Source of the DNA: Erysipelothrix tonsillarum DSM 14972
Lineage (GTDB): Bacteria; Bacillota_I; Bacilli_A; Erysipelotrichales; Erysipelotrichaceae
Assembly (NCBI RefSeq): GCF_000373785.1
Contig: NZ_KB892380.1
Span: 176,860-240,859 of the forward strand
Direction: 5' to 3'
DNA length: 64,000 bases
The translations under genes and the position numbers were made by a program. The notes under the pieces were generated by a model. That model made no database searches, was not told where the DNA came from, and was given only the letters and a program-made list of their open reading frames with translations. Shown here piece after piece: positions 1 to 64,000 of this stretch. How positions within the stretch are numbered: position 1 is the first letter of the stretch; every line of letters begins with the position of its first letter.

Positions 1-174
1 ATCATCCTTTGATACAAAGCCTTCAATAATAATGCCAGCAAGAAGTCCAAAACCTGGCCCTACCGTAAGCGTATAGACAAGGGGGATGTTAAAGATTAGA
101 TTGAGTAAAATCGCCAAAGTGGTTCCAAACATGAGCCCGAAAGGCACTCCATATCCTGTTTTTTTATGTTTCAT
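1..174 (-). CDS. Small membrane protein, 3' part beyond window edge
   Basis: The gene enters from the left edge and only its first 58 codons are visible. An ATG at 174 follows a good AGGAG site. The N-terminus is basic and is followed by two hydrophobic stretches (about residues 10-30 and 33-52) separated by a short Asn/Pro turn, so this is an integral membrane protein with at least two helices. It starts 9 bases after the stop of the acetyltransferase upstream and is probably cotranscribed with it. I do not recognise the family. Confidence 0.7.
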   Translation of the reverse strand, partial: MKHKKTGYGVPFGLMFGTTLAILLNLIFNIPLVYTLTVGPGFGLLAGIIIEGFVSKDD

Positions 175-183
175 TATTTCTCC

Positions 184-591
184 TTATTGGTAATATATAA
201 AGCATTTCCCCTGTGCATCTTCAATTAGTTTCATCGGAATACTCTTATAAAATGCTATGGTTTTAGGGCTATTATCCGTAATTAAGACTGTTTGGCGAAC
301 ATGTTTGTACAACGACATAAGGGTTAATAACAACGTTTTCCCAATACCTTCACGCTGTCTTGCGCTAAGAACCAAAATATCTTGAATGTAAAGAATACTC
401 GCATCATCGCCAACCGCACGGATTAATCCAATTAATTGATCACCCTCCCATGCCGTTATCGTACATAAAGAGTTTTTTACTGCGCTCATGAGTCTCTCAG
501 GATCATTTGTATAGGCATACCATCCAGCATCACTGTAAAGCTTCAAGACATCATTTAATTCAAGTTCAATATCCCGTTTATATGTAATCAT
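184..591 (-). CDS. GNAT family N-acetyltransferase
   Basis: A 135-residue protein of the Gcn5-related acetyltransferase fold, which transfers acetyl from acetyl-CoA to an amine. The acetyl-CoA pyrophosphate loop is visible as RQREGIG at residues 78-84, after the beta strand ILYIQDILVL. A C-terminal segment with NSPKTIAFYKS is typical of the last GNAT helix. The start is the ATG at 591 because GGAGGTG lies 8 bases upstream; a TTG at 606 would place the ribosome site inside the gene. The substrate cannot be told from sequence. The upstream region is shared with the divergent PAS/HTH regulator, which may or may not control it. Confidence 0.85.
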   Translation of the reverse strand: MITYKRDIELELNDVLKLYSDAGWYAYTNDPERLMSAVKNSLCTITAWEGDQLIGLIRAVGDDASILYIQDILVLSARQREGIGKTLLLTLMSLYKHVRQTVLITDNSPKTIAFYKSIPMKLIEDAQGKCFIYYQ

Positions 592-771
592 GCTTCGCAC
601 CTCCAATTCTTAGTTCTATTGTATGCTTTAAGTCTCTTTTACACAACTTTAATCGCGCGCCCTTTAAAGAGCTTTATTCTTTTACTGAATTATTGTTTAG
701 TCTTTGAATATTATTTCATTTACGATACGCTCATGCTATTATATTTGTATCAAGTCATTGTGGAGGGTCCC

Positions 772-1434
772 ATGAATCAAAACGAATTAGCAAATCAAGT
801 TCTTATTAATGAGATTAAAACGTTACTCACTGCTTTGAGTCAATATCTCGGCGAAAGTTGTGAAATTGTCTTACACAGTCTTCAAGATTATACCAACTCT
901 GTGATTTTTATTGCGAATGGACATCATACCGGTCGTAAAGTTGGTGCTCCAATTACTGATTATGCATTAGATATCCTTAAACAAATCGAATCTGAGGAAG
1001 ATGACAATCCCAACAGCCGCAGTAAGCAATATTTTACACGTAATACAAACCAACAATGTTTAAAATCAAGTACTACCGTCATCAAAGGCATCGAAGGAGA
1101 GCCCATTGCTCTTGTATGCTTCAATTGGAATTTAAATGATCCTTTTCATAAAGTTATGGCATCGTTTATTCCTGAATCATTTGGTGAAACAGATGCAACC
1201 GAAACTTTTGCGGAGACGGTTGATGATTTAATGGTTAATGTGACTCAAAAAGTCATTCAAGAAGTGGATGCCGATGAAACGATTAGTTTCAATCAGCGTA
1301 ATAAAACAATTATCCAACGTTTGTATGAACGCGGTATTTTTGAACTCAAAGATGCTCCAATTCGTGTTGCGGAATCTTTAAAAATTTCACGTAATACGGT
1401 TTATTTGCATTTGCGGAATCTAGAAGAAAAATAA
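772..1434 (+). CDS. YheO/DauR-type PAS and helix-turn-helix regulator
   Basis: A 220-residue transcriptional regulator. Residues about 15-130 look like the PAS-like domain of the YheO family, including CEIVLHSL and the ligand-pocket strand PIALVCFNW. The C-terminus carries a helix-turn-helix (about 192-216, IRVAESLKISRNTVYLHLRN). Relatives such as DauR respond to amino acids, but the ligand here is unknown. The ATG at 772 follows GGAGGG closely; longer upstream reading in this frame has no ribosome site. It is divergent from the acetyltransferase and ends at a shared bidirectional terminator. Confidence 0.85.
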   Translation: MNQNELANQVLINEIKTLLTALSQYLGESCEIVLHSLQDYTNSVIFIANGHHTGRKVGAPITDYALDILKQIESEEDDNPNSRSKQYFTRNTNQQCLKSSTTVIKGIEGEPIALVCFNWNLNDPFHKVMASFIPESFGETDATETFAETVDDLMVNVTQKVIQEVDADETISFNQRNKTIIQRLYERGIFELKDAPIRVAESLKISRNTVYLHLRNLEEK

Positions 1435-1436
1435 AA

Positions 1437-1464
1437 AACAATCCATTCTCACGGATTGTTTTTT
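1437..1464. terminator. Bidirectional terminator
   Basis: Eight-base perfect arms AACAATCC (1437-1444) and GGATTGTT (1453-1460) with an A-run before and a T-run after. It serves the regulator ending at 1434 and the convergent membrane protein, whose stop codon lies in the loop. Confidence 0.85.
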
Positions 1465-1844
1465 ATTTTTCGTTTTCGGATAACTTCCTGATACTTCAGT
1501 ATAAGATCCACAGATCCTACCCCCACAAGCAACAACAGTGCTACACAGTATGCCAATTCTAACTTGTGTGTAACCCATAGCAACACGGTCCCTAATAAAA
1601 GAAACATAAGAAAAACAAATAAGAACCGTATTTCTTTCTCAAGATCACGCAGTTCTAAGTCCGCTAATTTATGTTTATCATACTTAACGATCCCAAAACC
1701 TGCCATGATAATTGCAATATACAAAAGATATGTGGTGATAAAGTAAAAGTCGCCTTTCACCGAAACCAATAACCATCCAATGCCGATTGCGATAATTATA
1801 AAAATCGGAGCATATAATCGTAAAGCTTCTTTGATTTTTTTCAT
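1449..1844 (-). CDS. Four-helix membrane protein of unknown function
   Basis: A 131-residue hydrophobic protein with two pairs of likely transmembrane helices (about residues 12-30, 34-54, 76-95 and 99-116). A charged Lys/Asp/Glu-rich cytoplasmic loop separates the pairs, and the tail is basic (RKRKIK). No domain is recognised. I chose the ATG at 1844 because AGGTGG lies 8 bases upstream; a GTG at 1856 overlaps that ribosome site. It is preceded by RidA on the same strand with a 39-base gap, so it could be the last gene of that operon. Confidence 0.65.
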   Translation of the reverse strand: MKKIKEALRLYAPIFIIIAIGIGWLLVSVKGDFYFITTYLLYIAIIMAGFGIVKYDKHKLADLELRDLEKEIRFLFVFLMFLLLGTVLLWVTHKLELAYCVALLLLVGVGSVDLILKYQEVIRKRKIKNNP

Positions 1845-1883
1845 CAAATCACCCACCTAGTAATTATATACTACCATATTTTC

Positions 1884-2261
1884 TTATCGAATATGTGCGA
1901 TAACTTCGATTTCAATCTCAGCATCCATCGGTAATTTCCCTACTTGAAAGGCACTCCGTGCCGGAAGTACTTCATTAAAATAGCGTGCATAGATTTCATT
2001 GACCTGAGCAAAATAATCTAGATTTTTTAAAAATACCGTTGTTTTAATAACGTGATTCAAATCTGAATTGCCTGCTTCTAAAACTGCTGATAAGTTTTTA
2101 AATATTTGCACTGTCTGGGCTTCAATCCCTGTTTCTAGTTGGCCGGTCTCAGGATTAATTCCTAATTGACCTGATGTGAAAATAAGTGTTCCGATTTGAT
2201 TTGCTTGCACATAAGGTCCAATCGCCTTGGGTGCATCTTCTGTATGAATTTTTTTAATCAT
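1884..2261 (-). CDS. ridA: RidA family enamine/imine deaminase
   Basis: A 125-residue protein of the RidA/YjgF/UK114 family, a trimeric enzyme that hydrolyses reactive enamine and imine intermediates such as 2-aminoacrylate released by PLP enzymes. Key features are IGPYVQA near the N-terminus, FTSGQLGINP, the catalytic arginine R102 in PARSAFQ, and the AEIEIEVIA strand. The ATG at 2261 has AGGAG 7 bases upstream and overlaps the permease stop as ATGA, so translation is coupled. It is the fourth gene of an operon that starts with a PLP-dependent gamma-lyase family enzyme, which would be a natural source of its substrate. Confidence 0.95.
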   Translation of the reverse strand: MIKKIHTEDAPKAIGPYVQANQIGTLIFTSGQLGINPETGQLETGIEAQTVQIFKNLSAVLEAGNSDLNHVIKTTVFLKNLDYFAQVNEIYARYFNEVLPARSAFQVGKLPMDAEIEIEVIAHIR

Positions 2262-3535
2262 TGTATAGCTCCTTTTCTTCCCATGATGAAATAAAACGGT
2301 ACCGCTATAATAAGCCCTCCTAAGCCCCATACAATTTGCGTCATACTTGCTTGGAATAAGAGCCAAACACTAATAACAACCGCTACAATTGGGACGACTG
2401 GACCAAAGGGTATTTGAAATGACCGCACTTCATCTTTTTTGGTTTTTCTAAAAATTAAGATTGATAAACATGTAGGAACGTATTGCGCAAAACGTGAAAC
2501 GACACTGATGGCGGCAAGTGTTGTGAAGCTTCCGGATAAAGCAATTGGAATTGCAAGCGCAACAGAGATGATAATCGCCATATAGGGAGTATCACGTTTA
2601 CTGCGTTTTCCCACAAAGGCAGGAACGAGACCATCATCCGCTAAGGCAACGCCACTTCGTGGTGTAATGAAAGATGATGCAATATTAATGCCACCAATTG
2701 AAATCAAGGTTCCCGCAGCAACTAATGCACCACCCGCTGGACCTAAAATGCGTTCTAAGGCAGTTTGGATTGGTGTTGTGATTGTTGCAAGTTCTGGACC
2801 CAAAATCCCGATGGATACGGTTTGGATCATGATGTAAAAGAAGGACACAATCAACATAACAATGATAATGGCTTTCGGTAAATTCTTTTGTGGATTATCC
2901 ATATCTTCCGCCGCTACCGCAATCGATTCAAATCCCGTAAACGCATAGAACAGCAGTAATGCTGCTTCTCCAAATGATCCCGATTGGTAAGCGCCATTTG
3001 GAAATAAAGGAACAAAGTTCGCTGGTTGGATAAAGAAGATACCCACCGCAATAAAAATAACGAGCGGTACGAGCTTTGAAATCGTCACAATATTGTTTAA
3101 AACTTTCGAAATATTAACGCCCAAAATATTGACAATACCAAGACCGACAAGAATACATACTACAATAGTATTTTTAACCATCGTTTCTTGAGCCGCAGGG
3201 ATAATTTGTCCAAGTGCCGTCGCAAACGCAACCGCCATCGTTGCCCACGCAATAATACTAATAGCCCATTTAATAAACCCAACTTCAAAACCTATGAAAT
3301 CGCCAAAGGCTTCTTTAGCATAAACGTAAGGCCCTCCATTTTTCTTAAACAATGAAGATGCTTCCGCAAAGCAAAGTGCAACACAAATAACTAATAACAT
3401 ATCAAATATGATTACAAAAATACTTGCTGTTCCAATCAAACTCATTGCTTTATTTGGCAGTAAGAAGATCCCTGATCCTATAATCGCATTAATTCCTAAA
3501 AGAATAATGCTTCCAAGTCCTAATTTCTTTTTCAT
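2258..3535 (-). CDS. APC family amino acid permease
   Basis: A 425-residue, roughly 12-helix permease of the amino acid/polyamine/organocation superfamily. The first helix has the unwound substrate-binding motif GINAIIGSGIF. The sixth has FYAFTGFESIAVAAEDM, typical of bacterial APC members. Its partners are a gamma-lyase family enzyme, a gamma-glutamyl hydrolase and RidA, so the substrate is plausibly a sulfur amino acid or gamma-glutamyl derivative; that is inference. GAGGGG precedes the ATG. It is very similar along its length to the permease at 5658-6944. Confidence 0.9.
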   Translation of the reverse strand: MKKKLGLGSIILLGINAIIGSGIFLLPNKAMSLIGTASIFVIIFDMLLVICVALCFAEASSLFKKNGGPYVYAKEAFGDFIGFEVGFIKWAISIIAWATMAVAFATALGQIIPAAQETMVKNTIVVCILVGLGIVNILGVNISKVLNNIVTISKLVPLVIFIAVGIFFIQPANFVPLFPNGAYQSGSFGEAALLLFYAFTGFESIAVAAEDMDNPQKNLPKAIIIVMLIVSFFYIMIQTVSIGILGPELATITTPIQTALERILGPAGGALVAAGTLISIGGINIASSFITPRSGVALADDGLVPAFVGKRSKRDTPYMAIIISVALAIPIALSGSFTTLAAISVVSRFAQYVPTCLSILIFRKTKKDEVRSFQIPFGPVVPIVAVVISVWLLFQASMTQIVWGLGGLIIAVPFYFIMGRKGAIQ

Positions 3536-3554
3536 AATTTCCCCTCAAATTTTC

Positions 3555-4277
3555 TTATGCTTGTTCTACGAGTTCATTAAAGATGGCTTGCATGCCATCG
3601 TTTGTTTGACTCATCATTTCCGGATGCCATTGAACCCCCATCATCCAAGGACCGTTGATAGCTTGAAATGCTTCCACAACTCCATCGGGTGATATTGCTG
3701 TAGCAATCAAATTGGTGCCCAATTTGTCAACGATTTGATGATGAAAGGAGTTAACCATAATCTCAGTCTGGTTAAAAATCCCATACAAGATTGAGTCTTT
3801 TTGAATCGTTACATGATGGGTCCCAAGATCTGGTCGTTGATTTTGTGCGTGTTTAATCGTTACACCTGCTTTAAGTGATAAATCCTGCACTAAACTTCCC
3901 CCGCAATTGACGTTGATCATCTGAAATCCTCGACAAATACCCAGTATCGGTATTTGTTTTTCAGTCGCATATTTTATTAATCTCAAATCAAACACATCTC
4001 TTTCCGGCCATACTTCTCCAATTTTTTGGTGTGGTTCTTGACCGTAGTTATGCGGAAAAACATCATGTCCACCTGATAGAATCAGACCATCACAACTCTC
4101 GATTTGTTCCTTAATTACCATTTCTGATTCGTTAAATGGAATGATGAACGGAATTGCCCCGGCTCGGATCACCGATTGAATATAATCATTATTTACATAC
4201 GAGCGTTCAAACATTGGGTGCATTCCTTGTTCAAAAATAATACTTCCAGAAATCCCAATAATCTTTTTGGTTTTCAT
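3555..4277 (-). CDS. Peptidase C26 gamma-glutamyl hydrolase (PuuD-like)
   Basis: A 240-residue class I glutamine amidotransferase-like hydrolase of peptidase family C26, which cleaves gamma-glutamyl bonds (compare PuuD and folate gamma-glutamyl hydrolase). SGGHDVFP (68-75) forms the oxyanion region. The nucleophile is C115 in GICRGFQM, and the catalytic pair is H218 and E220 in GVQWHPE. The start is the ATG at 4277 because GGAGG sits 6 bases upstream, one base after the stop of the preceding gene. An ATG at 4292 would overlap that gene. In this operon it would release glutamate from a gamma-glutamyl amino acid. Confidence 0.9.
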   Translation of the reverse strand: MKTKKIIGISGSIIFEQGMHPMFERSYVNNDYIQSVIRAGAIPFIIPFNESEMVIKEQIESCDGLILSGGHDVFPHNYGQEPHQKIGEVWPERDVFDLRLIKYATEKQIPILGICRGFQMINVNCGGSLVQDLSLKAGVTIKHAQNQRPDLGTHHVTIQKDSILYGIFNQTEIMVNSFHHQIVDKLGTNLIATAISPDGVVEAFQAINGPWMMGVQWHPEMMSQTNDGMQAIFNELVEQA

Positions 4278-4278
4278 T

Positions 4279-5424
4279 TTAGTCCTCCACATGCGCTAAG
4301 GCATTTTCTATATCATTGATTAAATCGTCTATATCCTCAATCCCCACGGATAAACGTAAAAGCCCACACGTTATTCCATGTGTAATGCGATCTTCTTCGG
4401 ACATGCATGCGTGTGACATTGTACATGGATAAGATAGAATTGATTCTACACCACCTAAACTCACTGCGACAAGTGGTATTCTTAAATTTTCAACAAATTG
4501 TTTTACTTGGGGACGTCCTTTAAGTTTGAATGATAAGACCGATCCCCCAGTATGACTTTCTTTCATATGGATTGCATGTCCCGGATGGGTTTTAAGTCCG
4601 GGATAGAACACTGTTTCAACTTTAGGGTGAGCATTAAGGTATTCCGCAATTTTTTGAGCGTTCGCATTACTACGTTCCATACGAATACCTAATGTCTTAA
4701 TCCCTCTTAAAACCAACCAGCTTTCTTCAATTCCTAAAACACTGCCAAAAGTACATTGATGCTGTCTCAAGCGCTTCGCAAGATCTTCATGATTCGTTAC
4801 AACCATTCCTGCTACAACATCACTATGACCATTAAGAAACTTGGTAGCACTGTGAATTACAAGGTCGGCACCGAGTTTAAAAGAATCTTGGTACAAGGGT
4901 GATGTGAACGTATTGTCGATTGCGACGCATATATTATGGTTCCTAGCAAGGTTACACATCGCTTCGATATCAGTAACGCAAAGTAATGGGTTCGAAGGTG
5001 TTTCAAGATACAAAAGTCGTGTATTGTCTTGAATTGCCTTTTCACATGCACAGCAATCTTGCATATCGACAAATGTATGTTCAATGCCATAATTTGGAAG
5101 AATTTCAGTTATTAGCTGATATGCACCACCATAGATATCATTTGGAGCAATGAGATGGTCCCCACTTTTAAGCATCAACAGTACAGACGAAATTGCAGCC
5201 ATTCCTGAAGCATAAGAGATACAAAATGCGCCGTCTTCTAAGCATGCGACCGCTTCTTCCAACGATCGTTGAGTTGGGTTACCGAAACGGCTATAAGTAT
5301 AAGTTTGCTTCTCAAACATATTGTCCTGGTGAAACGTTGAGGCTTGATACTTCGGGATTGATGACGCCCCCGTATGTTCATCAATCATATTATAACCGTG
5401 AAGTACCTTTGTATTAGTTTTCAT
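4279..5424 (-). CDS. Cys/Met metabolism PLP enzyme (cystathionine gamma-lyase/synthase family)
   Basis: A 381-residue PLP enzyme of the trans-sulfuration family. The PLP lysine is K195 in SATKFLNGHSD. The phosphate/aromatic motif YSRFGNPT is at 44-51, and the D170 region (AIDNTFTSP) binds the pyridine nitrogen. Family members include cystathionine gamma-lyase, gamma-synthase, beta-lyase and methionine gamma-lyase, and motifs alone do not separate them. Absence of biosynthetic neighbours and presence of permease, RidA and C26 hydrolase favour a lyase. The ATG has GGAGGAG upstream. It is the first gene of the operon and has a long AT-rich leader with palindromes. Confidence 0.92.
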   Translation of the reverse strand: MKTNTKVLHGYNMIDEHTGASSIPKYQASTFHQDNMFEKQTYTYSRFGNPTQRSLEEAVACLEDGAFCISYASGMAAISSVLLMLKSGDHLIAPNDIYGGAYQLITEILPNYGIEHTFVDMQDCCACEKAIQDNTRLLYLETPSNPLLCVTDIEAMCNLARNHNICVAIDNTFTSPLYQDSFKLGADLVIHSATKFLNGHSDVVAGMVVTNHEDLAKRLRQHQCTFGSVLGIEESWLVLRGIKTLGIRMERSNANAQKIAEYLNAHPKVETVFYPGLKTHPGHAIHMKESHTGGSVLSFKLKGRPQVKQFVENLRIPLVAVSLGGVESILSYPCTMSHACMSEEDRITHGITCGLLRLSVGIEDIDDLINDIENALAHVED

Positions 5425-5454
5425 AGTTTATCTCCTCCGCAAAGAATAAAATTT

Positions 5455-5490
5455 ATTTCATCAGATGTTTTATTATTCATCAAATGAAAT
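5455..5490 (-). promoter_or_regulatory. Inverted repeat in 5' leader of the sulfur operon
   Basis: Arms ATTTCATCAGATG (5455-5467) and CATCAAATGAAAT (5478-5490) match in inverted orientation at 11 of 13 positions with a 10-base spacer. It lies inside the predicted untranslated leader and could be an operator or an RNA hairpin. Confidence 0.5.
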
Positions 5491-5500
5491 ATATTTCATT
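5483..5500. promoter_or_regulatory. 18-bp perfect palindrome at the predicted +1
   Basis: AATGAAATATATTTCATT is perfectly self-complementary. By promoter geometry it covers about +1 to +18 of the operon transcript. The half-site ATTTCAT recurs near 5455 and 5563, suggesting a multi-site operator. The regulator is unknown. Confidence 0.55.
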
Positions 5501-5506
5501 ACAATT

Positions 5507-5535
5507 AAATTATCATAGGGAATTTTCTCAGTCAA
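5507..5535 (-). promoter_or_regulatory. Predicted promoter of the gamma-lyase/C26/permease/RidA operon
   Basis: On the minus strand, -35 TTGACT (5535-5530), a 17-base spacer and -10 TAATTT (5512-5507) preceded by TG as in extended -10 promoters. Transcription would start near 5500, giving a leader of about 76 bases. Confidence 0.55.
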
Positions 5536-5596
5536 GCATATTCTACTAAAATATATTTTATTTCATGTGACAAATAGGTGAGTATTCACAAAATCA

Positions 5597-5610
5597 GTAA
5601 AACGCTTACA
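5597..5610. promoter_or_regulatory. cre-like site (weak)
   Basis: GTAAAACGCTTACA matches 12 of 14 positions of the CcpA cre consensus. It sits about 60 bases upstream of the predicted -35 of the sulfur operon and just beyond the 3' end of the second permease. It could be fortuitous. Confidence 0.35.
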
Positions 5611-5644
5611 TTATGTAAAGTATATCACTCCTTTAACCACAAAT

Positions 5645-5673
5645 AAAAAAACAGAACTTATTTAAGCTCTGTT
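5645..5673 (-). terminator. Terminator of second permease
   Basis: Arms AACAGAACTTA (5650-5660) and TAAGCTCTGTT (5663-5673) pair with one mismatch. On the minus strand they are followed by a T-run. The stop codon lies inside the hairpin. Confidence 0.7.
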
Positions 5674-6944
5674 TTTGTTTGTTTTCGCTTCATTATAAAA
5701 TAGAATGGTACTGCACACAGTAAACCACCTAATCCCCACAATAATTGCTCCTTGGTTGCTTGCGATAATAACCATAGACTAATTCCAATAGCAAAGATTG
5801 GAATTACGGGTCCAAAAGGAATTTTAAAATCAAATTCAGTGGGTTGATTTCGCTTACGGAATACAAGCACGGATAGACATGTTGGAATGTACTGTGCAAA
5901 CCGAGAAACAACACTGATAGCAGCCAGCTTTTCGAAACTACCCGACAGCGCAATCGGAATGGCAATTCCAACCGAGATCAAGATTGCAACCGTTGGCGTA
6001 TTACGTTTGCTTCGTTTACTTACTATCGAAGGAAGCAAACCATCATCTGCGAGTGCAACACCACAACGTGGCGTTACAAAAGAATTAGCTATATTAATTC
6101 CACCAATTGAGATTAACGTTCCTGCCGCAACTAACGCGGAACCAAATGGCCCCATAATCATTCCCATCGCGGTTTGAATCGGTGCAGGAATATGAGCTAG
6201 CTTTGGTCCTAGAATTCCAATTGAAACCAACTGAATTAAGAAATAAAAACACGAAATGATAATCATAACGATAATGGTCGCTTTAGGAAGATCACGTTGA
6301 GGATTTTCCATATCTTCTGCGGCAACCGCAATATTTTCAAACCCGGTAAATGCATAGAACAACAAGAGTGCCGTTGCTCCAAATGTTCCCGGTGTATAAG
6401 TACCACCAGGAAATAGCGGGTTGAAATTTTCAGGCTTAATAAAGAAAATACCAATTGCAATAAATAACGTTAAGGGAACTAATTTCGATACAGTGACAAC
6501 ATTATTCAAAATTTTAGAAAGATTCACACCAATAATATTGACGATTCCCAATCCAGCTAGCACAGCTACAACAATTAGGTTCTGTATTTGAGGATCTTGC
6601 GCTGCCGGTATAATTTGTCCAAGTGCGGTTGCAAAAGCAACCGCCATCGTCGCCCAAGCGATAATACAAATCGCCCATTTAATAAATCCTACTTCAAATC
6701 CGATAAACTCACCAAAAGCCTCTTTTGCATAAACATAGGGACCACCATTTTTCTTAAAATAAGTCGCCGCTTCCGCAAAACATAAGGCAATACTCATCAC
6801 TACAATCATATTAAAGATAATAACCCCTAAACTTGCAGTTCCTGTAAGGGCCATCGCTTTGTTTGGTAACAAAAAGATACCAGATCCGATAATTGCATTA
6901 ATTCCAAGTAATACAATGCTTAAAAACCCTAGTTTTTTTTTCAT
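5658..6944 (-). CDS. APC family amino acid permease, paralogue of the 2258-3535 gene
   Basis: A 428-residue, about 12-helix permease with the same landmarks as its neighbour: GINAIIGSGIF in helix 1, FYAFTGFENIAVAAEDM in helix 6 and SVVSRFAQYIPTCLS near the C-terminus. The two proteins are collinear without large gaps, which indicates local duplication. I prefer the ATG at 6944, whose SD-like AGGATGG is 5 bases upstream and which matches the paralogue's MKKKLG start. An ATG at 6953 is also possible. It has its own AT-rich upstream region and terminator, so it is transcribed separately. Substrate unknown. Confidence 0.88.
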   Translation of the reverse strand: MKKKLGFLSIVLLGINAIIGSGIFLLPNKAMALTGTASLGVIIFNMIVVMSIALCFAEAATYFKKNGGPYVYAKEAFGEFIGFEVGFIKWAICIIAWATMAVAFATALGQIIPAAQDPQIQNLIVVAVLAGLGIVNIIGVNLSKILNNVVTVSKLVPLTLFIAIGIFFIKPENFNPLFPGGTYTPGTFGATALLLFYAFTGFENIAVAAEDMENPQRDLPKATIIVMIIISCFYFLIQLVSIGILGPKLAHIPAPIQTAMGMIMGPFGSALVAAGTLISIGGINIANSFVTPRCGVALADDGLLPSIVSKRSKRNTPTVAILISVGIAIPIALSGSFEKLAAISVVSRFAQYIPTCLSVLVFRKRNQPTEFDFKIPFGPVIPIFAIGISLWLLSQATKEQLLWGLGGLLCAVPFYFIMKRKQTKTELK

Positions 6945-7023
6945 ACCCACCATCCTAACTGAAAAAGATAAATTATACTTATAATAAACGAATTCAGCTT
7001 AAATGGGTATTTTTTTTTATTTT

Positions 7024-7926
7024 TTATCGATTAATAGAGCGAGCCATCATGGTTGTTGTATGACGAATCCCGCGAATTGCTACTGACATTGTAAAAATAT
7101 TTTCCACAAGCGCAAGTCCACCATACCCCGCATCACCGATATGTTGAATATCAGCACCGGCAATTTTATTACGAAGGGCAATCTGCTCAATAACAGCTTT
7201 ACTTGACCCCTCTTGGCTTGTTCCAATTGCTGTCATCACCAATCCACTCAGACTATGAACAGTCTTAATCGCAGAGGTCAGATCCGCTTCGGTAAATCCT
7301 GGTATCGTACCTACTGCCGGCATTAAAATCACATCAGCGCCAGCATTAATAAAGGCTTTTAGTACCTCTTCATCCGGTACAACCGGCTCATTAACTCCCG
7401 CACCATGCATTTTACCTGCGATGATCATTCCACTAAAATATTTTCGAGCACGTTTGATTGAACTTAATATTTCTTTATTTGTAACTCCCGTTCCAGGATT
7501 CCCAGTGAGACAAATAAAGTTAAAGCCAAAATCTTCCGCAGCACTTAGCGTTTCTTTCGAACACATCCGACCTTTTGCGATTACATGTTGAGATTCTAAC
7601 ATGTCCGCACTCATATCTACAGGTTCAAGATTGACACCGACGGGACGACCTACCAATTCTTTGAGACGATGAATTATATTCGGTCCATCAATATCATCCA
7701 TTCCCGCAATAAAGGGATTGAATGAATCAAATCCATTAAGCAAAATCAAATCAGCACCAAATGCTCTGGCTGCTTCGGCATTCGTAATACCAGATTGAAC
7801 CGTTCCACGCACAACATTCTCGGAACAAATGGTGCGACCTTCAGCCGCTTTAATAGCCATTTTTAATTCTTGAGCCTTCATATCTGTAAAATCACTTGCA
7901 TTACAATCTAATATTCTTTTACTCAT
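7024..7926 (-). CDS. TIM-barrel protein of unknown function
   Basis: A 300-residue soluble protein with alternating strands and helices of a (beta/alpha)8 barrel. Strand ends carry DLILLNGFD (near 79-87), GVNLEPVD, FICLTGNPGTGVTN, IIAGKMHGAGVN, ADVILMPAVGTIPG and HIGDAGYGG. The acidic and glycine-rich strand ends resemble phosphate-binding barrels, but I cannot assign a reaction. A conserved uncharacterised Firmicutes family seems likely. GGAGG precedes the ATG. It follows the two halves of a ThrE-type exporter by 30 bases and is probably cotranscribed, so its substrate or product may be what that exporter moves. Confidence 0.8.
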   Translation of the reverse strand: MSKRILDCNASDFTDMKAQELKMAIKAAEGRTICSENVVRGTVQSGITNAEAARAFGADLILLNGFDSFNPFIAGMDDIDGPNIIHRLKELVGRPVGVNLEPVDMSADMLESQHVIAKGRMCSKETLSAAEDFGFNFICLTGNPGTGVTNKEILSSIKRARKYFSGMIIAGKMHGAGVNEPVVPDEEVLKAFINAGADVILMPAVGTIPGFTEADLTSAIKTVHSLSGLVMTAIGTSQEGSSKAVIEQIALRNKIAGADIQHIGDAGYGGLALVENIFTMSVAIRGIRHTTTMMARSINR

Positions 7927-7956
7927 GAAAATACCTCCTCTTTTCTATGATAATAG

Positions 7957-8406
7957 TTATTTAAATCCCATATTACGATGAATCAAACGAGCAATAAGTC
8001 GATATACTACTTCAGTCATCACAATCGCAATCGCAATTGTAACCGACAATGTAAAGGTACGAACAAGCAATTCTACACCCATGATATAGTCACCGCCAAT
8101 AAACGATTTAACGGTTTGGTATGCCATGATTCCCGGTACAAGTGTAAAGATTGCAGGAATGTTAAATACTGTTGTAGGCATTTTCAACCGTTTCGCAAAC
8201 CGCATAGATAACACCGAAACAACGGACGATCCTATGAAAATTGCCAATGTAGCATCAAAGCCACGTTGAACTAAACTCCAATTTACAATCCAACCCATCA
8301 TCCCCGTTATTCCACAACCCAATAACGCACGTTTCGGTACATCGATAATGATTCCAAATCCAAATGCTGCTGCAAAGGCGCTCAATAGTTGTTTCAGGAT
8401 CATCAT
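7957..8406 (-). CDS. ThrE_2 domain exporter subunit (YjjB-like)
   Basis: A 149-residue membrane protein matching the C-terminal half (ThrE_2) of the threonine/serine exporter family. It has four or five hydrophobic helices and FNIPAIFTLVPGIMAYQTV, the family hallmark near 82-100. In split systems such as E. coli YjjP/YjjB the two halves act together, and that pair exports dicarboxylates. The start overlaps the stop of the upstream partner as ATGA (8403-8406), strong evidence for coupled synthesis. Confidence 0.88.
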   Translation of the reverse strand: MMILKQLLSAFAAAFGFGIIIDVPKRALLGCGITGMMGWIVNWSLVQRGFDATLAIFIGSSVVSVLSMRFAKRLKMPTTVFNIPAIFTLVPGIMAYQTVKSFIGGDYIMGVELLVRTFTLSVTIAIAIVMTEVVYRLIARLIHRNMGFK

Positions 8407-9170
8407 ACGAATACCCCCGTCATCACTTGAAGTGAGGCCATAATTCCTGATCCAATCATAATTGCAATAAACAGCGCTTCAACCATAAATACGGTGCCTG
8501 ATATCGTATTTCCTACAAGAAAGTCACGAATGGAATTCATAATTGGAATGCCCGGAACCATGAGCATAATACTTCCAATAATGACCGTCTCAAAATCAAC
8601 AATTAAGCCGTTACGTTGCAAACAGATGGTAAGCACACCAATACAAAATGAAGCGATAAATTCCGCAATAAATTTCACATTGAGTTTCTTAGACGAATAA
8701 TAATGAATCCCGAATCCTATGGTACCTAAAATCATTGTTATTGGGAAATCAAGGATTGACCCTTCAAAAATCAACATCATAAAAGCACTCACAAATGCTG
8801 CTGAAACATACTTCATCCATACGGGATATTGCATCGCATCGCTATTGATTTCTTTTAAATTAGCGTACAGTTCGTACACATCAATGTCATTGGCACTAAA
8901 CATGCGAGATAATTGATTAACATCCGCTAATTTCGCTAAATTGCTACGGCGTTTTTGAATGCGCTTCATTTTAATCTGTTCACCATCGGAAGTCGTCACA
9001 AAAATTCCTGTGGGTAATACAAAACTTACACCGGCACCTTCACCCTGCTTTGATTCCAAAATACGGTTCATTGTGTCTTCAACTCGATGCATCTCAGCAC
9101 CATTTTCCATCATAAGCTTTCCAGCTAAGATACAAGCATCTAATAAAACTTCATATTCTGTTTTTTCCAT
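8403..9170 (-). CDS. ThrE domain exporter subunit (YjjP-like)
   Basis: A 255-residue partner of the gene just downstream. The N-terminal half is cytoplasmic and contains LMMENGAEMHRVEDTM and FVLPTGIFVT, both typical of the ThrE (DUF1212) domain. The C-terminal half has about five transmembrane helices including SIMLMVPGIPIMNSIRDFL. The substrate could be an amino acid or a dicarboxylate. I chose the ATG at 9170, with GGGGA about 9 bases upstream. A GTG at 9185 would add five residues and has no better ribosome site. Confidence 0.88.
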   Translation of the reverse strand: MEKTEYEVLLDACILAGKLMMENGAEMHRVEDTMNRILESKQGEGAGVSFVLPTGIFVTTSDGEQIKMKRIQKRRSNLAKLADVNQLSRMFSANDIDVYELYANLKEINSDAMQYPVWMKYVSAAFVSAFMMLIFEGSILDFPITMILGTIGFGIHYYSSKKLNVKFIAEFIASFCIGVLTICLQRNGLIVDFETVIIGSIMLMVPGIPIMNSIRDFLVGNTISGTVFMVEALFIAIMIGSGIMASLQVMTGVFV

Positions 9171-9272
9171 TGGATCAATCCCCACTTCTTAAACTAACTT
9201 TATTATACCTTAAACATTAGCTGGTTAAAGGTTTATTTCTTGTTCACACAAAAGTGAGAAATAAATTACAAA

Positions 9273-9299
9273 ACAGTACCTTGTATTGTAAGGTACTGT
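9273..9299. promoter_or_regulatory. Perfect palindromic operator at the PadR promoter
   Basis: Ten-base perfect inverted repeat ACAGTACCTT (9273-9282) and AAGGTACTGT (9290-9299) around a 7-base centre. It covers the -35 element, as expected for autorepression by the PadR protein encoded next. Confidence 0.75.
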
Positions 9300-9309
9300 G
9301 TGATATATT
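9281..9309 (+). promoter_or_regulatory. Promoter of padR-DUF1700-DUF4097 operon
   Basis: -35 TTGTAT (9281-9286), a 17-base spacer and -10 TATATT (9304-9309), followed by AGGTGAGG and the ATG at 9329. The leader is short. Confidence 0.65.
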
Positions 9310-9328
9310 GTATTAACGAGGTGAGGTT

Positions 9329-9649
9329 ATGAACACTCAATTTAAAAAAGGCGTTTTAGAACTTTGTGTTCTATCACTCCTTTCACAAAAAGAATACTAT
9401 GGTTACGAACTTATCAGTAAAATTTCAGAGACCATCGAGATTACTGAAGGCACCATTTATCCACTTTTAAAAAGACTTAAAGATGATGGTTATGTCTCCA
9501 CGAAACTTGTAGAATCAACACAAGGCCCTTCGCGAAAATATTACCAATTAACCGAGCGCGGTAAAACATATTCAAAAATACGAATCGATGAATGGTTCGT
9601 ATTTATTGGACACGTTAACGACCTACTGGGAGGAGAAAACCATGACTAA
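9329..9649 (+). CDS. PadR family transcriptional regulator
   Basis: A 106-residue winged-helix regulator. ELCVLSLLSQKEYYGYELI and TEGTIYPLLKRLKDDGYV (about 47-64) are characteristic of PadR recognition helices, and YYQLTERGK forms the wing. It lacks the long C-terminal dimerisation domain of some PadR proteins, so it belongs to the small (PadR-s2) class. That class commonly sits upstream of DUF1700 and DUF4097 genes, as here. The perfect palindrome at 9273-9299 is a probable autoregulatory site. Confidence 0.93.
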   Translation: MNTQFKKGVLELCVLSLLSQKEYYGYELISKISETIEITEGTIYPLLKRLKDDGYVSTKLVESTQGPSRKYYQLTERGKTYSKIRIDEWFVFIGHVNDLLGGENHD

Positions 9650-10187
9650 AAACGAATACTTATACCTGCTAAGAAAAAACTTACAAATATTACCCCAAAA
9701 TGAGATTGATGATATCATCAATGATGTTCATGAGCATTTTGAATTTGCTCTTGATGAAGGAAAATCCGAAGAAGAAATTTGTCATACACTTGGTGATCCC
9801 ATCGAGATGGCAAAGCAATATACTGGGGGACGTATCTATGAAGAACCCCCTTACCAAGAGCCAAGACAACGTTCCTCAAATACAGTGTTAACCCTAATTA
9901 TTAAAATATTCCTCATAATCCTTCTGATCGGACCTATTCTAGGGGTATATGGTGTTTTAATTGGTTTCTTCATCGCTGGAGTTGCGATGATGATTTGTGC
10001 GATTCCCGTATTATTAGGTGGAATTCTTCCAATTGTTGCGGTTACCTCATTTGGAATGCTTGCACTCATTGCTCTTGGTCTTTTCCTACTTGGATTAGGA
10101 ACAGCATGGCTTTCAATTTATGGATTTAAAGCCCTCACAAAGCTTGTGATACGTTTTCTGACATTTGATTTCGGAGGAAACCAGTAA
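9642..10187 (+). CDS. DUF1700 (HAAS) membrane protein
   Basis: A 181-residue protein. The N-terminal about 75 residues form the helical DUF1700/HAAS segment (LRKNLQILPQNEIDDIIND, then GDPIEMAKQY). Three hydrophobic helices follow between about residues 90 and 165. Family members are encoded with PadR regulators and may sense membrane or envelope state, but no biochemical function is established. GGAGG lies upstream of the ATG at 9642, which overlaps the padR stop by 8 bases. The next gene starts immediately after this stop. Confidence 0.9.
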   Translation: MTKNEYLYLLRKNLQILPQNEIDDIINDVHEHFEFALDEGKSEEEICHTLGDPIEMAKQYTGGRIYEEPPYQEPRQRSSNTVLTLIIKIFLIILLIGPILGVYGVLIGFFIAGVAMMICAIPVLLGGILPIVAVTSFGMLALIALGLFLLGLGTAWLSIYGFKALTKLVIRFLTFDFGGNQ

Positions 10188-11042
10188 ATGAAAAAATCTA
10201 AAAAAATATGGATTCCACTTACTCTAATTTTCGTAGGTTTGTTATGTCTAAGTCTGACAGTGGGAACCTCCATAAAAACACTTATCAACAACGACAATAA
10301 CCCCATCGAAATACAAACTAATTTTGAAGAGGTCGCGAATGTCTTTGATGAACCCATTATAGAAATCAAGATTGAAACAGCTAATATTAATCTCATCGAA
10401 GTAAAATACGTTGAAAATGAAACTTATAGTATCACTGCATTTGGCAATTTAGAACAATATCGTGCTAAGGTTAAAAACAGTGTTCTTGAAATCCAAACCA
10501 TTCCTGATAACTGTAACTTTGGAAACTGTGACTTGAGAAATTTTGATTCCCTCATTCTTGAAATTCCAAAATCATTTAATGGTAATATCCACATTGATTC
10601 TATAAAATCCAAAATTCTCGTTGATGGCTTAGGACAAAAAGTAGAGACTCGTTTTTCAATTGATGGACTGGATTCGCAGATTACCGTCAATAATCTGAAT
10701 GCCTATTTTGATTTAGATAGCATGAATGCTCAAATCGCACTCAATAACAGTGCTGGAATGATTAATCTTGATGGACTAAATACTTCCGCAATCATTAACT
10801 CTGTATGCGGAAATCTTGAAATCCAAGCTGACGCGATGTCTACACACACTGAATTTCCGCATGGTGATTCCGGTTCTTACAGTATTGAAATGGACGGTAT
10901 GAGTAATTCATACTCGAATGTCAATGATGGTCAAAAGCAGTCTTCATTCGGTACGCTTCAGCATCATTTCAATCATGGAACGAAAGGGTACACCATAACC
11001 TATAATTCAAATGGTTTAAACAATACTCTCATTGTCAAATAA
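10188..11042 (+). CDS. DUF4097 domain membrane-anchored protein
   Basis: A 284-residue protein with one N-terminal transmembrane segment (about residues 8-28, short basic cytoplasmic tail). A long extracytoplasmic region of repeated short beta strands follows (ILEIPKSFNGNIHIDS, INLDGLNTSAII), typical of DUF4097 putative adhesin-like beta-solenoids. It starts directly after the DUF1700 stop codon, using the GGAGG inside that gene's end. The operon probably forms an envelope-associated sensor or surface system, but the role is unproven. Confidence 0.88.
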   Translation: MKKSKKIWIPLTLIFVGLLCLSLTVGTSIKTLINNDNNPIEIQTNFEEVANVFDEPIIEIKIETANINLIEVKYVENETYSITAFGNLEQYRAKVKNSVLEIQTIPDNCNFGNCDLRNFDSLILEIPKSFNGNIHIDSIKSKILVDGLGQKVETRFSIDGLDSQITVNNLNAYFDLDSMNAQIALNNSAGMINLDGLNTSAIINSVCGNLEIQADAMSTHTEFPHGDSGSYSIEMDGMSNSYSNVNDGQKQSSFGTLQHHFNHGTKGYTITYNSNGLNNTLIVK

Positions 11043-11043
11043 A

Positions 11044-11081
11044 AAAAGACTGAAGTTCGCTTATGCGTGCTTCAGTCTTTT
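11044..11081. terminator. Bidirectional terminator
   Basis: Perfect 12-base arms AAAAGACTGAAG (11044-11055) and CTTCAGTCTTTT (11070-11081). It ends the PadR operon and the convergent pflA. Confidence 0.9.
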
Positions 11082-11086
11082 TTCTA

Positions 11087-11827
11087 TTATTTATTTCGTA
11101 ATGCATCAACTTTATTTCTTAAATATGTTTGCAATTCTGTACAAACATCGCGGTTCATCGGTGGAACACCATCAAGCGGATATTCTTTATCGATAAGTTC
11201 ATATTTATTAACACCCATCGTATGGTAAGGAAGTAACTCAATGCGCTCAATATTATTTAAGGGTGCAATATACTCCGCAAGCTCATCCATGTACTCATAC
11301 GTATCATGGAATCCTGGAACAATAACCACACGAACCCAAGTATCAACACCATGTTCTTGTGCTTTTTCAAGGAATTGGTGTGTTACGCGAATAGGTGCAC
11401 TTGTCATTTCACGGTATTTTTTTTCTTCAAGGCCTTTAATATCATAGAGAATTGTGTCCGTAACACTTAAGATATCATCAAACGTATCCGGACGTCCAAA
11501 TCCAGATGTATCTAAACAGGTACTGATACCTTCCGCCTTACATGCTTTCATCGCTTCATATAAGAATTCTGGTTGATTCAGAGGTTCCCCTCCACAGAAG
11601 GTAACACCACCATCGTCACCGAAATAAGGTTTAAAACGACGGAGTTTATCCATTAATTCATCAACAGTAATGGCATCTTCTGGATCGGTTTTCCACATAT
11701 CGGGATTATGGCAAAATAAACAACGTAAAGGACAGCCTGATAAGAAGGCAATTGTACGAATTCCTGGTCCATCAACCATCCCCATTGTTTCAAATTTACG
11801 AACATAACCTGTTCTTGAGTCTTTCAT
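11087..11827 (-). CDS. pflA: Pyruvate formate-lyase activating enzyme
   Basis: A 246-residue radical SAM enzyme that installs the glycyl radical on pyruvate formate-lyase under anaerobiosis. The [4Fe-4S] cysteines are C32, C36 and C39 in GCPLRCLFCHNP. VTFCGGEPL and LLPYHTMG are classic PflA segments. The start is the ATG at 11827, with AGGAG upstream; an ATG at 11863 has no ribosome site. No pfl structural gene is adjacent in this window, so the substrate enzyme is encoded elsewhere. A strong cre site lies 70 bases upstream. Confidence 0.95.
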   Translation of the reverse strand: MKDSRTGYVRKFETMGMVDGPGIRTIAFLSGCPLRCLFCHNPDMWKTDPEDAITVDELMDKLRRFKPYFGDDGGVTFCGGEPLNQPEFLYEAMKACKAEGISTCLDTSGFGRPDTFDDILSVTDTILYDIKGLEEKKYREMTSAPIRVTHQFLEKAQEHGVDTWVRVVIVPGFHDTYEYMDELAEYIAPLNNIERIELLPYHTMGVNKYELIDKEYPLDGVPPMNRDVCTELQTYLRNKVDALRNK

Positions 11828-11896
11828 GGTCACATCTCCTTTTAAGTAATACAAGTGTATCATATATCAAAAAATGTACGTGATTAAGGCTCGGGG

Positions 11897-11910
11897 TGTA
11901 AGCGTTTACT
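11897..11910. promoter_or_regulatory. cre (CcpA) site upstream of pflA
   Basis: TGTAAGCGTTTACT on the plus strand (AGTAAACGCTTACA on the minus) is a near-perfect catabolite-responsive element. It lies 70 bases upstream of the pflA start, consistent with CcpA control of mixed-acid fermentation. Confidence 0.65.
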
Positions 11911-11947
11911 GAAATAATAATGTTTACAAATTCACGTATTTCACAAA

Positions 11948-11978
11948 AAAACGTTTGTACTTAGTATACAAACGTTTT
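11948..11978 (-). terminator. Terminator of murA
   Basis: Perfect 12-base arms AAAACGTTTGTA (11948-11959) and TACAAACGTTTT (11967-11978), with a T-run on the minus strand. Confidence 0.85.
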
Positions 11979-12004
11979 CTTTTCACAAAGATTGATAATC
12001 GTTA

Positions 12005-13273
12005 TTACTCTTTTTCTTCACGCCAAATAACACCACCAAGCGATGTTAGTTTGTTGTCAATATCGTCATAACCTCGATCAATATGATATATTTCACTAAT
12101 TTCAGTTACGCCCTCGGCGATAAGTCCTGCAATCACAAGACATGCTCCACAACGTAAATCTGTTGCTTCGACTTTAGAACCGTACAATTTTGAAGGTCCA
12201 TCAATAGAAGCTTGCGAAGGTACAAGTTGAATGGTTGCACCCATTCGGTTTAATTCATTACAATGTTTAAATCGTTCTGCGTAAATGGTCTCTTTAATGG
12301 ATGATTGTCCATGTGTTTGTGTAAGTAACGCAGTCAACGGCTGTTGAAGATCGGTTGCAAATCCCGGATAGGTTTGCGTTGTAATATCGATTGCTTCAAG
12401 TGGTTTGGTTGCTTTACGAATACGTGCATAATCCACACCCACTTCAATATCGACACCCATTTCAATAAGTTTTGAAATTAAAGCATCTAAATGTTGTGGA
12501 ATAATGTTTTCCACAGTCATATCATCTGCCGCTGCTGCAGCCATAATAATATAGGTTCCCGCTTCAATTCGATCAGGAATCATCTCATGTGGTTTTCCGG
12601 TTAAACGTTCAACCCCTTCGATGGTAATTACATTCGTTCCCGCACCACGGATGTTTGCACCCATCTTATTTAAGAAGTTCGCAACATCAATAATTTCAGG
12701 TTCTTTTGCGGCATTTTCAATAACCGTCTTACCTTCAGCTAAGACAGCTGCAAGCATAATATTAATGGTCGCACCTACAGATTGAAAATCAAGATAAATC
12801 TTCGCACCAATGAGACGTTCTGCAGAAATCTCATAAAATCCATGTTTGTACTCAATTGAAGCTCCCAGTGCTTCAAATCCTTTTAAATGTAAATCAAATG
12901 GTCGCGGTCCTAGATAACAACCACCTGGCATTTGCATTTTCACATACTTATATTTTCCTAATAGTGCTCCCATAAAATAATAGGACGCACGTAATTTTGT
13001 AACTGCTTCATGATCTAAATCCACATTTTTCATACCTGTCGTATCAATTTGGAAGTGATCAGGGGTTGGTGATGATACATTTACATTAAGTTCTCTTAAT
13101 AAAACTGATAAAGATTCCACGTCCGAAATATTCGGAACGCCATAAATATTAACTTCACTATCAGATGCGAGAATGGCTGCAGGAATCAATGCTACAGTAG
13201 CATTTTTTGCTCCACTAATTCTTACCTTGCCGTTTAATCGATGTCCACCTTCAATTTTTATAACTTTTGCCAT
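12005..13273 (-). CDS. murA: UDP-N-acetylglucosamine 1-carboxyvinyltransferase
   Basis: A 422-residue enzyme of the EPSP synthase fold catalysing the first committed step of peptidoglycan synthesis, transfer of enolpyruvate from PEP to UDP-GlcNAc. The catalytic cysteine is C119 in MPGGCYLGPRP, so the enzyme should be fosfomycin-sensitive by the usual rule. GAKNATVAL carries K23 and N24 of the active site, and RIEAGTYI is also conserved. Length is normal. AGGAG precedes the ATG. It is a single-gene transcription unit bracketed by the OpuC operon upstream and its own terminator. Confidence 0.96.
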   Translation of the reverse strand: MAKVIKIEGGHRLNGKVRISGAKNATVALIPAAILASDSEVNIYGVPNISDVESLSVLLRELNVNVSSPTPDHFQIDTTGMKNVDLDHEAVTKLRASYYFMGALLGKYKYVKMQMPGGCYLGPRPFDLHLKGFEALGASIEYKHGFYEISAERLIGAKIYLDFQSVGATINIMLAAVLAEGKTVIENAAKEPEIIDVANFLNKMGANIRGAGTNVITIEGVERLTGKPHEMIPDRIEAGTYIIMAAAAADDMTVENIIPQHLDALISKLIEMGVDIEVGVDYARIRKATKPLEAIDITTQTYPGFATDLQQPLTALLTQTHGQSSIKETIYAERFKHCNELNRMGATIQLVPSQASIDGPSKLYGSKVEATDLRCGACLVIAGLIAEGVTEISEIYHIDRGYDDIDNKLTSLGGVIWREEKE

Positions 13274-13320
13274 TCAAACAACTCCTTTTGTCCATTGATA
13301 TTATAACCGATAACGAATAG

Positions 13321-13400
13321 AAAATATACCTATCCACCATCTCTCATTTGATATTCATAATCGTTTGAAATATCATGCATTATGGTAAATAGGTATTTAT
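13321..13400. repeat. Nested imperfect inverted repeat, about 80 bases
   Basis: Outer arms around ATACCTAT (from 13326) and ATAGGTAT (to 13396) are followed inward by ACCAT/ATGGT, and an inner pair TGATATT/AATATCA lies nearer the centre. On either strand it could fold as a long interrupted stem. It lies between the OpuC binding protein and murA and lacks a clear T-run, so it is not a standard terminator. Confidence 0.45.
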
Positions 13401-13411
13401 ACGTAAAATAA

Positions 13412-14305
13412 CTAATCTTGAATCAATTTTTTTTGAATTAAAAAGTCTCTTGCTACTTTTTCCGGATTCTTGACTTCCACATCAACCAAGTAGTTAAGCT
13501 GACGGGATTCATCTGTTGTAATCATGTCCGAAAGTTTTTCGAGGACTGCTTCAACACCAGGGAAATCACGTTCTAAATCATCGCGCACCATAAATGCCGA
13601 TTGGTAACGCGGAAAGAAAGACGCATCATCTTCAAGCATTGTAACAGGATAACGGTTAACCATTCCATCGGCACTTGTTACCAAGGTTACATCCATATTG
13701 TCACTGTCCAAACCAGCAAGTTTCAGACCAATATCGATTGAGTTTGCTTCTTTAAAATCCAGTCCATAAAAGGCTGTCAGTGGTTTATAGCGAACTGATC
13801 CATTATCATCAAAAAATGAATGTTCAGCAGCGAAAACGAGATCTTTAGCAATCGGTTTTAAATCAGAAATCGTTTTAAGATTATATGCTTCGGCTAGTGA
13901 ATCATTTACTGCTACGACATACGAGTTCTCAGAACCTAAAGGTTTTAATAATTTTACATGTGCCTTTTCTTGTGCTAAGGCATTAGTGTAATCAAAAAGT
14001 GTTTGATTTTCAGGAATATCCTTTGGATCTTGTTTTAAAAATGTTGTTAGAACGGTTCCGTCCCAACTTAATGTCATATCCATAGCTCCGCTTTTAATTT
14101 GGTCAAAGGCTAAATTATAAGCCATCGAAGGTTGAATATACACATGATAATCTGTATATTCCTCAATCATAATCTTTGCCATATAGGTCGCAACATTCAT
14201 TTCCGCAATATCGCCATCAATGATGACAAGATCGCCTTCTTGTCGGCTTCCACAACCACTCAGTACCAGAAGTGAAACCAGACATATTAAGAGTTTCTTT
14301 TTCAT
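13412..14305 (-). CDS. opuCC: Osmoprotectant ABC transporter substrate-binding lipoprotein (OpuCC-like)
   Basis: A 297-residue lipoprotein of the OpuAC/glycine betaine binding family. The N-terminus MKKKLLICLVSLLVLSGC is a lipoprotein signal with lipidated C18. Residues 28-295 form the two-lobed binding fold, with MDMTLSWDGTVLTTFL and NSYVVAVNDSLAEAYNLKTI typical of OpuC/ProX proteins. It is expected to bind choline, betaine or carnitine. It starts in an ATGA overlap with the permease upstream and is the last gene of the operon. Confidence 0.92.
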   Translation of the reverse strand: MKKKLLICLVSLLVLSGCGSRQEGDLVIIDGDIAEMNVATYMAKIMIEEYTDYHVYIQPSMAYNLAFDQIKSGAMDMTLSWDGTVLTTFLKQDPKDIPENQTLFDYTNALAQEKAHVKLLKPLGSENSYVVAVNDSLAEAYNLKTISDLKPIAKDLVFAAEHSFFDDNGSVRYKPLTAFYGLDFKEANSIDIGLKLAGLDSDNMDVTLVTSADGMVNRYPVTMLEDDASFFPRYQSAFMVRDDLERDFPGVEAVLEKLSDMITTDESRQLNYLVDVEVKNPEKVARDFLIQKKLIQD

Positions 14306-14907
14306 TCGGTTTTACCTCCTTGTTTCGCAACAAGACGTTTTTCATAATATCCCATTGATGTATCAATCGCTAGGGATATCAAAATTAAGGCCAATGTCCC
14401 ATAACCAATCAGTTTCATATTCTGTGTGCGGACGCCACGATATAAAATCGACCCGAGTCCACCTCCACCAACGAGTGAACCAAAGACTGCAACTCCTACT
14501 GAAGTCACCACCGCAATCCGCATTCCTGAGAAAATAAAGGGGAACGCAATTGGTAATTCTACTTTGAAAAGACGTTGAATTTTCGTCATTCCCATTCCCT
14601 TAGCGGCTTCTCGAATCCCAGGATCAACACTTTCTAACCCAGTGACAGTATTCAAAACAACCGGTAATAAGGAATAAAGTACCAGTCCGATAATTACTGT
14701 TTTTTTAGTAGGTCCGAAAAAGGCCATTAGGATTCCTAACATTGCAAGCGTTGGAATCGTTTGCAAGATATCCACAACAAGCAGGATGGGTTTTTTAAAT
14801 TTTGGATAAACGTAAGCAATCATTCCCACAATCAAGCCAATGATGAGTAAGAAAAATGCAGATACCAAAACCAGAAATATATGCTCTAAAATCATATTAA
14901 CGGTCAT
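14302..14907 (-). CDS. Osmoprotectant ABC transporter permease
   Basis: A 201-residue inner-membrane permease of the ProW/OpuCB family with about five to six helices. The ABC-coupling EAA loop is visible as EAAKGMGMTKIQRLFKVELP, with GSLVGGGGLGSILYRG after it. The ATG at 14907 has AGGAGG 8 bases upstream. It overlaps the end of the other permease gene by 11 bases, so the two subunits are made together. Confidence 0.92.
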   Translation of the reverse strand: MTVNMILEHIFLVLVSAFFLLIIGLIVGMIAYVYPKFKKPILLVVDILQTIPTLAMLGILMAFFGPTKKTVIIGLVLYSLLPVVLNTVTGLESVDPGIREAAKGMGMTKIQRLFKVELPIAFPFIFSGMRIAVVTSVGVAVFGSLVGGGGLGSILYRGVRTQNMKLIGYGTLALILISLAIDTSMGYYEKRLVAKQGGKTE

Positions 14908-15538
14908 TGTGTGCACCTCCTGTTTTTAGCCCTTTGGGGATGAATTTGGTTTGAAGATAGTCTACAAAGTAACCCATCAGGATAGCAAGAATTGCGGAAG
15001 GAATGGCCCCAATTAATATCGTTTCTTGTACGTTCGTATCAATCCCACGATAAATAAAGACACCCAATCCACCTTGACCAATCATCGCTGCGAGAACCGC
15101 CCAACTTACGGTATACACCGTGGACATTCGAATACCCGCAAAGATTGATGGAACAGCCATCGGCAATTCAACCTTAATTAATGATTGCCACTGCGTCATT
15201 CCAATACCTCGTGCGGCTTCTACCAAGCTTTGATCAACATCTAAAATTCCTGCGTAGGTATTCTTCAATACCGGGAAAATTGCATAAGCCGTGAGTGCAA
15301 TGTAGATCGTTTTGGGGCGCATCCCCGTATAAACAAACAATACCCCAATAAACACAATACCGGGTATGGTTTGAAACAACCCAATTATCGGCATGATATA
15401 TTTCGATATTTTTTTGAAGCGCGATAAAATTGAAGCCAATATAATCGCAATGATTGATCCCAGCGTAACCGCTACAACCACAAATTTAATATGCGTTAAA
15501 ATCGCTCTGAGAAGTTCGGGGATAATTTCTTTACTCAT
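14897..15538 (-). CDS. Osmoprotectant ABC transporter permease
   Basis: A 213-residue permease paralogous to the one just downstream. The EAA loop reads EAARGIGMTQWQSLIKVELP and is followed by GQGGLGVFIYRGID. With that permease it forms the heterodimeric channel of an OpuC-type importer. The ATG at 15538 (site GGTGGTGA) overlaps the ATPase gene end by 8 bases. A TTG at 15559 is unsupported. Confidence 0.92.
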   Translation of the reverse strand: MSKEIIPELLRAILTHIKFVVVAVTLGSIIAIILASILSRFKKISKYIMPIIGLFQTIPGIVFIGVLFVYTGMRPKTIYIALTAYAIFPVLKNTYAGILDVDQSLVEAARGIGMTQWQSLIKVELPMAVPSIFAGIRMSTVYTVSWAVLAAMIGQGGLGVFIYRGIDTNVQETILIGAIPSAILAILMGYFVDYLQTKFIPKGLKTGGAHNDR

Positions 15539-16661
15539 TACTATCACCACCCCAAACAACGTTTGTTAGACTGCGTGCAATAGATCCGCGCGTAATGATA
15601 CCCACCACTTCACGATCATCATTAATGACGATAACATAATCTCGTTTATTTTCTGTAATCTCACCAATAGCTTGTTGAGCGTCATCATTTTGATTAAAGG
15701 CAGGAACACTCTTTTCCACAACCTCGGCAACACGTTGATAATCATCACGTTTTGAAATCAATTCATCGATCCACGCTACACCCAAATACTTTTTATGTTG
15801 ATCAATAACGACAACGCTGTTTAAATCCCGAGTTCTCATAAGACCAAGACATTCAAGAATCGGTCTTCGATCAAATACTTTAAAGACATTAGGTTTCATA
15901 AGATCACCGCAGGTTAAGTCCACCGATGAACCATTGTCATGCATTTGTTTCCCCATAAATTTCTTAACTTGTTGCGTTGCTGGATGACGTAACATTTCTT
16001 CCGGTGTTGCTTTCTGTACAATCTTCCCATTTTCCATAAAGACAATTGTATCCGCCATTTTAATTGCTTCATCCATATCGTGGGTTACGAAAACAATTGT
16101 AATCCCAAGTTTTTCTTGAATTGATTTAACTTCATCTTGCAAAGCATCACGGGTTACAGGATCCAATGCACCGAAAGGCTCATCCATTAAAATAACGGGT
16201 GGATTTGCAGCTAAAGCCCGCAAAACACCGATACGTTGTTGTTGCCCACCACTTAATTCAGAAGGATAACGATTTGCATAGGTATCGTATGGCATCCCTA
16301 CTAAAGGCATTAATTCGCGCACACGTTCATCAATACGTTTTTCATCCCATTTCAATAAACGGGGTACCACCGCAATATTATCTGCGAGGGTCATGTTGGG
16401 GAATAGTCCGATTTGTTGGATAACATAGCCAATATTACGACGTAAATCGATGACGTTCATATCATCGATTTTTTGTCCTTTAATGAATATTTCTCCACCA
16501 TCATGTTTAATAATCCGATTCAACATCTTCAGTGTTGTTGTTTTACCACAGCCAGATGGTCCAATAAGACAGACAAATTCTCCTTGATTAATTGTTAAAT
16601 TTAAGTTTTCAATAACAACTTTATCATTGTAAACTTTCTTTACATTTCTATATTCAATCAT
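15531..16661 (-). CDS. opuCA: Osmoprotectant ABC transporter ATPase with CBS domains (OpuCA-like)
   Basis: A 376-residue ATPase, first gene of the OpuC-type operon. Walker A is GPSGCGKTT (about 35-43), the signature is LSGGQQQR, and Walker B is VILMDEPFGALDP followed by the switch histidine in FVTHDMDE. The C-terminal about 120 residues hold two CBS domains (PILECLGLMRTRDLNSVVVI and IVINDDREVVGIITRG). In relatives these sense ionic strength or bind cyclic di-AMP. A darA receptor gene elsewhere in the window shows that this organism uses c-di-AMP. AGGAGG precedes the ATG. Confidence 0.94.
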   Translation of the reverse strand: MIEYRNVKKVYNDKVVIENLNLTINQGEFVCLIGPSGCGKTTTLKMLNRIIKHDGGEIFIKGQKIDDMNVIDLRRNIGYVIQQIGLFPNMTLADNIAVVPRLLKWDEKRIDERVRELMPLVGMPYDTYANRYPSELSGGQQQRIGVLRALAANPPVILMDEPFGALDPVTRDALQDEVKSIQEKLGITIVFVTHDMDEAIKMADTIVFMENGKIVQKATPEEMLRHPATQQVKKFMGKQMHDNGSSVDLTCGDLMKPNVFKVFDRRPILECLGLMRTRDLNSVVVIDQHKKYLGVAWIDELISKRDDYQRVAEVVEKSVPAFNQNDDAQQAIGEITENKRDYVIVINDDREVVGIITRGSIARSLTNVVWGGDSNE

Positions 16662-16920
16662 AAATTTTCCTCCTATATAAATTTCTGCCGCATAAAAAAA
16701 AATGTACACGACATTTCCCTTAAAATTCATTCAGAATGTTGATTTAAGCACAACTTAATTAAGAGTCTATTATGAAAAAATTTCATAACAATAGAACTAT
16801 TATAACGCAAATTATGTTCCTAAACAAATGACCACCGCTTTCAAAGAGGGCTCTTCTCTAAAAATTCATACAAGTATTAATATATTTTAAGGCTGAACTT
16901 ACGGAACGCCACCAAAAGAA

Positions 16921-16942
16921 AAGAACCCCTCTTGGGATTCTT
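16921..16942 (-). terminator. Terminator of XRE regulator gene
   Basis: Arms AAGAACCCC (16921-16929) and GGGATTCTT (16934-16942) pair with one wobble. The stop codon lies in the stem and there is an A-rich flank on the plus strand. Confidence 0.6.
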
Positions 16943-17816
16943 ATACAAATATTCTAAGGGCCATCATTTCATTACTTCGACCTTCTTTTTCATAGTGTGA
17001 AATAATTTTTTTAATAGTTTTTTCAGCCAAAAAAGGGGCCATCCCAACAAAGTTATCAGGGTTGTTTGCGGAGTTACCCAAGAACTTATCCACAATCTCA
17101 TCCAACTTCGCTTCTGATAGAAATGGGCAATAACCAATTAAATCACTTATATCTTCCAATTTATCCACAATCATAGCTAAGCCTTCTTCGTCTAAGAATG
17201 GCGCTAACGCAATGAGTTCACTCGGGTTTTTATCAGCAAGTTTTGCTGCCAATAACATCATTGCATCCTTTTCAAGAAATGGTGCAATTCCGATAAGTTC
17301 GTTGTGGTTATCAATATCACAGTTCGATACAATATCTCTTAACGAAGTATCACTCAAAAATGGGGCAAGCGCAATTATTTGCTTAGCGTCAAGTTTATCG
17401 AGATTATCCTTCATCCACTGATCAATATGTTCATCATCAAGAAATACAATCAGCTCCAACATCATTTCAAAATCGAAATCATGATTAAGCATCCCGTCCA
17501 TTGCTTTTTTTAAATCTTCAGGTTTCATAATGGGGGCAATACTTACAAGTTCATCAGCATTAAGCACTTCTTCTTGTTTAATTTTCCCAACCGCTTTAGC
17601 GATTTTCTCATTGCCCATTAACGTATCAATCGAAATATTGAAAATATGAGATAAATCAATCAACTTGCTAATATCTGGAGATGTTAGCCCATTCTCCCAC
17701 GAAGAAATCGCTTGGTGACTGACACCCATGCGTTCAGCTAACTGACTTTGTGTTTCATTCATCTCTTTCCGTTGTGAAGCAATGCATTTTCCTAATTTAA
17801 TCATGTCAAATTCCAT
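16941..17816 (-). CDS. XRE-type HTH protein with seven APFL-type repeats
   Basis: A 291-residue protein. Residues 6-61 are a Cro/CI helix-turn-helix (ETQSQLAERMGVSHQAISSW). The rest is a tandem array of about 27-residue helical units, each with a core like ELIALAPFL followed by an amphipathic helix such as EEGLAMIVDKL. Core motifs fall at 94, 124, 151, 178, 205, 230 and 260. The spacing is regular enough to predict an elongated alpha-solenoid for protein or ligand binding. I do not know a named family for the repeat. AGGAG lies 7 bases before the ATG. The gene stands alone with a perfect palindrome in its leader. Confidence 0.85.
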   Translation of the reverse strand: MEFDMIKLGKCIASQRKEMNETQSQLAERMGVSHQAISSWENGLTSPDISKLIDLSHIFNISIDTLMGNEKIAKAVGKIKQEEVLNADELVSIAPIMKPEDLKKAMDGMLNHDFDFEMMLELIVFLDDEHIDQWMKDNLDKLDAKQIIALAPFLSDTSLRDIVSNCDIDNHNELIGIAPFLEKDAMMLLAAKLADKNPSELIALAPFLDEEGLAMIVDKLEDISDLIGYCPFLSEAKLDEIVDKFLGNSANNPDNFVGMAPFLAEKTIKKIISHYEKEGRSNEMMALRIFV

Positions 17817-17852
17817 ACTTTGTCTCCTTTTTAGTTCGAATAGACTCGCTGA

Positions 17853-17867
17853 GCGTTTATTAAACGC
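17853..17867. promoter_or_regulatory. Palindrome upstream of XRE gene
   Basis: GCGTTTA and TAAACGC flank a single central base. It lies 36 bases upstream of the start codon, a plausible autoregulatory operator. Confidence 0.45.
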
Positions 17868-18072
17868 ATTGTGTGTGGAGTATAGGAAATCCCCACAACC
17901 ATGTTCTAATTGAATTATTATACCGCCCTACCGCTCTTGAAACGGCTCTCGTGCATGAATAGCGCATTTCATGTCGTAGGTTGTACCTCCTTCTGTTTTA
18001 ATCATACGGATTATGCATATCAAATTAAAGCAAGCGCTCCTTGAATTACTCAAACTCCCCTTGAAAAGAAAA

Positions 18073-18097
18073 AAAGAACCGCATTTAACGGTTCTTT
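18073..18097 (-). terminator. Terminator of FNT channel gene
   Basis: Perfect arms AAAGAACCG (18073-18081) and CGGTTCTTT (18089-18097). The stop codon lies in the loop, with an A-run on the plus strand. Confidence 0.8.
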
Positions 18098-18831
18098 GAT
18101 GATGAAGCCTGAGTGTAGAGATACCCTACTAAAACAGCACCACCAATAATATTCCCTATATATGAAAATAAAATATTCGATAAGAATTCAGTTAATTGAA
18201 TCACACCATTTTGCATGCCAGCAGTCAATAAGAACATATTTGCCACACTATGTTGGAAGCCGAGTAATACAAAAACCATTACCGGGAACCAAATTCCTAG
18301 AATTTTTCCAGCACCATCTTTAATGGCAACATTCAACCATACCGCTAATCCAACGAACCAATTACAACCAATACCAGAAATTAAAGTTGCCATCGGTGAA
18401 TATGCCGCCTTACCCATTGCTAAGCGATTCACGGTTTCAGTATAGTGACTTAGTTCTCCACGTCCGAGAATTAACGCAACAAAAACGGCCCCTACTAAGT
18501 TCGCAAGTGTAATCACGCTCCAGTTTATGGTAAGTTCTTTGAGCGAAACTTTTTGATTTGCATAAGAAGTTCCAACCACCGTCATATTACCCGTGATTAA
18601 CTCACCACCTGCAAGTAAAATAACAATCAAACCAATTGGAAATACACTGGCTCCCAATACATTCCCCAATCCACCATCAACGGTCGCTACGATTTTAATA
18701 TAAGCAAGATATCCTAACGAAATCATTGCCCCCGCAATAAATCCTAGAATACAACGTTGCTTCATTGATTTATGTACCTTCTTAACCCCTAATTCCGATA
18801 CACGTTCAACAGTTTCATCTAATGAATACAT
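18085..18831 (-). CDS. Formate/nitrite transporter family channel
   Basis: A 248-residue pentameric FNT channel protein with six predicted helices. GGELITGNMTV and GCNWFVGLAVWL are the family signatures lining the pore, and the HSVANMF segment contains the central histidine of formate channels. Substrate may be formate, nitrite or hydrosulfide. Formate fits the pflA gene nearby, but they are not in one operon. The ATG at 18831 follows GGAGG closely. The gene has its own terminator. Confidence 0.92.
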   Translation of the reverse strand: MYSLDETVERVSELGVKKVHKSMKQRCILGFIAGAMISLGYLAYIKIVATVDGGLGNVLGASVFPIGLIVILLAGGELITGNMTVVGTSYANQKVSLKELTINWSVITLANLVGAVFVALILGRGELSHYTETVNRLAMGKAAYSPMATLISGIGCNWFVGLAVWLNVAIKDGAGKILGIWFPVMVFVLLGFQHSVANMFLLTAGMQNGVIQLTEFLSNILFSYIGNIIGGAVLVGYLYTQASSSKNR

Positions 18832-18983
18832 AAGTCTCCTCCAAGTTCCAAATGTAATCTTACGTTGTGATGCGTGGCAATTCAAGAGCCTATCGATAAA
18901 GTTTGTGAATCTTAACGCATTATTAATTTAAATTGTTTCGCATTGTCAGTACTTTGTTTATATCCGTCCTGATTGCACAAAAA

Positions 18984-19013
18984 AACCATCACCATATTGC
19001 TATGATGATGGTT
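18984..19013 (-). terminator. Terminator of fba
   Basis: Arms AACCATCACCATA (18984-18996) and TATGATGATGGTT (19001-19013) pair with one wobble around a 4-base loop. A T-run follows on the minus strand. Confidence 0.85.
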
Positions 19014-19037
19014 ATTAAATTTTAGATGTGATTTGAA

Positions 19038-19904
19038 TTAAGCTTTGTTAGCTGAACCCATCATATCAATTTTTTCTTTAACTGTAGCACGGATTGCATC
19101 TGTACCTGGAGCTAAGAGTTTACGAGGGTCAAATCCTTTACCTTCTAAATCTTTTCCTGATTCGATGTATTTACGTGTTGCTTCAGCAAATACTAATTGA
19201 CATTCTGTGTTAACGTTAATTTTTGAAACACCTAATGCGATTGCTTTTTTGATTTGGTCTTCAGGAATTCCTGATCCACCGTGTAATACTAAAGGAATGC
19301 TTCCTGTAGCAGCTTTAATTGCTTCTAAAGTTTCAAAGCTTAAACCTGCCCAGTTTTCTGGGTATTTACCGTGAATGTTACCAATACCAGCTGCTAGGAA
19401 ATCAATTCCTGTGTCAGCGATTGTTTTACATTCTGCTGGATCTGCAAGTTCACCAGTACCGATGATTCCGTCTTCTTCACCACCGATTGAACCTACTTCA
19501 GCTTCTACTGAAACACCTTTTGAGTGTGCTAATTCAACGATTGCTTTTGTTTGTGCTAAGTTTTCGTCGAATGGCAAGTGTGATCCATCATACATAACGG
19601 ATGTAAATCCTGCTTCGATGCATTCTTTAGCGCCTTCAAAACTACCGTGGTCTAAGTGTAATGCTACAGGAACTGTAATATTAAGTTCTTCTAACATACC
19701 GTTAACCATTCCTACGATTGTTTTGTAACCTGTCATATATTTTCCAGCACCTTCAGATACTGCTAATAAGATAGGTGATTTCATTTCTTCTGCCTGAAGA
19801 AGAACTGCTTTTGTCCACTCTAAGTTATTAATGTTGATTGCTGGTACAGCGTAGTGTCCGTCACGTGCTGCTTCCAAAATGCCTTTAGCTGATACTAATG
19901 CCAT
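19038..19904 (-). CDS. fba: Class II fructose-bisphosphate aldolase
   Basis: A 288-residue zinc-dependent aldolase of glycolysis and gluconeogenesis. Zinc ligands are in ALHLDHGS and in HGKYPENW and LHGGSGI. GGEEDGI follows the EAEVGSI strand as in typical class II enzymes, and KINVNTECQ binds phosphate. AGGAGG precedes the ATG. It follows pyrG by 27 bases, the order rpoE-pyrG-fba known from many Firmicutes, and ends at a strong terminator. Confidence 0.96.
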   Translation of the reverse strand: MALVSAKGILEAARDGHYAVPAININNLEWTKAVLLQAEEMKSPILLAVSEGAGKYMTGYKTIVGMVNGMLEELNITVPVALHLDHGSFEGAKECIEAGFTSVMYDGSHLPFDENLAQTKAIVELAHSKGVSVEAEVGSIGGEEDGIIGTGELADPAECKTIADTGIDFLAAGIGNIHGKYPENWAGLSFETLEAIKAATGSIPLVLHGGSGIPEDQIKKAIALGVSKINVNTECQLVFAEATRKYIESGKDLEGKGFDPRKLLAPGTDAIRATVKEKIDMMGSANKA

Positions 19905-19931
19905 AATAATAAATTCCTCCTATTTATATAT

Positions 19932-21648
<1,717 letters not shown>

Positions 21649-21661
21649 CCAAAGACTTCAA

Positions 21662-21982
21662 TTATTCTTCCTCAATACTCGGAACAATCTCAAATTCTTC
21701 GAAATCTTCATCATAATCGTCGTATGTGTCTAATAAATCAGGGTCGATTTGTAAACTTTCTAAAGTATGACGCTCGCGTAAATCCCATTTATTTCCTTCT
21801 AATGAGATAAAGCGTGAATCCATCATCATTGCATTGTAGAATGATGCCACTTTTCGTTTTGAAACTTCTTCAGTGAAATTCACTTCTTCGGCGACTTCTT
21901 TCCATAGTTTATTAAATACAATTTCTTTTCTTTTTCTCTTTAATTTTTCATATGCAATATCACTCAATGATTTTGATGACAT
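21662..21982 (-). CDS. rpoE: DNA-directed RNA polymerase delta subunit
   Basis: A 106-residue delta factor, the Gram-positive RNA polymerase accessory subunit that speeds transcript release and core recycling. Residues 1-75 form the HARE-HTH domain (FNKLWKEVAEEVNF, KRKVASFYNAMMMDSRFI, WDLRERHTL). The tail (about 80-106) is strongly acidic with DYDEDFEEFE. It is shorter than the roughly 170-residue Bacillus protein because of a short tail. AGGT lies before the ATG. It follows the DUF1934 gene by 3 bases. Confidence 0.95.
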   Translation of the reverse strand: MSSKSLSDIAYEKLKRKRKEIVFNKLWKEVAEEVNFTEEVSKRKVASFYNAMMMDSRFISLEGNKWDLRERHTLESLQIDPDLLDTYDDYDEDFEEFEIVPSIEEE

Positions 21983-21985
21983 ATT

Positions 21986-22387
21986 TTATACCTCCGGTTC
22001 CCACCTACATTCGAATTCAAGCGTATCAATCAATGACCCAGCCTGCTTCAAATGATACCTCATATAAAGAAGACCACTTTTAACTTCCAGTGCTTCTACT
22101 TCAACCTCGAACACTAAGATACCCTGTTCATTCGAAACGAGCAACTCTGTTCGTTCGCCTTTACAGAAACGTCCTTGTGTCAACCATTCTCCCTGCCGCT
22201 TAAACGACACTTCGTCATTGGTGAAATCAAGAATAACGTATGCATCTTCTTCGTCATACATTATGCGTTGATACGGTCCATAGTTTATGAGATCAGCTTG
22301 GTTATCGGTTCGATGAAACGATTCATCACGAGACTTTTGCTTAATAGTGACTTTAGTTTTGATGGAGATCCCCCTTACGTATTTCAC
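21986..22387 (-). CDS. DUF1934 (YwiB-like) beta-barrel protein
   Basis: A 133-residue protein of the DUF1934/YwiB family, predicted calycin-like beta barrel of unknown function. It contains YGPYQRIMYDEEDAYVILD and SGLLYMRYHL. It precedes rpoE, and ywiB lies close to rpoE in Bacillus too. The start is uncertain. The only in-frame standard start is a GTG at 22387 exactly six bases past a consensus -10, implying a leaderless mRNA. A GGGGGA a few codons in has no ATG, GTG or TTG behind it. Confidence 0.85.
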   Translation of the reverse strand: MKYVRGISIKTKVTIKQKSRDESFHRTDNQADLINYGPYQRIMYDEEDAYVILDFTNDEVSFKRQGEWLTQGRFCKGERTELLVSNEQGILVFEVEVEALEVKSGLLYMRYHLKQAGSLIDTLEFECRWEPEV

Positions 22388-22393
22388 CTATGT

Positions 22394-22421
22394 ATTATAT
22401 GGCTTTGGACACCAATGTCAA
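22394..22421 (-). promoter_or_regulatory. Promoter of DUF1934-rpoE, leaderless geometry
   Basis: -35 TTGACA (22421-22416), a 16-base spacer and -10 TATAAT (22399-22394). Six bases (22393-22388) then separate it from the GTG start at 22387. Confidence 0.75.
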
Positions 22422-22443
22422 CAAGTTTATTACATAAAGTAAA

Positions 22444-22469
22444 AAAGTGTGCTTGAATACGCACACTTT
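22444..22469 (-). terminator. Terminator of pepP operon
   Basis: Perfect arms AAAGTGTGC (22444-22452) and GCACACTTT (22461-22469), then a T-run on the minus strand. Confidence 0.85.
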
Positions 22470-22484
22470 CATTTTACATTCACA

Positions 22485-23705
22485 TTACTTCACAAGATAG
22501 GCCTCAATTTCACTCACTTCTCGCATAATCTGTGGACCTAAATCTTCACATCCTGTTTCGGTTACAAGAAGGTCAGTTTCAATACGAATTCCGATTCCTT
22601 CTTCCGCAATATAGAGACCCGGTTCATTGGTAATAACGTTACCTGGTACTAACGGCTGAGTTCGATCAACCCAAACATCATGCGTATCAAGTCCCAATGA
22701 GTGTCCAATACTATGATAGTAATAACGACTCACTTCTTCTACATTATCAATAAGACCTAATTTAATACATGATTGTCCCAATGTTTCTTTCGCAATATCA
22801 TTGAGCTCCATGATTGAAATTCCTGGACGTACCGCTGCATTAATTGCATGGAATGTATTTAAAACTTCTTGATATACTTCTTTTTGACGCGGTGTAAAAG
22901 TTCCGTTAATTGGGAACGTACGGGAAATATCCGCTCCATATCCATTAACACGAATCCCTAAGTCTAATAAAACAAGTTCATTATCGTTAAGTGGTTGATT
23001 GTTTGAAATATAATGAAGGACGGTTGCATTTTTACCGGACGCACAAATCGTATCAAACATTAAGTCTCCAAATGCTTTATTGCCTTCATATAAGAAACGG
23101 GAAGCCATAAAGTTTTCGTTGCCACCTGGTTTCATCTCTTCAAGCATTGCTTTAATCGCGTGATCGGTCACATCAATGGCATGGCGAATCGCTTCAACCT
23201 CTTCTGGATGTTTAACTTGTCGACAACGCACAAGACAATCAAATACATCAACAACATTTTCTTCACCGACTGCATCCGCAAAGACTAATCCTGATGAATG
23301 CTCGACATCACCAATTGTGTCATGATCCATATCAACACCAATTGTTAATCCTGAATCTAAAATGGATGTGACATAAGCATCAAATTCGTTAAAGTATCGT
23401 ACATCTTCAATTCCTGATATCGCTTGAGCTTCTCCTTTTGTCATAAAGTAACCGACCCATTTTTCCATATTAGGGTCGATTTCTCTTAAGAAAAGAATTT
23501 CATGGTTCTTGTCTTTTTCAAACACAACAACAGCTTCTGGTTCTTCAATACCTGTTACATAATAAAAGTTTCGATTCGCTGAGAAAGGATATTCGGCATC
23601 TGCTGAACGACGAACGCCGCATCCGCTGAATAAAAACGTAACTGTCTTTTCGGGCAATTCATTCATGACCTTCTCACGAATATCAATATAAGTTTGTTTC
23701 TTCAT
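22485..23705 (-). CDS. pepP: Xaa-Pro aminopeptidase (M24B)
   Basis: A 406-residue metalloaminopeptidase releasing N-terminal residues before proline. The N-terminal about 130 residues form the AMP_N domain (SADAEYPFSANRNFYYVTGI). The C-terminal pita-bread domain shows metal ligands in LLDLGIRVNGYGADISRTF, HSIGHSLGLDTHD, TNEPGLYI and GIRIETDLLV. It is the last gene of gltX-HD-pepP, two bases after the HD gene. Its role is probably recycling of proline-containing peptides in the cytosol. Confidence 0.94.
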   Translation of the reverse strand: MKKQTYIDIREKVMNELPEKTVTFLFSGCGVRRSADAEYPFSANRNFYYVTGIEEPEAVVVFEKDKNHEILFLREIDPNMEKWVGYFMTKGEAQAISGIEDVRYFNEFDAYVTSILDSGLTIGVDMDHDTIGDVEHSSGLVFADAVGEENVVDVFDCLVRCRQVKHPEEVEAIRHAIDVTDHAIKAMLEEMKPGGNENFMASRFLYEGNKAFGDLMFDTICASGKNATVLHYISNNQPLNDNELVLLDLGIRVNGYGADISRTFPINGTFTPRQKEVYQEVLNTFHAINAAVRPGISIMELNDIAKETLGQSCIKLGLIDNVEEVSRYYYHSIGHSLGLDTHDVWVDRTQPLVPGNVITNEPGLYIAEEGIGIRIETDLLVTETGCEDLGPQIMREVSEIEAYLVK

Positions 23706-23707
23706 GA

Positions 23708-24940
23708 TTATACCTCCTCAGGGTAGAAAATCTTTTCGTCCTTTTTATTTTCACCGGCTGCAAATCCCCGAACGATGGAGGATGCGCTGGTTAATTCTAC
23801 GAGGCTACCATCTTTTAATGCAACCCAAAGTCCCTCTTCTCCATTCTCCACATAAGGTGAATAAAGAATTTGCGACTGTTGATCACAAATAACATAGTAA
23901 CGGTCATCATAACCGGCTTGTGCAACGCGTGCTTTAATCGCATCAACTTGCGCAAGCGATTCTAAATCTTCATATTTAAAGAGTTTTCGATTTAAAAGAC
24001 GTAACGCGAGGTCTTTTAAAATTGGATCTTTCGATTTTGTAAGGGACATAAATCCTGCATAGCACGTCGATTCATCCAATTCAAAATGCTCTTGCGTGCT
24101 GATTTGTCCCTCTGTCACGAAGGGTTTGAAAAATGAGAGTTCATCGCCTAATTCTGAACCTTCATGTACTAAATCTTTCATGCGTTCAAAAATAGCAAAC
24201 AAAATCATTTCAAAACTCCGTGAGGTTGGATGCAAATAAACTTGCCAATACATTTGATAGCGAGCCATGATGTAATCTTCAACAGCATGAATACCGCTTT
24301 CTTTCACAACGATTTTGTCTCCTAATACAGTAAGGGTTCGTAAAATACGTGACAAGTCAAACTCACCATAACTTACACCTGTGAAATAGGAATCTCGTAA
24401 TAGATAATCCATCCGGTCCGCATCCAACTGACTGGAAATAATTTGAGTCAACAGTTTACGAGGATGACGGTGGGCAATAATATCTGCAACCATTTGGGGT
24501 AAACTTGGGTGAGCATCCTTTAATACCCGATTGATTTCGGTTGTTTCTAAAATAATTCGATCCGTAAACATTTCGTGGTTAACCGACGTTACCGATTCAA
24601 AAGCGTGGGAAAAAGGACCATGACCAACATCATGAAGTAATCCAGCGCATAATAATGCGACATACTCCAAATCATTCAATGAGTCGGATAACCCGTTCAC
24701 ATTTTCAACCATTAGACGAACAACTTCGTAAACCCCTACAGAATGGGAAAATCGCGAGTGTTCTGCCCCATGATAGACTTGGTTGGTCCCACCAAGTTGA
24801 TGAATTCGACGGAGTCTTTGGAATTCTGGTGCGTTAATCAGATCCCAAATCACTTGATGATGTACATGAATGTATCCATGCACAGGGTCTCGCAAGACCT
24901 TGTGCTCGGAAGTAGGTTTAAAGTTGATTGATGTATTCAT
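23708..24940 (-). CDS. HD domain phosphohydrolase (YwfO-like)
   Basis: A 410-residue HD-superfamily hydrolase. The metal-binding histidines and aspartate are in HSRFSHSVGV and LLHDVGHGPFSH, and SQLDADRMDYLLRDS supplies another conserved Asp-Arg motif. DPVHGYIHV at the N-terminus is typical of the YwfO/dNTP triphosphohydrolase-like group, which cleaves deoxynucleotides. The ATG at 24940 overlaps gltX by 23 bases without a strong ribosome site, so translation probably depends on gltX. Confidence 0.9.
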   Translation of the reverse strand: MNTSINFKPTSEHKVLRDPVHGYIHVHHQVIWDLINAPEFQRLRRIHQLGGTNQVYHGAEHSRFSHSVGVYEVVRLMVENVNGLSDSLNDLEYVALLCAGLLHDVGHGPFSHAFESVTSVNHEMFTDRIILETTEINRVLKDAHPSLPQMVADIIAHRHPRKLLTQIISSQLDADRMDYLLRDSYFTGVSYGEFDLSRILRTLTVLGDKIVVKESGIHAVEDYIMARYQMYWQVYLHPTSRSFEMILFAIFERMKDLVHEGSELGDELSFFKPFVTEGQISTQEHFELDESTCYAGFMSLTKSKDPILKDLALRLLNRKLFKYEDLESLAQVDAIKARVAQAGYDDRYYVICDQQSQILYSPYVENGEEGLWVALKDGSLVELTSASSIVRGFAAGENKKDEKIFYPEEV

Positions 24941-26363
24941 TCAATCGTTTTTCAACAACGTCACGGCCTAAAAGATATAACGCACTCATTAAGTCTGGTC
25001 CGTGAGTTTGGTGTGTAGCACTTACTCGTAGTCCCATAAACAATGGTTTTCCTTTAAGTCCCGATTCAGCCTTAGCAGCATTAAATGCTTCTTTAAGTGA
25101 ATCCACATCCCATGATTCAGGTAAATTGTTGAGGAATGCTTTTGCAACAACTGGTGTTGTTTCCCATTCTAATACTTCTTTTTCCGAATCTGTGAGTGTT
25201 GGTTCTACAAAATACGGTTCAATGAGTGATCCGATTTCTGCACCATATTGTAATTGTTCTTTGAAGAGTAAGAGACATTTTTTAATCCATGTTTCATCTT
25301 TATTGGATAAATCATGTGCTGCTTCCGCGAATGGTCTTACAAATGCAAGCCACGCTTCGTCTTCTTTTTCTTTTAAGTATTGGTGGTTCATCCATGTTAA
25401 TTTTGTAACATCAAACATTGATGGTGCTTTCGATAAACGTTCTTCACTGAATTCCGCAATCAATTCATCATGTGTAAAGAGCTCTTTTTCACCCTTTGGT
25501 GACCATCCAAGAAGTGCCATAAAGTTAAACATTGCTTCAGGCAAATACCCTTGATCTTTATATTGACTGATATATTGCATAACCGAATTATCGCGTTTGG
25601 ATAATTTCTTGCCGTTTTCATTCACAATTAAAGTCATGTGACCAAATAACGGAACATCCCAGCCAAACATTTCATAAAGCATCATTTGTTTTGGTGTATT
25701 TGAAATATGTTCTTCACCACGGAATACGTGTGATATTTCCATAAGATGGTCATCCACTACAACGGCAAAATTATAGGTTGGAATACCATTTGATTTAACG
25801 ATGACCCAATCACCAATATCTTTGGATTCAAATGAGATTTCTCCACGAACCATATCATTAAAGGTATAGGTTGCATCCGTTGGCACACGTAAACGTACAG
25901 AGTAAGGACGTCCCTCTGCTTCATAACGGTTTTTAGTTTCTTCATCTAGGTGAAGACATGTGCGACTGTAACGTGTTGATTGATGTCCTGCTGCAACTTG
26001 ACGTTTATAATCTTCGTCGAGTTCTTCAGTTGTACAGTAACATTTGTAAGCATCGCCACTTGCTAATAATTTTTCTACATACTCATTATAAATATCTAAA
26101 CGTTCCATTTGACGGTAGGGAGCGTATTCAGGTTTTGGTTTATCTGGAGACTCATCTGGAACAATCCCTAACCAGTTTAAGTAATAAAGTTGTGATTCTT
26201 CACCGCCCTCAACATTGCGTTCAATGTCCGTATCCTCAATACGAAGTACAAAATCACCGCCGTGGTGTTTTGCAACTAAATAATCAAATAACGCTGTACG
26301 TGCGTTACCGATATGAAGAAATCCGGTTGGACTTGGTGCATATCTTACTCTAACTTTTTTCAT
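24918..26363 (-). CDS. gltX: Glutamate-tRNA ligase
   Basis: A 481-residue class I aminoacyl-tRNA synthetase. The HIGN signature is at 17-20 in GFLHIGNART and KLSKRDNSV is the second nucleotide motif. Length and layout fit the Gram-positive type, often non-discriminating, charging both tRNA-Glu and tRNA-Gln. That is not provable from this window. GAGGT lies before the ATG. The leader is short and contains no T-box. First gene of an operon with the HD hydrolase and pepP. Confidence 0.97.
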   Translation of the reverse strand: MKKVRVRYAPSPTGFLHIGNARTALFDYLVAKHHGGDFVLRIEDTDIERNVEGGEESQLYYLNWLGIVPDESPDKPKPEYAPYRQMERLDIYNEYVEKLLASGDAYKCYCTTEELDEDYKRQVAAGHQSTRYSRTCLHLDEETKNRYEAEGRPYSVRLRVPTDATYTFNDMVRGEISFESKDIGDWVIVKSNGIPTYNFAVVVDDHLMEISHVFRGEEHISNTPKQMMLYEMFGWDVPLFGHMTLIVNENGKKLSKRDNSVMQYISQYKDQGYLPEAMFNFMALLGWSPKGEKELFTHDELIAEFSEERLSKAPSMFDVTKLTWMNHQYLKEKEDEAWLAFVRPFAEAAHDLSNKDETWIKKCLLLFKEQLQYGAEIGSLIEPYFVEPTLTDSEKEVLEWETTPVVAKAFLNNLPESWDVDSLKEAFNAAKAESGLKGKPLFMGLRVSATHQTHGPDLMSALYLLGRDVVEKRLNEYINQL

Positions 26364-26485
26364 TTTTAGTACCTCTTTCCAAATTCCATACTATTATAGC
26401 ATGGATATGTCAAGGATTAAATGGTTAACAATCTCATAAAACCCTAAAAAACCAATACAAATATCTTGCAATCTATCATAAAAAA

Positions 26486-26508
26486 AAGAACCTACTGAGT
26501 AGGTTCTT
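26486..26508 (-). terminator. Terminator of thiolase gene
   Basis: Arms AAGAACCTA (26486-26494) and TAGGTTCTT (26500-26508), with eight T residues following on the minus strand. Confidence 0.85.
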
Positions 26509-27670
26509 CACGTTCAATCATCATTGCGACACCCATGCCGCCACCAATACATAATGAAGCAATGCCTCGTTTGGTATTAGAATGGATTAATTCATAAATT
26601 AAAGTGACCATAATGCGAGCACCTGATGCTCCAATTGGGTGACCGATCGAGATTGCCCCTCCATTAACATTCACTTTGTTTAAGTCTAAGTTTAAATCAC
26701 GACAAACAGCCAAAGATTGAGATGCAAATGCTTCGTTCAACTCAAAACGATCCACAGTCTCTAAGTCGGTATTTGTTTTTTCTGCTAATGTCTTCACTGC
26801 ATAGTAAGGTGCATAACCCATAATAGATGGATCAATTCCTACTTCAGAAAAGCCCTTGATCGTAGCTATTATCTCTACATCTAAAGCTTCTGCTTTTTCA
26901 CGACTCATCAATACAAGTGCAGCAGCACCATCATTAACCCCTGATGTATTCCCTGCCGTCACACTTCCATCCAATTTAAAACTTGGTTTTAATCGTTGTA
27001 ATCCTTCAATGGTCGAATTAGTTCGAATAAATTCGTCCGTATCAATGATCTCACGGCCGTTATTCACAGGCACAATTTCATCTTTAAAAAGTCCGGCTTC
27101 CAACGCTCGTGTGGCACGCAGTTGCGATTCAAGTGCAAATGCATCTTGATCTTCACGTGATATTTTGAATTGTTCGGCAACATTTTCTGCTGTTACCCCC
27201 ATCAATTCATTGGTAAATGCGTCAATAAAACCATCTTTTTGGATTGTATCTTCTGTTACTAGATTTTGAAATTTCGAACCAAAACGGCCATTTTTGATTA
27301 TATGTGGCGCTTGGGACATGTTTTCAAAACCACCCACAACCACAACATCCTTCTCACCGAGCATAATGGATTGCATCCCTAGATGAATAGACTTCATCCC
27401 GGAACCACACATCTCATTAATGGTCATGGCAGGTGTTGTATATGGAACTCCAGAAAACACCGATGCTTGACGCGCTGGGTTTTGTCCTAATCCTGTTTGG
27501 ATGACATTTCCCATTACTACGTATTCAACATCTTCCGGCGAAATCTTTGCACGATGAATTGCTTCTTTAATAACTGCAGTTCCTAGTTCAACCGCTGAAG
27601 TTTTCAAGAAGCTTCCCCCGAATTTACCTATCGCAGTGCGCGCAGCACTGACTATAACTACGTCTCGCAA
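26492..27670 (-). CDS. Acetyl-CoA acetyltransferase (thiolase)
   Basis: A 392-residue thiolase condensing two acetyl-CoA to acetoacetyl-CoA. The nucleophile is C88 in INEMCGSGMKS. The His of GHPIGASGARI and the Cys of LCIGGGMG complete the active site. The start is a TTG at 27670: AAGGAG lies 7 bases upstream and the protein then begins RDVVIVSAARTAIG as in the family, while no ATG fits. It is divergent from HMG-CoA synthase, so the pair supplies the first two steps of the mevalonate pathway. Confidence 0.95.
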   Translation of the reverse strand: MRDVVIVSAARTAIGKFGGSFLKTSAVELGTAVIKEAIHRAKISPEDVEYVVMGNVIQTGLGQNPARQASVFSGVPYTTPAMTINEMCGSGMKSIHLGMQSIMLGEKDVVVVGGFENMSQAPHIIKNGRFGSKFQNLVTEDTIQKDGFIDAFTNELMGVTAENVAEQFKISREDQDAFALESQLRATRALEAGLFKDEIVPVNNGREIIDTDEFIRTNSTIEGLQRLKPSFKLDGSVTAGNTSGVNDGAAALVLMSREKAEALDVEIIATIKGFSEVGIDPSIMGYAPYYAVKTLAEKTNTDLETVDRFELNEAFASQSLAVCRDLNLDLNKVNVNGGAISIGHPIGASGARIMVTLIYELIHSNTKRGIASLCIGGGMGVAMMIEREEPTQ

Positions 27671-27797
27671 AAAATCACTCCTTCTAAAATGTCGGCTAGA
27701 CAATTATACCGTTTACAATATATAAACACAACATTTTCTGTAACGCCTATCTCTATCTCGAAACATAGTTTACCATTTGAGATGAAAAAGAGCGCAT

Positions 27798-27850
27798 TTT
27801 CACACAAGATACCATAAGTTTATGCTCAAAAAGACTTACTTCGTGTGAAA
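27798..27850. promoter_or_regulatory. Spaced inverted repeat between thiolase and mvaS
   Basis: TTTCACAC (27798-27805) and GTGTGAAA (27843-27850) are perfect arms 37 bases apart, upstream of the mvaS promoter and of the divergent thiolase. It may be a shared operator, but the spacing is long. Confidence 0.35.
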
Positions 27851-27873
27851 TTCTTTTGAATAACACATAATTT

Positions 27874-27902
27874 TTGCTTATTCGTCAGGACACTATTATA
27901 AT
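27874..27902 (+). promoter_or_regulatory. mvaS promoter
   Basis: -35 TTGCTT (27874-27879), a 17-base spacer and -10 TATAAT (27897-27902). AAGGAG and the ATG at 27931 follow. Confidence 0.8.
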
Positions 27903-27930
27903 TAAAGCATATTGAAAAAGGAGAAATTCC

Positions 27931-29073
27931 ATGGAAATTGGACTTGATAAAATTGGGTTTTATGCCCCTTCAACGTATATTGATATGGTTGATCTCGCGC
28001 ATGCGCGTGGTATCGACCCCAATAAATATACCCTTGGACTTGGACAAGATAAGCAATCCGTGTGTCCCCTATCCCAAGATACCGTCACGCTGGGTGCAAA
28101 TGCCGCCGCAAAGATTTTAAGCGAATCGGATAAAGATATTATTGATCTCGTAATCTTAGCAACCGAATCTGGCATTGATCACTCAAAAGCAGGAGCAACC
28201 TCGATTCATACTTTGCTTGGGATCAATCCCTTTGCACGCTGTGTTGAACTAAAACAGGCTTGTTATGGTGCAACTGCAGGAATCCAACTGGCAAAAGGAC
28301 ATATTGCTTTAAACCCTGGTAAAAAAGCGCTTGTCATCGCGAGCGATATTTCACGTTATGGTTTAAATACTGGAGGTGAAGCAACACAAGGTGTTGGTTC
28401 TGTCGCAATGTTAATCAGTGCAAATCCTCGGATAATGACTTTAGAGGAAGATGCTTCGTACTTTTCAGATGATATTTGGGATTTCTGGCGTCCAAACTAC
28501 AGCGATGTTGCTTTTGTGGATGGTAAGTATTCCAATGAACAATATCAACGTCTCTTTACAACCGTTTATGAAAATTACCTTATGAAAACAAAACGTACCT
28601 TAACAGACTTTAAAGCCCTTTGTTTCCATATCCCTTATACAAAACTCGGTTTAAAATCCCTAAAACTAATTGCTAACGAAACAGATCATGCCACGTTATT
28701 TGAAAACTTCAAAATTAGTACGAAATATAATCGCCAAGTAGGAAACATTTATACAGGTTCATTATATTTAAGCTTACTCAGTCTTCTTGAAAACGGTGAT
28801 TTAAACGCGGGTGACCGTATTGGTCTTTACAGTTACGGATCGGGTGCTGTTGGTGAATTTTTCTCTGGCGTTCTTCAGCCCAACTATAAAGATGCCCTTT
28901 TGATGACCCACCAAAAGGAATTGGACGAACGTAAACAACTATCAATTCCAGAATATGAAGAGCAATTTAAGGCTAAACTGGTAACAGATGGAACTCATCA
29001 GATTTTATCACGTGATTCTGACGGATTTGCCCTCGAATCAATTCGTGACCATCGTCGTTATTATCAAAAATAA
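27931..29073 (+). CDS. mvaS: Hydroxymethylglutaryl-CoA synthase
   Basis: A 380-residue enzyme condensing acetyl-CoA with acetoacetyl-CoA to HMG-CoA for isoprenoid synthesis by the mevalonate pathway. The acyl-carrying nucleophile is C111 in ELKQACYGATAG and the general acid/base E79 is in LATESGIDHSKA. Both match the numbering of Gram-positive HMG-CoA synthases. AAGGAG precedes the ATG. It is transcribed away from the thiolase gene and ends at a strong terminator. Confidence 0.96.
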   Translation: MEIGLDKIGFYAPSTYIDMVDLAHARGIDPNKYTLGLGQDKQSVCPLSQDTVTLGANAAAKILSESDKDIIDLVILATESGIDHSKAGATSIHTLLGINPFARCVELKQACYGATAGIQLAKGHIALNPGKKALVIASDISRYGLNTGGEATQGVGSVAMLISANPRIMTLEEDASYFSDDIWDFWRPNYSDVAFVDGKYSNEQYQRLFTTVYENYLMKTKRTLTDFKALCFHIPYTKLGLKSLKLIANETDHATLFENFKISTKYNRQVGNIYTGSLYLSLLSLLENGDLNAGDRIGLYSYGSGAVGEFFSGVLQPNYKDALLMTHQKELDERKQLSIPEYEEQFKAKLVTDGTHQILSRDSDGFALESIRDHRRYYQK

Positions 29074-29098
29074 AACGTTCTTTACGAACGTTTTTTTT
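29072..29098. terminator. Bidirectional terminator
   Basis: Perfect arms AAAACGTTC (29072-29080) and GAACGTTTT (29086-29094) plus T-run. It lies between mvaS and the convergent YjbR-like gene. Confidence 0.85.
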
Positions 29099-29456
29099 AT
29101 GCGAGTATTTCTGCTTGGATTTTTTTTGGTAGCTTTTGTAAGACTAATTGATAAGCATCGATAATTAATTTTTTCAAAAGCATGTCATCAAATTCGCAAT
29201 CAAGTCGAATTGAAATCCAATGAACTTTATTCATGTAGTAGCCTTCCAAAACAACATTAGGAAAGAGTTCCCGATATCGTGCACCTTCACTTGGTTCTAC
29301 TTTTAATGTAACAATAGGATTACCCGCTTTATTGGTTCCCATCATCAAATACATCTTTGACCCAACTAGCGCTCGTTCAGACTGCCACGCTTCTTTATAA
29401 TCATACTCAGTCCCTTTGTTTTCAAGACAAATTGTTTTAATTTCAGCCGGCATCAT
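29097..29456 (-). CDS. MmcQ/YjbR family protein
   Basis: A 119-residue protein of the MmcQ/YjbR family (CyaY-like fold, possible DNA or ligand binding). It shows KMYLMMGTNKAGNPIVTLKV, LEGYYMNKVHWISIRLD and a C-terminal helix with YQLVLQKLPKK. Function in the family is not settled. Two adjacent ATG codons (29456 and 29453) are possible. The first overlaps the upstream VOC gene stop in an ATGA arrangement. Confidence 0.88.
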   Translation of the reverse strand: MMPAEIKTICLENKGTEYDYKEAWQSERALVGSKMYLMMGTNKAGNPIVTLKVEPSEGARYRELFPNVVLEGYYMNKVHWISIRLDCEFDDMLLKKLIIDAYQLVLQKLPKKIQAEILA

Positions 29457-29839
29457 AATGCGGCACCCGCAAATGTCAGCACAACACCATCAGGATCTAA
29501 AAGTGCAAATTCTTGCGTACCATAAAACGTTGTGTTTAACGGTTTCACTAAATTTGTGTGACTCTTTAAACGTTCATATTCTGACAAAACATCCGTAACT
29601 TTTATAAAAAGCGTTAAGCTTGGCTTAATCGTTTTCGTTTCTAGACTAGGATATTCCTCGATGAGGGTTTCTTTTTCTTCTAACATGAGTGTAAAGCCAT
29701 CACAGCCTAGAATTGCGAAAGTGTAGATTCCCTCAACTTCCACAAAATCATAAACATCACAGTTCAAAATTTCTTGGTAAAACGAGATACTCGCTTTCAC
29801 ATTACTCACCATTAAATTTGGTGTAAATTGTTCAATCAT
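29453..29839 (-). CDS. VOC superfamily (glyoxalase/bleomycin resistance-like) protein
   Basis: A 128-residue vicinal oxygen chelate protein with paired beta-alpha-beta-beta-beta modules: FTPNLMVSNVKASISFYQEIL at the N-terminus and EFALLDPDGVVLTFAG at the C-terminus. Such proteins bind metal or hydrophobic ligands; no specific substrate is evident. The ATG at 29839 has GAGGTGA close upstream, and a TTG just before it is not needed. Cotranscribed with the YjbR-like gene. Confidence 0.85.
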   Translation of the reverse strand: MIEQFTPNLMVSNVKASISFYQEILNCDVYDFVEVEGIYTFAILGCDGFTLMLEEKETLIEEYPSLETKTIKPSLTLFIKVTDVLSEYERLKSHTNLVKPLNTTFYGTQEFALLDPDGVVLTFAGAAL

Positions 29840-29865
29840 CAAATCACCTCTATTTATATTATCGT

Positions 29866-30672
29866 TTAATCCTCAGACAGCTTATTGGAAATATCCGTCA
29901 TGTTATAACGCATCAATAGTTCTCGAGGTGTTATGCCCATATTCTTTTTAATCTCGTTATTGAAATGGGCCTGATCATAATATCCAAAAAGCAAAGCAAT
30001 TTCAGTGAATGTTTTATTTTGATAAATAATTGCATAAAGACTTTTTTGAAAACGAATAATATTGATTATCATCTTTGGATTTAAGGCAAAAGCATTTTTA
30101 AAATGACGTTGCATTTGTCGTTCACTGTATCCATATTTTGAAGCTAAATCCTGAACATTTAAGATTAATGCATCTTTCCACATTTCATCAAAAAGAGCCA
30201 TCAATGGTGTCGGTTTCTTATTTTTGATGTACTGAATCAAATATTGAATCATTTGGTCCTGTAGCGATTCCAAACTTTGGTCATAATTAATTTTAAAATT
30301 TGGATCAACATCTTGAATGTTTAAATATTGATCCATCGCTCGATACGCAGGTAATCCAAAAAGCGCATGAAAAGCACCAGGCTTCATACGAAAGCCTACA
30401 TATATATCTTCACTGCGATCAACAAAATTAAAATTCGTATTGCTCATTCCCGAAAACCCAACAGTATGATCCGTTACAGATAGAATTAAATCGATACAAC
30501 CATCGGGAAGAATGATATTTTCCACCTCATTATGTTGTTCAGGATTTCTCCCTTGAATTGACCACATACAGATAACAAAATCTCCTAGTTCAGGAATAAA
30601 AGATTCTTGATAATCAAAAATTTCATTGAACATTTGATTGAGAATATGAGGACATTGAATGGGTTTGTACAT
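29866..30672 (-). CDS. AraC family transcriptional regulator
   Basis: A 268-residue regulator. The N-terminal about 150 residues resemble the DUF6597-type domain of one AraC subgroup (ILPDGCIDLILSV, YVGFRMKPGAFHALFGLP). The C-terminal AraC DNA-binding domain (about 165-260) has two helix-turn-helix units, VQDLASKYGYSERQMQRHFK and FTEIALLFGYYDQAHFNNEI, then GITPRELL. The effector is unknown. GAGG precedes the ATG. It lies directly upstream of the VOC and YjbR-like genes (26-base gap) and may share their transcript. Confidence 0.92.
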   Translation of the reverse strand: MYKPIQCPHILNQMFNEIFDYQESFIPELGDFVICMWSIQGRNPEQHNEVENIILPDGCIDLILSVTDHTVGFSGMSNTNFNFVDRSEDIYVGFRMKPGAFHALFGLPAYRAMDQYLNIQDVDPNFKINYDQSLESLQDQMIQYLIQYIKNKKPTPLMALFDEMWKDALILNVQDLASKYGYSERQMQRHFKNAFALNPKMIINIIRFQKSLYAIIYQNKTFTEIALLFGYYDQAHFNNEIKKNMGITPRELLMRYNMTDISNKLSED

Positions 30673-30740
30673 AGAAACCTCGTTTCCTTCTGTGTTAAGA
30701 TATCCATATTATAAAATAATTTAAGGAAGAAGGGAAATTG

Positions 30741-30920
30741 ATGGCCTATTTTAACTACCACGCTAAAGCTAAACAACTCATTGCCGAAGGACACCTCACA
30801 CATTTTGAAATTGTGGACAATTGGAATGGAATCAAACCTGCTTTAGTACTTTATTTTGATAACAATCGCCCAATGCCCATTCGCGAATATCGTTGGCCTG
30901 AATATTTTGAAATAATCTAA
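30741..30920 (+). CDS. Small conserved protein of unknown function, 59 residues
   Basis: A short soluble protein ending PMPIREYRWPEYFEII, with ALVLYFDNNRPMP in the middle and a helical N-terminus (YHAKAKQLIAEGHLTHFEIV). It reads as a real gene: GGAAGAAGGG lies before the ATG, there is no overlap with neighbours, and a strong terminator follows immediately. I recall similar small proteins in other Firmicutes but know no function. It is divergent from the AraC regulator gene. Confidence 0.8.
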   Translation: MAYFNYHAKAKQLIAEGHLTHFEIVDNWNGIKPALVLYFDNNRPMPIREYRWPEYFEII

Positions 30921-30922
30921 AA

Positions 30923-30949
30923 AAAAAAAGAACGTAGGTTCTTTTTTTT
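30923..30949. terminator. Bidirectional terminator
   Basis: AAAAAAAGAAC (30923-30933) and GTTCTTTTTTT (30938-30948) form a tight hairpin with long A and T runs. It separates the 59-residue gene from convergent darA. Confidence 0.85.
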
Positions 30950-31271
30950 ATAATTTATGGAATTGTTCAACATCTATTACAAAGACGGTTGCGCCTCCAA
31001 CTTGAACTTCAACTGGGAAGGATGCATAACGTCCGATATCATATGAAGCTGTAGATGGTACTACTTCAGTACGTTTACTACATTCATTACCAATGATTTC
31101 TAAACAACCTTCCACACGCTCATCATCAACACCAATAATCAATGTTGTGTTTCCTGCGCGTAAAAATCCACCTGTTGTAGCAAGACGCGTTACTTGGTAG
31201 TTTTCTTTATTTAAAGCATTTGATACTACTGAACTGTCATCGTTTGATACGATAGCTAATACTAATTTCAT
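30948..31271 (-). CDS. darA: Cyclic-di-AMP receptor (PII-like DarA/PstA)
   Basis: A 107-residue PII-like protein that binds the second messenger c-di-AMP as a trimer. KLVLAIVSNDDSSVVSNALN, then VTRLATTGGFLRAGNTTLIIG (the nucleotide-binding T-loop region) and ATVFVIDVEQFHKL at the C-terminus are characteristic. The start is the ATG at 31271 with GAGGAGGG upstream. The transcript has its own TATAAT a short way upstream, after the ychF terminator. Its partners in signalling are unknown in the family. Confidence 0.93.
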   Translation of the reverse strand: MKLVLAIVSNDDSSVVSNALNKENYQVTRLATTGGFLRAGNTTLIIGVDDERVEGCLEIIGNECSKRTEVVPSTASYDIGRYASFPVEVQVGGATVFVIDVEQFHKL

Positions 31272-31340
31272 AAGATTCCCTCCTCTTACCTTGGTTTCAT
31301 TATAACATATAAATTTTATTGCGATGTGATTATTTATTAA

Positions 31341-31372
31341 CATAAAACCCCACTTTTGTGTGGGGTTTTATG
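31341..31372 (-). terminator. Terminator of ychF operon
   Basis: Perfect 13-base arms CATAAAACCCCAC (31341-31353) and GTGGGGTTTTATG (31360-31372). The stem itself includes the T stretch. Confidence 0.8.
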
Positions 31373-31378
31373 TTTTAT

Positions 31379-32482
31379 TTAATTATTAAATCTAAAGTGA
31401 ACAATATCGCCATCTTTCATGACGTATTCTTTTCCTTCAGAACGCATCTTTCCGGCTTCTTTAATCGCTTGTTCGCTACCGTACTCAACAAGGTCAACAA
31501 CATTATAAGTTTCTGATCGAATGAATCCTTTTTCAAAATCAGTATGAATTACGCCTGCACATTGAGGTGCTTTCATACCATTTACAAAGGTCCATGCACG
31601 AATTTCTTGAGGTCCAGCAGTAAAGAACGTACGTAGATTTAAGATTTCGTAACTGTTTCGGACAAGAACGTCCAATCCACTTTCATGAACACCTAAATCA
31701 GCAAGAAATGCTTCTTTTTCGTCATCTTCAAGACTCGACAAGTCTTCTTCAACCTTAGCACAAACCGGAATCACACGGCATGAACGCGCTTCTGCATAAG
31801 CTTTAACTTTTTGATACATCTCATTGCTATCAATATCCATCAAACTATCTTCATCAATATTTGCGACATAGATTACAGGTTTAATTGTAAGGAAATGGAA
31901 TGTACGAGCAAGTTTTAAGTCATCTTCAGACAAACTTAAATCACTTAATGGACGGTTGTTTTCAAGTGTTTCTTTTGCGCGATCCAATAACTTCATCTCT
32001 GCCATTGCTTCTTTATCATTTGATTTTGCCTTACGACCGACACGTGATATACGATTTTCAACACTTTGAAGATCGGCTAGCATCAATTCAATTTCAATAA
32101 TTTCAATGTCTGAGATAGGATCTCCGACTACGCCATGTTCATGAACAATATCAGAGTTGGCAAAGCAACGTACAACGTGGACAATCGCATCCACTTCACG
32201 AATGTTTGAAAGAAATTGGTTTCCCAATCCTTCCCCTTTAGAAGCCCCTTTTACAAGACCTGCAATATCTGTAAATTCAAATGTTGTAGGAATAATTTTC
32301 TTTGATTCAATATGTTTTTGGATTGTATCCAAGCGTGGGTCATTGACTTTTACCACTCCTACGTTTGGTGCAATCGTCGCAAAAGGATAGTTTGCTGCCT
32401 CAACTTGTGACTTCGTGATTGCGTTAAATAATGTGGATTTCCCAACATTTGGTAATCCAACAATGCCTGCTGTTAATGCCAT
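31379..32482 (-). CDS. ychF: Obg-like ATPase YchF
   Basis: A 367-residue P-loop ATPase of the OBG family, a ribosome-associated stress-response protein. G1 is GLPNVGKSTLF (8-18), G3 is DIAGLVKGASKGEGLGNQFL, and the specificity motif is of the NxxE type (YVANIDED), consistent with ATP preference. The C-terminal TGS domain shows RAWTFVNGMKAPQCAGVIH. It starts one base after the stop of the DUF951 gene and is third in folD-DUF951-ychF. Confidence 0.96.
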   Translation of the reverse strand: MALTAGIVGLPNVGKSTLFNAITKSQVEAANYPFATIAPNVGVVKVNDPRLDTIQKHIESKKIIPTTFEFTDIAGLVKGASKGEGLGNQFLSNIREVDAIVHVVRCFANSDIVHEHGVVGDPISDIEIIEIELMLADLQSVENRISRVGRKAKSNDKEAMAEMKLLDRAKETLENNRPLSDLSLSEDDLKLARTFHFLTIKPVIYVANIDEDSLMDIDSNEMYQKVKAYAEARSCRVIPVCAKVEEDLSSLEDDEKEAFLADLGVHESGLDVLVRNSYEILNLRTFFTAGPQEIRAWTFVNGMKAPQCAGVIHTDFEKGFIRSETYNVVDLVEYGSEQAIKEAGKMRSEGKEYVMKDGDIVHFRFNN

Positions 32483-32686
32483 CTATAATTCCTCGTTTCT
32501 TTCAATTACTTTTTTTAATTTTTTTTCAAAATTTTGACGGGTAAGCATAATAACAGAGCCACACCCTTCACATTTAATCTTTATATCTGCACCCATACGT
32601 GTAATTTTAAAGTACTGGGACTTTTTGCATGGATGATCTTTTTTCATTTGCACAATATCGCCTAAACCATATACTTTATCAATCAT
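32483..32686 (-). CDS. DUF951 family small protein
   Basis: A 67-residue protein with GDIVQMKKDHPC near the N-terminus and CEGCGSVIMLTRQNFEKKL, a pattern of cysteines that could bind zinc (C21, C41, C44). The family is usually encoded next to ychF, as here, and may be RNA-binding, but function is unknown. The ATG at 32686 has AAGGAG 7 bases upstream, and the first 8 bases overlap the folD end. Confidence 0.88.
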   Translation of the reverse strand: MIDKVYGLGDIVQMKKDHPCKKSQYFKITRMGADIKIKCEGCGSVIMLTRQNFEKKLKKVIERNEEL

Positions 32687-33533
32687 GCTGACACTCCTTG
32701 AGTTTATATGCAATCATCGTATTTTCAAGTAGACTCGCAATTGTCATCGGACCAACACCCTTAGGAACCGGTGTTGCATATGCAGCAATTTCATAAGCGT
32801 TATGATCAACATCGCCAATTAATCTACCATCAACTCGATGAATGCCTACATCTATTAAAACATGTTTCTTGGTAATCCAGGAGGCAGGTATCGCCTCAGG
32901 TTTTCCCATAGCAACTACAATTATATCATTACTTCGCACAAGTTCCTCTAAGTTTTTTGTTTTTGAATGCGCTAATGTGACCGTCGCATTACTTTGAGTC
33001 AGAAGCGTCGCTACAGGATTCCCCACTAAGCGACTTCGACCAATCACTAAAGCGCGTTTTCCTTCAATTGCTATATCATACCAATCTAATAAACGCATAA
33101 TTCCTTTAGGTGTGCACGAAACAAACCGGGGCTTATTTAACTCCAAATAACCCACATTGAGGGGATGCAATCCATCAACATCTTTGCATGGATCGATCGA
33201 TTCTATAATAACATCTTCATCAATATGTTGAGGCAACGGCAACTGCACAAGAATACCATCAACATCTTGATCTTGATTCAAGTTATCAATGATATCCAAC
33301 AATGCTTCCTGGGTTATTTCTGCTTCACATGCAATCGCATTGGATGTGAAGCCAACCGATTTACATTGTTTTACTTTTGAGTTTACATAAGTTTGAGACG
33401 CCGGATCATTACCCACAATCACCACAGTCAGTGATGGTGCGCGTTTTCCACGGTCTAAAAGACCTTCCGTTTCCACTTTTAGTGAAGCACGAATGGCTTT
33501 TGAAACTGCCAGTCCATCAAGTATCGTTGTCAT
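32679..33533 (-). CDS. folD: Bifunctional methylenetetrahydrofolate dehydrogenase/cyclohydrolase
   Basis: A 284-residue enzyme interconverting methylene-, methenyl- and formyl-tetrahydrofolate with NADP. The catalytic lysine lies in QTYVNSKVKQCKSVGF, and DGILVQLPLPQHI and the nucleotide site KRALVIGRSRLVGNPVA are family signatures, with PKGVGPMTIASLLENT at the end. GGAG precedes the ATG. First gene of the operon with DUF951 and ychF. Confidence 0.97.
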   Translation of the reverse strand: MTTILDGLAVSKAIRASLKVETEGLLDRGKRAPSLTVVIVGNDPASQTYVNSKVKQCKSVGFTSNAIACEAEITQEALLDIIDNLNQDQDVDGILVQLPLPQHIDEDVIIESIDPCKDVDGLHPLNVGYLELNKPRFVSCTPKGIMRLLDWYDIAIEGKRALVIGRSRLVGNPVATLLTQSNATVTLAHSKTKNLEELVRSNDIIVVAMGKPEAIPASWITKKHVLIDVGIHRVDGRLIGDVDHNAYEIAAYATPVPKGVGPMTIASLLENTMIAYKLKECQHD

Positions 33534-33572
33534 GTTATCATCTCCAATTAACGTCTTTTATAATACCACACC

Positions 33573-34028
33573 TTAAATTACCTTACCATCTTTAATATTC
33601 AACACGATGGTAATTGGGCCATCATTATCCAATATAACATTCATATGCGTTTGAAATATACCTGTTTCAACATGGATTCCATGATTTCGTAAACCTGTAT
33701 TAAAAGACTCAAACAGCGTATTGGCCATCACGGGTTCCATGGTGTTAATAAAACTTGGTCGATTCCCTTTACGACAATCTGCTGCAAGTGTAAATTGCGA
33801 AATTGATAGAATTGCACCACCAACGTCTTGAATGCTTCGATTAATTTTTCCGTTTTCATCGTCAAAGAGTCGAATTGCAGCTATTTTGTCCGATGCTTTT
33901 TTAATATCTGCTGCCGTATCCCCATCTTCAATCCCTACTAAGAGCATGTATCCGTGCTCTACTTGGCCAACAATCTCTTCGTCAACAATGACTTTTGCGT
34001 CCTTAACTTTTTGTATTACTACTTTCAT
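33573..34028 (-). CDS. dtd: D-aminoacyl-tRNA deacylase
   Basis: A 151-residue proofreading enzyme that hydrolyses D-amino acids (and glycine) mischarged onto tRNA. The two catalytic-site motifs are visible as ISQFTLAADCRKGNRPSF and MNVILDNDGPITI, the latter a variant of the usual NxGPVT. GAGGTGA precedes the ATG. It is divergent from rarA with only 56 bases between the starts. Confidence 0.95.
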   Translation of the reverse strand: MKVVIQKVKDAKVIVDEEIVGQVEHGYMLLVGIEDGDTAADIKKASDKIAAIRLFDDENGKINRSIQDVGGAILSISQFTLAADCRKGNRPSFINTMEPVMANTLFESFNTGLRNHGIHVETGIFQTHMNVILDNDGPITIVLNIKDGKVI

Positions 34029-34084
34029 GAAATCACCTCATCTCTATTCTACCGTAAACATGATACAATATATAGGGTGATTTT

Positions 34085-35338
34085 ATGAACAAACCATTAG
34101 CATTCCGAGTGCGTCCTGAAACGATTGACGACATCATCGGACAAGAACATTTATTGGGCGATAATCAAATCTTACGCAATGTCGTGGAAAGCGGAAATCT
34201 ACATTCCATGATTTTCTTTGGCCCTCCCGGAACAGGGAAAACAACCACCGCGATGGCGATTGCGAATTCTCTAAAGAGACCGTATCGTCTTTTCAATGCG
34301 GTAACCGATAATAAAAAGAAACTCGATGCTTTGTTTTTAGAAGCAGAAATGAGCAGCGGTCTCGTTGTTATTATTGACGAAGTACACCGATTAAATAAAG
34401 ATAAACAAGATATCTTGTTGCCTCATGTCGAAAGTGGATTAATTACAATGATAGGTGCCACGACGGCGAATCCTTATTTCTCGATTAATCCCGCGATTCG
34501 TTCTCGAGTACATTTATTTGAATTTAAACCGCTGTCTTATAACAACATTGTTTCAATACTAAAACGCGCGTCTTCGTCATTTTCAAACGAGCGCACAATC
34601 CAAGAGGATGTCTTGGAATCAATTGCTTCAAGTTGTAATGGTGATGCACGGTATGCCCTCAATGCGCTTGACCTCCTTTCGCAGTCCACAAAGGATTCAG
34701 TCATTACCGTAGACCATCTCGAAAAATTAAGTTTGTCTGTCAATATCTCAATGGATAAAGACAGCGATAACCATTATGATGCACTGAGTGCATTTCAGAA
34801 GTCAATCCGTGGGAGTGATGTGCAAGCTGCACTTTATTATCTTGCGAAGTTAATACACGTTGGGGATATGGATTCCATTGAACGACGCTTAATTGCAATC
34901 GCTTATGAAGATATCGGACTTGCAAACCCTTCCTTATGTGCTCGCGTTGTAACGGCAATCGATGCCGCTAAACGAATTGGTTTTCCCGAAGCAAAACTAC
35001 CACTTAGTGTCGTAGTCATTGAATGTGCCTTGTCTCCAAAATCAAAAGCGGGTGAGCATGGGATTGACGCTGCCTTACAAACCGTTCGCGAAACAGCGCA
35101 TCAAGTGCCGCAATATCTCCGACTGAATGCGGTAGGTATTGATGATCAAGATATGTATGACTATGAGCGCAGTGATTTGTGGCACAAAATTCAATACTTA
35201 CCGGATGAACTTAAAAATAAAGAGTTCTATCAGCCTCAAAACCTAAATTCAGCTGAAAAAACCTATGCTTCAAACTATGAACAATTAAAAAAAGTTAAAA
35301 GAACCAATAATCTACGAAAACTAAAACAAAAAAAATAA
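34085..35338 (+). CDS. rarA: Replication-associated recombination protein A (AAA ATPase)
   Basis: A 417-residue AAA ATPase of the RarA/MgsA/WRNIP1 family, acting at stalled replication forks. Walker A is FFGPPGTGKTTTA (45-57), Walker B is VIIDEVHRLNK, sensor 1 lies in MIGATTANPYFSI, and the family C-terminal part contains IAYEDIGLANP and ALSPKSKAG. GGGTGA sits just before the ATG with a very short leader. The gene is monocistronic with its own terminator. Confidence 0.95.
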   Translation: MNKPLAFRVRPETIDDIIGQEHLLGDNQILRNVVESGNLHSMIFFGPPGTGKTTTAMAIANSLKRPYRLFNAVTDNKKKLDALFLEAEMSSGLVVIIDEVHRLNKDKQDILLPHVESGLITMIGATTANPYFSINPAIRSRVHLFEFKPLSYNNIVSILKRASSSFSNERTIQEDVLESIASSCNGDARYALNALDLLSQSTKDSVITVDHLEKLSLSVNISMDKDSDNHYDALSAFQKSIRGSDVQAALYYLAKLIHVGDMDSIERRLIAIAYEDIGLANPSLCARVVTAIDAAKRIGFPEAKLPLSVVVIECALSPKSKAGEHGIDAALQTVRETAHQVPQYLRLNAVGIDDQDMYDYERSDLWHKIQYLPDELKNKEFYQPQNLNSAEKTYASNYEQLKKVKRTNNLRKLKQKK

Positions 35339-35340
35339 AA

Positions 35341-35384
35341 AAATCGTATCTTTAGGAACATAAAACGTTTCCAAGATACGATTT
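35341..35384. terminator. Bidirectional terminator
   Basis: Perfect 12-base arms AAATCGTATCTT (35341-35352) and AAGATACGATTT (35373-35384) with flanking A and T runs. It lies between rarA and the convergent oxidoreductase. Confidence 0.85.
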
Positions 35385-35385
35385 T

Positions 35386-36366
35386 TTATAGTTTCACAAT
35401 GGTTCGTCCCATCATTTTCCCGTTAAGTATATCCTCTAATGCTTGCGGAACCGATTCTAAAGTAATTTCTCGATCACATAACAACTGGATATTGCGTGGT
35501 TTATAATCTGTTGCAATTAACCCCCACAAGACATCTTTAAGGTTATTATTCACTGAATCAATACCAATTACTTGAATTCCTCTTAGAATAAATGGAAATA
35601 CCGTCGTCTCAAATTTAGCTCCGGCTGCATTGCCACTAAGAACATAAACCCCTTCGTAATTGAGATGTGGTAATAAGTGGGAGATGTATTTACCACCTAT
35701 TGGATCAATAACCGCGGTCCACTGCATAGCTGCCAATGGTTTTAACGGTTCAGAAACAAGTTCATCTGGATGCATAACATGCGTAACATTTAAATTTCTA
35801 AAATAATCGCTTGCAGTCTCTTTTTTTCGACTTACTGCAGTTACAGGGTATCCAAGGCGATCTAAAATTGCGCAAGCTACCGAACCAACACCACCACTTG
35901 CCCCCAATACTAATACAGGTTTCCGTTCAATGGGGTTTGTTTGTTGCATCATACGATAAACCGATAATGCCGCTGTATATCCTGCTGTTCCGATAATCGC
36001 CGCGGTTTTTAAACTCAATGATTCAGGCAGTTTCGTCACTTCTGTTGCAGGGACGGCCGCATATTCCGCAAATCCTCCTGATTGATATTTTAAAATATCA
36101 TGGCTTGTGACAATGACCTCATCGCCAATATGAAAGCGATCTACCCGAGACTCAACGACAGTCCCAGTAAAATCAAGTCCTACTACCGTAGGATACGATC
36201 CAACAACACGTGATGCTGCGCGCGTTGCTAAACCATCTTTGTAATTTACACTAGCATAAGAGACCTTAATTAAAACATCACCCACCATATCCTCAGTATT
36301 GAGTATTTGTATTTCTGGTACAATGATTTCTTCCTTTTTATTGAGAACGAGTGCTTTATATTCCAT
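35386..36366 (-). CDS. YhdH/AcuI family quinone oxidoreductase
   Basis: A 326-residue zinc-free medium-chain dehydrogenase/reductase. SYASVNYKDGLA, GLDFTGTVVES and GTAGYTAALSVYRM are the YhdH/AcuI landmarks, and VLVLGASGGVGSVA is the NADPH-binding loop. AcuI members reduce acryloyl-CoA, but substrate here is not determined by sequence. AGGAGG precedes the ATG. Monocistronic. Confidence 0.92.
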   Translation of the reverse strand: MEYKALVLNKKEEIIVPEIQILNTEDMVGDVLIKVSYASVNYKDGLATRAASRVVGSYPTVVGLDFTGTVVESRVDRFHIGDEVIVTSHDILKYQSGGFAEYAAVPATEVTKLPESLSLKTAAIIGTAGYTAALSVYRMMQQTNPIERKPVLVLGASGGVGSVACAILDRLGYPVTAVSRKKETASDYFRNLNVTHVMHPDELVSEPLKPLAAMQWTAVIDPIGGKYISHLLPHLNYEGVYVLSGNAAGAKFETTVFPFILRGIQVIGIDSVNNNLKDVLWGLIATDYKPRNIQLLCDREITLESVPQALEDILNGKMMGRTIVKL

Positions 36367-36434
36367 AAGACCTCCTTAAGTAATCTAATGATATAATAGC
36401 ATAATTCTATCTATTTGCGACTGCTACACAAAAA

Positions 36435-36456
36435 AAAGATGGGCTAACCCATCTTT
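36435..36456 (-). terminator. Terminator of DEAD-box helicase gene
   Basis: Arms AAAGATGGG (36435-36443) and CCCATCTTT (36448-36456), T-run on the minus strand. Confidence 0.85.
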
Positions 36457-36460
36457 CTTA

Positions 36461-38209
36461 CTATCCTTTGTTGCTACGACGACTTTGGTCAGTTGAACGT
36501 TTCGCGCCATCGCGACGACCACCATCACGGCGACCTCCGTCACGACGACCACCATCACGGCGACGATCATTGCTGCCACCACGACGTGAGTCACGTCCTC
36601 CGCGTCCGCTACGTCCACCACGAGGTGTTGGTTGTGCAAATTCATCAACCATTGTAACATTCACATCTTTACCATTAATCTTTGTTTCTGATAATTTTTT
36701 GATAATATCTTGTGCAAATTCACGAGGAACTTCCACAGAGCTTTCATTATCATCAATTTTGATACGTCCGATATCTTTTCCGCGAATGCCGCTTGCAGTT
36801 GCGATTGCACTTACAAGATGCGCTGCAGAGATACCATCACGGTCTCCAACTGATAGTCCAATACGTGATATTTCACCTTTATTCTTAACATCTTTTTGTT
36901 TTGAAACTTTGATTGCTTCTAAATTTGATTCGCTGATCATTTTATTAATGAAAGCAACAATAATTTCTTCTTGCGTAAAGTTTTCATTACGAAGACCTTC
37001 ATACGCGATATTAAAGAGTTTTCCTTGTTCGTGATCATTCCATTTACGGATTTCAAGAGCAAGTTGATCTACCATTAAGTCATTTAATTGTTCCTTAGTT
37101 GGTAGTGGTGTTTCAACAATTGTTGAGTTTGATAAACGTTCGATTTGCTTGACTGCATAACGTTGTCTACGTGAAACTAAAGTGATCGCAAGACCTTCTT
37201 TACCTGCACGTCCTGTACGTCCAATACGGTGTACATAATATTCTAATTCTTGAGGTATATCGTAGTTAATAACTACATCCATACTGTCAACATCGATTCC
37301 ACGTGCTGCAACATCTGTTGCAATTAACACAGAAACCATACCTTTTTTAAAGCGGCCCATAACCATTGAACGCATTTCTTGTTTCATGTCACCATGTAAA
37401 CCTAAAGCAGGGAATCCCGCTTTGTTCAATTGCGTTGTTAGTTCATCAACCATCTTTTTGGTATTACAGAATATCATTGTTCCGCCTGATTTATGCACCT
37501 GTAATAATTGAATTGTTAAATCAACTTTATCTCTTGATTCAACAGTGTAATAGATTTGTTTAATACGAGAAACAGTTAGATTGTTACGAGATAGTGTGAT
37601 TCTTTCTGGTTCAACCAAAAATTTCTCGCTTAATTTAACGATTTCCTTAGGCATTGTTGCTGAGAAGAATGCGAATTGACGTTCTTCAGGAAGGAATGAA
37701 AAAATTTCTTCAATATCCTCAATGAATCCCATATTTAGCATTTCATCAGCTTCATCCAAGACAATATGACGGCAATCATCTAAACGGATTGTCTTACGTC
37801 GAATATGATCCATTAAACGACCCGGTGTTGCGACTACGATGTCTGCACCACGTTTAAGGTCTCTAATTTGTTTATCAATAGGGCTACCACCGTATACACA
37901 TGCGACTTTAACGCCTTGTTTATACTGTGCGAAACTTTTCATTTCTTCAGCCACTTGCATACATAACTCACGTGTAGGACATAGGATTAACGAATTTGTT
38001 CGTTTCTTATCTCCAGGTTGAGTCAAACTTAGCATTGGTAACCCAAACGCCGCAGTTTTACCTGTACCTGTTTGAGATTGAGCTAATAAGTCATGATTAC
38101 CAAGCAATACTGGGATTGCTTTCATTTGTATATCAGTTGGCTCTTCATAACCTTTCTCGGTTACTGCTCTTACGATTTCTTCTTCTAATTCTAATTCTCT
38201 AAATGTCAT
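36461..38209 (-). CDS. DEAD-box RNA helicase with RGG-like tail (CshA/DeaD type)
   Basis: A 582-residue ATP-dependent RNA helicase. Q motif PTDIQMKAIPVLL, motif I AQSQTGTGKTA (43-53), motif II DEAD (152-155), motif III SAT and motif VI YVHRIGRTGRAGK are all present. A DbpA-like RNA-binding domain (about 455-530, ISRIGLSVGDRDGI) precedes a disordered basic tail with RGGRSGRGGRDSRRGG and four RRDGG repeats. Such tails bind RNA and support degradosome or cold-shock roles. I chose the ATG at 38209 after AGGA. The gene is monocistronic. Confidence 0.94.
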   Translation of the reverse strand: MTFRELELEEEIVRAVTEKGYEEPTDIQMKAIPVLLGNHDLLAQSQTGTGKTAAFGLPMLSLTQPGDKKRTNSLILCPTRELCMQVAEEMKSFAQYKQGVKVACVYGGSPIDKQIRDLKRGADIVVATPGRLMDHIRRKTIRLDDCRHIVLDEADEMLNMGFIEDIEEIFSFLPEERQFAFFSATMPKEIVKLSEKFLVEPERITLSRNNLTVSRIKQIYYTVESRDKVDLTIQLLQVHKSGGTMIFCNTKKMVDELTTQLNKAGFPALGLHGDMKQEMRSMVMGRFKKGMVSVLIATDVAARGIDVDSMDVVINYDIPQELEYYVHRIGRTGRAGKEGLAITLVSRRQRYAVKQIERLSNSTIVETPLPTKEQLNDLMVDQLALEIRKWNDHEQGKLFNIAYEGLRNENFTQEEIIVAFINKMISESNLEAIKVSKQKDVKNKGEISRIGLSVGDRDGISAAHLVSAIATASGIRGKDIGRIKIDDNESSVEVPREFAQDIIKKLSETKINGKDVNVTMVDEFAQPTPRGGRSGRGGRDSRRGGSNDRRRDGGRRDGGRRDGGRRDGAKRSTDQSRRSNKG

Positions 38210-38384
38210 TAATTTTCCTACTTCTTTCAACACACCGTGATAGTATACCATTATCATCACCAAATGTCATGGAAATACACCGATATAGTTTAATCATTTT
38301 AAAGATACCGTTTACATTAGGGTGGTGATTATAAATATACAACGTTTATCATTAACATTAAATTTTCACAAAATTCACGTAAAA

Positions 38385-38410
38385 AAGCTTGGTGTTGTAG
38401 CACCAAGCTT
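38385..38410 (-). terminator. Terminator of exonuclease III operon
   Basis: Perfect arms AAGCTTGGTG (38385-38394) and CACCAAGCTT (38401-38410), six T residues after it on the minus strand. Confidence 0.85.
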
Positions 38411-38417
38411 GAAATTT

Positions 38418-39173
38418 TTAAATATCGAGTTGAATCATAACCGGACAATGGTCGCTCCCTAACACTTGGTCGAGAATATCTGCATCGACAATTGCATTTC
38501 TAAGACGTTCGGATACGACAAAGTAATCAATTCTCCATCCTGCGTTACGACTTCGAGCGTTAAAACGGTAACTCCACCATGAATAGCGGTCGACTTCATT
38601 TGGATGTAATTCCCGAAATGAGTCGACAAAGCCAGCATCCAATAGATTGGTAAATTGTTGACGTTCTTGATCACTAAATCCCGGATTCTTACGGTTGGCT
38701 GATGGATTTTTTAAGTCAATCTCTTTATGCGCAACATTCAAGTCACCGCACAATACAACCGGCTTTGTTTCGTCAAGCATTTTGAGATATTCTCTAAAAT
38801 CGTCTTCCCACTTCATGCGGTATTCAACCCGTTTCAACTCAGGTTGCGAATTCGGCGTGTAGACACAAACAAGGAAGAAATTTTCATATTCACAAGTAAT
38901 AACACGACCTTCTGTATTATGCTCTTCTTCCTGAATTCCGTAGGTAACATTTAATGGTTTTACACGAGTATAGACAGCGGTGCCGGAATATCCTTTTTTT
39001 TCTGCATAATTGTAGTATGCATAATAGCCTTCAGGATCATAATCTAATTGACCTGCTTGCATCTTGGTTTCTTGAAGACAAAGTACATCAGTATCCATCG
39101 CTTCAAAAATTCCTTCAAAATCTTTTTTCATAACGGCACGTAAACCATTAACATTCCACGAAATTAGTTTCAT
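38418..39173 (-). CDS. exoA: Exodeoxyribonuclease III / AP endonuclease
   Basis: A 251-residue endonuclease/exonuclease/phosphatase-fold enzyme of base excision repair. Metal and catalytic residues are in KLISWNVNGLRA, LCLQETKM, VVLCGDLNVAH and the terminal LGSDHCPVMI. The ATG at 39173 has GGAGG 5 bases upstream. The start shares one base with the stop of the unknown upstream gene (TGATG), so the two are translationally coupled. Confidence 0.95.
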   Translation of the reverse strand: MKLISWNVNGLRAVMKKDFEGIFEAMDTDVLCLQETKMQAGQLDYDPEGYYAYYNYAEKKGYSGTAVYTRVKPLNVTYGIQEEEHNTEGRVITCEYENFFLVCVYTPNSQPELKRVEYRMKWEDDFREYLKMLDETKPVVLCGDLNVAHKEIDLKNPSANRKNPGFSDQERQQFTNLLDAGFVDSFRELHPNEVDRYSWWSYRFNARSRNAGWRIDYFVVSERLRNAIVDADILDQVLGSDHCPVMIQLDI

Positions 39174-39964
39174 CATATCCTCCAAAGTTCACTAAATGGT
39201 ATAAATTCTATTTTATTACAATTTTCTTTTGCACATTGTCGGTGACGTTTGATATCCCCTTCGTTTTTATTAGCGAGGGTATCTTTATCCATCATGTAAT
39301 GTACATACATCATTTTTTTCAATAAGTACCAAGAAGAAATCGTTTGATGAATTCGATCTGCTCGCCCTTGCGGTTCGGTGCGTAAACTCTCATTTATAAA
39401 TGAAATGTTTTCTTGTCCCACTGCGATGGCTTGGTCGATTAATGCATCAATATTTTTGTAATGGCGACGATCTTGCTCTCGTTGGAGTGACATAACCGTT
39501 GGACGATCACTGGGTAAAATCTTCAATAATTCGAGAATAATTTCCGTTTCTTCAATTGGTAAGACTAAGACATTGTGACGGTATGCACCAAGTAATCCAC
39601 CTTGTTCGGTTAAGCAATAATAAATACCTTTTGCTTCAAGGTAATTACGATCCACAAGTATTAAAGCAAATTCCCGTTCATCACCTTGACTGTATAAAAT
39701 CAGCGGTGCTTTAATATAACCTCTCGGAATTTTATGGACATCTTTATAGCGAATGATTTTATTTGCTACTAAATCTTTATTAATATGGACGCGGACATTC
39801 TCCATAACACGCATGGATTCATCCATTTCAAAAACCTGTTCAAGTAATTCTTTATATTGAGGACTATCAATATTTAGATAATCTTCAAGGTATCCATTAA
39901 AAGTACAATCATGGCCCCCCTGACGTTTATCCTTGATATCACTCATAGCATAAACTAACCCCAT
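39173..39964 (-). CDS. Protein of unknown function coupled to exonuclease III
   Basis: A 263-residue soluble protein without a recognised domain. It contains FNGYLEDYLNIDSPQYKEL near the N-terminus, strand-rich sequence around 80-150 (APLILYSQGDEREFALILV, LLGAYRHNVLVLPI), and a helical, basic C-terminus with HRQCAKENCNKIEF, whose two cysteines are not an obvious zinc site. AAGGGGG precedes the ATG at 39964. The stop overlaps the exoA start by one base. A role in DNA metabolism is suggested only by this coupling. Confidence 0.75.
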   Translation of the reverse strand: MGLVYAMSDIKDKRQGGHDCTFNGYLEDYLNIDSPQYKELLEQVFEMDESMRVMENVRVHINKDLVANKIIRYKDVHKIPRGYIKAPLILYSQGDEREFALILVDRNYLEAKGIYYCLTEQGGLLGAYRHNVLVLPIEETEIILELLKILPSDRPTVMSLQREQDRRHYKNIDALIDQAIAVGQENISFINESLRTEPQGRADRIHQTISSWYLLKKMMYVHYMMDKDTLANKNEGDIKRHRQCAKENCNKIEFIPFSELWRI

Positions 39965-40073
39965 AGTTTCCCCCTTTGTTTACCCCTATATCATGACATA
40001 TTTCGAGAAATTTTAAAAGACCCCTACACTTCCACTCAATATCCCTTATAATTGTTATTAAAGGGGGCTTTTT

Positions 40074-42503
40074 ATGCACAAAACCATTGTCAGTAATCGA
40101 ATCTTCCATGAAGATTTAAAGCATATTTTATTATCACAGCAAGATTATTATCTCGGTGTCGCCATTCGAGATTTTAATCTGGCCTTTTTTGAGTCCGACA
40201 TTCGTAGACGTTCACTCGAAATATCCGCTTTCAAGCAACTGCAAGAATGCCATTGTCCTCGTCTTGAAACGGTTTTAAAATTTCCTAAAACGATGAATGT
40301 CTTAATGCGATTAATTCAAGAATTACATCTCTATGGATTATCGGTAGAAGATTGTCCTCGCAATACGCCCTTACAAGAGGAAATCTACCAATGTCTGACA
40401 CGCATCGAACCTTTGTTTGAAAAGCCTACATTAAAACCTGATGTTGCTTATGAAGCCGTCGCTTATGGTTTATCTCATGCAGAACATGCGTTTTTAACCC
40501 GAAATCAAATTCCTTTTATCACACCACAAAATGAAACACCGACTTCAATTTCCTTTAAGGTAGCTCTAAATCCTCGAAGTGAATTGGAGGCTGTGGTTCA
40601 AGACATCATCCAGAATCAGTATGCTTCCGCTACCATTGCTGTTGCTAATAAAGCCATGATGGAACCACTGTTGGAATCCATCCTTGAGCGATATGATTAT
40701 CCATTAAAACTTCAAGATCGACGCTTTGAATTGATGAAAGCGCAATATCGTGCGTTAATTGATTTCGCTTTTTCCCCAACAATGACCACTTTAATTAAAG
40801 CAATCGAATCGGGTGCTTTAGGGCTTAAACGCCGTGAAGACCTTGTAACCTATCTTACGCATTTTGAATTTGACCTTAATGATGTATTTGGTGTTTTTGA
40901 TGCTTGCAACGAATCTGAGCTTTATCCAGAAATGTTTGTCCTTCAAGAACGAATTCAAGATGATGTCTTACGACTCCAAGAGCGTTTGGCATTAATGCTG
41001 GATCAGCCTTACCGCGAAACGCTCATCGCATGTTATGACATTCTTAAAGATCATACTCAAGGCGACTTAACGCCCTTGCGCGATTTGCTTGAAAATCACT
41101 TAGGTGAATACGAAACAGCTACACATTTATTATTGTTGGAACATTTAGATTCACTCCAAAGTCATCAAACCCATAACGCACCATTACGCATTGTAGACTA
41201 TACTGCTCTCCCACTCGTTCCACAAGAACATTTATATGTGGTAAATTTATCGGCTAAGAATTTCCCCGCAATCAGTTCACGTACAGGTATCATTGACGAA
41301 GCATACTTAAGTGAGATACGTGGTTATCCCCGTTTGGATGAACGGACACAATATACCTTAGCGATGCAAAACCATATTTTTGATCATAGTCAATCCATGA
41401 CCTTGTCTTACAGTGCGGCCACTTATGAAGGTAAAGGGCAAGAGGTTTCTTATCCAGTTGAGCAATTTGCTCACAAACATAACATTCCCTTGGAAACATG
41501 GCCTCTCATTCAAAATACGTATCGAAAGCCCACAAAACACCGTCTCAGTCCAGAGCTTGCCCAAGCAATTTATTTAGAAGAAGGCAAGTTAATCGGATCA
41601 ATTTCTGCTTTTCAAATGTTTGTGAATGATCCTTATCAATTTTTTATGGAACGTGCCCTTAAGATTCGGGAACCTGAGACGCTTAAATTTGATCCCCGTA
41701 TTACAGGTACTGTTAATCATGCCGTTATGGAATACTATCACGACGGGAAAAATCTCGATCCATGGGAAGATGTTCGAAAAGTCTTTCCGATGGCTAAACC
41801 GCGATACCGGATGATTTATGATCGTAATCACGACCTTATGAATCAAAACCTTTCGTTTATTCAAGCCTCCTTAGAAGATACATCCTTCCAAGTCGTTTCA
41901 AAAGAACGATGGTTCCGAGAAGAATCCATGTTTCACGGTATTGTTTTACGTGGCATTATTGATCGTATTGATGAAAACGATCATTATGTACAAGTTGTAG
42001 ACTACAAAAGTTCACAACTTGCACTCACGGCAGAAAGTGTTAAAGCTGGAACACAATTACAATTGTTGACCTACGCAATGATTGCTGAAAAAGTTTTCCA
42101 CAAAAAATGTCTTGCTGTCTATTACTATGGCTTTAAAAACCCTAATTTAACTGCGCCTTACGTAGAATATAAAGTTGCTAAAGGAATTATTGAAAAAGAA
42201 ATAGACTATGAAGCTGAATGGCTCAAAGCAAAACGTTATAAAGGCTGGCTTTTTGAACAACCGCTCGACAGTTACGATAGTGCAACTTATTTTGGTGGCC
42301 TACGTCAATCTAAAGATGGTGCTGTTTCAACGTGGACTAAACCTTATGACATGGATAAAATTAAGCCATTGCTCACCCAGCTTTATCGTACAATTTATAC
42401 CGATGTTTTAAACGGAGTTTTAGACCCCGAAGATTCCAGTATCGAAATCGACAAGGACTTAGATTTAAAAAGAGAGGATGAAGCTAAAGATGACAACATT
42501 TAA
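40074..42503 (+). CDS. addB: ATP-dependent nuclease subunit B (AddB/RexB type)
   Basis: An 809-residue subunit of the AddAB/RexAB recombination nuclease, which processes double-strand breaks to 3' tails. The C-terminal RecB-like nuclease domain is clear: a metal aspartate in GIIDRID (about 627) and the DxK motif in VVDYKSSQ (about 640), followed by GTQLQLLTYAMI. It is much shorter than Bacillus AddB (about 1166) and has no C-terminal Cys cluster for an iron-sulfur centre, as in RexB. It overlaps addA by 14 bases. A TATAAT and GGGGG lie close upstream. Confidence 0.9.
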   Translation: MHKTIVSNRIFHEDLKHILLSQQDYYLGVAIRDFNLAFFESDIRRRSLEISAFKQLQECHCPRLETVLKFPKTMNVLMRLIQELHLYGLSVEDCPRNTPLQEEIYQCLTRIEPLFEKPTLKPDVAYEAVAYGLSHAEHAFLTRNQIPFITPQNETPTSISFKVALNPRSELEAVVQDIIQNQYASATIAVANKAMMEPLLESILERYDYPLKLQDRRFELMKAQYRALIDFAFSPTMTTLIKAIESGALGLKRREDLVTYLTHFEFDLNDVFGVFDACNESELYPEMFVLQERIQDDVLRLQERLALMLDQPYRETLIACYDILKDHTQGDLTPLRDLLENHLGEYETATHLLLLEHLDSLQSHQTHNAPLRIVDYTALPLVPQEHLYVVNLSAKNFPAISSRTGIIDEAYLSEIRGYPRLDERTQYTLAMQNHIFDHSQSMTLSYSAATYEGKGQEVSYPVEQFAHKHNIPLETWPLIQNTYRKPTKHRLSPELAQAIYLEEGKLIGSISAFQMFVNDPYQFFMERALKIREPETLKFDPRITGTVNHAVMEYYHDGKNLDPWEDVRKVFPMAKPRYRMIYDRNHDLMNQNLSFIQASLEDTSFQVVSKERWFREESMFHGIVLRGIIDRIDENDHYVQVVDYKSSQLALTAESVKAGTQLQLLTYAMIAEKVFHKKCLAVYYYGFKNPNLTAPYVEYKVAKGIIEKEIDYEAEWLKAKRYKGWLFEQPLDSYDSATYFGGLRQSKDGAVSTWTKPYDMDKIKPLLTQLYRTIYTDVLNGVLDPEDSSIEIDKDLDLKREDEAKDDNI

Positions 42504-45500
42504 TCCCCAACAAAAACAAGCAATTGAAGCGTTGAATCAAAATGTGATCGTATCGGCATCAGCCGGTGCCGGAAAGACTACCGTTTTGATTGCTCGATTG
42601 ATGAAACGTATAATCCAAGACAACGTTCGCATTGATGAAGTCTGCGCAATGACGTTTACGGAAGCTGCTGCTTCAGAGATGAAGACACGACTTCTTGCGG
42701 CTTTAAACAATGCATACCAAGAAAACGCATCTGAATTTATTGCTGAGCAAATATCTCTTGTGGAAACCGCGCAAATTTCAACCATTCACTCTTTTTGCTT
42801 AACAATTATTAAAAACTACGGCTATATCATTGGTGTAAATCCTTCTCGAGCAGATAATATTTTGGATGATGCACAGACAAAGTTACTTCAACGACAAGCG
42901 ATGCGCCAAACATTTGATTCTTGGCTCCAGCATTCTTACGAAGATCTAAAATCCTTACTCAATATTTTTTCATCCAATCCCTTAGACTTTGCATCACTTG
43001 AACAAGCTATTTACGCCAATGCGAATTGGCTTATTGGTAAAAAAGACCCTCACAGTACGGTTCATCAAGTTATGGAACTTTACCGTACTGAAACTTTTGC
43101 CGACTTCCCCAGTGATTTCAAACAAATATTTTTTGATTTTTATCAACGTCAAGTCCACGAAATCATTCAAGATGTCCAAGGCATCATCGCCATCGCAGAT
43201 GAGTCTTATGATCCCAATGATAAAAAAGGGGAAAAATACTACGACCAAAGCGCGATGCTCTTACAAGTGCTTGAAGGTCTTCGTGAATTAGAATTTTTAA
43301 TTAAACAAGAGGATATTACTTTTTACGACCAACTCATGACCACATGTAATTTTAAGGTCATTGCCGATACAAAAAATGATGCCTATACGGAACAGCGCAA
43401 ACGTATTGAGAAAACAGTCAACCGCATCTTTGATAATTACATGCCTTTAGACCAACAATTTACGCTCCTTCATAAACAAGCACCCACCGTATCATTACTC
43501 ATCAAGATTACTCAAGACTACCTTGAAAATTTTGCTTTACTCAAAGAAGCCGAAAACTGCCTTGATTTTAATGACTTCGAATCGATGGCTTTACGTATCC
43601 TAAATGAAAATAACGGTGAAATATCAGAACTTGTAAAGTCAAAATACAAAGAAATTATGGTTGATGAATTCCAAGACACGAATGAATATCAGGATGAGAT
43701 TATAACTAAAATATCAACAGGAGATAATATATTCCGTGTAGGAGACATAAAACAATCTATTTATCGTTTCCGAGGTGCTAAGCCTAACATCATGCAAAAT
43801 CTAATGCGGGATGATTCGACTAAAAACTTGTACCTTAGCTTTAATTATCGCTCAAAGAAGGATATTGTTGAGTACAATAATTTCGTGTTTGATAAACTTA
43901 TGAACCTCACCTTTGGTATTACCTACAATGAACATGATCATGTTAACGTTGGGATTCCATCCCAAAGTGAAGATTCCCATCCGGTTGAAATTCACATCAT
44001 TGAAAAACTCGATAATCGTTTCAAAAAGACCTCCGATCAACTCCGCGCACAACATATTGCACAAGAGATTATTAAATACCATGAACAAGGCTATCAATTT
44101 AAAGATATGGTTATTTTGGTTCGATCTCACGCAAGCAAGGGGTACCTCAAAGAAGCATTTGAGGCTTATCATATTCCACATTATATTGATGATCAAAGCG
44201 GTTTTTATAAATCAGAGATTATTGCGTCTGTCGTAGCACTCTTGAACTATGCGACGACGTTTCATGATTTCTATCTCGTACCCGTACTTACTTCTCCTTT
44301 CTACAACTATACTGATGATCAAGTTGCTTCTCTCAAACTTATGGGTGAATCAAGCTTACGAAAAGCACTTGAAATTGAAAATCCTAGCCTGTCCCAGTCA
44401 TTAGAAACAATGGTTCTGTCTTGGCGATCGAAGGACTTAATTTCAATTATTCAAGAGATCATTCAGCTTAATAACGTATATAACGAGGAATTATCCTTAC
44501 AAGATAAAACAAATTTAGACTTTTTACTTGAAAAAGCAATTCAGTATCAAGCAAGTTCTGCTCCAACCTTACAAGGATTTGTACGTTTTGTTGCGGAATT
44601 TAAGGATGATACGAGCAGTGAAGCATCACCGCTTAATAAAGATGCAGATATTGTAACGGCGATGACCATTCATCAATCAAAAGGACTTCAATTCCCAATT
44701 GTCTTTCTGTGGGGCATGGGGCGCCATGCAGTTCGTGATCACAGCGATGTTCTGCTTAACGATGATGCATTTGGGATAGGTCTCAATCACGTATCATTAC
44801 CAATGCGCTTTGTTACCCGAAACATGATTCGAACTGTAATGGAAGTAAAGCAAGACAATGAAGAGATTGAAGAGAATCTTCGACTCCTTTATGTTGCTCT
44901 TACCCGCCCTCAAAAACATCTCATCATTGTCGATGTGGTGAAAGAATATCAACGTGAGCGTTTAGATTTCCAACTTTTAAGAAATCATAAACGAAAAGTG
45001 GATATGCTCATTGCAGCAAGTCCAGAGAATACCATTTTACGCATTATCGATGGAATGGAGCTCACTGAAACATCATTAGAACCGCTGGAACGTGTTGATC
45101 ATAAAGCTGTATTTGATGATAAATTAACTCTTGAATTAAAACAAGAGCCAACCCTCGCCTTAAAAAATCGCGACTTAAGTTTCGATAATTCTTTTGAATT
45201 TGCTACAGGATTCGGATCAACATTGCATGAAGCCGTTGAAACACTTCCGCATCGTTTATGGACGGAAAGTGACCTTCAACGCTTTGAACCTAAGTTTAAA
45301 TATAAACTTCAAGCATATAACGAACATCCTTTTACTCAAGAACTTTATCGTTTCCCACATATTGAACAGGAAATGCCTTACCTTATCGATGGTGATGCCG
45401 GGGTCATTGACTTTTATGCTTTTGATGACCAACATCTTATTTTGGTTGACTTTAAAAGTGATAATGCACCTGAATCGGTAATCATTGAACGCTATGAAGA

Positions 45501-45612
45501 CCAGATTAGAGCATATAAAAAAGCCCTCGGTATTATCTACCCAGAGCTTTTAATTGAAACATATATCTATAGTTTCCATCTAAATCATTACATACCTTGT
45601 TTGGATTCATAA
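42490..45612 (+). CDS. addA: ATP-dependent helicase/nuclease subunit A
   Basis: A 1040-residue UvrD-type helicase with a C-terminal nuclease. Motif I SASAGAGKTTVL is at about 19-30. Motif II is VDEFQDTNEYQD, with GDIKQSIYRFRGAKP after it. MTIHQSKGLQFPIVF and LLYVALTRPQKHLII complete the helicase. The nuclease DxK lies in LVDFKSDNAPE near residue 986. An ATG at 42478 is possible but abuts the ribosome site, so 42490 is preferred. The last 25 bases also encode the end of the convergent Nudix gene. Confidence 0.95.
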   Translation: MTTFNPQQKQAIEALNQNVIVSASAGAGKTTVLIARLMKRIIQDNVRIDEVCAMTFTEAAASEMKTRLLAALNNAYQENASEFIAEQISLVETAQISTIHSFCLTIIKNYGYIIGVNPSRADNILDDAQTKLLQRQAMRQTFDSWLQHSYEDLKSLLNIFSSNPLDFASLEQAIYANANWLIGKKDPHSTVHQVMELYRTETFADFPSDFKQIFFDFYQRQVHEIIQDVQGIIAIADESYDPNDKKGEKYYDQSAMLLQVLEGLRELEFLIKQEDITFYDQLMTTCNFKVIADTKNDAYTEQRKRIEKTVNRIFDNYMPLDQQFTLLHKQAPTVSLLIKITQDYLENFALLKEAENCLDFNDFESMALRILNENNGEISELVKSKYKEIMVDEFQDTNEYQDEIITKISTGDNIFRVGDIKQSIYRFRGAKPNIMQNLMRDDSTKNLYLSFNYRSKKDIVEYNNFVFDKLMNLTFGITYNEHDHVNVGIPSQSEDSHPVEIHIIEKLDNRFKKTSDQLRAQHIAQEIIKYHEQGYQFKDMVILVRSHASKGYLKEAFEAYHIPHYIDDQSGFYKSEIIASVVALLNYATTFHDFYLVPVLTSPFYNYTDDQVASLKLMGESSLRKALEIENPSLSQSLETMVLSWRSKDLISIIQEIIQLNNVYNEELSLQDKTNLDFLLEKAIQYQASSAPTLQGFVRFVAEFKDDTSSEASPLNKDADIVTAMTIHQSKGLQFPIVFLWGMGRHAVRDHSDVLLNDDAFGIGLNHVSLPMRFVTRNMIRTVMEVKQDNEEIEENLRLLYVALTRPQKHLIIVDVVKEYQRERLDFQLLRNHKRKVDMLIAASPENTILRIIDGMELTETSLEPLERVDHKAVFDDKLTLELKQEPTLALKNRDLSFDNSFEFATGFGSTLHEAVETLPHRLWTESDLQRFEPKFKYKLQAYNEHPFTQELYRFPHIEQEMPYLIDGDAGVIDFYAFDDQHLILVDFKSDNAPESVIIERYEDQIRAYKKALGIIYPELLIETYIYSFHLNHYIPCLDS

Positions 45613-46010
45613 ATTAAATCCATCATATGTTTGATATTACCTTGACCCGCAAAACGCGTATCATCCGAAAAATCCTCTGTTATGGGCATCCATTCTAGGG
45701 GATTTTTTTCTGGAACGAGTATTACCTCATGTTGAAGATAACCGTAGAACACTTGCAGCTCAATCTTATCTTCAAAGTATTGAGTAAAAAATAAAGGTTT
45801 AATATGAATATCATCCCTTGTGATGCCACTTTCCTCAAATAATTCTCGATAGGCACCCTCAATATCTGATTCATCTGGATTTTTTTTGCCACCAACAAAA
45901 TTATAGAGCCCTTTATAGGGGTCTTTTTGGCGATGACACATCAAAACGTTTTCGACCTGAGGGTCGAAAACGATGATGAGATTAACTTTAAGAAATGTTT
46001 GACTAGTCAT
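45588..46010 (-). CDS. Nudix hydrolase
   Basis: A 140-residue Nudix enzyme hydrolysing nucleoside diphosphate-linked compounds. The Nudix box is complete: GGKKNPDESDIEGAYRELFE followed by ESGI, fitting Gx5Ex7REUxEExGU. The preceding MCHRQKDPYKGLYNF resembles MutT/8-oxo-dGTP types, but the substrate is not certain. The ATG at 46010 overlaps the prs end by 8 bases and lacks a clear ribosome site, so coupling is likely. Last gene of glmU-prs-nudix. Its 3' end overlaps addA in antisense. Confidence 0.92.
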   Translation of the reverse strand: MTSQTFLKVNLIIVFDPQVENVLMCHRQKDPYKGLYNFVGGKKNPDESDIEGAYRELFEESGITRDDIHIKPLFFTQYFEDKIELQVFYGYLQHEVILVPEKNPLEWMPITEDFSDDTRFAGQGNIKHMMDLIYESKQGM

Positions 46011-46962
46011 TGAATAAATCAAAGAGTGTACTTACAGGAGTATGTAATTGAATTGCTTCAATTGCTTTGGCAAGCATGTATCCAACTGAAATTTCTTTGA
46101 TTTTAGGCTCTTGACGTGCTTCTTCTTTTAGAGAAATTGTATTTGTAATCAATAGCTCTTTAATATCAGAATTTGAAATACGTTCAATCGCTGGGCCTGA
46201 TAGGATACCATGTGTACATGCACAGTAAACTTCTTTAGCACCTTTTTCATATAACATATTGATTCCACCCATGAGTGATCCTGCTGTATCAACCATGTCA
46301 TCAATTACAACGGCAATTTTACCATCAACATCACCAATTAAGTTCATTGCTTCGGCAACATTTGGTTTTGTACGACGTTTATCAATAATTGCGATTGTTG
46401 AGTTAGGGATTGTATCTGAAAGACGACGCGCACGTGTTGCTCCACCATGGTCTGGTGACACAACAACAACTTCATCTTGGAAGTTTTTGTTTCTATAGTA
46501 TTGACCAATCATTGCAACTGCAGTGAGGTCATCTGTAGGAATATCAAAGAATCCTTGAATTTGTGGTGCGTGCAAGTCTATTGTAACAACGCGGTCTGCT
46601 CCGGCTGTTTGTAATAGGTTTGCCATCAATTTTGAAGTAATTGGTTGACGTGCACGAGCCTTACGGTCTTGACGTGCATATCCATAATATGGCATAACAA
46701 TTGTAATTTCATCTGCAGATGCGCGTTTACATGCATCAATTGCAATTAGTACTTCCATATATGTTTCACTTACTGGTGAGCTGGTAGATTGGATAATGTA
46801 AACATGTTTTCCACGAACAGAAACAAGTGGCTCAATCAAGATTTCGCCATCTGCAAAATGACGTACATCAATCTTACCGCGTTCTAAATCTAAATGTTCA
46901 CAAATCTCATCTGCTAGTTCTACGTTCGACGATAACGCAAAAATAACTGTATTGTCTTTCAT
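46003..46962 (-). CDS. prs: Ribose-phosphate pyrophosphokinase
   Basis: A 319-residue class I PRPP synthetase making PRPP from ribose 5-phosphate and ATP. VMPYYGYARQDRKARARQPI, VSPDHGGATRARRLSD and the PRPP loop VVIDDMVDTAGSL are present. The start is uncertain: ATG 46962 follows GAGAG by 5 bases, while an ATG at 46974 would add four residues with a poorer site. It follows glmU closely, the gcaD-prs order of Bacillus. Confidence 0.95.
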   Translation of the reverse strand: MKDNTVIFALSSNVELADEICEHLDLERGKIDVRHFADGEILIEPLVSVRGKHVYIIQSTSSPVSETYMEVLIAIDACKRASADEITIVMPYYGYARQDRKARARQPITSKLMANLLQTAGADRVVTIDLHAPQIQGFFDIPTDDLTAVAMIGQYYRNKNFQDEVVVVSPDHGGATRARRLSDTIPNSTIAIIDKRRTKPNVAEAMNLIGDVDGKIAVVIDDMVDTAGSLMGGINMLYEKGAKEVYCACTHGILSGPAIERISNSDIKELLITNTISLKEEARQEPKIKEISVGYMLAKAIEAIQLHTPVSTLFDLFND

Positions 46963-46980
46963 TTCTTCTCTCATAGTCTT

Positions 46981-48345
46981 TTATTTACCCTCTTTATTCT
47001 TGTATTTCGCACCATATCCAGGTTTGTTTTCCTGACGAGGCCGTGCAATAGCCATCTCCCCATCAGCAACATCGCCATTTACGGTCGATCCTGCCGCCAC
47101 CACTGCATTCTCCCCTATTGTGATTGGAGCAATTAAGTTTGCATTACTTCCGACGAATGCTCCATCACGAACTTCAGTACGATATTTCTTTTTGCCATCG
47201 TAATTTACGGTTACGACGCCACATCCAATATTGACTTTATCGCCAATCGTAGCATCACCTAAATATGTTAAGTGAGCACAGTTTGAATACGCTCCAAATT
47301 GAGTGTTTTTAAATTCAACGTAGTTCCCAACTCGTGCGTGCGAGCCAACAACTGAATTCATTCTAAGGTGTGATGACGGTCCTAATGTAACGAAATCTTT
47401 TACTTCACTGTTAATAATTCGTGATGCATCGATTGTTGAGTTTTCCCCTACAATTGCATTTTCGAGCCAACAGTTCGGTAATAGCGTAGTTCCTGTCCCA
47501 ATCGTTGTATCTCCATAGAGATGATTATTAGGATAGATTGTTACATCTTCCGCAATCGCAACATCGGTACCGATATACGTCGATTGTGGATCCATAATCG
47601 TTACACCGTTTGCGAGATGTTTCGCATTGACGCGTGACTGTAACCATTTATTGGAGATATTAAGCTGCATTCGATCGTTCACACCCAGAAATTCCTGGTG
47701 ATCTGACACACGTAGTGATTGAATCGAATGACCATTCTTCTTTAAAATTTCTACAAGACGAATGAGATTAATTTCCTCAGTAACTTCATCATCACGAATC
47801 TCTGGTAAATATTTAAACAATAACTCATTGTTTACACAATAAATACCGAGACTGATTTCTGTAATTGACGCTTCGGATTCTGTCAAATTACGGTAATCGA
47901 TAATCCGTTCAATTTGCCCCTGATTATCACGCACAATGCGACGATAGGTTCCAGGGTTTTGTAATTGCGCAGAGATAACCGTTAAATCATGCCCCTCATG
48001 CTGTTCATAGATATGATTTAGCGTCTCTGGCTGAATTAATGCACAGTCTCCAAACACTAAAAGTGTCGAACCTTTTTTCCCATGAAGTTGCTGTGCTTGC
48101 AATACAGCATCCCCTGTTCCAATTTGTTCACTTTGGAATGCATATTCAACACGACTACCCAAGTAGGATTCTACTTGCTCATTTTGGTGTCCTGTAACAA
48201 CTACAATTTTGTCGGTATTAACCGCTTCAAGATGATCAACTAAATGACCAATCATAGGCTTATGAAGTATTTCATGCATAACCTTGTTTCGATTTGATTT
48301 CATTCGGGTACCTTTACCCGCTGCTAAAACAATTGCATATTTCAT
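46981..48345 (-). CDS. glmU: Bifunctional UDP-N-acetylglucosamine pyrophosphorylase/acetyltransferase
   Basis: A 454-residue enzyme making UDP-GlcNAc from glucosamine 1-phosphate. The N-terminal uridyltransferase begins MKYAIVLAAGKGTRMKS. The C-terminal half is a left-handed beta helix of hexapeptide repeats (IGTDVAIAEDVTIYPNNHL), ending with the acetyltransferase site around ARVGNYVEFKNTQFG. The ATG at 48345 has GGAGG 8 bases upstream; the longer frame is unsupported. It feeds murA-dependent peptidoglycan synthesis. Confidence 0.96.
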   Translation of the reverse strand: MKYAIVLAAGKGTRMKSNRNKVMHEILHKPMIGHLVDHLEAVNTDKIVVVTGHQNEQVESYLGSRVEYAFQSEQIGTGDAVLQAQQLHGKKGSTLLVFGDCALIQPETLNHIYEQHEGHDLTVISAQLQNPGTYRRIVRDNQGQIERIIDYRNLTESEASITEISLGIYCVNNELLFKYLPEIRDDEVTEEINLIRLVEILKKNGHSIQSLRVSDHQEFLGVNDRMQLNISNKWLQSRVNAKHLANGVTIMDPQSTYIGTDVAIAEDVTIYPNNHLYGDTTIGTGTTLLPNCWLENAIVGENSTIDASRIINSEVKDFVTLGPSSHLRMNSVVGSHARVGNYVEFKNTQFGAYSNCAHLTYLGDATIGDKVNIGCGVVTVNYDGKKKYRTEVRDGAFVGSNANLIAPITIGENAVVAAGSTVNGDVADGEMAIARPRQENKPGYGAKYKNKEGK

Positions 48346-48489
48346 TGTGACCGCCTCCGCAACCATTTTAACACATTTCAAACTGTTTCATTCGGTAAAA
48401 CCGTCATATTTCATAAAAGTAAACGTAAAGTATAGGTGATATGTCCCTAAAAGTGTGTTTTAAAATCAACTTTTAAAAAAAATCAAAAA

Positions 48490-48520
48490 AAAGAGTTGCA
48501 CATTATTCCGTCAACTCTTT
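48490..48520 (-). terminator. Terminator of rnmV-rsmA-ispE operon
   Basis: Perfect arms AAAGAGTTG (48490-48498) and CAACTCTTT (48512-48520), followed by a long T-rich run on the minus strand. The ispE stop codon lies in the loop. Confidence 0.85.
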
Positions 48521-49363
48521 ATAATCGTGTGCTTTTAAAATTTTCCCATACTTTACAAAAGGATAATCTAACACGAGCGCTTCGTACGCTTCCATAACTT
48601 TTTCTTTATTGTTTGATAATCCATAAATGGATGTTCCACTTCCACTCATACAAACACCTTCAAGCCCCTGTTTCTCAAGAATTCGCACTACTTTTTTAAG
48701 TCGTGTGTTTCGTTTGATTACTGGACGTTGAAAATCATTGTGAGTATTCTCAACTAAAGATTCATAGTCATTTTTATGAATCGCCTCTAAGCAGCGATTA
48801 AACATCTTTAAATCTGTAAAATCTTTAAATCGCTTTAAAAAGGATTTCGTACTGACACCAAAACTCGGTTTAATAATTAAGTAGTATAGATCCATGTCGA
48901 GATTTAAAGGGGTTAATACATCCCCAATTCCTTCTACAACCATTGGTTGGTTAAAGAGGCAATAAGGAGTATCTTCGTCGATTTGACGAGCAATATCGAT
49001 CAGTGCTTCATCAGTAAGATTCAATTGGTACATTTCGTCAATCATTCGAATTACACAGGCAGCATCAGCACTCCCACCCCCGAGACCTGCTTGTGCTGGA
49101 ATATTCTTCACAATACGAACCTTAAAGTTATCCTCAAGATTAAATTGACGTTTCATAATCATGAGCGCCTTAAAAACCGTATTGCGTTTATCATTGGGTA
49201 AATATGTTTTGTCTGTTTCAATATGCATTGTTTCATGTTTATCTAAATAAACCATATCAAAAAGATCAATCGGAACAATAATATTCTTGAAATGAAGCAT
49301 CTTATCGATCCGTTTTTCTGCATGCAAATAAAGTGTTATCTTTGCATACGCTTTTTTACGCAT
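48503..49363 (-). CDS. ispE: IspE-like GHMP kinase (divergent)
   Basis: A 286-residue GHMP-family kinase in the position of ispE (4-diphosphocytidyl-methylerythritol kinase). The ATP loop is intact (PAQAGLGGGSADAA) and so is the C-terminal GHMP motif (CMSGSGTSIYGL). The cytidine-binding DGYH motif of IspE is DKML here, and the usual GTDIP is DEDTP. With a mevalonate pathway present, the classical substrate may not exist. The ATG at 49363 follows GGAG by 6 bases and overlaps rsmA by 8 bases. Confidence 0.88.
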   Translation of the reverse strand: MRKKAYAKITLYLHAEKRIDKMLHFKNIIVPIDLFDMVYLDKHETMHIETDKTYLPNDKRNTVFKALMIMKRQFNLEDNFKVRIVKNIPAQAGLGGGSADAACVIRMIDEMYQLNLTDEALIDIARQIDEDTPYCLFNQPMVVEGIGDVLTPLNLDMDLYYLIIKPSFGVSTKSFLKRFKDFTDLKMFNRCLEAIHKNDYESLVENTHNDFQRPVIKRNTRLKKVVRILEKQGLEGVCMSGSGTSIYGLSNNKEKVMEAYEALVLDYPFVKYGKILKAHDYKELTE

Positions 49364-50168
49364 ATAAAGCTCCATATAGACGCAAATAATCGTCAAAGGT
49401 TAAATAGTCAGCACGAATGTTTGTTTCAAGTCCTAAGGACTCTAAAACACTCGCGTAATCAACTTCTTTATCAATCGTCTTTAAATTGTTCACTAATGTC
49501 TTACGTCTGAATTGAAAACATTTCTTTACAAATTCAAAAAATGTTTTCTCATCATAAGGCATGGTTTGATGTTTAGGTGTAAGTTTGATAACAATACTTT
49601 CCACACCTGGGCGTGGATGAAAAGACTCTTTTGAAACCTTTAAAACAGTCTTCACATCAAAATAGTATTGCATTTGTATTGAGAGAGAGCTGTAATCTTT
49701 CGTTTGTGGATGAGCACCCAAACGATCTGCAATCTCTTTTTGTACCATAATCGTCATCGCCACAATGTCGAGTTCCATGAGTCTAAACAGAATTGGTGTC
49801 GTGATGTAATAAGGTAAATTCGCACAGACCGTAATTGGTTCGGTATACATACTTAAGTCTGCTTTTAAAAAGTCTTGATGGATAACATTAACATTGTCAT
49901 ATTCTTCAAGCGTTTCTTGTAAAATCTCAACCATATGGGGATCAATCTCATAGGCGATAACTTTATCGTATGTTTCAGCGAGTTGTTGCGTCAATGCTCC
50001 CAATCCAGGACCAATTTCTAATACCGTCCCTCCTGCACCACTTTGTGTTGCGATATTGCGAACGACAGACGGATCAATAATAAAATTTTGTCCGAAATGT
50101 TTCTTTGCACGTCGTTCATAACGACGTAATAATTCCATACTTACGGAATAGTTAGCGATTGTCTTCAT
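49356..50168 (-). CDS. rsmA: 16S rRNA dimethyladenosine transferase
   Basis: A 270-residue KsgA/RsmA methylase that dimethylates two adjacent adenosines near the 3' end of 16S rRNA. KHFGQNFIID, the SAM-binding VLEIGPGLGALTQQL and the catalytic NLPYYITTPI are present. The ATG at 50168 overlaps the rnmV end by 17 bases. Middle gene of rnmV-rsmA-ispE, a conserved Firmicutes order. Confidence 0.96.
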   Translation of the reverse strand: MKTIANYSVSMELLRRYERRAKKHFGQNFIIDPSVVRNIATQSGAGGTVLEIGPGLGALTQQLAETYDKVIAYEIDPHMVEILQETLEEYDNVNVIHQDFLKADLSMYTEPITVCANLPYYITTPILFRLMELDIVAMTIMVQKEIADRLGAHPQTKDYSSLSIQMQYYFDVKTVLKVSKESFHPRPGVESIVIKLTPKHQTMPYDEKTFFEFVKKCFQFRRKTLVNNLKTIDKEVDYASVLESLGLETNIRADYLTFDDYLRLYGALYA

Positions 50169-50709
50169 AATTACTCTCTTTCAAAACCATTAGGCAGTCT
50201 GCTTTTGTAATATTAAGCATATTCAAATATTTCAGGCATGATTTCGCATTTGACTTAGGAAAACGGAACGCCTCCGACAACAAATCACGACGCATTGCAC
50301 TATCCTTCGCGCCACTGAGCCCTAAAGTTTGGAAATCACTGAGCGTTAAAGATTGATTATTCAAAACAAAAGTGGAACAAGCATTCAATGCATCGATAAT
50401 ATCGGCTTTATCTGCATGTTCAATCCCTACTTTTTGTTTTTTCTTTGTTTGCAGGATATGGAGTGATGCATGCTTGCATGAGCCCACTTCCTCAATAATT
50501 CGACGTCGGATCATCTCACCCGGTCCATCGGGATCCGTGAAAACAATGATTCCACGTTCCTCATTCATCTTTTTACATAATGCCAAGAAATCAGATGACA
50601 TGTGTGTACCATTGGACATAATAACATCGGCTTCAACACATTTTAGGATTTTTTCCTTGTCATGCTTTCCTTCTACAACAATTACTTCTTGTATCTTTAG
50701 TTTGTTCAT
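50152..50709 (-). CDS. rnmV: Ribonuclease M5
   Basis: A 185-residue Toprim nuclease that matures 5S rRNA. The Toprim glutamate is in EVIVVEGKHDKE (8-19) and the Asp pair in IVFTDPDGPGE. The RRRII segment and a C-terminal RNA-binding part (LSGAKDSAMRRDLL) follow. No ribosome site precedes the ATG, and a TATAAT ends six bases before it, so the mRNA is probably leaderless. The protein start matches the family N-terminus. Confidence 0.94.
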   Translation of the reverse strand: MNKLKIQEVIVVEGKHDKEKILKCVEADVIMSNGTHMSSDFLALCKKMNEERGIIVFTDPDGPGEMIRRRIIEEVGSCKHASLHILQTKKKQKVGIEHADKADIIDALNACSTFVLNNQSLTLSDFQTLGLSGAKDSAMRRDLLSEAFRFPKSNAKSCLKYLNMLNITKADCLMVLKESNYEDNR

Positions 50710-50715
50710 GGGTCA

Positions 50716-50724
50716 ATTATATCA
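50716..50724 (-). promoter_or_regulatory. Extended -10 promoter of rnmV, leaderless geometry
   Basis: TGATATAAT on the minus strand (50724-50716) is a consensus extended -10. The gap 50715-50710 is six bases and the ATG begins at 50709, where transcription should start. No good -35 at 17 bases, only a T-run from the upstream terminator. Confidence 0.7.
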
Positions 50725-50743
50725 TGTTTTAAAAACAAAAAAA

Positions 50744-50759
50744 ACCGAGTAAACTCGGT
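50744..50759 (-). terminator. Terminator of the 3D-domain lipoprotein gene
   Basis: Arms ACCGAG (50744-50749) and CTCGGT (50754-50759), then eight T residues on the minus strand, immediately before the rnmV promoter. Confidence 0.85.
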
Positions 50760-50805
50760 CTTTGTCGATAGGACCTTTGGCTACTTAAGATCCCGATCAT
50801 TGGCT

Positions 50806-51612
50806 TTAACAGCCGCCACCCACGCTGATGATCTCAACATGTGCGTTTTGTACAGACCCTTGGGTTACACCCATATTCGATTCTGAACCGACAAATAAGT
50901 CGATTTTCGAACCTTGGATGGCACCACCGCGGTCTAATACGATTGCGCGGAACGGTACATTGTACTCAATTCCTTTACCACTTACTGTGTGGTTTGATAT
51001 TTCAACAATCGAGCACATTGGAATCGCACTCGATGTTGCAATGATGTAATATCCGTTATATGTAATTCCTGGCAACCATGAACCATCACCTTGTTGAACT
51101 GCAGTCGTGCTTAAACGAACACCGGCAGCTGTACCACCTTCGCCTGCACTATTCATATTACAGCCTTCACAATCAACACCGTATCGTGTAATACGGCTTG
51201 CTTCATAGTAAGCTCCTGCTTGCGCTTTTTGACCACCCTCATAAAGTGTTGGTGTTGTTGGCTCAATAACAGCCGCTTCAGGAATTTCTACACGTGATAA
51301 CAATTCGTCTTTTATGTTATATGTTTCTTTGTATTTTGTTGTTTTTGTACCACGTACACCATCTTGTGTCTTTGCATAGATCCAACTGGCTCCACCTGAC
51401 ACAACCTCGGAAGCCGCACGTTCTTCAACATTGGGCTCTTCTAAATCTTCAATTTTTTCGCTAATTTTAAACCTATAGGGTTCATCGCTATCTTCAGCGA
51501 TGTCATTAAGTACTGGATAGGTAATATCCACATTGGCGTCCGCATTCACGGCACATCCACTAATGATTGTTACCATGACCACCATGTAGATAATCACTAA
51601 GTATTTCTTCAT
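50806..51612 (-). CDS. Lipoprotein with G5-like and 3D domains (YabE-related)
   Basis: A 268-residue secreted lipoprotein. The signal ends at lipobox IISGC with C20. About residues 50-125 resemble a G5 domain (ERAASEVVSGGASWIY, KTTKYKETYNIKDELL). The C-terminal about 100 residues form a 3D double-psi beta-barrel with VLDRGGAIQGSKIDLFV, as in Rpf-like cell-wall lytic enzymes of the YabE group. It lies just before rnmV, as yabE does in Bacillus, but lacks the long DUF348 part. The ATG at 51612 has AAGGAG. It probably cleaves peptidoglycan glycan strands. Confidence 0.88.
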   Translation of the reverse strand: MKKYLVIIYMVVMVTIISGCAVNADANVDITYPVLNDIAEDSDEPYRFKISEKIEDLEEPNVEERAASEVVSGGASWIYAKTQDGVRGTKTTKYKETYNIKDELLSRVEIPEAAVIEPTTPTLYEGGQKAQAGAYYEASRITRYGVDCEGCNMNSAGEGGTAAGVRLSTTAVQQGDGSWLPGITYNGYYIIATSSAIPMCSIVEISNHTVSGKGIEYNVPFRAIVLDRGGAIQGSKIDLFVGSESNMGVTQGSVQNAHVEIISVGGGC

Positions 51613-51715
51613 TAAAATGTCTCCTTTCAAAAAAGACCTGTGAAGAATAGCATAAGAAAATTTGTTTGGCAAATAATTTTGCTTTTCTGTTCTTTGTGAA
51701 GACATTGTGAAATTA

Positions 51716-51742
51716 AAAAACTCACTTAGACAGTGAGTTTTT
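51716..51742 (-). terminator. Terminator of queT
   Basis: Perfect 11-base arms AAAAACTCACT (51716-51726) and AGTGAGTTTTT (51732-51742). Confidence 0.85.
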
Positions 51743-51775
51743 GAGTTTTATGCATAATTGTGGGAAATTATGTGA

Positions 51776-52243
51776 TTATCCAAATATTTCTTGCATCTTA
51801 GCATTTTTCTTAAGTGGCTTAACAAGGAATAATCCAGGGATAAATGTCGCAATAAATTCCCCTAAAAATACCCATCCCATGGCTGGTAAGTAAGGAACCT
51901 CAAGAACATACCCAAGCATTGCACCTACGATAAGACCGTTAACAATTGCTGGCCACACTAGAGCAAGATGATCATCTTTTGTTAAACTCATTAACAAGCA
52001 TGTAATTGATGTCGCAAGTGTTCCAAAAATTACATCCATAATCCCCGCATCACTCACAAAATTTGCAAGAAGACACCCTAAAATAAGTCCATATGAATGT
52101 TTACGATTAAACAATACTAGAATCAACATGATTTCCGATACACGAACTTGCATAAAACCATATGAAATAGGTTTTAGTAAAACTGTAACTGCAATATATA
52201 CTGCTGCAATTAATGCCTCTAAGGCTAAATCTTTCGTTTTCAT
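51776..52243 (-). CDS. queT: QueT family queuosine-precursor transporter (ECF S component)
   Basis: A 155-residue membrane protein with about five to six helices. YIAVTVLLKPISYGFMQVRV followed by SEIMLILVLFNRKHSYGLIL is the typical QueT region. Members are substrate-binding S units of energy-coupling-factor importers for queuosine precursors and need ATPase/T subunits encoded elsewhere. GAGAGG precedes the ATG. An extended -10 TGATATAAT lies about 30 bases upstream of the ATG, leaving no room for a preQ1 riboswitch. Confidence 0.9.
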   Translation of the reverse strand: MKTKDLALEALIAAVYIAVTVLLKPISYGFMQVRVSEIMLILVLFNRKHSYGLILGCLLANFVSDAGIMDVIFGTLATSITCLLMSLTKDDHLALVWPAIVNGLIVGAMLGYVLEVPYLPAMGWVFLGEFIATFIPGLFLVKPLKKNAKMQEIFG

Positions 52244-52556
52244 ATTATTACCTCTCTTAATATTGTTTGTATTATATCATAAGTCGTTATCTTTAATTAT
52301 TTTTTTGTGGATTCGGAACCGGACCAAATTGTATCACGGGATAAAATTCACTGTCAATTTAGCTATTTTCTTTCCTTATTATATATAGAGATTTTTTTAG
52401 TAAAACATTCTTGCTTTTTTACCGCATTAATTTATTCTTTAATTTATGGATTTTTTATAAAATATCTCGCCATTATTCTATTTGATGATAAAGGTATGAC
52501 TCATAAGATTATGTTATTGGTAACGTTGATGTATTTTTTATATGACTAAGTTTTTC
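52244..52556. other. AT-rich intergenic region
   Basis: About 313 bases without a convincing gene. The right end of the queT leader is at 52244-52290, with TATAAT at about 52272-52277 on the minus strand. From 52370 to 52556 the sequence is very AT-rich with many hydrophobic codons in one plus-strand frame but no ribosome site or usable start, so it may be a gene remnant. A tRNA T-arm-like string (GGTTCCGAATCC, minus strand) occurs near 52310 without the rest of a tRNA. Confidence 0.5.
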
Positions 52557-53918
52557 TTATCTAAAGATTTTCTTGATTAGATTATATTTTCTTTTTTTAT
52601 ACGGTGGATACATGATTGAAAGTGATACACAATTTGATGCTTTCATAATCGATTTACAATTTGAAAACACCTCAAAACTGGAAAAGCCATGATATTTACC
52701 AATTCCTGAATTACCAACACCACCAAAAGGAAGATTCTCATTTACAAGATGGAGAATCGTATCGTTAATACACCCACCACCAAACTGTATTCGATTTAGA
52801 ATTGATTGTTGTTCTTCAAAAGAATCAGTAAATAGATATAACGATAGTGGTTTAGGATTTTTTTCAATGATTTGATATGCTTCTTCTAAATGATCAAAAG
52901 TCATAATTGGTAAAATGGGACCAAAAATTTCTGCTTCCATAATTTGTCCCTCCGGTTCTTTAAGAAATAACAAGGTTGGCTCAATATATGTCCCTTCACT
53001 TGCCCCACCATACACAATATCTCGATGATGTGCTGTTATGAGCGTTTTAAGGCGTTCTGCGTGCTTTAGATTCACGATTCGACCGTAATCCTTGTTATTC
53101 TTAATATCATCCCCATACATGCGTCTAATTTCGTCAATCAGAGCATCAATAAACACTTCTTTTTGATCTTTTTCCACAAGCACGTAGTCGGGTGCAACAC
53201 AGGTTTGTCCATTATTTAAAAACTTACCCCAAACGATGCGCTTAGCACTTTCTCGAATATTTGCATTTTGAGTTACAATACACGGACTTTTTCCACCTAA
53301 TTCCAATACTACCGGCGTCAAATGTTCTGCTGCGCTTTTCATCACAATTTTACCCACTTGTGTGCTTCCGGTGAAAAATATGAAATCAAAGGGATGTTTA
53401 AGCAGTGCTTTATTTACGGTTACATCTCCTTCCACAACTGCGATATATTCTGGAGGGAAATAAGCTGTAATCATGTTCTTAATTACCGAAGAAATCGTCG
53501 GTGTAAGTTCAGATGTTTTAATAATTGCTGTATCGCCCGCTGAGATTGCTCCAACAAGGGGTACAAGGACTAATTGCAAGGGATAGTTAAAAGGTCCTAT
53601 AATCAAAGTATTACCTAGCGGTTCATATAGTTTAAAACTTTTTCTTCCCGCAAGAACCCAAGGCGTCTTAACCCGTTGTGGTTTCATCCATTGTTCAATA
53701 TTTTTTTTTGCTTCCCTTATCGCGCGGTAAACAACCGCTACTTCTGTCGTATAGACTTCCATTTTCGGTTTTGATAGGTCTACTTCAAATGCGCTATATA
53801 GTTCCGCTTCGTAAGCCTTTAAAGCATTTTCTAAACGGTTTAACGCATCTTTACGGAATAAAATTGGCTTTGTAATTTGAGATTTGAAAAAATTCTGTTG
53901 TGCTTCAAATAATGTCAT
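52557..53918 (-). CDS. Aldehyde dehydrogenase (class 3-like)
   Basis: A 453-residue NAD(P)-dependent aldehyde dehydrogenase oxidising aliphatic or aromatic aldehydes to acids. The catalytic Cys is in NNGQTCVAPDYV and the Glu in VVLELGGKSP. FTGSTQVGKIVM forms the Rossmann loop and NLPFGGVGNSGIGKYHG the C-terminal catalytic region. The last helix is hydrophobic then basic (YPPYKKRKYNLIKKI), as in membrane-associated class 3 enzymes. The ATG at 53918 follows AAGGAG. Monocistronic with a 60-base gap to the divergent T-box promoter. Confidence 0.93.
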   Translation of the reverse strand: MTLFEAQQNFFKSQITKPILFRKDALNRLENALKAYEAELYSAFEVDLSKPKMEVYTTEVAVVYRAIREAKKNIEQWMKPQRVKTPWVLAGRKSFKLYEPLGNTLIIGPFNYPLQLVLVPLVGAISAGDTAIIKTSELTPTISSVIKNMITAYFPPEYIAVVEGDVTVNKALLKHPFDFIFFTGSTQVGKIVMKSAAEHLTPVVLELGGKSPCIVTQNANIRESAKRIVWGKFLNNGQTCVAPDYVLVEKDQKEVFIDALIDEIRRMYGDDIKNNKDYGRIVNLKHAERLKTLITAHHRDIVYGGASEGTYIEPTLLFLKEPEGQIMEAEIFGPILPIMTFDHLEEAYQIIEKNPKPLSLYLFTDSFEEQQSILNRIQFGGGCINDTILHLVNENLPFGGVGNSGIGKYHGFSSFEVFSNCKSIMKASNCVSLSIMYPPYKKRKYNLIKKIFR

Positions 53919-53978
53919 GGTGGTCACACTCCTTAGGTACATCATAAGGTACAAGGGGTGAAATGTTAAATGAATTGG

Positions 53979-54007
53979 TTGACAAATATTTTTTTTTAGT
54001 TGATAAT
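53979..54007 (+). promoter_or_regulatory. Promoter of the T-box/metNIQ operon
   Basis: -35 TTGACA (53979-53984), a 17-base spacer and -10 GATAAT (54002-54007). Transcription should begin near 54014. Confidence 0.8.
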
Positions 54008-54013
54008 AATGAA

Positions 54014-54262
54014 AAGCAATGAAAAGGAAAGTAAGTCCGTGAAAGTTTTTACAGAGAGTCTGAGATGGTGAGAGCAGATGAATGGAAACGTACTGAAAAT
54101 GGCCTTGGAGCTGTATAGTTGAATTCGAAAGATTTAGGCTATGCCGTATTCGCCCGTTAAAGCGATAGAGTTTGGTAGAACTTGAAGAGGTTAATATCGT
54201 AAGGTATTAATAAATTAAGGTGGTAACATGAGCACGCTCATCCTTTGGGATGGGCGTTTTTT
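54014..54262 (+). promoter_or_regulatory. T-box riboswitch, probable methionine specificity
   Basis: A leader of about 250 bases with T-box hallmarks: AGAGAG of stem I (54053-54058), the specifier region with ATG at 54099-54101 inside GAAAATGGCC followed by TTGGAG, and a T-box sequence AAGGTGGTAAC (54217-54227). It ends in a terminator: ACGCTCATCC (54234-54243) pairs with GGATGGGCGT (54248-54257), then a T-run. Uncharged tRNA-Met would pair with the T-box and favour the antiterminator, turning on transport when methionine is scarce. Specificity is inferred from the ATG and the metNIQ genes downstream. Confidence 0.88.
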
Positions 54263-54281
54263 ATTTGTCAGGAGGAAGTAT

Positions 54282-55466
54282 ATGAATAAAATCATAGAGA
54301 CAGCCGTATTAAATCGAATTGATCAATATAAAGCATTATCGTGTGATATCCATGCACACCCCGAGATTTGTAATGAAGAAGTTTATGCATGCGACCGTTT
54401 AAGCTCCTTATGTGTGCAGGAGGGTTTTGCTGTCACAGTTGACGTGGCAGGTCATCATACCGGTTTTGATGCCCGTTATGTTTCGAAAAAGCCAGGTCCA
54501 GTCATCGTCTTTCTTGCTGAATATGATGCATTACCTGGACTCGGTCATGCTTGTGGACATAACCTCTTTGGGGTCACTTCAATTCTTGCTGCGACAGCAC
54601 TTAAATCGGTAATTGATCGCGTTGGCGGAGAAGTTCGTATCTACGGGACGCCTGGTGAAGAAGGTGGCGAGAACGGAAGTGCGAAAGGAAGCTTTGTACG
54701 TGAACATTACTTTGATGATGTGGATGCCGCTTTATGTGTCCATCCGGGTCATTTGCACAGTCTAACGGTTGAAACACTCGCCAATGATCCTGTTGATGTT
54801 GCCTTTTACGGAAAACCCAGTCATGCCGCAGCTGCTCCTGAACTCGGTATCAACGCATTGGATGCCTTAATTCAAGTCTTCAATTCAACAAACGCCATGC
54901 GAGAGCATTTTCCCAAAGATGTTCTAATTCACGGAATTATAACGGATGGTGGTATCGCCCCCAATATCGTTCCAGAATATGCAAAAGGACGTTTTTACCT
55001 CCGAGCTCAATCTCGCACAACCCTTAGCAAAGTCACGAAACGCTTTGAGGACATTGTTAGAGGTGCAGCATTAGCAACAGGATGTGAATACAAATTCGGT
55101 TTATTCCAAAACAGTGTTGACGATACCATCCTTACCCCTTCTTTTGACAAGCTCTACCTTAAACATCTTCAAAATTTCGGATTTGATGTTGTCCACCGCG
55201 ACGGTTCAACCTTTGGTTCCAGTGACGTGGGGAACGTGAGCTATGTTGTTCCGACAATACAGCCAACCATCAATATTTCTGATACCTTTATCGCTGGCCA
55301 TAGTCCTGAGTTTCGTGAAGCAGCTTGCAGTGAACAAGGACTTAACTCTATCGCACTTGGCGCACAACTTCTTGCTTTAACCGCTTTGGATTTGATTCAA
55401 GATCCAGCACTTCTTAAAGCCATCCAAAAAGAACACCAAGAAAGGATTGAAAACAAACATGATTGA
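54282..55466 (+). CDS. M20 family amidohydrolase/peptidase
   Basis: A 394-residue zinc amidohydrolase of the M20D group (aminoacylase, hippuricase, p-aminobenzoyl-glutamate hydrolase B relatives). HAHPEICNEE, EYDALPGLGHACGHNL and GTPGEEGGENGSAKG carry metal and catalytic residues, and a dimerisation insert contains AAAPELGINALDALI. As first gene of a methionine T-box operon it may release methionine from an N-acyl-, N-formyl- or dipeptide form; that is inference. GGAGG precedes the ATG at 54282. Confidence 0.9.
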   Translation: MNKIIETAVLNRIDQYKALSCDIHAHPEICNEEVYACDRLSSLCVQEGFAVTVDVAGHHTGFDARYVSKKPGPVIVFLAEYDALPGLGHACGHNLFGVTSILAATALKSVIDRVGGEVRIYGTPGEEGGENGSAKGSFVREHYFDDVDAALCVHPGHLHSLTVETLANDPVDVAFYGKPSHAAAAPELGINALDALIQVFNSTNAMREHFPKDVLIHGIITDGGIAPNIVPEYAKGRFYLRAQSRTTLSKVTKRFEDIVRGAALATGCEYKFGLFQNSVDDTILTPSFDKLYLKHLQNFGFDVVHRDGSTFGSSDVGNVSYVVPTIQPTINISDTFIAGHSPEFREAACSEQGLNSIALGAQLLALTALDLIQDPALLKAIQKEHQERIENKHD

Positions 55467-56520
55467 ACTCCAAAATATAAGTAAAACCTTCAGTACCAAA
55501 GAACATCAGGTACATGCATTAAAGAATGGATCCCTGCATATTGAAAAGGGAGAAATATTTGGCGTAATCGGCTTTAGTGGTGCCGGAAAAAGTACTTTGG
55601 TACGCTGTATTAACTTGCTTGAAGTGCCTACTTCTGGAAATGTAATTGTAAATGGAACACATCTAAATCCCGACTTTTCAAAATCGAACTATCAAAAGCA
55701 ACGAGAACAAGTTAAAGTCTTGCGCCAACAACGGCAAAAAATAGGTATGATATTCCAACAATTCAACCTCATGCGGTCTCGTACAGTCTTCCAAAACATT
55801 GCATTCCCCCTTAAAAATCAAAAGCTTTCACACGATGAAATGAAGACAAAAGTTGAGAACTTGTTAGAGTTAGTTGGTCTTGAAGACAAAGCAGGCGCTT
55901 ACCCAAGTCAATTATCCGGCGGGCAGAAGCAACGTGTGGGTATTGCACGTGCACTTGCTAACGACCCTGATATTCTCTTATGTGATGAAGCGACAAGTGC
56001 CTTAGACCCCCAAACAACCAAAACAATCCTCAAATTGCTCAAAAAGGTTAATAAAACCCTCGGTATTACCATTGTAATCATTACCCATGAAATGGACGTC
56101 GTCAAAGATATTTGCGATCGTGTCGCCGTTATGGAAGACGGGGAAATCAAGGAGGTTAATACCGTTAAAGCTATCTTTGTGAATCCTCAAGCACAAATTA
56201 CCAAAGATTTTGTTGATACAACCACCAACACCGCAGAAACGATTGAACTCTTTAAAACAAATCCTGAGGTCTTAAACTTACAGTCCGACCAAGAGTTAAT
56301 AAAAATTGATTTTATCGGCTCGAGCACACGCGATTCCATCATTTCAGAAATATCTCAACAATTTGAAGTCAACGCAAGCATCATCCACGCTAATATCGAG
56401 ATTGTGCAAAACGATATTGTCGGAACCATGATTGTTATTCTCTCTGGAGCACGAAAAATCGAAGCATTAAATTATTTACATCAATTAGATTTAAACGTGG
56501 AGGTGATTAATAATGACTAA
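55459..56520 (+). CDS. metN: Methionine ABC transporter ATP-binding protein
   Basis: A 353-residue ATPase. Walker A is GFSGAGKST (about 37-45), signature LSGGQKQR, Walker B LLCDEATSALDP, switch His in ITHEMD. The C-terminal about 75 residues are a NIL domain (LIKIDFIGSSTRD, ASIIHANIEIV) that binds methionine and trans-inhibits the transporter. The ATG at 55459 overlaps the M20 gene by 8 bases. Confidence 0.95.
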   Translation: MIELQNISKTFSTKEHQVHALKNGSLHIEKGEIFGVIGFSGAGKSTLVRCINLLEVPTSGNVIVNGTHLNPDFSKSNYQKQREQVKVLRQQRQKIGMIFQQFNLMRSRTVFQNIAFPLKNQKLSHDEMKTKVENLLELVGLEDKAGAYPSQLSGGQKQRVGIARALANDPDILLCDEATSALDPQTTKTILKLLKKVNKTLGITIVIITHEMDVVKDICDRVAVMEDGEIKEVNTVKAIFVNPQAQITKDFVDTTTNTAETIELFKTNPEVLNLQSDQELIKIDFIGSSTRDSIISEISQQFEVNASIIHANIEIVQNDIVGTMIVILSGARKIEALNYLHQLDLNVEVINND

Positions 56521-57193
56521 TATAATTCAACAATGGGTTCCAAATTTAGTTCAATATTGGCCTGAGTTTATTGAAAGTATCCAACAGACACTGTACATGT
56601 TAACAAAAGCAGGAATCTATTCAATTATTGCAGGGTTGTTCTTCGGAGTTGTCTTGGTGATGACTCGAGAAGATGGCTTAAAACCAAATCGTATGCTTTA
56701 TACTCTCTTGGATACATTTGTAAACATCTTTCGGTCGATACCTTTTGTAATTTTATTAACTGCCCTCATTCCCGTTACTAAAATAATATCCGGCACCGCA
56801 ATCGGTGTCGAAGGTACCATCTTCCCCCTCGTCGTAGGATGTACGCCATTTTTTGTTAGACAAGTTGATTTAAGTCTATCAGAAATTGATCGCGGTCTCA
56901 TTGAGGCGGCACAGTCGATGGGACTCTCATCATTTCAAATCGTCACGCGTGTCTATTTGCGTGAAAGCATTCCTTCGCTAGTCCGTTCAACAACCATAAC
57001 CCTTATTAGTCTACTGGGCCTTACAACCCTCGGTGGTGTTGTTGGGGGTGGCGGGCTTGGCGATTATGTCATTCGTTACGGTCATAATAAGTATAATACC
57101 GATATTTCAATCGTGGCAGTACTTGTTATTCTCATCTTTGTTTCAATCATACAGATGATTGGAAATTATATTATTAAGAAAACAACACACTAA
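56513..57193 (+). CDS. metI: Methionine ABC transporter permease
   Basis: A 226-residue permease with about five helices. The EAA loop is visible as IEAAQSMGLSSFQIVTRVYL, then GLTTLGGVVGGGGLGDYVIR, both typical of MetI. AGGTGA precedes the ATG, which overlaps metN by 8 bases. Functions as a dimer with MetN. Confidence 0.95.
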   Translation: MTNIIQQWVPNLVQYWPEFIESIQQTLYMLTKAGIYSIIAGLFFGVVLVMTREDGLKPNRMLYTLLDTFVNIFRSIPFVILLTALIPVTKIISGTAIGVEGTIFPLVVGCTPFFVRQVDLSLSEIDRGLIEAAQSMGLSSFQIVTRVYLRESIPSLVRSTTITLISLLGLTTLGGVVGGGGLGDYVIRYGHNKYNTDISIVAVLVILIFVSIIQMIGNYIIKKTTH

Positions 57194-57203
57194 GGAGCAA
57201 ATT

Positions 57204-57992
57204 ATGAAAAAAACACTTATTATATTACTAACATTATTAGTACTTACAGGCTGTGGTTCAAAACCTAAAGATAAGGTTGTGCGAATTGGTCTTCATGGCG
57301 GTGACCAAACTAAAAGTTGGAACTATGTTGTGGACCAAGCAGCTCAGGAAGGCATTAACATCGAATTGGTTTATTTTTCTGATTATCCCCAACCTAATGC
57401 AGCTTTGCACTCGAAAGAAATTGATATGAACGCCTTCCAACATCATATTTATTTGGAGGATGAAAGCCAACAAAATGGTTATGATCTTACTGCTGTTGCC
57501 GATACATTTTATTCACCACTCGGACTTTACTCTAAATCGATTAAAAATCTATCTGAATTAAAAGATGGCGATAAAATCGCAATTCCAAGTGATCGTACAA
57601 ACGGTGCACGTGCCCTTCAATTACTTCAAACGCATGGTCTCTTAAAACTCAACGACGCAAAGCTTCCGGATAAAAAGGATATTGTCGAAAACCCTCATAA
57701 TTTTGATATCTTCGAATTAGAAGCATCAAATCTCCCAGGTGCACTTGGAGAAATTCCTCTAGCTGCAATCAATTCTGGAATTGCCGTTGATGCTGGCTTC
57801 ACACCAAGCCGTGACGCGATTGAACTTGAGGCCTTAACAGAAGATAATGCTGACTATGTCAACCTCATCGCAATCCGTTCCGAAGATAAAGATCGCGATG
57901 ATTTAAAACGTATTGTGGAAATTTATCAAACTGATGCCGTTAAAGCGTTAATTATTGAAGAAACAAGTGGCGCTTCAGTCCCAGTATTCTAA
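57204..57992 (+). CDS. metQ: Methionine-binding lipoprotein
   Basis: A 262-residue NlpA-family binding protein. The lipoprotein signal ends at LTGC with C17. The binding fold contains NAALHSKEIDMNAFQHHIYL, PLGLYSKSIKNL and IPSDRTNGARALQLL, typical of MetQ. It feeds L- or D-methionine to MetI/MetN. AAGGAG precedes the ATG, and a bidirectional terminator follows the stop. Confidence 0.95.
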   Translation: MKKTLIILLTLLVLTGCGSKPKDKVVRIGLHGGDQTKSWNYVVDQAAQEGINIELVYFSDYPQPNAALHSKEIDMNAFQHHIYLEDESQQNGYDLTAVADTFYSPLGLYSKSIKNLSELKDGDKIAIPSDRTNGARALQLLQTHGLLKLNDAKLPDKKDIVENPHNFDIFELEASNLPGALGEIPLAAINSGIAVDAGFTPSRDAIELEALTEDNADYVNLIAIRSEDKDRDDLKRIVEIYQTDAVKALIIEETSGASVPVF

Positions 57993-58000
57993 AAGAAAAA

Positions 58001-58026
58001 GAGAATCCCACGAGATTCTCCTTTTT
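58001..58026. terminator. Bidirectional terminator
   Basis: GAGAATC (58001-58007) and GATTCTC (58014-58020), with A-run before and T-run after. It lies between metQ and convergent tatD. Confidence 0.8.
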
Positions 58027-58810
58027 ATCCTTGAAATAATGTTTGGTAGTTTTTATGAATTTGTGTTTTTACTTCATTCGGTGTTAAATCTTTAAGCTCA
58101 CCAATCTTTTCTCCCGTATAACAAACAAAGGCAGGTTCATTCCGTTTCCCTCTTTTAGGTACAGGTGCTAAGTAAGGTGAATCAGTTTCTGTCAAAATTC
58201 GGTCAATCGGCGCAATCTCCAATACATCACGAACATTTTGCCCGTTTTTAAACGTTAAAATTCCACCAACCCCTATGTAAAATCCTAAATCAAATACTCG
58301 GCAAGCATTTTCTACCGTATCGCTATAGCAATGTACAATCCCCTTTGCTTCAACGGGGTGTTGTGTAAGAATATCAAGTACATCTGCCATCGCATTTTGC
58401 TCGCCATTTCGAACATGAATCGCAATTGGCTTTTTATGTTCATTGGCAAACTTAATTTGACGTATAAACATTTCTTTTTGTGCTTCCTTATTTGAATCAT
58501 CCCAATAGTAATCCAACCCAATTTCGCCAATACATACAACTTGAGGATGTTCAAGGTACGCCATCATGCGCTCAAGATCACCATCCTTAGAATCCTTTAC
58601 ATCACAAGGATGGATACCAACCGCGAGATCAAACATTTCTGGTTCATCTTTTGTTTTTTCTAATGCTAATTCAATTTCGTTTATTGACCCGCAAATAATA
58701 CAAATCTTATCAATCCCTTGTTCCTTTGCATTCAATACAAGTTCATCAAAAGATTCTACAAGTCCTTCCGATGCAATGTGTGCATGGGAATCAATCCAAC
58801 CATATGCCAT
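58025..58810 (-). CDS. tatD: TatD family metal-dependent hydrolase
   Basis: A 261-residue amidohydrolase-fold nuclease. Metal ligands appear in DSHAHIASE, GEIGLDYYW, AIHVRNGEQ, IVHCYSDT and LTETDSPYLAP. TatD/YcfH members are 3'-5' DNA exonucleases or D-Tyr-tRNA deacylase-like. It is a full-length family member. GAGGAG precedes the ATG. It lies downstream of mnmE past a terminator, so expression may partly depend on read-through. Confidence 0.93.
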   Translation of the reverse strand: MAYGWIDSHAHIASEGLVESFDELVLNAKEQGIDKICIICGSINEIELALEKTKDEPEMFDLAVGIHPCDVKDSKDGDLERMMAYLEHPQVVCIGEIGLDYYWDDSNKEAQKEMFIRQIKFANEHKKPIAIHVRNGEQNAMADVLDILTQHPVEAKGIVHCYSDTVENACRVFDLGFYIGVGGILTFKNGQNVRDVLEIAPIDRILTETDSPYLAPVPKRGKRNEPAFVCYTGEKIGELKDLTPNEVKTQIHKNYQTLFQG

Positions 58811-58838
58811 ATTTTTAACTCCTCATTCTAAGATAATA

Positions 58839-58858
58839 AAGGCTCCCTTAGGAGCCTT
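58839..58858 (-). terminator. Terminator of mnmE
   Basis: Perfect arms AAGGCTCC (58839-58846) and GGAGCCTT (58851-58858). The T-run on the minus strand is broken, so read-through into tatD is possible. Confidence 0.7.
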
Positions 58859-58861
58859 GGT

Positions 58862-60196
58862 TTATTTACCGAGACAGAAACGCGCGAAAATTTCATCCAA
58901 CACATTAATATCTTTCTTTGGTTTAACGACTGATGCGAGTTCTATATAAGACTCATTTAAATCAATCGTGACTAAATCAAGTTCCATTCCAAATTCTAAC
59001 GCTTCAATAGCTCGTTGCATTGCCAAATAACTCTTTTGGACCTGAGCAATATGACGCTCATTTGAGAGCGTTGGCTTGGTAAGTGCTTTTGTATGCTCGA
59101 CATATCGTTTATTTATCTCATCCACTAGTTCATGAACATCACCGTTTAAGGCACTGACATATAGCGCATCTTCATGACGCTCAACAAGATCTTCTTTGTT
59201 ATAAACAACGATTCGTTCTTTATCCTTGGTCGCTTCTAATAAATCAAGGTCCTCTTGATCGCGTGGGGCAGAAGCATCGAATACCACAATGACCAACTCA
59301 GCGGTCTCCAACGCTTTACGACTTTTTTCAATACCAATTTGTTCAATACGATCACCGGTATCTCGCAATCCAGCAGTATCAACGAGATGCAATGCTACAT
59401 TCTCTAAGCGTATCCAACCTTCAACCAAGTCTCGAGTTGTTCCTGCGATCTCCGTAACAATTGCCTTATCTTCTTCAAGTAATACATTAAGAATGCTTGA
59501 CTTACCCACATTCGGTTTTCCAAGAATAACGGTTTTAACGCCTTCTTTCATAATTCGACCACTCTGCGATTCTTTAAGGATTTTACCTAAATCTTCCAGG
59601 AATCGTTTTGCTTCCGGAAGAATGATTGATTCCGTCAAGACCTCGACATCATCATACTCCGGATAATCAATATTAACCTCAATATTTGCGATAATTTGGA
59701 TCAAACGCTCCAAGAAGGGTTCAATTAATTTACGTACATTCCCTTGAACACCTGAAATCGCAAGTTCTTGTGCAAATTCATTAGGAGCCTGTATGAGTTC
59801 CATGACAGATTCCGCTTGTGACAAGTCAATACGTCCATTTAAAAAGGCACGTTGCGTATATTCGCCCGGTTCTGCCATGCGCGCACCCACAGAAAGACAC
59901 AATGCGAGTATTTTTTTGGTTACCAAAACACCACCGTGACAGCTGATTTCAACCACATCTTCACGCGTATAAGTTCGAGGCGCTCTAAAAACGCTGACAA
60001 GAACCTCATCAACAACTTGTTGGTTCACGGGATCAATAATATGACCATAATGAACGGTGTGGGAATCAACATTTTCAAGATTACGCGAGAAAATCTTATT
60101 GACGGTGTCAATGGCATCGACACCGCTAATTCTTAAAACATTGATGGCACTTTCCTGAAGTGCCGTTATAATTGCTACTATTGTATCTGTTATCAT
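58862..60196 (-). CDS. mnmE: tRNA modification GTPase MnmE
   Basis: A 444-residue GTPase that with MnmG makes the cmnm5 modification of wobble uridine. The N-terminal folate-binding domain begins ITDTIVAIITAL, with HYGHIIDP after it. The G domain has GKPNVGKSS, DTAGLRDTGD and YNKED, and the C-terminal CLGK carries the conserved cysteine. The ATG at 60196 is preferred because the promoter predicts transcription to start exactly there; the ATG at 60202 would lie upstream of +1. No ribosome site is present. Confidence 0.95.
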   Translation of the reverse strand: MITDTIVAIITALQESAINVLRISGVDAIDTVNKIFSRNLENVDSHTVHYGHIIDPVNQQVVDEVLVSVFRAPRTYTREDVVEISCHGGVLVTKKILALCLSVGARMAEPGEYTQRAFLNGRIDLSQAESVMELIQAPNEFAQELAISGVQGNVRKLIEPFLERLIQIIANIEVNIDYPEYDDVEVLTESIILPEAKRFLEDLGKILKESQSGRIMKEGVKTVILGKPNVGKSSILNVLLEEDKAIVTEIAGTTRDLVEGWIRLENVALHLVDTAGLRDTGDRIEQIGIEKSRKALETAELVIVVFDASAPRDQEDLDLLEATKDKERIVVYNKEDLVERHEDALYVSALNGDVHELVDEINKRYVEHTKALTKPTLSNERHIAQVQKSYLAMQRAIEALEFGMELDLVTIDLNESYIELASVVKPKKDINVLDEIFARFCLGK

Positions 60197-60202
60197 ACGC
60201 AT

Positions 60203-60231
60203 ATTATAGGTAAAAAAAAGAGAATGCGCAA
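60203..60231 (-). promoter_or_regulatory. mnmE promoter fused to upstream terminator, leaderless geometry
   Basis: -35 TTGCGC (60231-60226), a 17-base spacer and -10 TATAAT (60208-60203). The gap ATGCGT is followed by ATG at 60196. The -35 lies in the loop of the Sir2 gene terminator and the T-run forms the spacer. Confidence 0.75.
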
Positions 60232-60243
60232 TGAATTCTCTTT
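60217..60243 (-). terminator. Terminator of the Sir2-like gene
   Basis: Arms AAAGAGAAT (60217-60225) and ATTCTCTTT (60235-60243) with long A and T runs. Its loop and tail overlap the mnmE promoter. Confidence 0.8.
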
Positions 60244-60244
60244 T

Positions 60245-60796
60245 TTAATCTTCTTTAAGTGACTTAAGGGTCTCACGAACCTGTTTTTCAGCATTATCTT
60301 GAATTTCAATAATTTCAGCGCCATTTGCGTGCGCAATCTCACGAAGGTCAGTTGCGACAGCAGTAAATCGAGATGCCCCAACCACGAGTAGGATATCTCC
60401 TTCGCCCAGTGAATCAACTTTTTGGTATGCTCGTTGATAATTTGGGGCAGGATCACCATACAAGACCGGCTTATTAAAAAGTTGATCAGCATAAGCTAAT
60501 TCATCTTCATCGGGCATGCGACCATGTAGTGCTATGGGTACACTTCCCGCCTTTTCATGCAACCCGTCAATGTTCATTGTTATAACCGGGATATCGTATT
60601 CCGCTAAAGCTCGATGTGCATCGTTTGGTTCTGCATTTTTAATCACTTTGAAGAGTGAAGCAATCGTTTCACGATACAATTCGGGATGGTGTGTCGCAAA
60701 ACTACGATGCAAACGATCACGTATCTCGGGTTGCTCCATAAATGTATTAATTCCCGAAGCCTTACTAATTCCAGCTCCTGTAAATGCCAATATCAT
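60245..60796 (-). CDS. Minimal Sir2-like NAD-dependent deacylase homologue
   Basis: A 183-residue protein with the Sir2 core: LAFTGAGISKASGI (3-16), TMNIDGLHEKAGSV (NID of the NAD site), HG as the catalytic histidine in IALHGR, and VLYGDPAPN corresponding to the usual VVLFGE segment. It lacks all four zinc-ribbon cysteines and is shorter than typical sirtuins (about 230-250). Whether it deacylates or only binds NAD is unknown. The ATG at 60796 has AAGGAG 7 bases upstream. Confidence 0.85.
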   Translation of the reverse strand: MILAFTGAGISKASGINTFMEQPEIRDRLHRSFATHHPELYRETIASLFKVIKNAEPNDAHRALAEYDIPVITMNIDGLHEKAGSVPIALHGRMPDEDELAYADQLFNKPVLYGDPAPNYQRAYQKVDSLGEGDILLVVGASRFTAVATDLREIAHANGAEIIEIQDNAEKQVRETLKSLKED

Positions 60797-60821
60797 CCAA
60801 CCACTCCTTTTGTCTATTGTA

Positions 60822-61766
60822 TCATGAGATGGATTCAATGAGTGAATCAATATCGCTAATTAAACGATCCTTAAAGGCTTCGATATTGGCATCCAGAGCG
60901 ACCCAAACATTAGGCATTTTATTTTTATTGTATGCTTCAAGATCAAGTACAGTTCGTCCTTTTTGTGTTGAATCGTTAAGAACGTCTAAGTTGACACATA
61001 CTCCTTCAACCACTGTATCGTCTAAAGCAACCACCGCAGCAAGGGGATCATGAAGTGCACACCCGCCCCACGATGGATATGATTTTTTATAAGCCTTAAA
61101 ATAATAATCTACAATTTGGTATAGTTTTGGGGCTTTTTCTTCCCAGTGTTTTAAATCCTGTTTGGTGAAAATGGCTCGATTTGTGACATCAAGACCAATC
61201 ATAGTTATGGGTACCGAACTTCGTAAAACGATCTTACTGCTTAGATCGTCTTGTGCAATATTAGCTTCCGCAAAAACACTGACATTTCCTGGAACGCCGA
61301 AGGCTCCCCCCATAAGAACTAACTTCCCAATTGATTCCATAACTTGTGGATTACGTTCAATTGCCTTGGCTACATTGGTCAACGGCCCCGAAGCAATGAT
61401 TACAAGATCTTTGCCGTATTTCTTGGCAGATTCCAGCAAAAAATCTACTGCATGTTTCTGTTCCTTTTGAATTGGTGATGTAGAAAGTTCTACATTACCA
61501 AGTCCATTTTGACCATGAAACAGAATGCCTCCCGCTAAATGTTCATACTTTTCATCACGGCGCGCATGGGTACAGCCTTGATATACAGGTACATCATGAC
61601 GCTTAAAATAATTTAAGAGATTTAATGTATTTTGAGTTGCACTCGCAACATCGATATTACCATAAACCGTTGTAATCCCTAGCAAATTAATGTTTGTTTG
61701 TGCACACATGTATGCGATTGAGATTGTATCGTCTATACCTGTATCCACATCTAAAATATATTTCAT
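60822..61766 (-). CDS. Inosine-uridine-preferring nucleoside hydrolase
   Basis: A 314-residue calcium-dependent nucleoside N-ribohydrolase that releases free base and ribose. The calcium-binding motif DVDTGIDD is at 6-13 (the family often has DTDPGxDD), with IIASGPLTNVAKA and the active-site HDPLAAVVALDD. GAGGGGG precedes the ATG. It lies 25 bases upstream of the Sir2-like gene on the same strand and is probably cotranscribed with it, linking nucleoside and NAD chemistry only by position. Confidence 0.93.
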   Translation of the reverse strand: MKYILDVDTGIDDTISIAYMCAQTNINLLGITTVYGNIDVASATQNTLNLLNYFKRHDVPVYQGCTHARRDEKYEHLAGGILFHGQNGLGNVELSTSPIQKEQKHAVDFLLESAKKYGKDLVIIASGPLTNVAKAIERNPQVMESIGKLVLMGGAFGVPGNVSVFAEANIAQDDLSSKIVLRSSVPITMIGLDVTNRAIFTKQDLKHWEEKAPKLYQIVDYYFKAYKKSYPSWGGCALHDPLAAVVALDDTVVEGVCVNLDVLNDSTQKGRTVLDLEAYNKNKMPNVWVALDANIEAFKDRLISDIDSLIESIS

Positions 61767-61823
61767 TTCATCCCCCTCTTTGATTATAACTAATTATTAA
61801 CAACTAAAACAATCCACTTTATA

Positions 61824-62339
61824 CTATGGTTTTTCACAGACCATCTGCTGTTTGAGTGCCAATTCGTGAATACCTTCTATACTCGGAGAACGATCAATCC
61901 AAGGTGTATACCCTTTAATTGTGTTGCCATCAAAAATAATATCTACCGCTCCGGATATTAGGTATTCTGGCTTGTACTCTTTCGCTTTCGTTTCACTATT
62001 CTCTTGTTCAATATTCACCACAAAGACTTGTGCTTGTGCCGTTTTATTACCACCTAAGCACATATCAAGTGGATTCAGTCGAAAGGAAAGGATTGTTTTT
62101 GTGTCAACTAATTCTTGGTAATATTGTGTTGCATTCGCATACATGGCATCAAACAACTCTGTCTCAGATATTGCGACGTTGGTAACGTTACTGGTTTCAT
62201 TATTGATATTATCTGTCGCAGTTGTTTGTTGATATATAAAAATACCTAGAACTACAATAAAAAGAATTAAAGCAACTCTTAATAATATTTGGTTTTTTTT
62301 ATTCGATTTATCTAATATTTCATGTCGTTTTTGTATCAT
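61824..62339 (-). CDS. Single-pass membrane protein of unknown function
   Basis: A 171-residue protein with a basic cytoplasmic N-terminus (to about 18), one helix at about 19-38 (RVALILFIVVLGIFIYQQ) and an extracytoplasmic domain of mixed strands containing SFRLNPLDMCLGGNKTAQA and a terminal Cys. I do not recognise the domain. GAGGTG precedes the ATG. It is the next gene downstream of parB but follows a terminator, so is transcribed separately. Confidence 0.75.
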   Translation of the reverse strand: MIQKRHEILDKSNKKNQILLRVALILFIVVLGIFIYQQTTATDNINNETSNVTNVAISETELFDAMYANATQYYQELVDTKTILSFRLNPLDMCLGGNKTAQAQVFVVNIEQENSETKAKEYKPEYLISGAVDIIFDGNTIKGYTPWIDRSPSIEGIHELALKQQMVCEKP

Positions 62340-62410
62340 GAATCCACCTCTAACTTTACGATATCATTATCATTTTATCGATACGAGAAATTACCATGAA
62401 AGATGTAAAA

Positions 62411-62428
62411 AGGACGCGTTGGCGTCCT
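62411..62428 (-). terminator. Terminator of parAB
   Basis: AGGACGC (62411-62417) and GCGTCCT (62422-62428), then TTTTT on the minus strand. Confidence 0.8.
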
Positions 62429-62429
62429 C

Positions 62430-63299
62430 TTATTCAATAATATCAAGCAATTCTAAAATACGGTTTAAATCTTCATCATCATCAAATGAAATGGTAACTT
62501 TATTGTTGGTGATGTTAACACGTGTTTGTAGACGGCGCTCAAAAAGTGATTGCGCATACTCGTATTCCTTATTGCGAACCTTTGGTTCAATGGGTTTAAC
62601 ATCTTCTTTATTAATGAGACGTTCTGCTTCTCGAACCGATAATTTTTTGTTATATATTTCTTCAGCAATACGCTCAATTTCTTTTGGATCTTCAATTGTT
62701 ACTAATGGGCGAACATGACCCATGGTTAATTTATTTTCACTAACCATTTCTTGAACCGATTTTGGAAGTCTTAGCAGACGAAGTAAGTTCGTAATATGAC
62801 TTCGAGACTTGCTTACACGCTTTGCAACTTCTTCTTGGGTTAAGCCCAAACGATCAATAAGGGAACTGTATCCCATCGCTTCTTCAATAACATTTAAATC
62901 TTCACGTTGAACATTCTCAATGATCGCAATTTCCATCATCTGTGAATCATCGAAATCAACCACGATTGCGGCAATTTCATCAATTTTGGCACGCTTTGTT
63001 GCACGTAATCGGCGTTCACCAGCAACCAGTTCGTAACCTTTGTTGGTTTCTCGAACTAAAATCGGTGTGAAAAGTCCATGAGTTGAAATTGATTGTGATA
63101 ATTCTTGTAACTTGTCTTCGTCAAAATGACGACGAGGTTGATAAGGATTCGTACGAATATCTTTTACTTTAAGGCTTGTTTTTACCCCAGTAAATTCATC
63201 ATTATTGCCTTGTTGGATATCTTCTAGAACTGATGTTACATCATCACCGAAGATTGCACCAAGTCCACGACCTAATCGATTACTATCTTTCTCTGCCAT
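62430..63299 (-). CDS. parB: Chromosome partitioning protein ParB (Spo0J)
   Basis: A 289-residue ParB. The N-terminus begins RLGRGLGAIFGDDV, the ParB/CTPase domain includes TNPYQPRRHF and the catalytic GERRLRA box, and the HTH for parS binding is LTQEEVAKRVSKSRSHITNL. The C-terminal dimerisation region ends DEDLNRILELLDIIE. The ATG at 63299 follows GGAG by 8 bases. It overlaps parA by 17 bases. No parS (TGTTTCACGTGAAACA-like) site was seen in this window. Confidence 0.96.
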   Translation of the reverse strand: MAEKDSNRLGRGLGAIFGDDVTSVLEDIQQGNNDEFTGVKTSLKVKDIRTNPYQPRRHFDEDKLQELSQSISTHGLFTPILVRETNKGYELVAGERRLRATKRAKIDEIAAIVVDFDDSQMMEIAIIENVQREDLNVIEEAMGYSSLIDRLGLTQEEVAKRVSKSRSHITNLLRLLRLPKSVQEMVSENKLTMGHVRPLVTIEDPKEIERIAEEIYNKKLSVREAERLINKEDVKPIEPKVRNKEYEYAQSLFERRLQTRVNITNNKVTISFDDDEDLNRILELLDIIE

Positions 63300-64000
63300 T
63301 CGAGTCACTCCGTTTCTTATTATATGATAAGACTTCTTTCGCTAGAGATGCATATGCTTTAGCGCCTTCCGATTTTAAATCATATTCGAAGATTGAGTTT
63401 CCACGAGAAGGAGCTTCAGACAACTTAACATTTCTAGGGATATTACTCTTATAGACACGTTCTTTAAAATATTTACGAACTTCTTGTTGAACTTCCACAC
63501 TCAATCGAGTACGTACATCAAACATCGTAAGTAAAACGCCTTCTATTTTTAAATCTGGATTAAACAGCTTTTGTACGAGGCGGATTGTAGATAATAACTG
63601 TGTTAATCCTTCCAATGCATAATATTCACATTGCACAGGTATAATGACTGAATCCGCAGCCGTCAATGCATTTGTATTCAAAAGTCCCAATGATGGCGGA
63701 CAGTCTATAATTATATAATCATAGTCTTCCTTTGCCTTAATCAATTTATTCTTTAAAAGACGTTCACGACCAATCTTGAATTCAACCATTTCCAGGTCTG
63801 CACCCGCAAGATCAATCGTTGCAGGAATTAAATCCATGGGTGGAGTATTCAAAGTCATTTTAATGTCACTTACTTCTTTTTCAGAAAGAATTAAATCATA
63901 GGTACTATCTTTAATGGCCATTCTATTTGCACCGACACCTTGTGATGCATTTCCTTGGGGGTCAAGGTCAACTAATAGAACTTTTTGGCCAAGGTAGGCT
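63283..64000 (-). CDS. parA: Chromosome partitioning ATPase ParA (Soj), 5' part beyond window
   Basis: The visible 238 codons belong to a ParA/Soj ATPase; the frame stays open to the right edge and begins there with AYLGQKVLLVDLDPQGNASQ, so the P-loop lies just outside. YIIIDCPPSLGLL is the Walker B region and IPVQCEYYALEGLTQLL the following helix. An internal ATG at 63921 is not the start. With parB it forms the origin segregation system. The gene is expected to follow rsmG or a similar oriC-proximal gene. Confidence 0.96.
   Translation of the reverse strand, partial: AYLGQKVLLVDLDPQGNASQGVGANRMAIKDSTYDLILSEKEVSDIKMTLNTPPMDLIPATIDLAGADLEMVEFKIGRERLLKNKLIKAKEDYDYIIIDCPPSLGLLNTNALTAADSVIIPVQCEYYALEGLTQLLSTIRLVQKLFNPDLKIEGVLLTMFDVRTRLSVEVQQEVRKYFKERVYKSNIPRNVKLSEAPSRGNSIFEYDLKSEGAKAYASLAKEVLSYNKKRSDSNGRER

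Follow-up and report, generated by a model that had tools for sequence, protein, structure and literature searches.

The gene mnmE of Erysipelothrix tonsillarum very probably carries a SigA-type promoter—TTGCGC, a 17-base spacer, and TATAAT—from which transcription would start on the A of its own start codon at 60196 and yield a leaderless mRNA. The upstream half of this promoter lies on the same DNA as a terminator-like hairpin of the preceding sirtuin gene. Comparison with related genomes suggests that this overlap is a matter of compaction and that the leaderless promoter is the conserved functional part, common to a small and stable set of leaderless genes in Erysipelothrix.

Anatomy of the predicted mnmE promoter and start codon

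The window—a 64-kb stretch of contig 4 from a genome of 1.93 Mb (G000)—was compared with 12 further Erysipelothrix genomes. The gene for MnmE, the tRNA uridine-5-carboxymethylaminomethyl synthesis GTPase, occupies positions 58862 to 60196 of the minus strand (444 amino acids from the inferred start), and its product matches NCBIfam TIGR00450 over the full length with 417 bits against an equivalog cut-off of 252.6. It is preceded on the same strand by a gene for a Sir2-like, NAD-dependent deacylase-related protein of 201 amino acids (60245–60850), whose NCBIfam Sir2-family matches all stay under the curated cut-offs; a nucleoside hydrolase gene, identified by NCBIfam profile search, lies before this one. 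From the sirtuin stop codon TAA (60247–60245) to mnmE there are only 48 bp, and because the gap is this short, promoter and terminator share DNA. Read along the minus strand, these bases are AAAA, GAGAAT, TCATTGCGC, ATTCTC, TTTTTTTT, ACC, TATAAT, and ATGCGT, followed by the ATG at 60196.

Within this gap, the −35 element TTGCGC (60226–60231, minus strand, as are all elements here) comprises the last six of nine hairpin-loop bases. The 17-nt spacer (60209–60225), defined by the sequence and its comparison, consists of the hairpin 3′ arm, eight T, and ACC, and is followed by the −10 element TATAAT (60203–60208), the bases ATGCGT (60197–60202), and the start codon ATG (60196–60194). The two hexamers agree with the SigA/sigma-70 consensus at 9 of 12 positions and fall within the 16 to 18 nt distance of this promoter type. 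The −35 element is the weak part with a consensus agreement of 3/6, and a strict promoter scan does not flag the site. The housekeeping SigA-type RNA polymerase would bind here and initiate on the A at 60196—the transcription start that we infer from the 6-nt spacing between −10 element and ATG—and a ribosome would then bind the 5′-terminal AUG of the message directly.

A Shine–Dalgarno (SD) sequence is missing: reading of the sequence finds no SD-like string within 20 nt upstream of 60196, and a match of at least four bases to AAAGGAGGTGA is absent from the SD window, as it is from that of the mnmE orthologs in genomes G003 and G010. The 5′ end of the predicted RNA is open, with the first 40 nt—starting on AUG—folding at −0.9 kcal/mol and a fully open centroid. 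The original prediction had named this order of hexamers, spacers, and ATG and the lack of an SD; the former is borne out to the base, and the latter holds as well.

A second in-frame ATG at 60202 adjoins the −10 element, and because of it the longest open reading frame (446 amino acids, MRMITD...) carries two residues, MR, which a message from 60196 could not encode. Other Erysipelothrix MnmE proteins have the N-terminus MITDT, in agreement with a start at 60196. Judged by these sequences, mnmE likely starts at 60196, and its longest open frame begins two codons too early at 60202. The same trap is seen in the G010 ortholog of a cation diffusion facilitator (CDF) transporter, which reads TATAAT ATG AGA ATG. 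It is likely that automatic annotation picks the wrong start in leaderless genes with an ATG abutting the −10 element.

Three other features near the mnmE start were considered. On the minus strand, the early coding sequence contains a 7-bp hairpin, GGCACTT-CAGGA-AAGTGCC (GGCACTTCAGGAAAGTGCC), at 60146–60164; the core of this hairpin persists across the compared Erysipelothrix species, and locus L013 shows one compensatory pair, but shuffled sequences reach equal pairing counts. The raised synonymous conservation over mnmE codons 1 to 12 (0.79 vs 0.46 gene-wide) was rejected as a leaderless signature, since SD-led genes rise alike (0.77 vs 0.58). Likewise, an antisense promoter at 60144–60172 of the plus strand (10/12) was rejected: the region holds 17 promoter matches, and its shuffles hold 17.2.

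Conservation of the probable leaderless arrangement

In 10 of the 13 Erysipelothrix genomes, TATAAT stands 6 bases (7 in L008) before an mnmE ATG lacking an SD, which in the remaining leaderless loci was judged by eye. At nine of these ten promoters, TTGNNN is found at the exact spacing of 17 nt; at the tenth (L012), a TGA extension precedes TATAAT in its place. Outside both hexamers, the identity of the mnmE upstream regions between the Erysipelothrix groups compared is only 15 to 50%. In a side observation, mnmE of genome G006 (L007) shows a one-base frameshift at a short T-run about 60 bases past the ATG, reflecting either a sequencing error or a broken gene.

The three other species (L014, L015, and L016) have an SD at mnmE, and thus leaderlessness of this gene is, by comparison of these loci, not essential. 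Most of the family outside Erysipelothrix has an SD-led mnmE as well. A −10-like hexamer 6 nt before an SD-less mnmE ATG was found in eight other family genera (L018, L192, L246, L265, L268, L270, L271, and L274), and two Streptococcus mnmE loci (L071 and L078) show the same look, with a −10-like box before an SD-less start.

These loci bear on the idea that mnmE is expressed mainly by read-through of the nucleoside hydrolase–sirtuin operon, with SD-less translation and a TATAAT that is minor or inactive. In favor of it, the terminator may leak—its stem has only two G–C pairs and it abuts the stop codon—and the mnmE of L014 comes immediately after the sirtuin gene. However, L014 has an SD and lacks the promoter, whereas the ten leaderless loci show the reverse, and an idle promoter would not keep a strict 6-nt distance between −10 element and ATG across such diverged sequences, making this explanation quite unlikely. 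As a point against the leaderless message from 60196 that we favor, a leadered, SD-less mnmE message could also arise from transcription running on out of the sirtuin operon.

An AT-rich genome might also be suspected of placing TATAAT six bases before an ATG by chance. Indeed, TATAAT-N6-ATG as a bare pattern is not rare in the window (three found vs 1.7 expected), and 200 TATAAT–ATG pairs at spacings 5 to 8 were counted genome-wide and unrestricted, against 154 in a reversed control. The picture changes when gene starts are considered. For this, ORFs without any start bearing an SD of at least five bases were selected from samples of G000 (two contigs), G010, and G003—1.55 Mb in total, 347 to 400 kb each, with 1398 genes—and TATAAT was tabulated before all of their early ATGs. 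At exactly 6 nt from the ATG, 15 TATAAT were found, whereas the other fifteen spacings (0–15) together hold 11, that is, 15 compared with an average of 0.73 at each remaining position (Poisson 4e-15, four genome samples). SD-led genes carry TATAAT mostly 16 to 35 bases before the start, as ordinary leaders predict. With the signal among SD-less starts confined to spacing 6 and retained before orthologous genes across divergent species, coincidence appears very improbable; gene-start context, SD absence, and conservation lift the mnmE pattern above chance.

The exact-match leaderless set comprises about 1% of the genes in these samples, a fraction which—like all genome-wide fractions here—is an estimate from simple ORF-based gene calls. 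Five such genes with TATAAT-6-ATG are found on contig 4 of G000: mnmE, the RNase M5 gene rnmV, and the genes for a YigZ/IMPACT protein, the CDF transporter, and a YitT-like protein. For each of the five, G003, G010, or both contain a leaderless ortholog, with protein identities of 49 to 83%, and every ortholog found in these two genomes keeps TATAAT-6-ATG; the G003 match to the YitT-like protein (27% identical) is a paralog and was left out of this count. For rnmV (50151–50709, minus strand; NCBIfam TIGR00334), the 6-nt rule points to a leaderless start in G000, G003, and G010 alike. By this comparison, a small, stable leaderless gene set is probably common to Erysipelothrix, and the predicted leaderless start of mnmE at 60196 gains support from both the ten species and the 6-nt spike.

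Overlap with the putative sirtuin terminator

The terminator-like hairpin spans 60212 to 60246 of the minus strand and follows, by sequence and fold, the order A6, GAGAAT, TCATTGCGC, ATTCTC, T8. Its stem is formed by GAGAAT (60240–60235) and ATTCTC (60225–60220), enclosing the loop TCATTGCGC (60234–60226), and is lengthened by A6/T6 pairing into the T8 run at 60219–60212. The RNA folds into a 12-bp stem at −10.1 kcal/mol (z −2.6). It has a nine-base loop and, with only two G–C pairs, is not flagged by a strict terminator scan. The 5′ arm begins within the sirtuin stop codon, TTGCGC sits in the loop, and T8 falls inside the 17-base promoter spacer. As anatomy, the claim that the −35 element lies in the loop of the preceding terminator and the T-run in the promoter spacer is thereby correct; it is backed by four related genomes and by the conservation of the hairpin, which may act as a working intrinsic terminator.

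G000, G002, G006, and G009 share the fused sequence without a single difference, although the four-fold degenerate positions within mnmE agree at only about 42% when G000 is compared with G009 or G002. We do not take this 100% identity across four species as special proof, given that 46-nt upstream regions of G000 and G002 have a median identity of 0.89 and are perfect in 8 of 99 cases. A more telling control is given by terminators between convergent genes, which serve no promoter: between G000 and G002, these have a mean identity of 0.72 with none of 21 perfect, whereas the mnmE hairpin is identical at 33 of 33 positions, loop included. Therefore, by this comparison, the DNA of the hairpin very likely serves a further purpose as well, for which promoter function is the simplest candidate.

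It was further suggested that such a fusion could couple termination of the sirtuin gene to mnmE initiation. On DNA that serves both processes, each would then affect the other: RNA polymerase might, for instance, pause on the T-run and either occlude the promoter or be handed over to it, and ribosomes that reach the sirtuin stop codon would tune this by suppressing hairpin folding. The perfect hairpin conservation and the position of the 5′ arm would fit this. In E. coli, a terminator located 5 bp past a translated stop codon dropped from about 90% to below 10% efficiency (PMC4824070). With this precedent, and because the arm starts in the stop codon, read-through across the mnmE promoter is plausible; by analogy, if there is coupling, this is how it would most realistically arise. 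A second fused hairpin is fully conserved as well: on contig 4 of G000, outside the window, the terminator hairpin GGTGTCTTGACACC holds a perfect −35 element TTGACA, its T-run serves as spacer, and TACAAT follows 17 nt on, the hairpin being 100% identical in G002. As a side observation on this locus, its message is SD-led with the repeats GGTGTC/GACACC. Service as promoter DNA, however, explains the hairpin conservation equally well.

What speaks against coupling is the fused order itself, which was checked in relatives and is confined to the four closest genomes. In six other leaderless Erysipelothrix species, the promoter is kept and its neighboring terminator differs or is lacking altogether, being absent, displaced (L011), or only abutting the −35 element (L013), with L012 visible solely in its near part, as the contig ends 64 bases upstream of mnmE. 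Because these six lack the fused order, it is, as far as the compared sequences tell, a lineage-specific compaction of one species group and no conserved coupling device. Coupling is thus unsupported as a conserved design and, as a property of this element, rather unlikely. An enrichment of −10 boxes soon after terminators, with 34 of 188 before co-directional genes vs 7 of 113 for convergent ones (p 0.003), was rejected as proof of coupling—it shows that closeness is common, nothing more.

Further terminator–promoter neighbors are found in the window. Upstream of rnmV, the terminator hairpin CCGAGTTTACTCGG and its T-run enter an extended −10 promoter, TGA TATAAT (50716–50766, minus strand; whole stretch 50707–50766, TGATATAAT), and this hairpin is 0.97 identical to that of G002. 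Behind mnmE's own terminator (AAGGCTCCTAAGGGAGCCTT, 58800–58860, minus strand), TATTAT follows directly and then the SD-led tatD; this is a possible further overlap, and the TATTAT is not seen in G002. One might go further and propose a bifunctional switch, in which ribosomes terminating at the sirtuin stop decide between termination and run-through and thereby set mnmE initiation, with the rnmV and TTGACA fusions as members of an Erysipelothrix class; we regard this as unlikely.

Relation to known leaderless systems

For the preferred reading—a leaderless promoter compacted onto a terminator—literature searches returned no relevant paper on leaderless mRNA or on the mapping of transcription starts in Erysipelothrix, no earlier description of a conserved leaderless set in this lineage, and, by phrase, nothing on natural bacterial terminator–promoter fusions. 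The analysis points to a small, stable, and probably leaderless gene set in a lineage for which no transcription-start map was found. It likely corrects the MnmE start codon, and likewise that of comparable genes with an ATG abutting the −10 element, and it offers a clean natural test case of whether terminator and promoter can share bases without loss of either.

The hairpin resembles intrinsic (Rho-independent) terminators near stop codons in that hairpin and T8 directly follow the stop, with an expected sensitivity to the terminating ribosome (PMC4824070). It differs by its weak, AT-rich stem and by a loop and T-run that double as −35 element and spacer.

Leaderless genes as such are nothing new and have been described thoroughly in streptococci and mycoplasmas. 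In the searched text of Zheng et al. 2011 (PMC3160421), TA-signal leaderless genes are marked, as here, by a TATAAT-like box whose distance to the start codon downstream is short and fixed, and those of Firmicutes are concentrated in Lactobacillales and Mycoplasma, with no mention of Erysipelotrichia in that text. The closest likeness is found in S. pyogenes, S. agalactiae, and S. pneumoniae—also low-GC Gram-positive bacteria with a SigA-type promoter, a start on the A of AUG, and no SD. Streptococcal leaderless genes are conserved between species, with 54 common to two and 39 to three (PMC6431027); in S. pneumoniae, 9% of operons are leaderless and leaderless AUG mRNAs are efficiently translated (PMC6212727). 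Unlike the Erysipelothrix 5′ ends, which are deduced here from sequence, those of streptococci were mapped experimentally, and the Erysipelothrix exact-match set is the smaller one.
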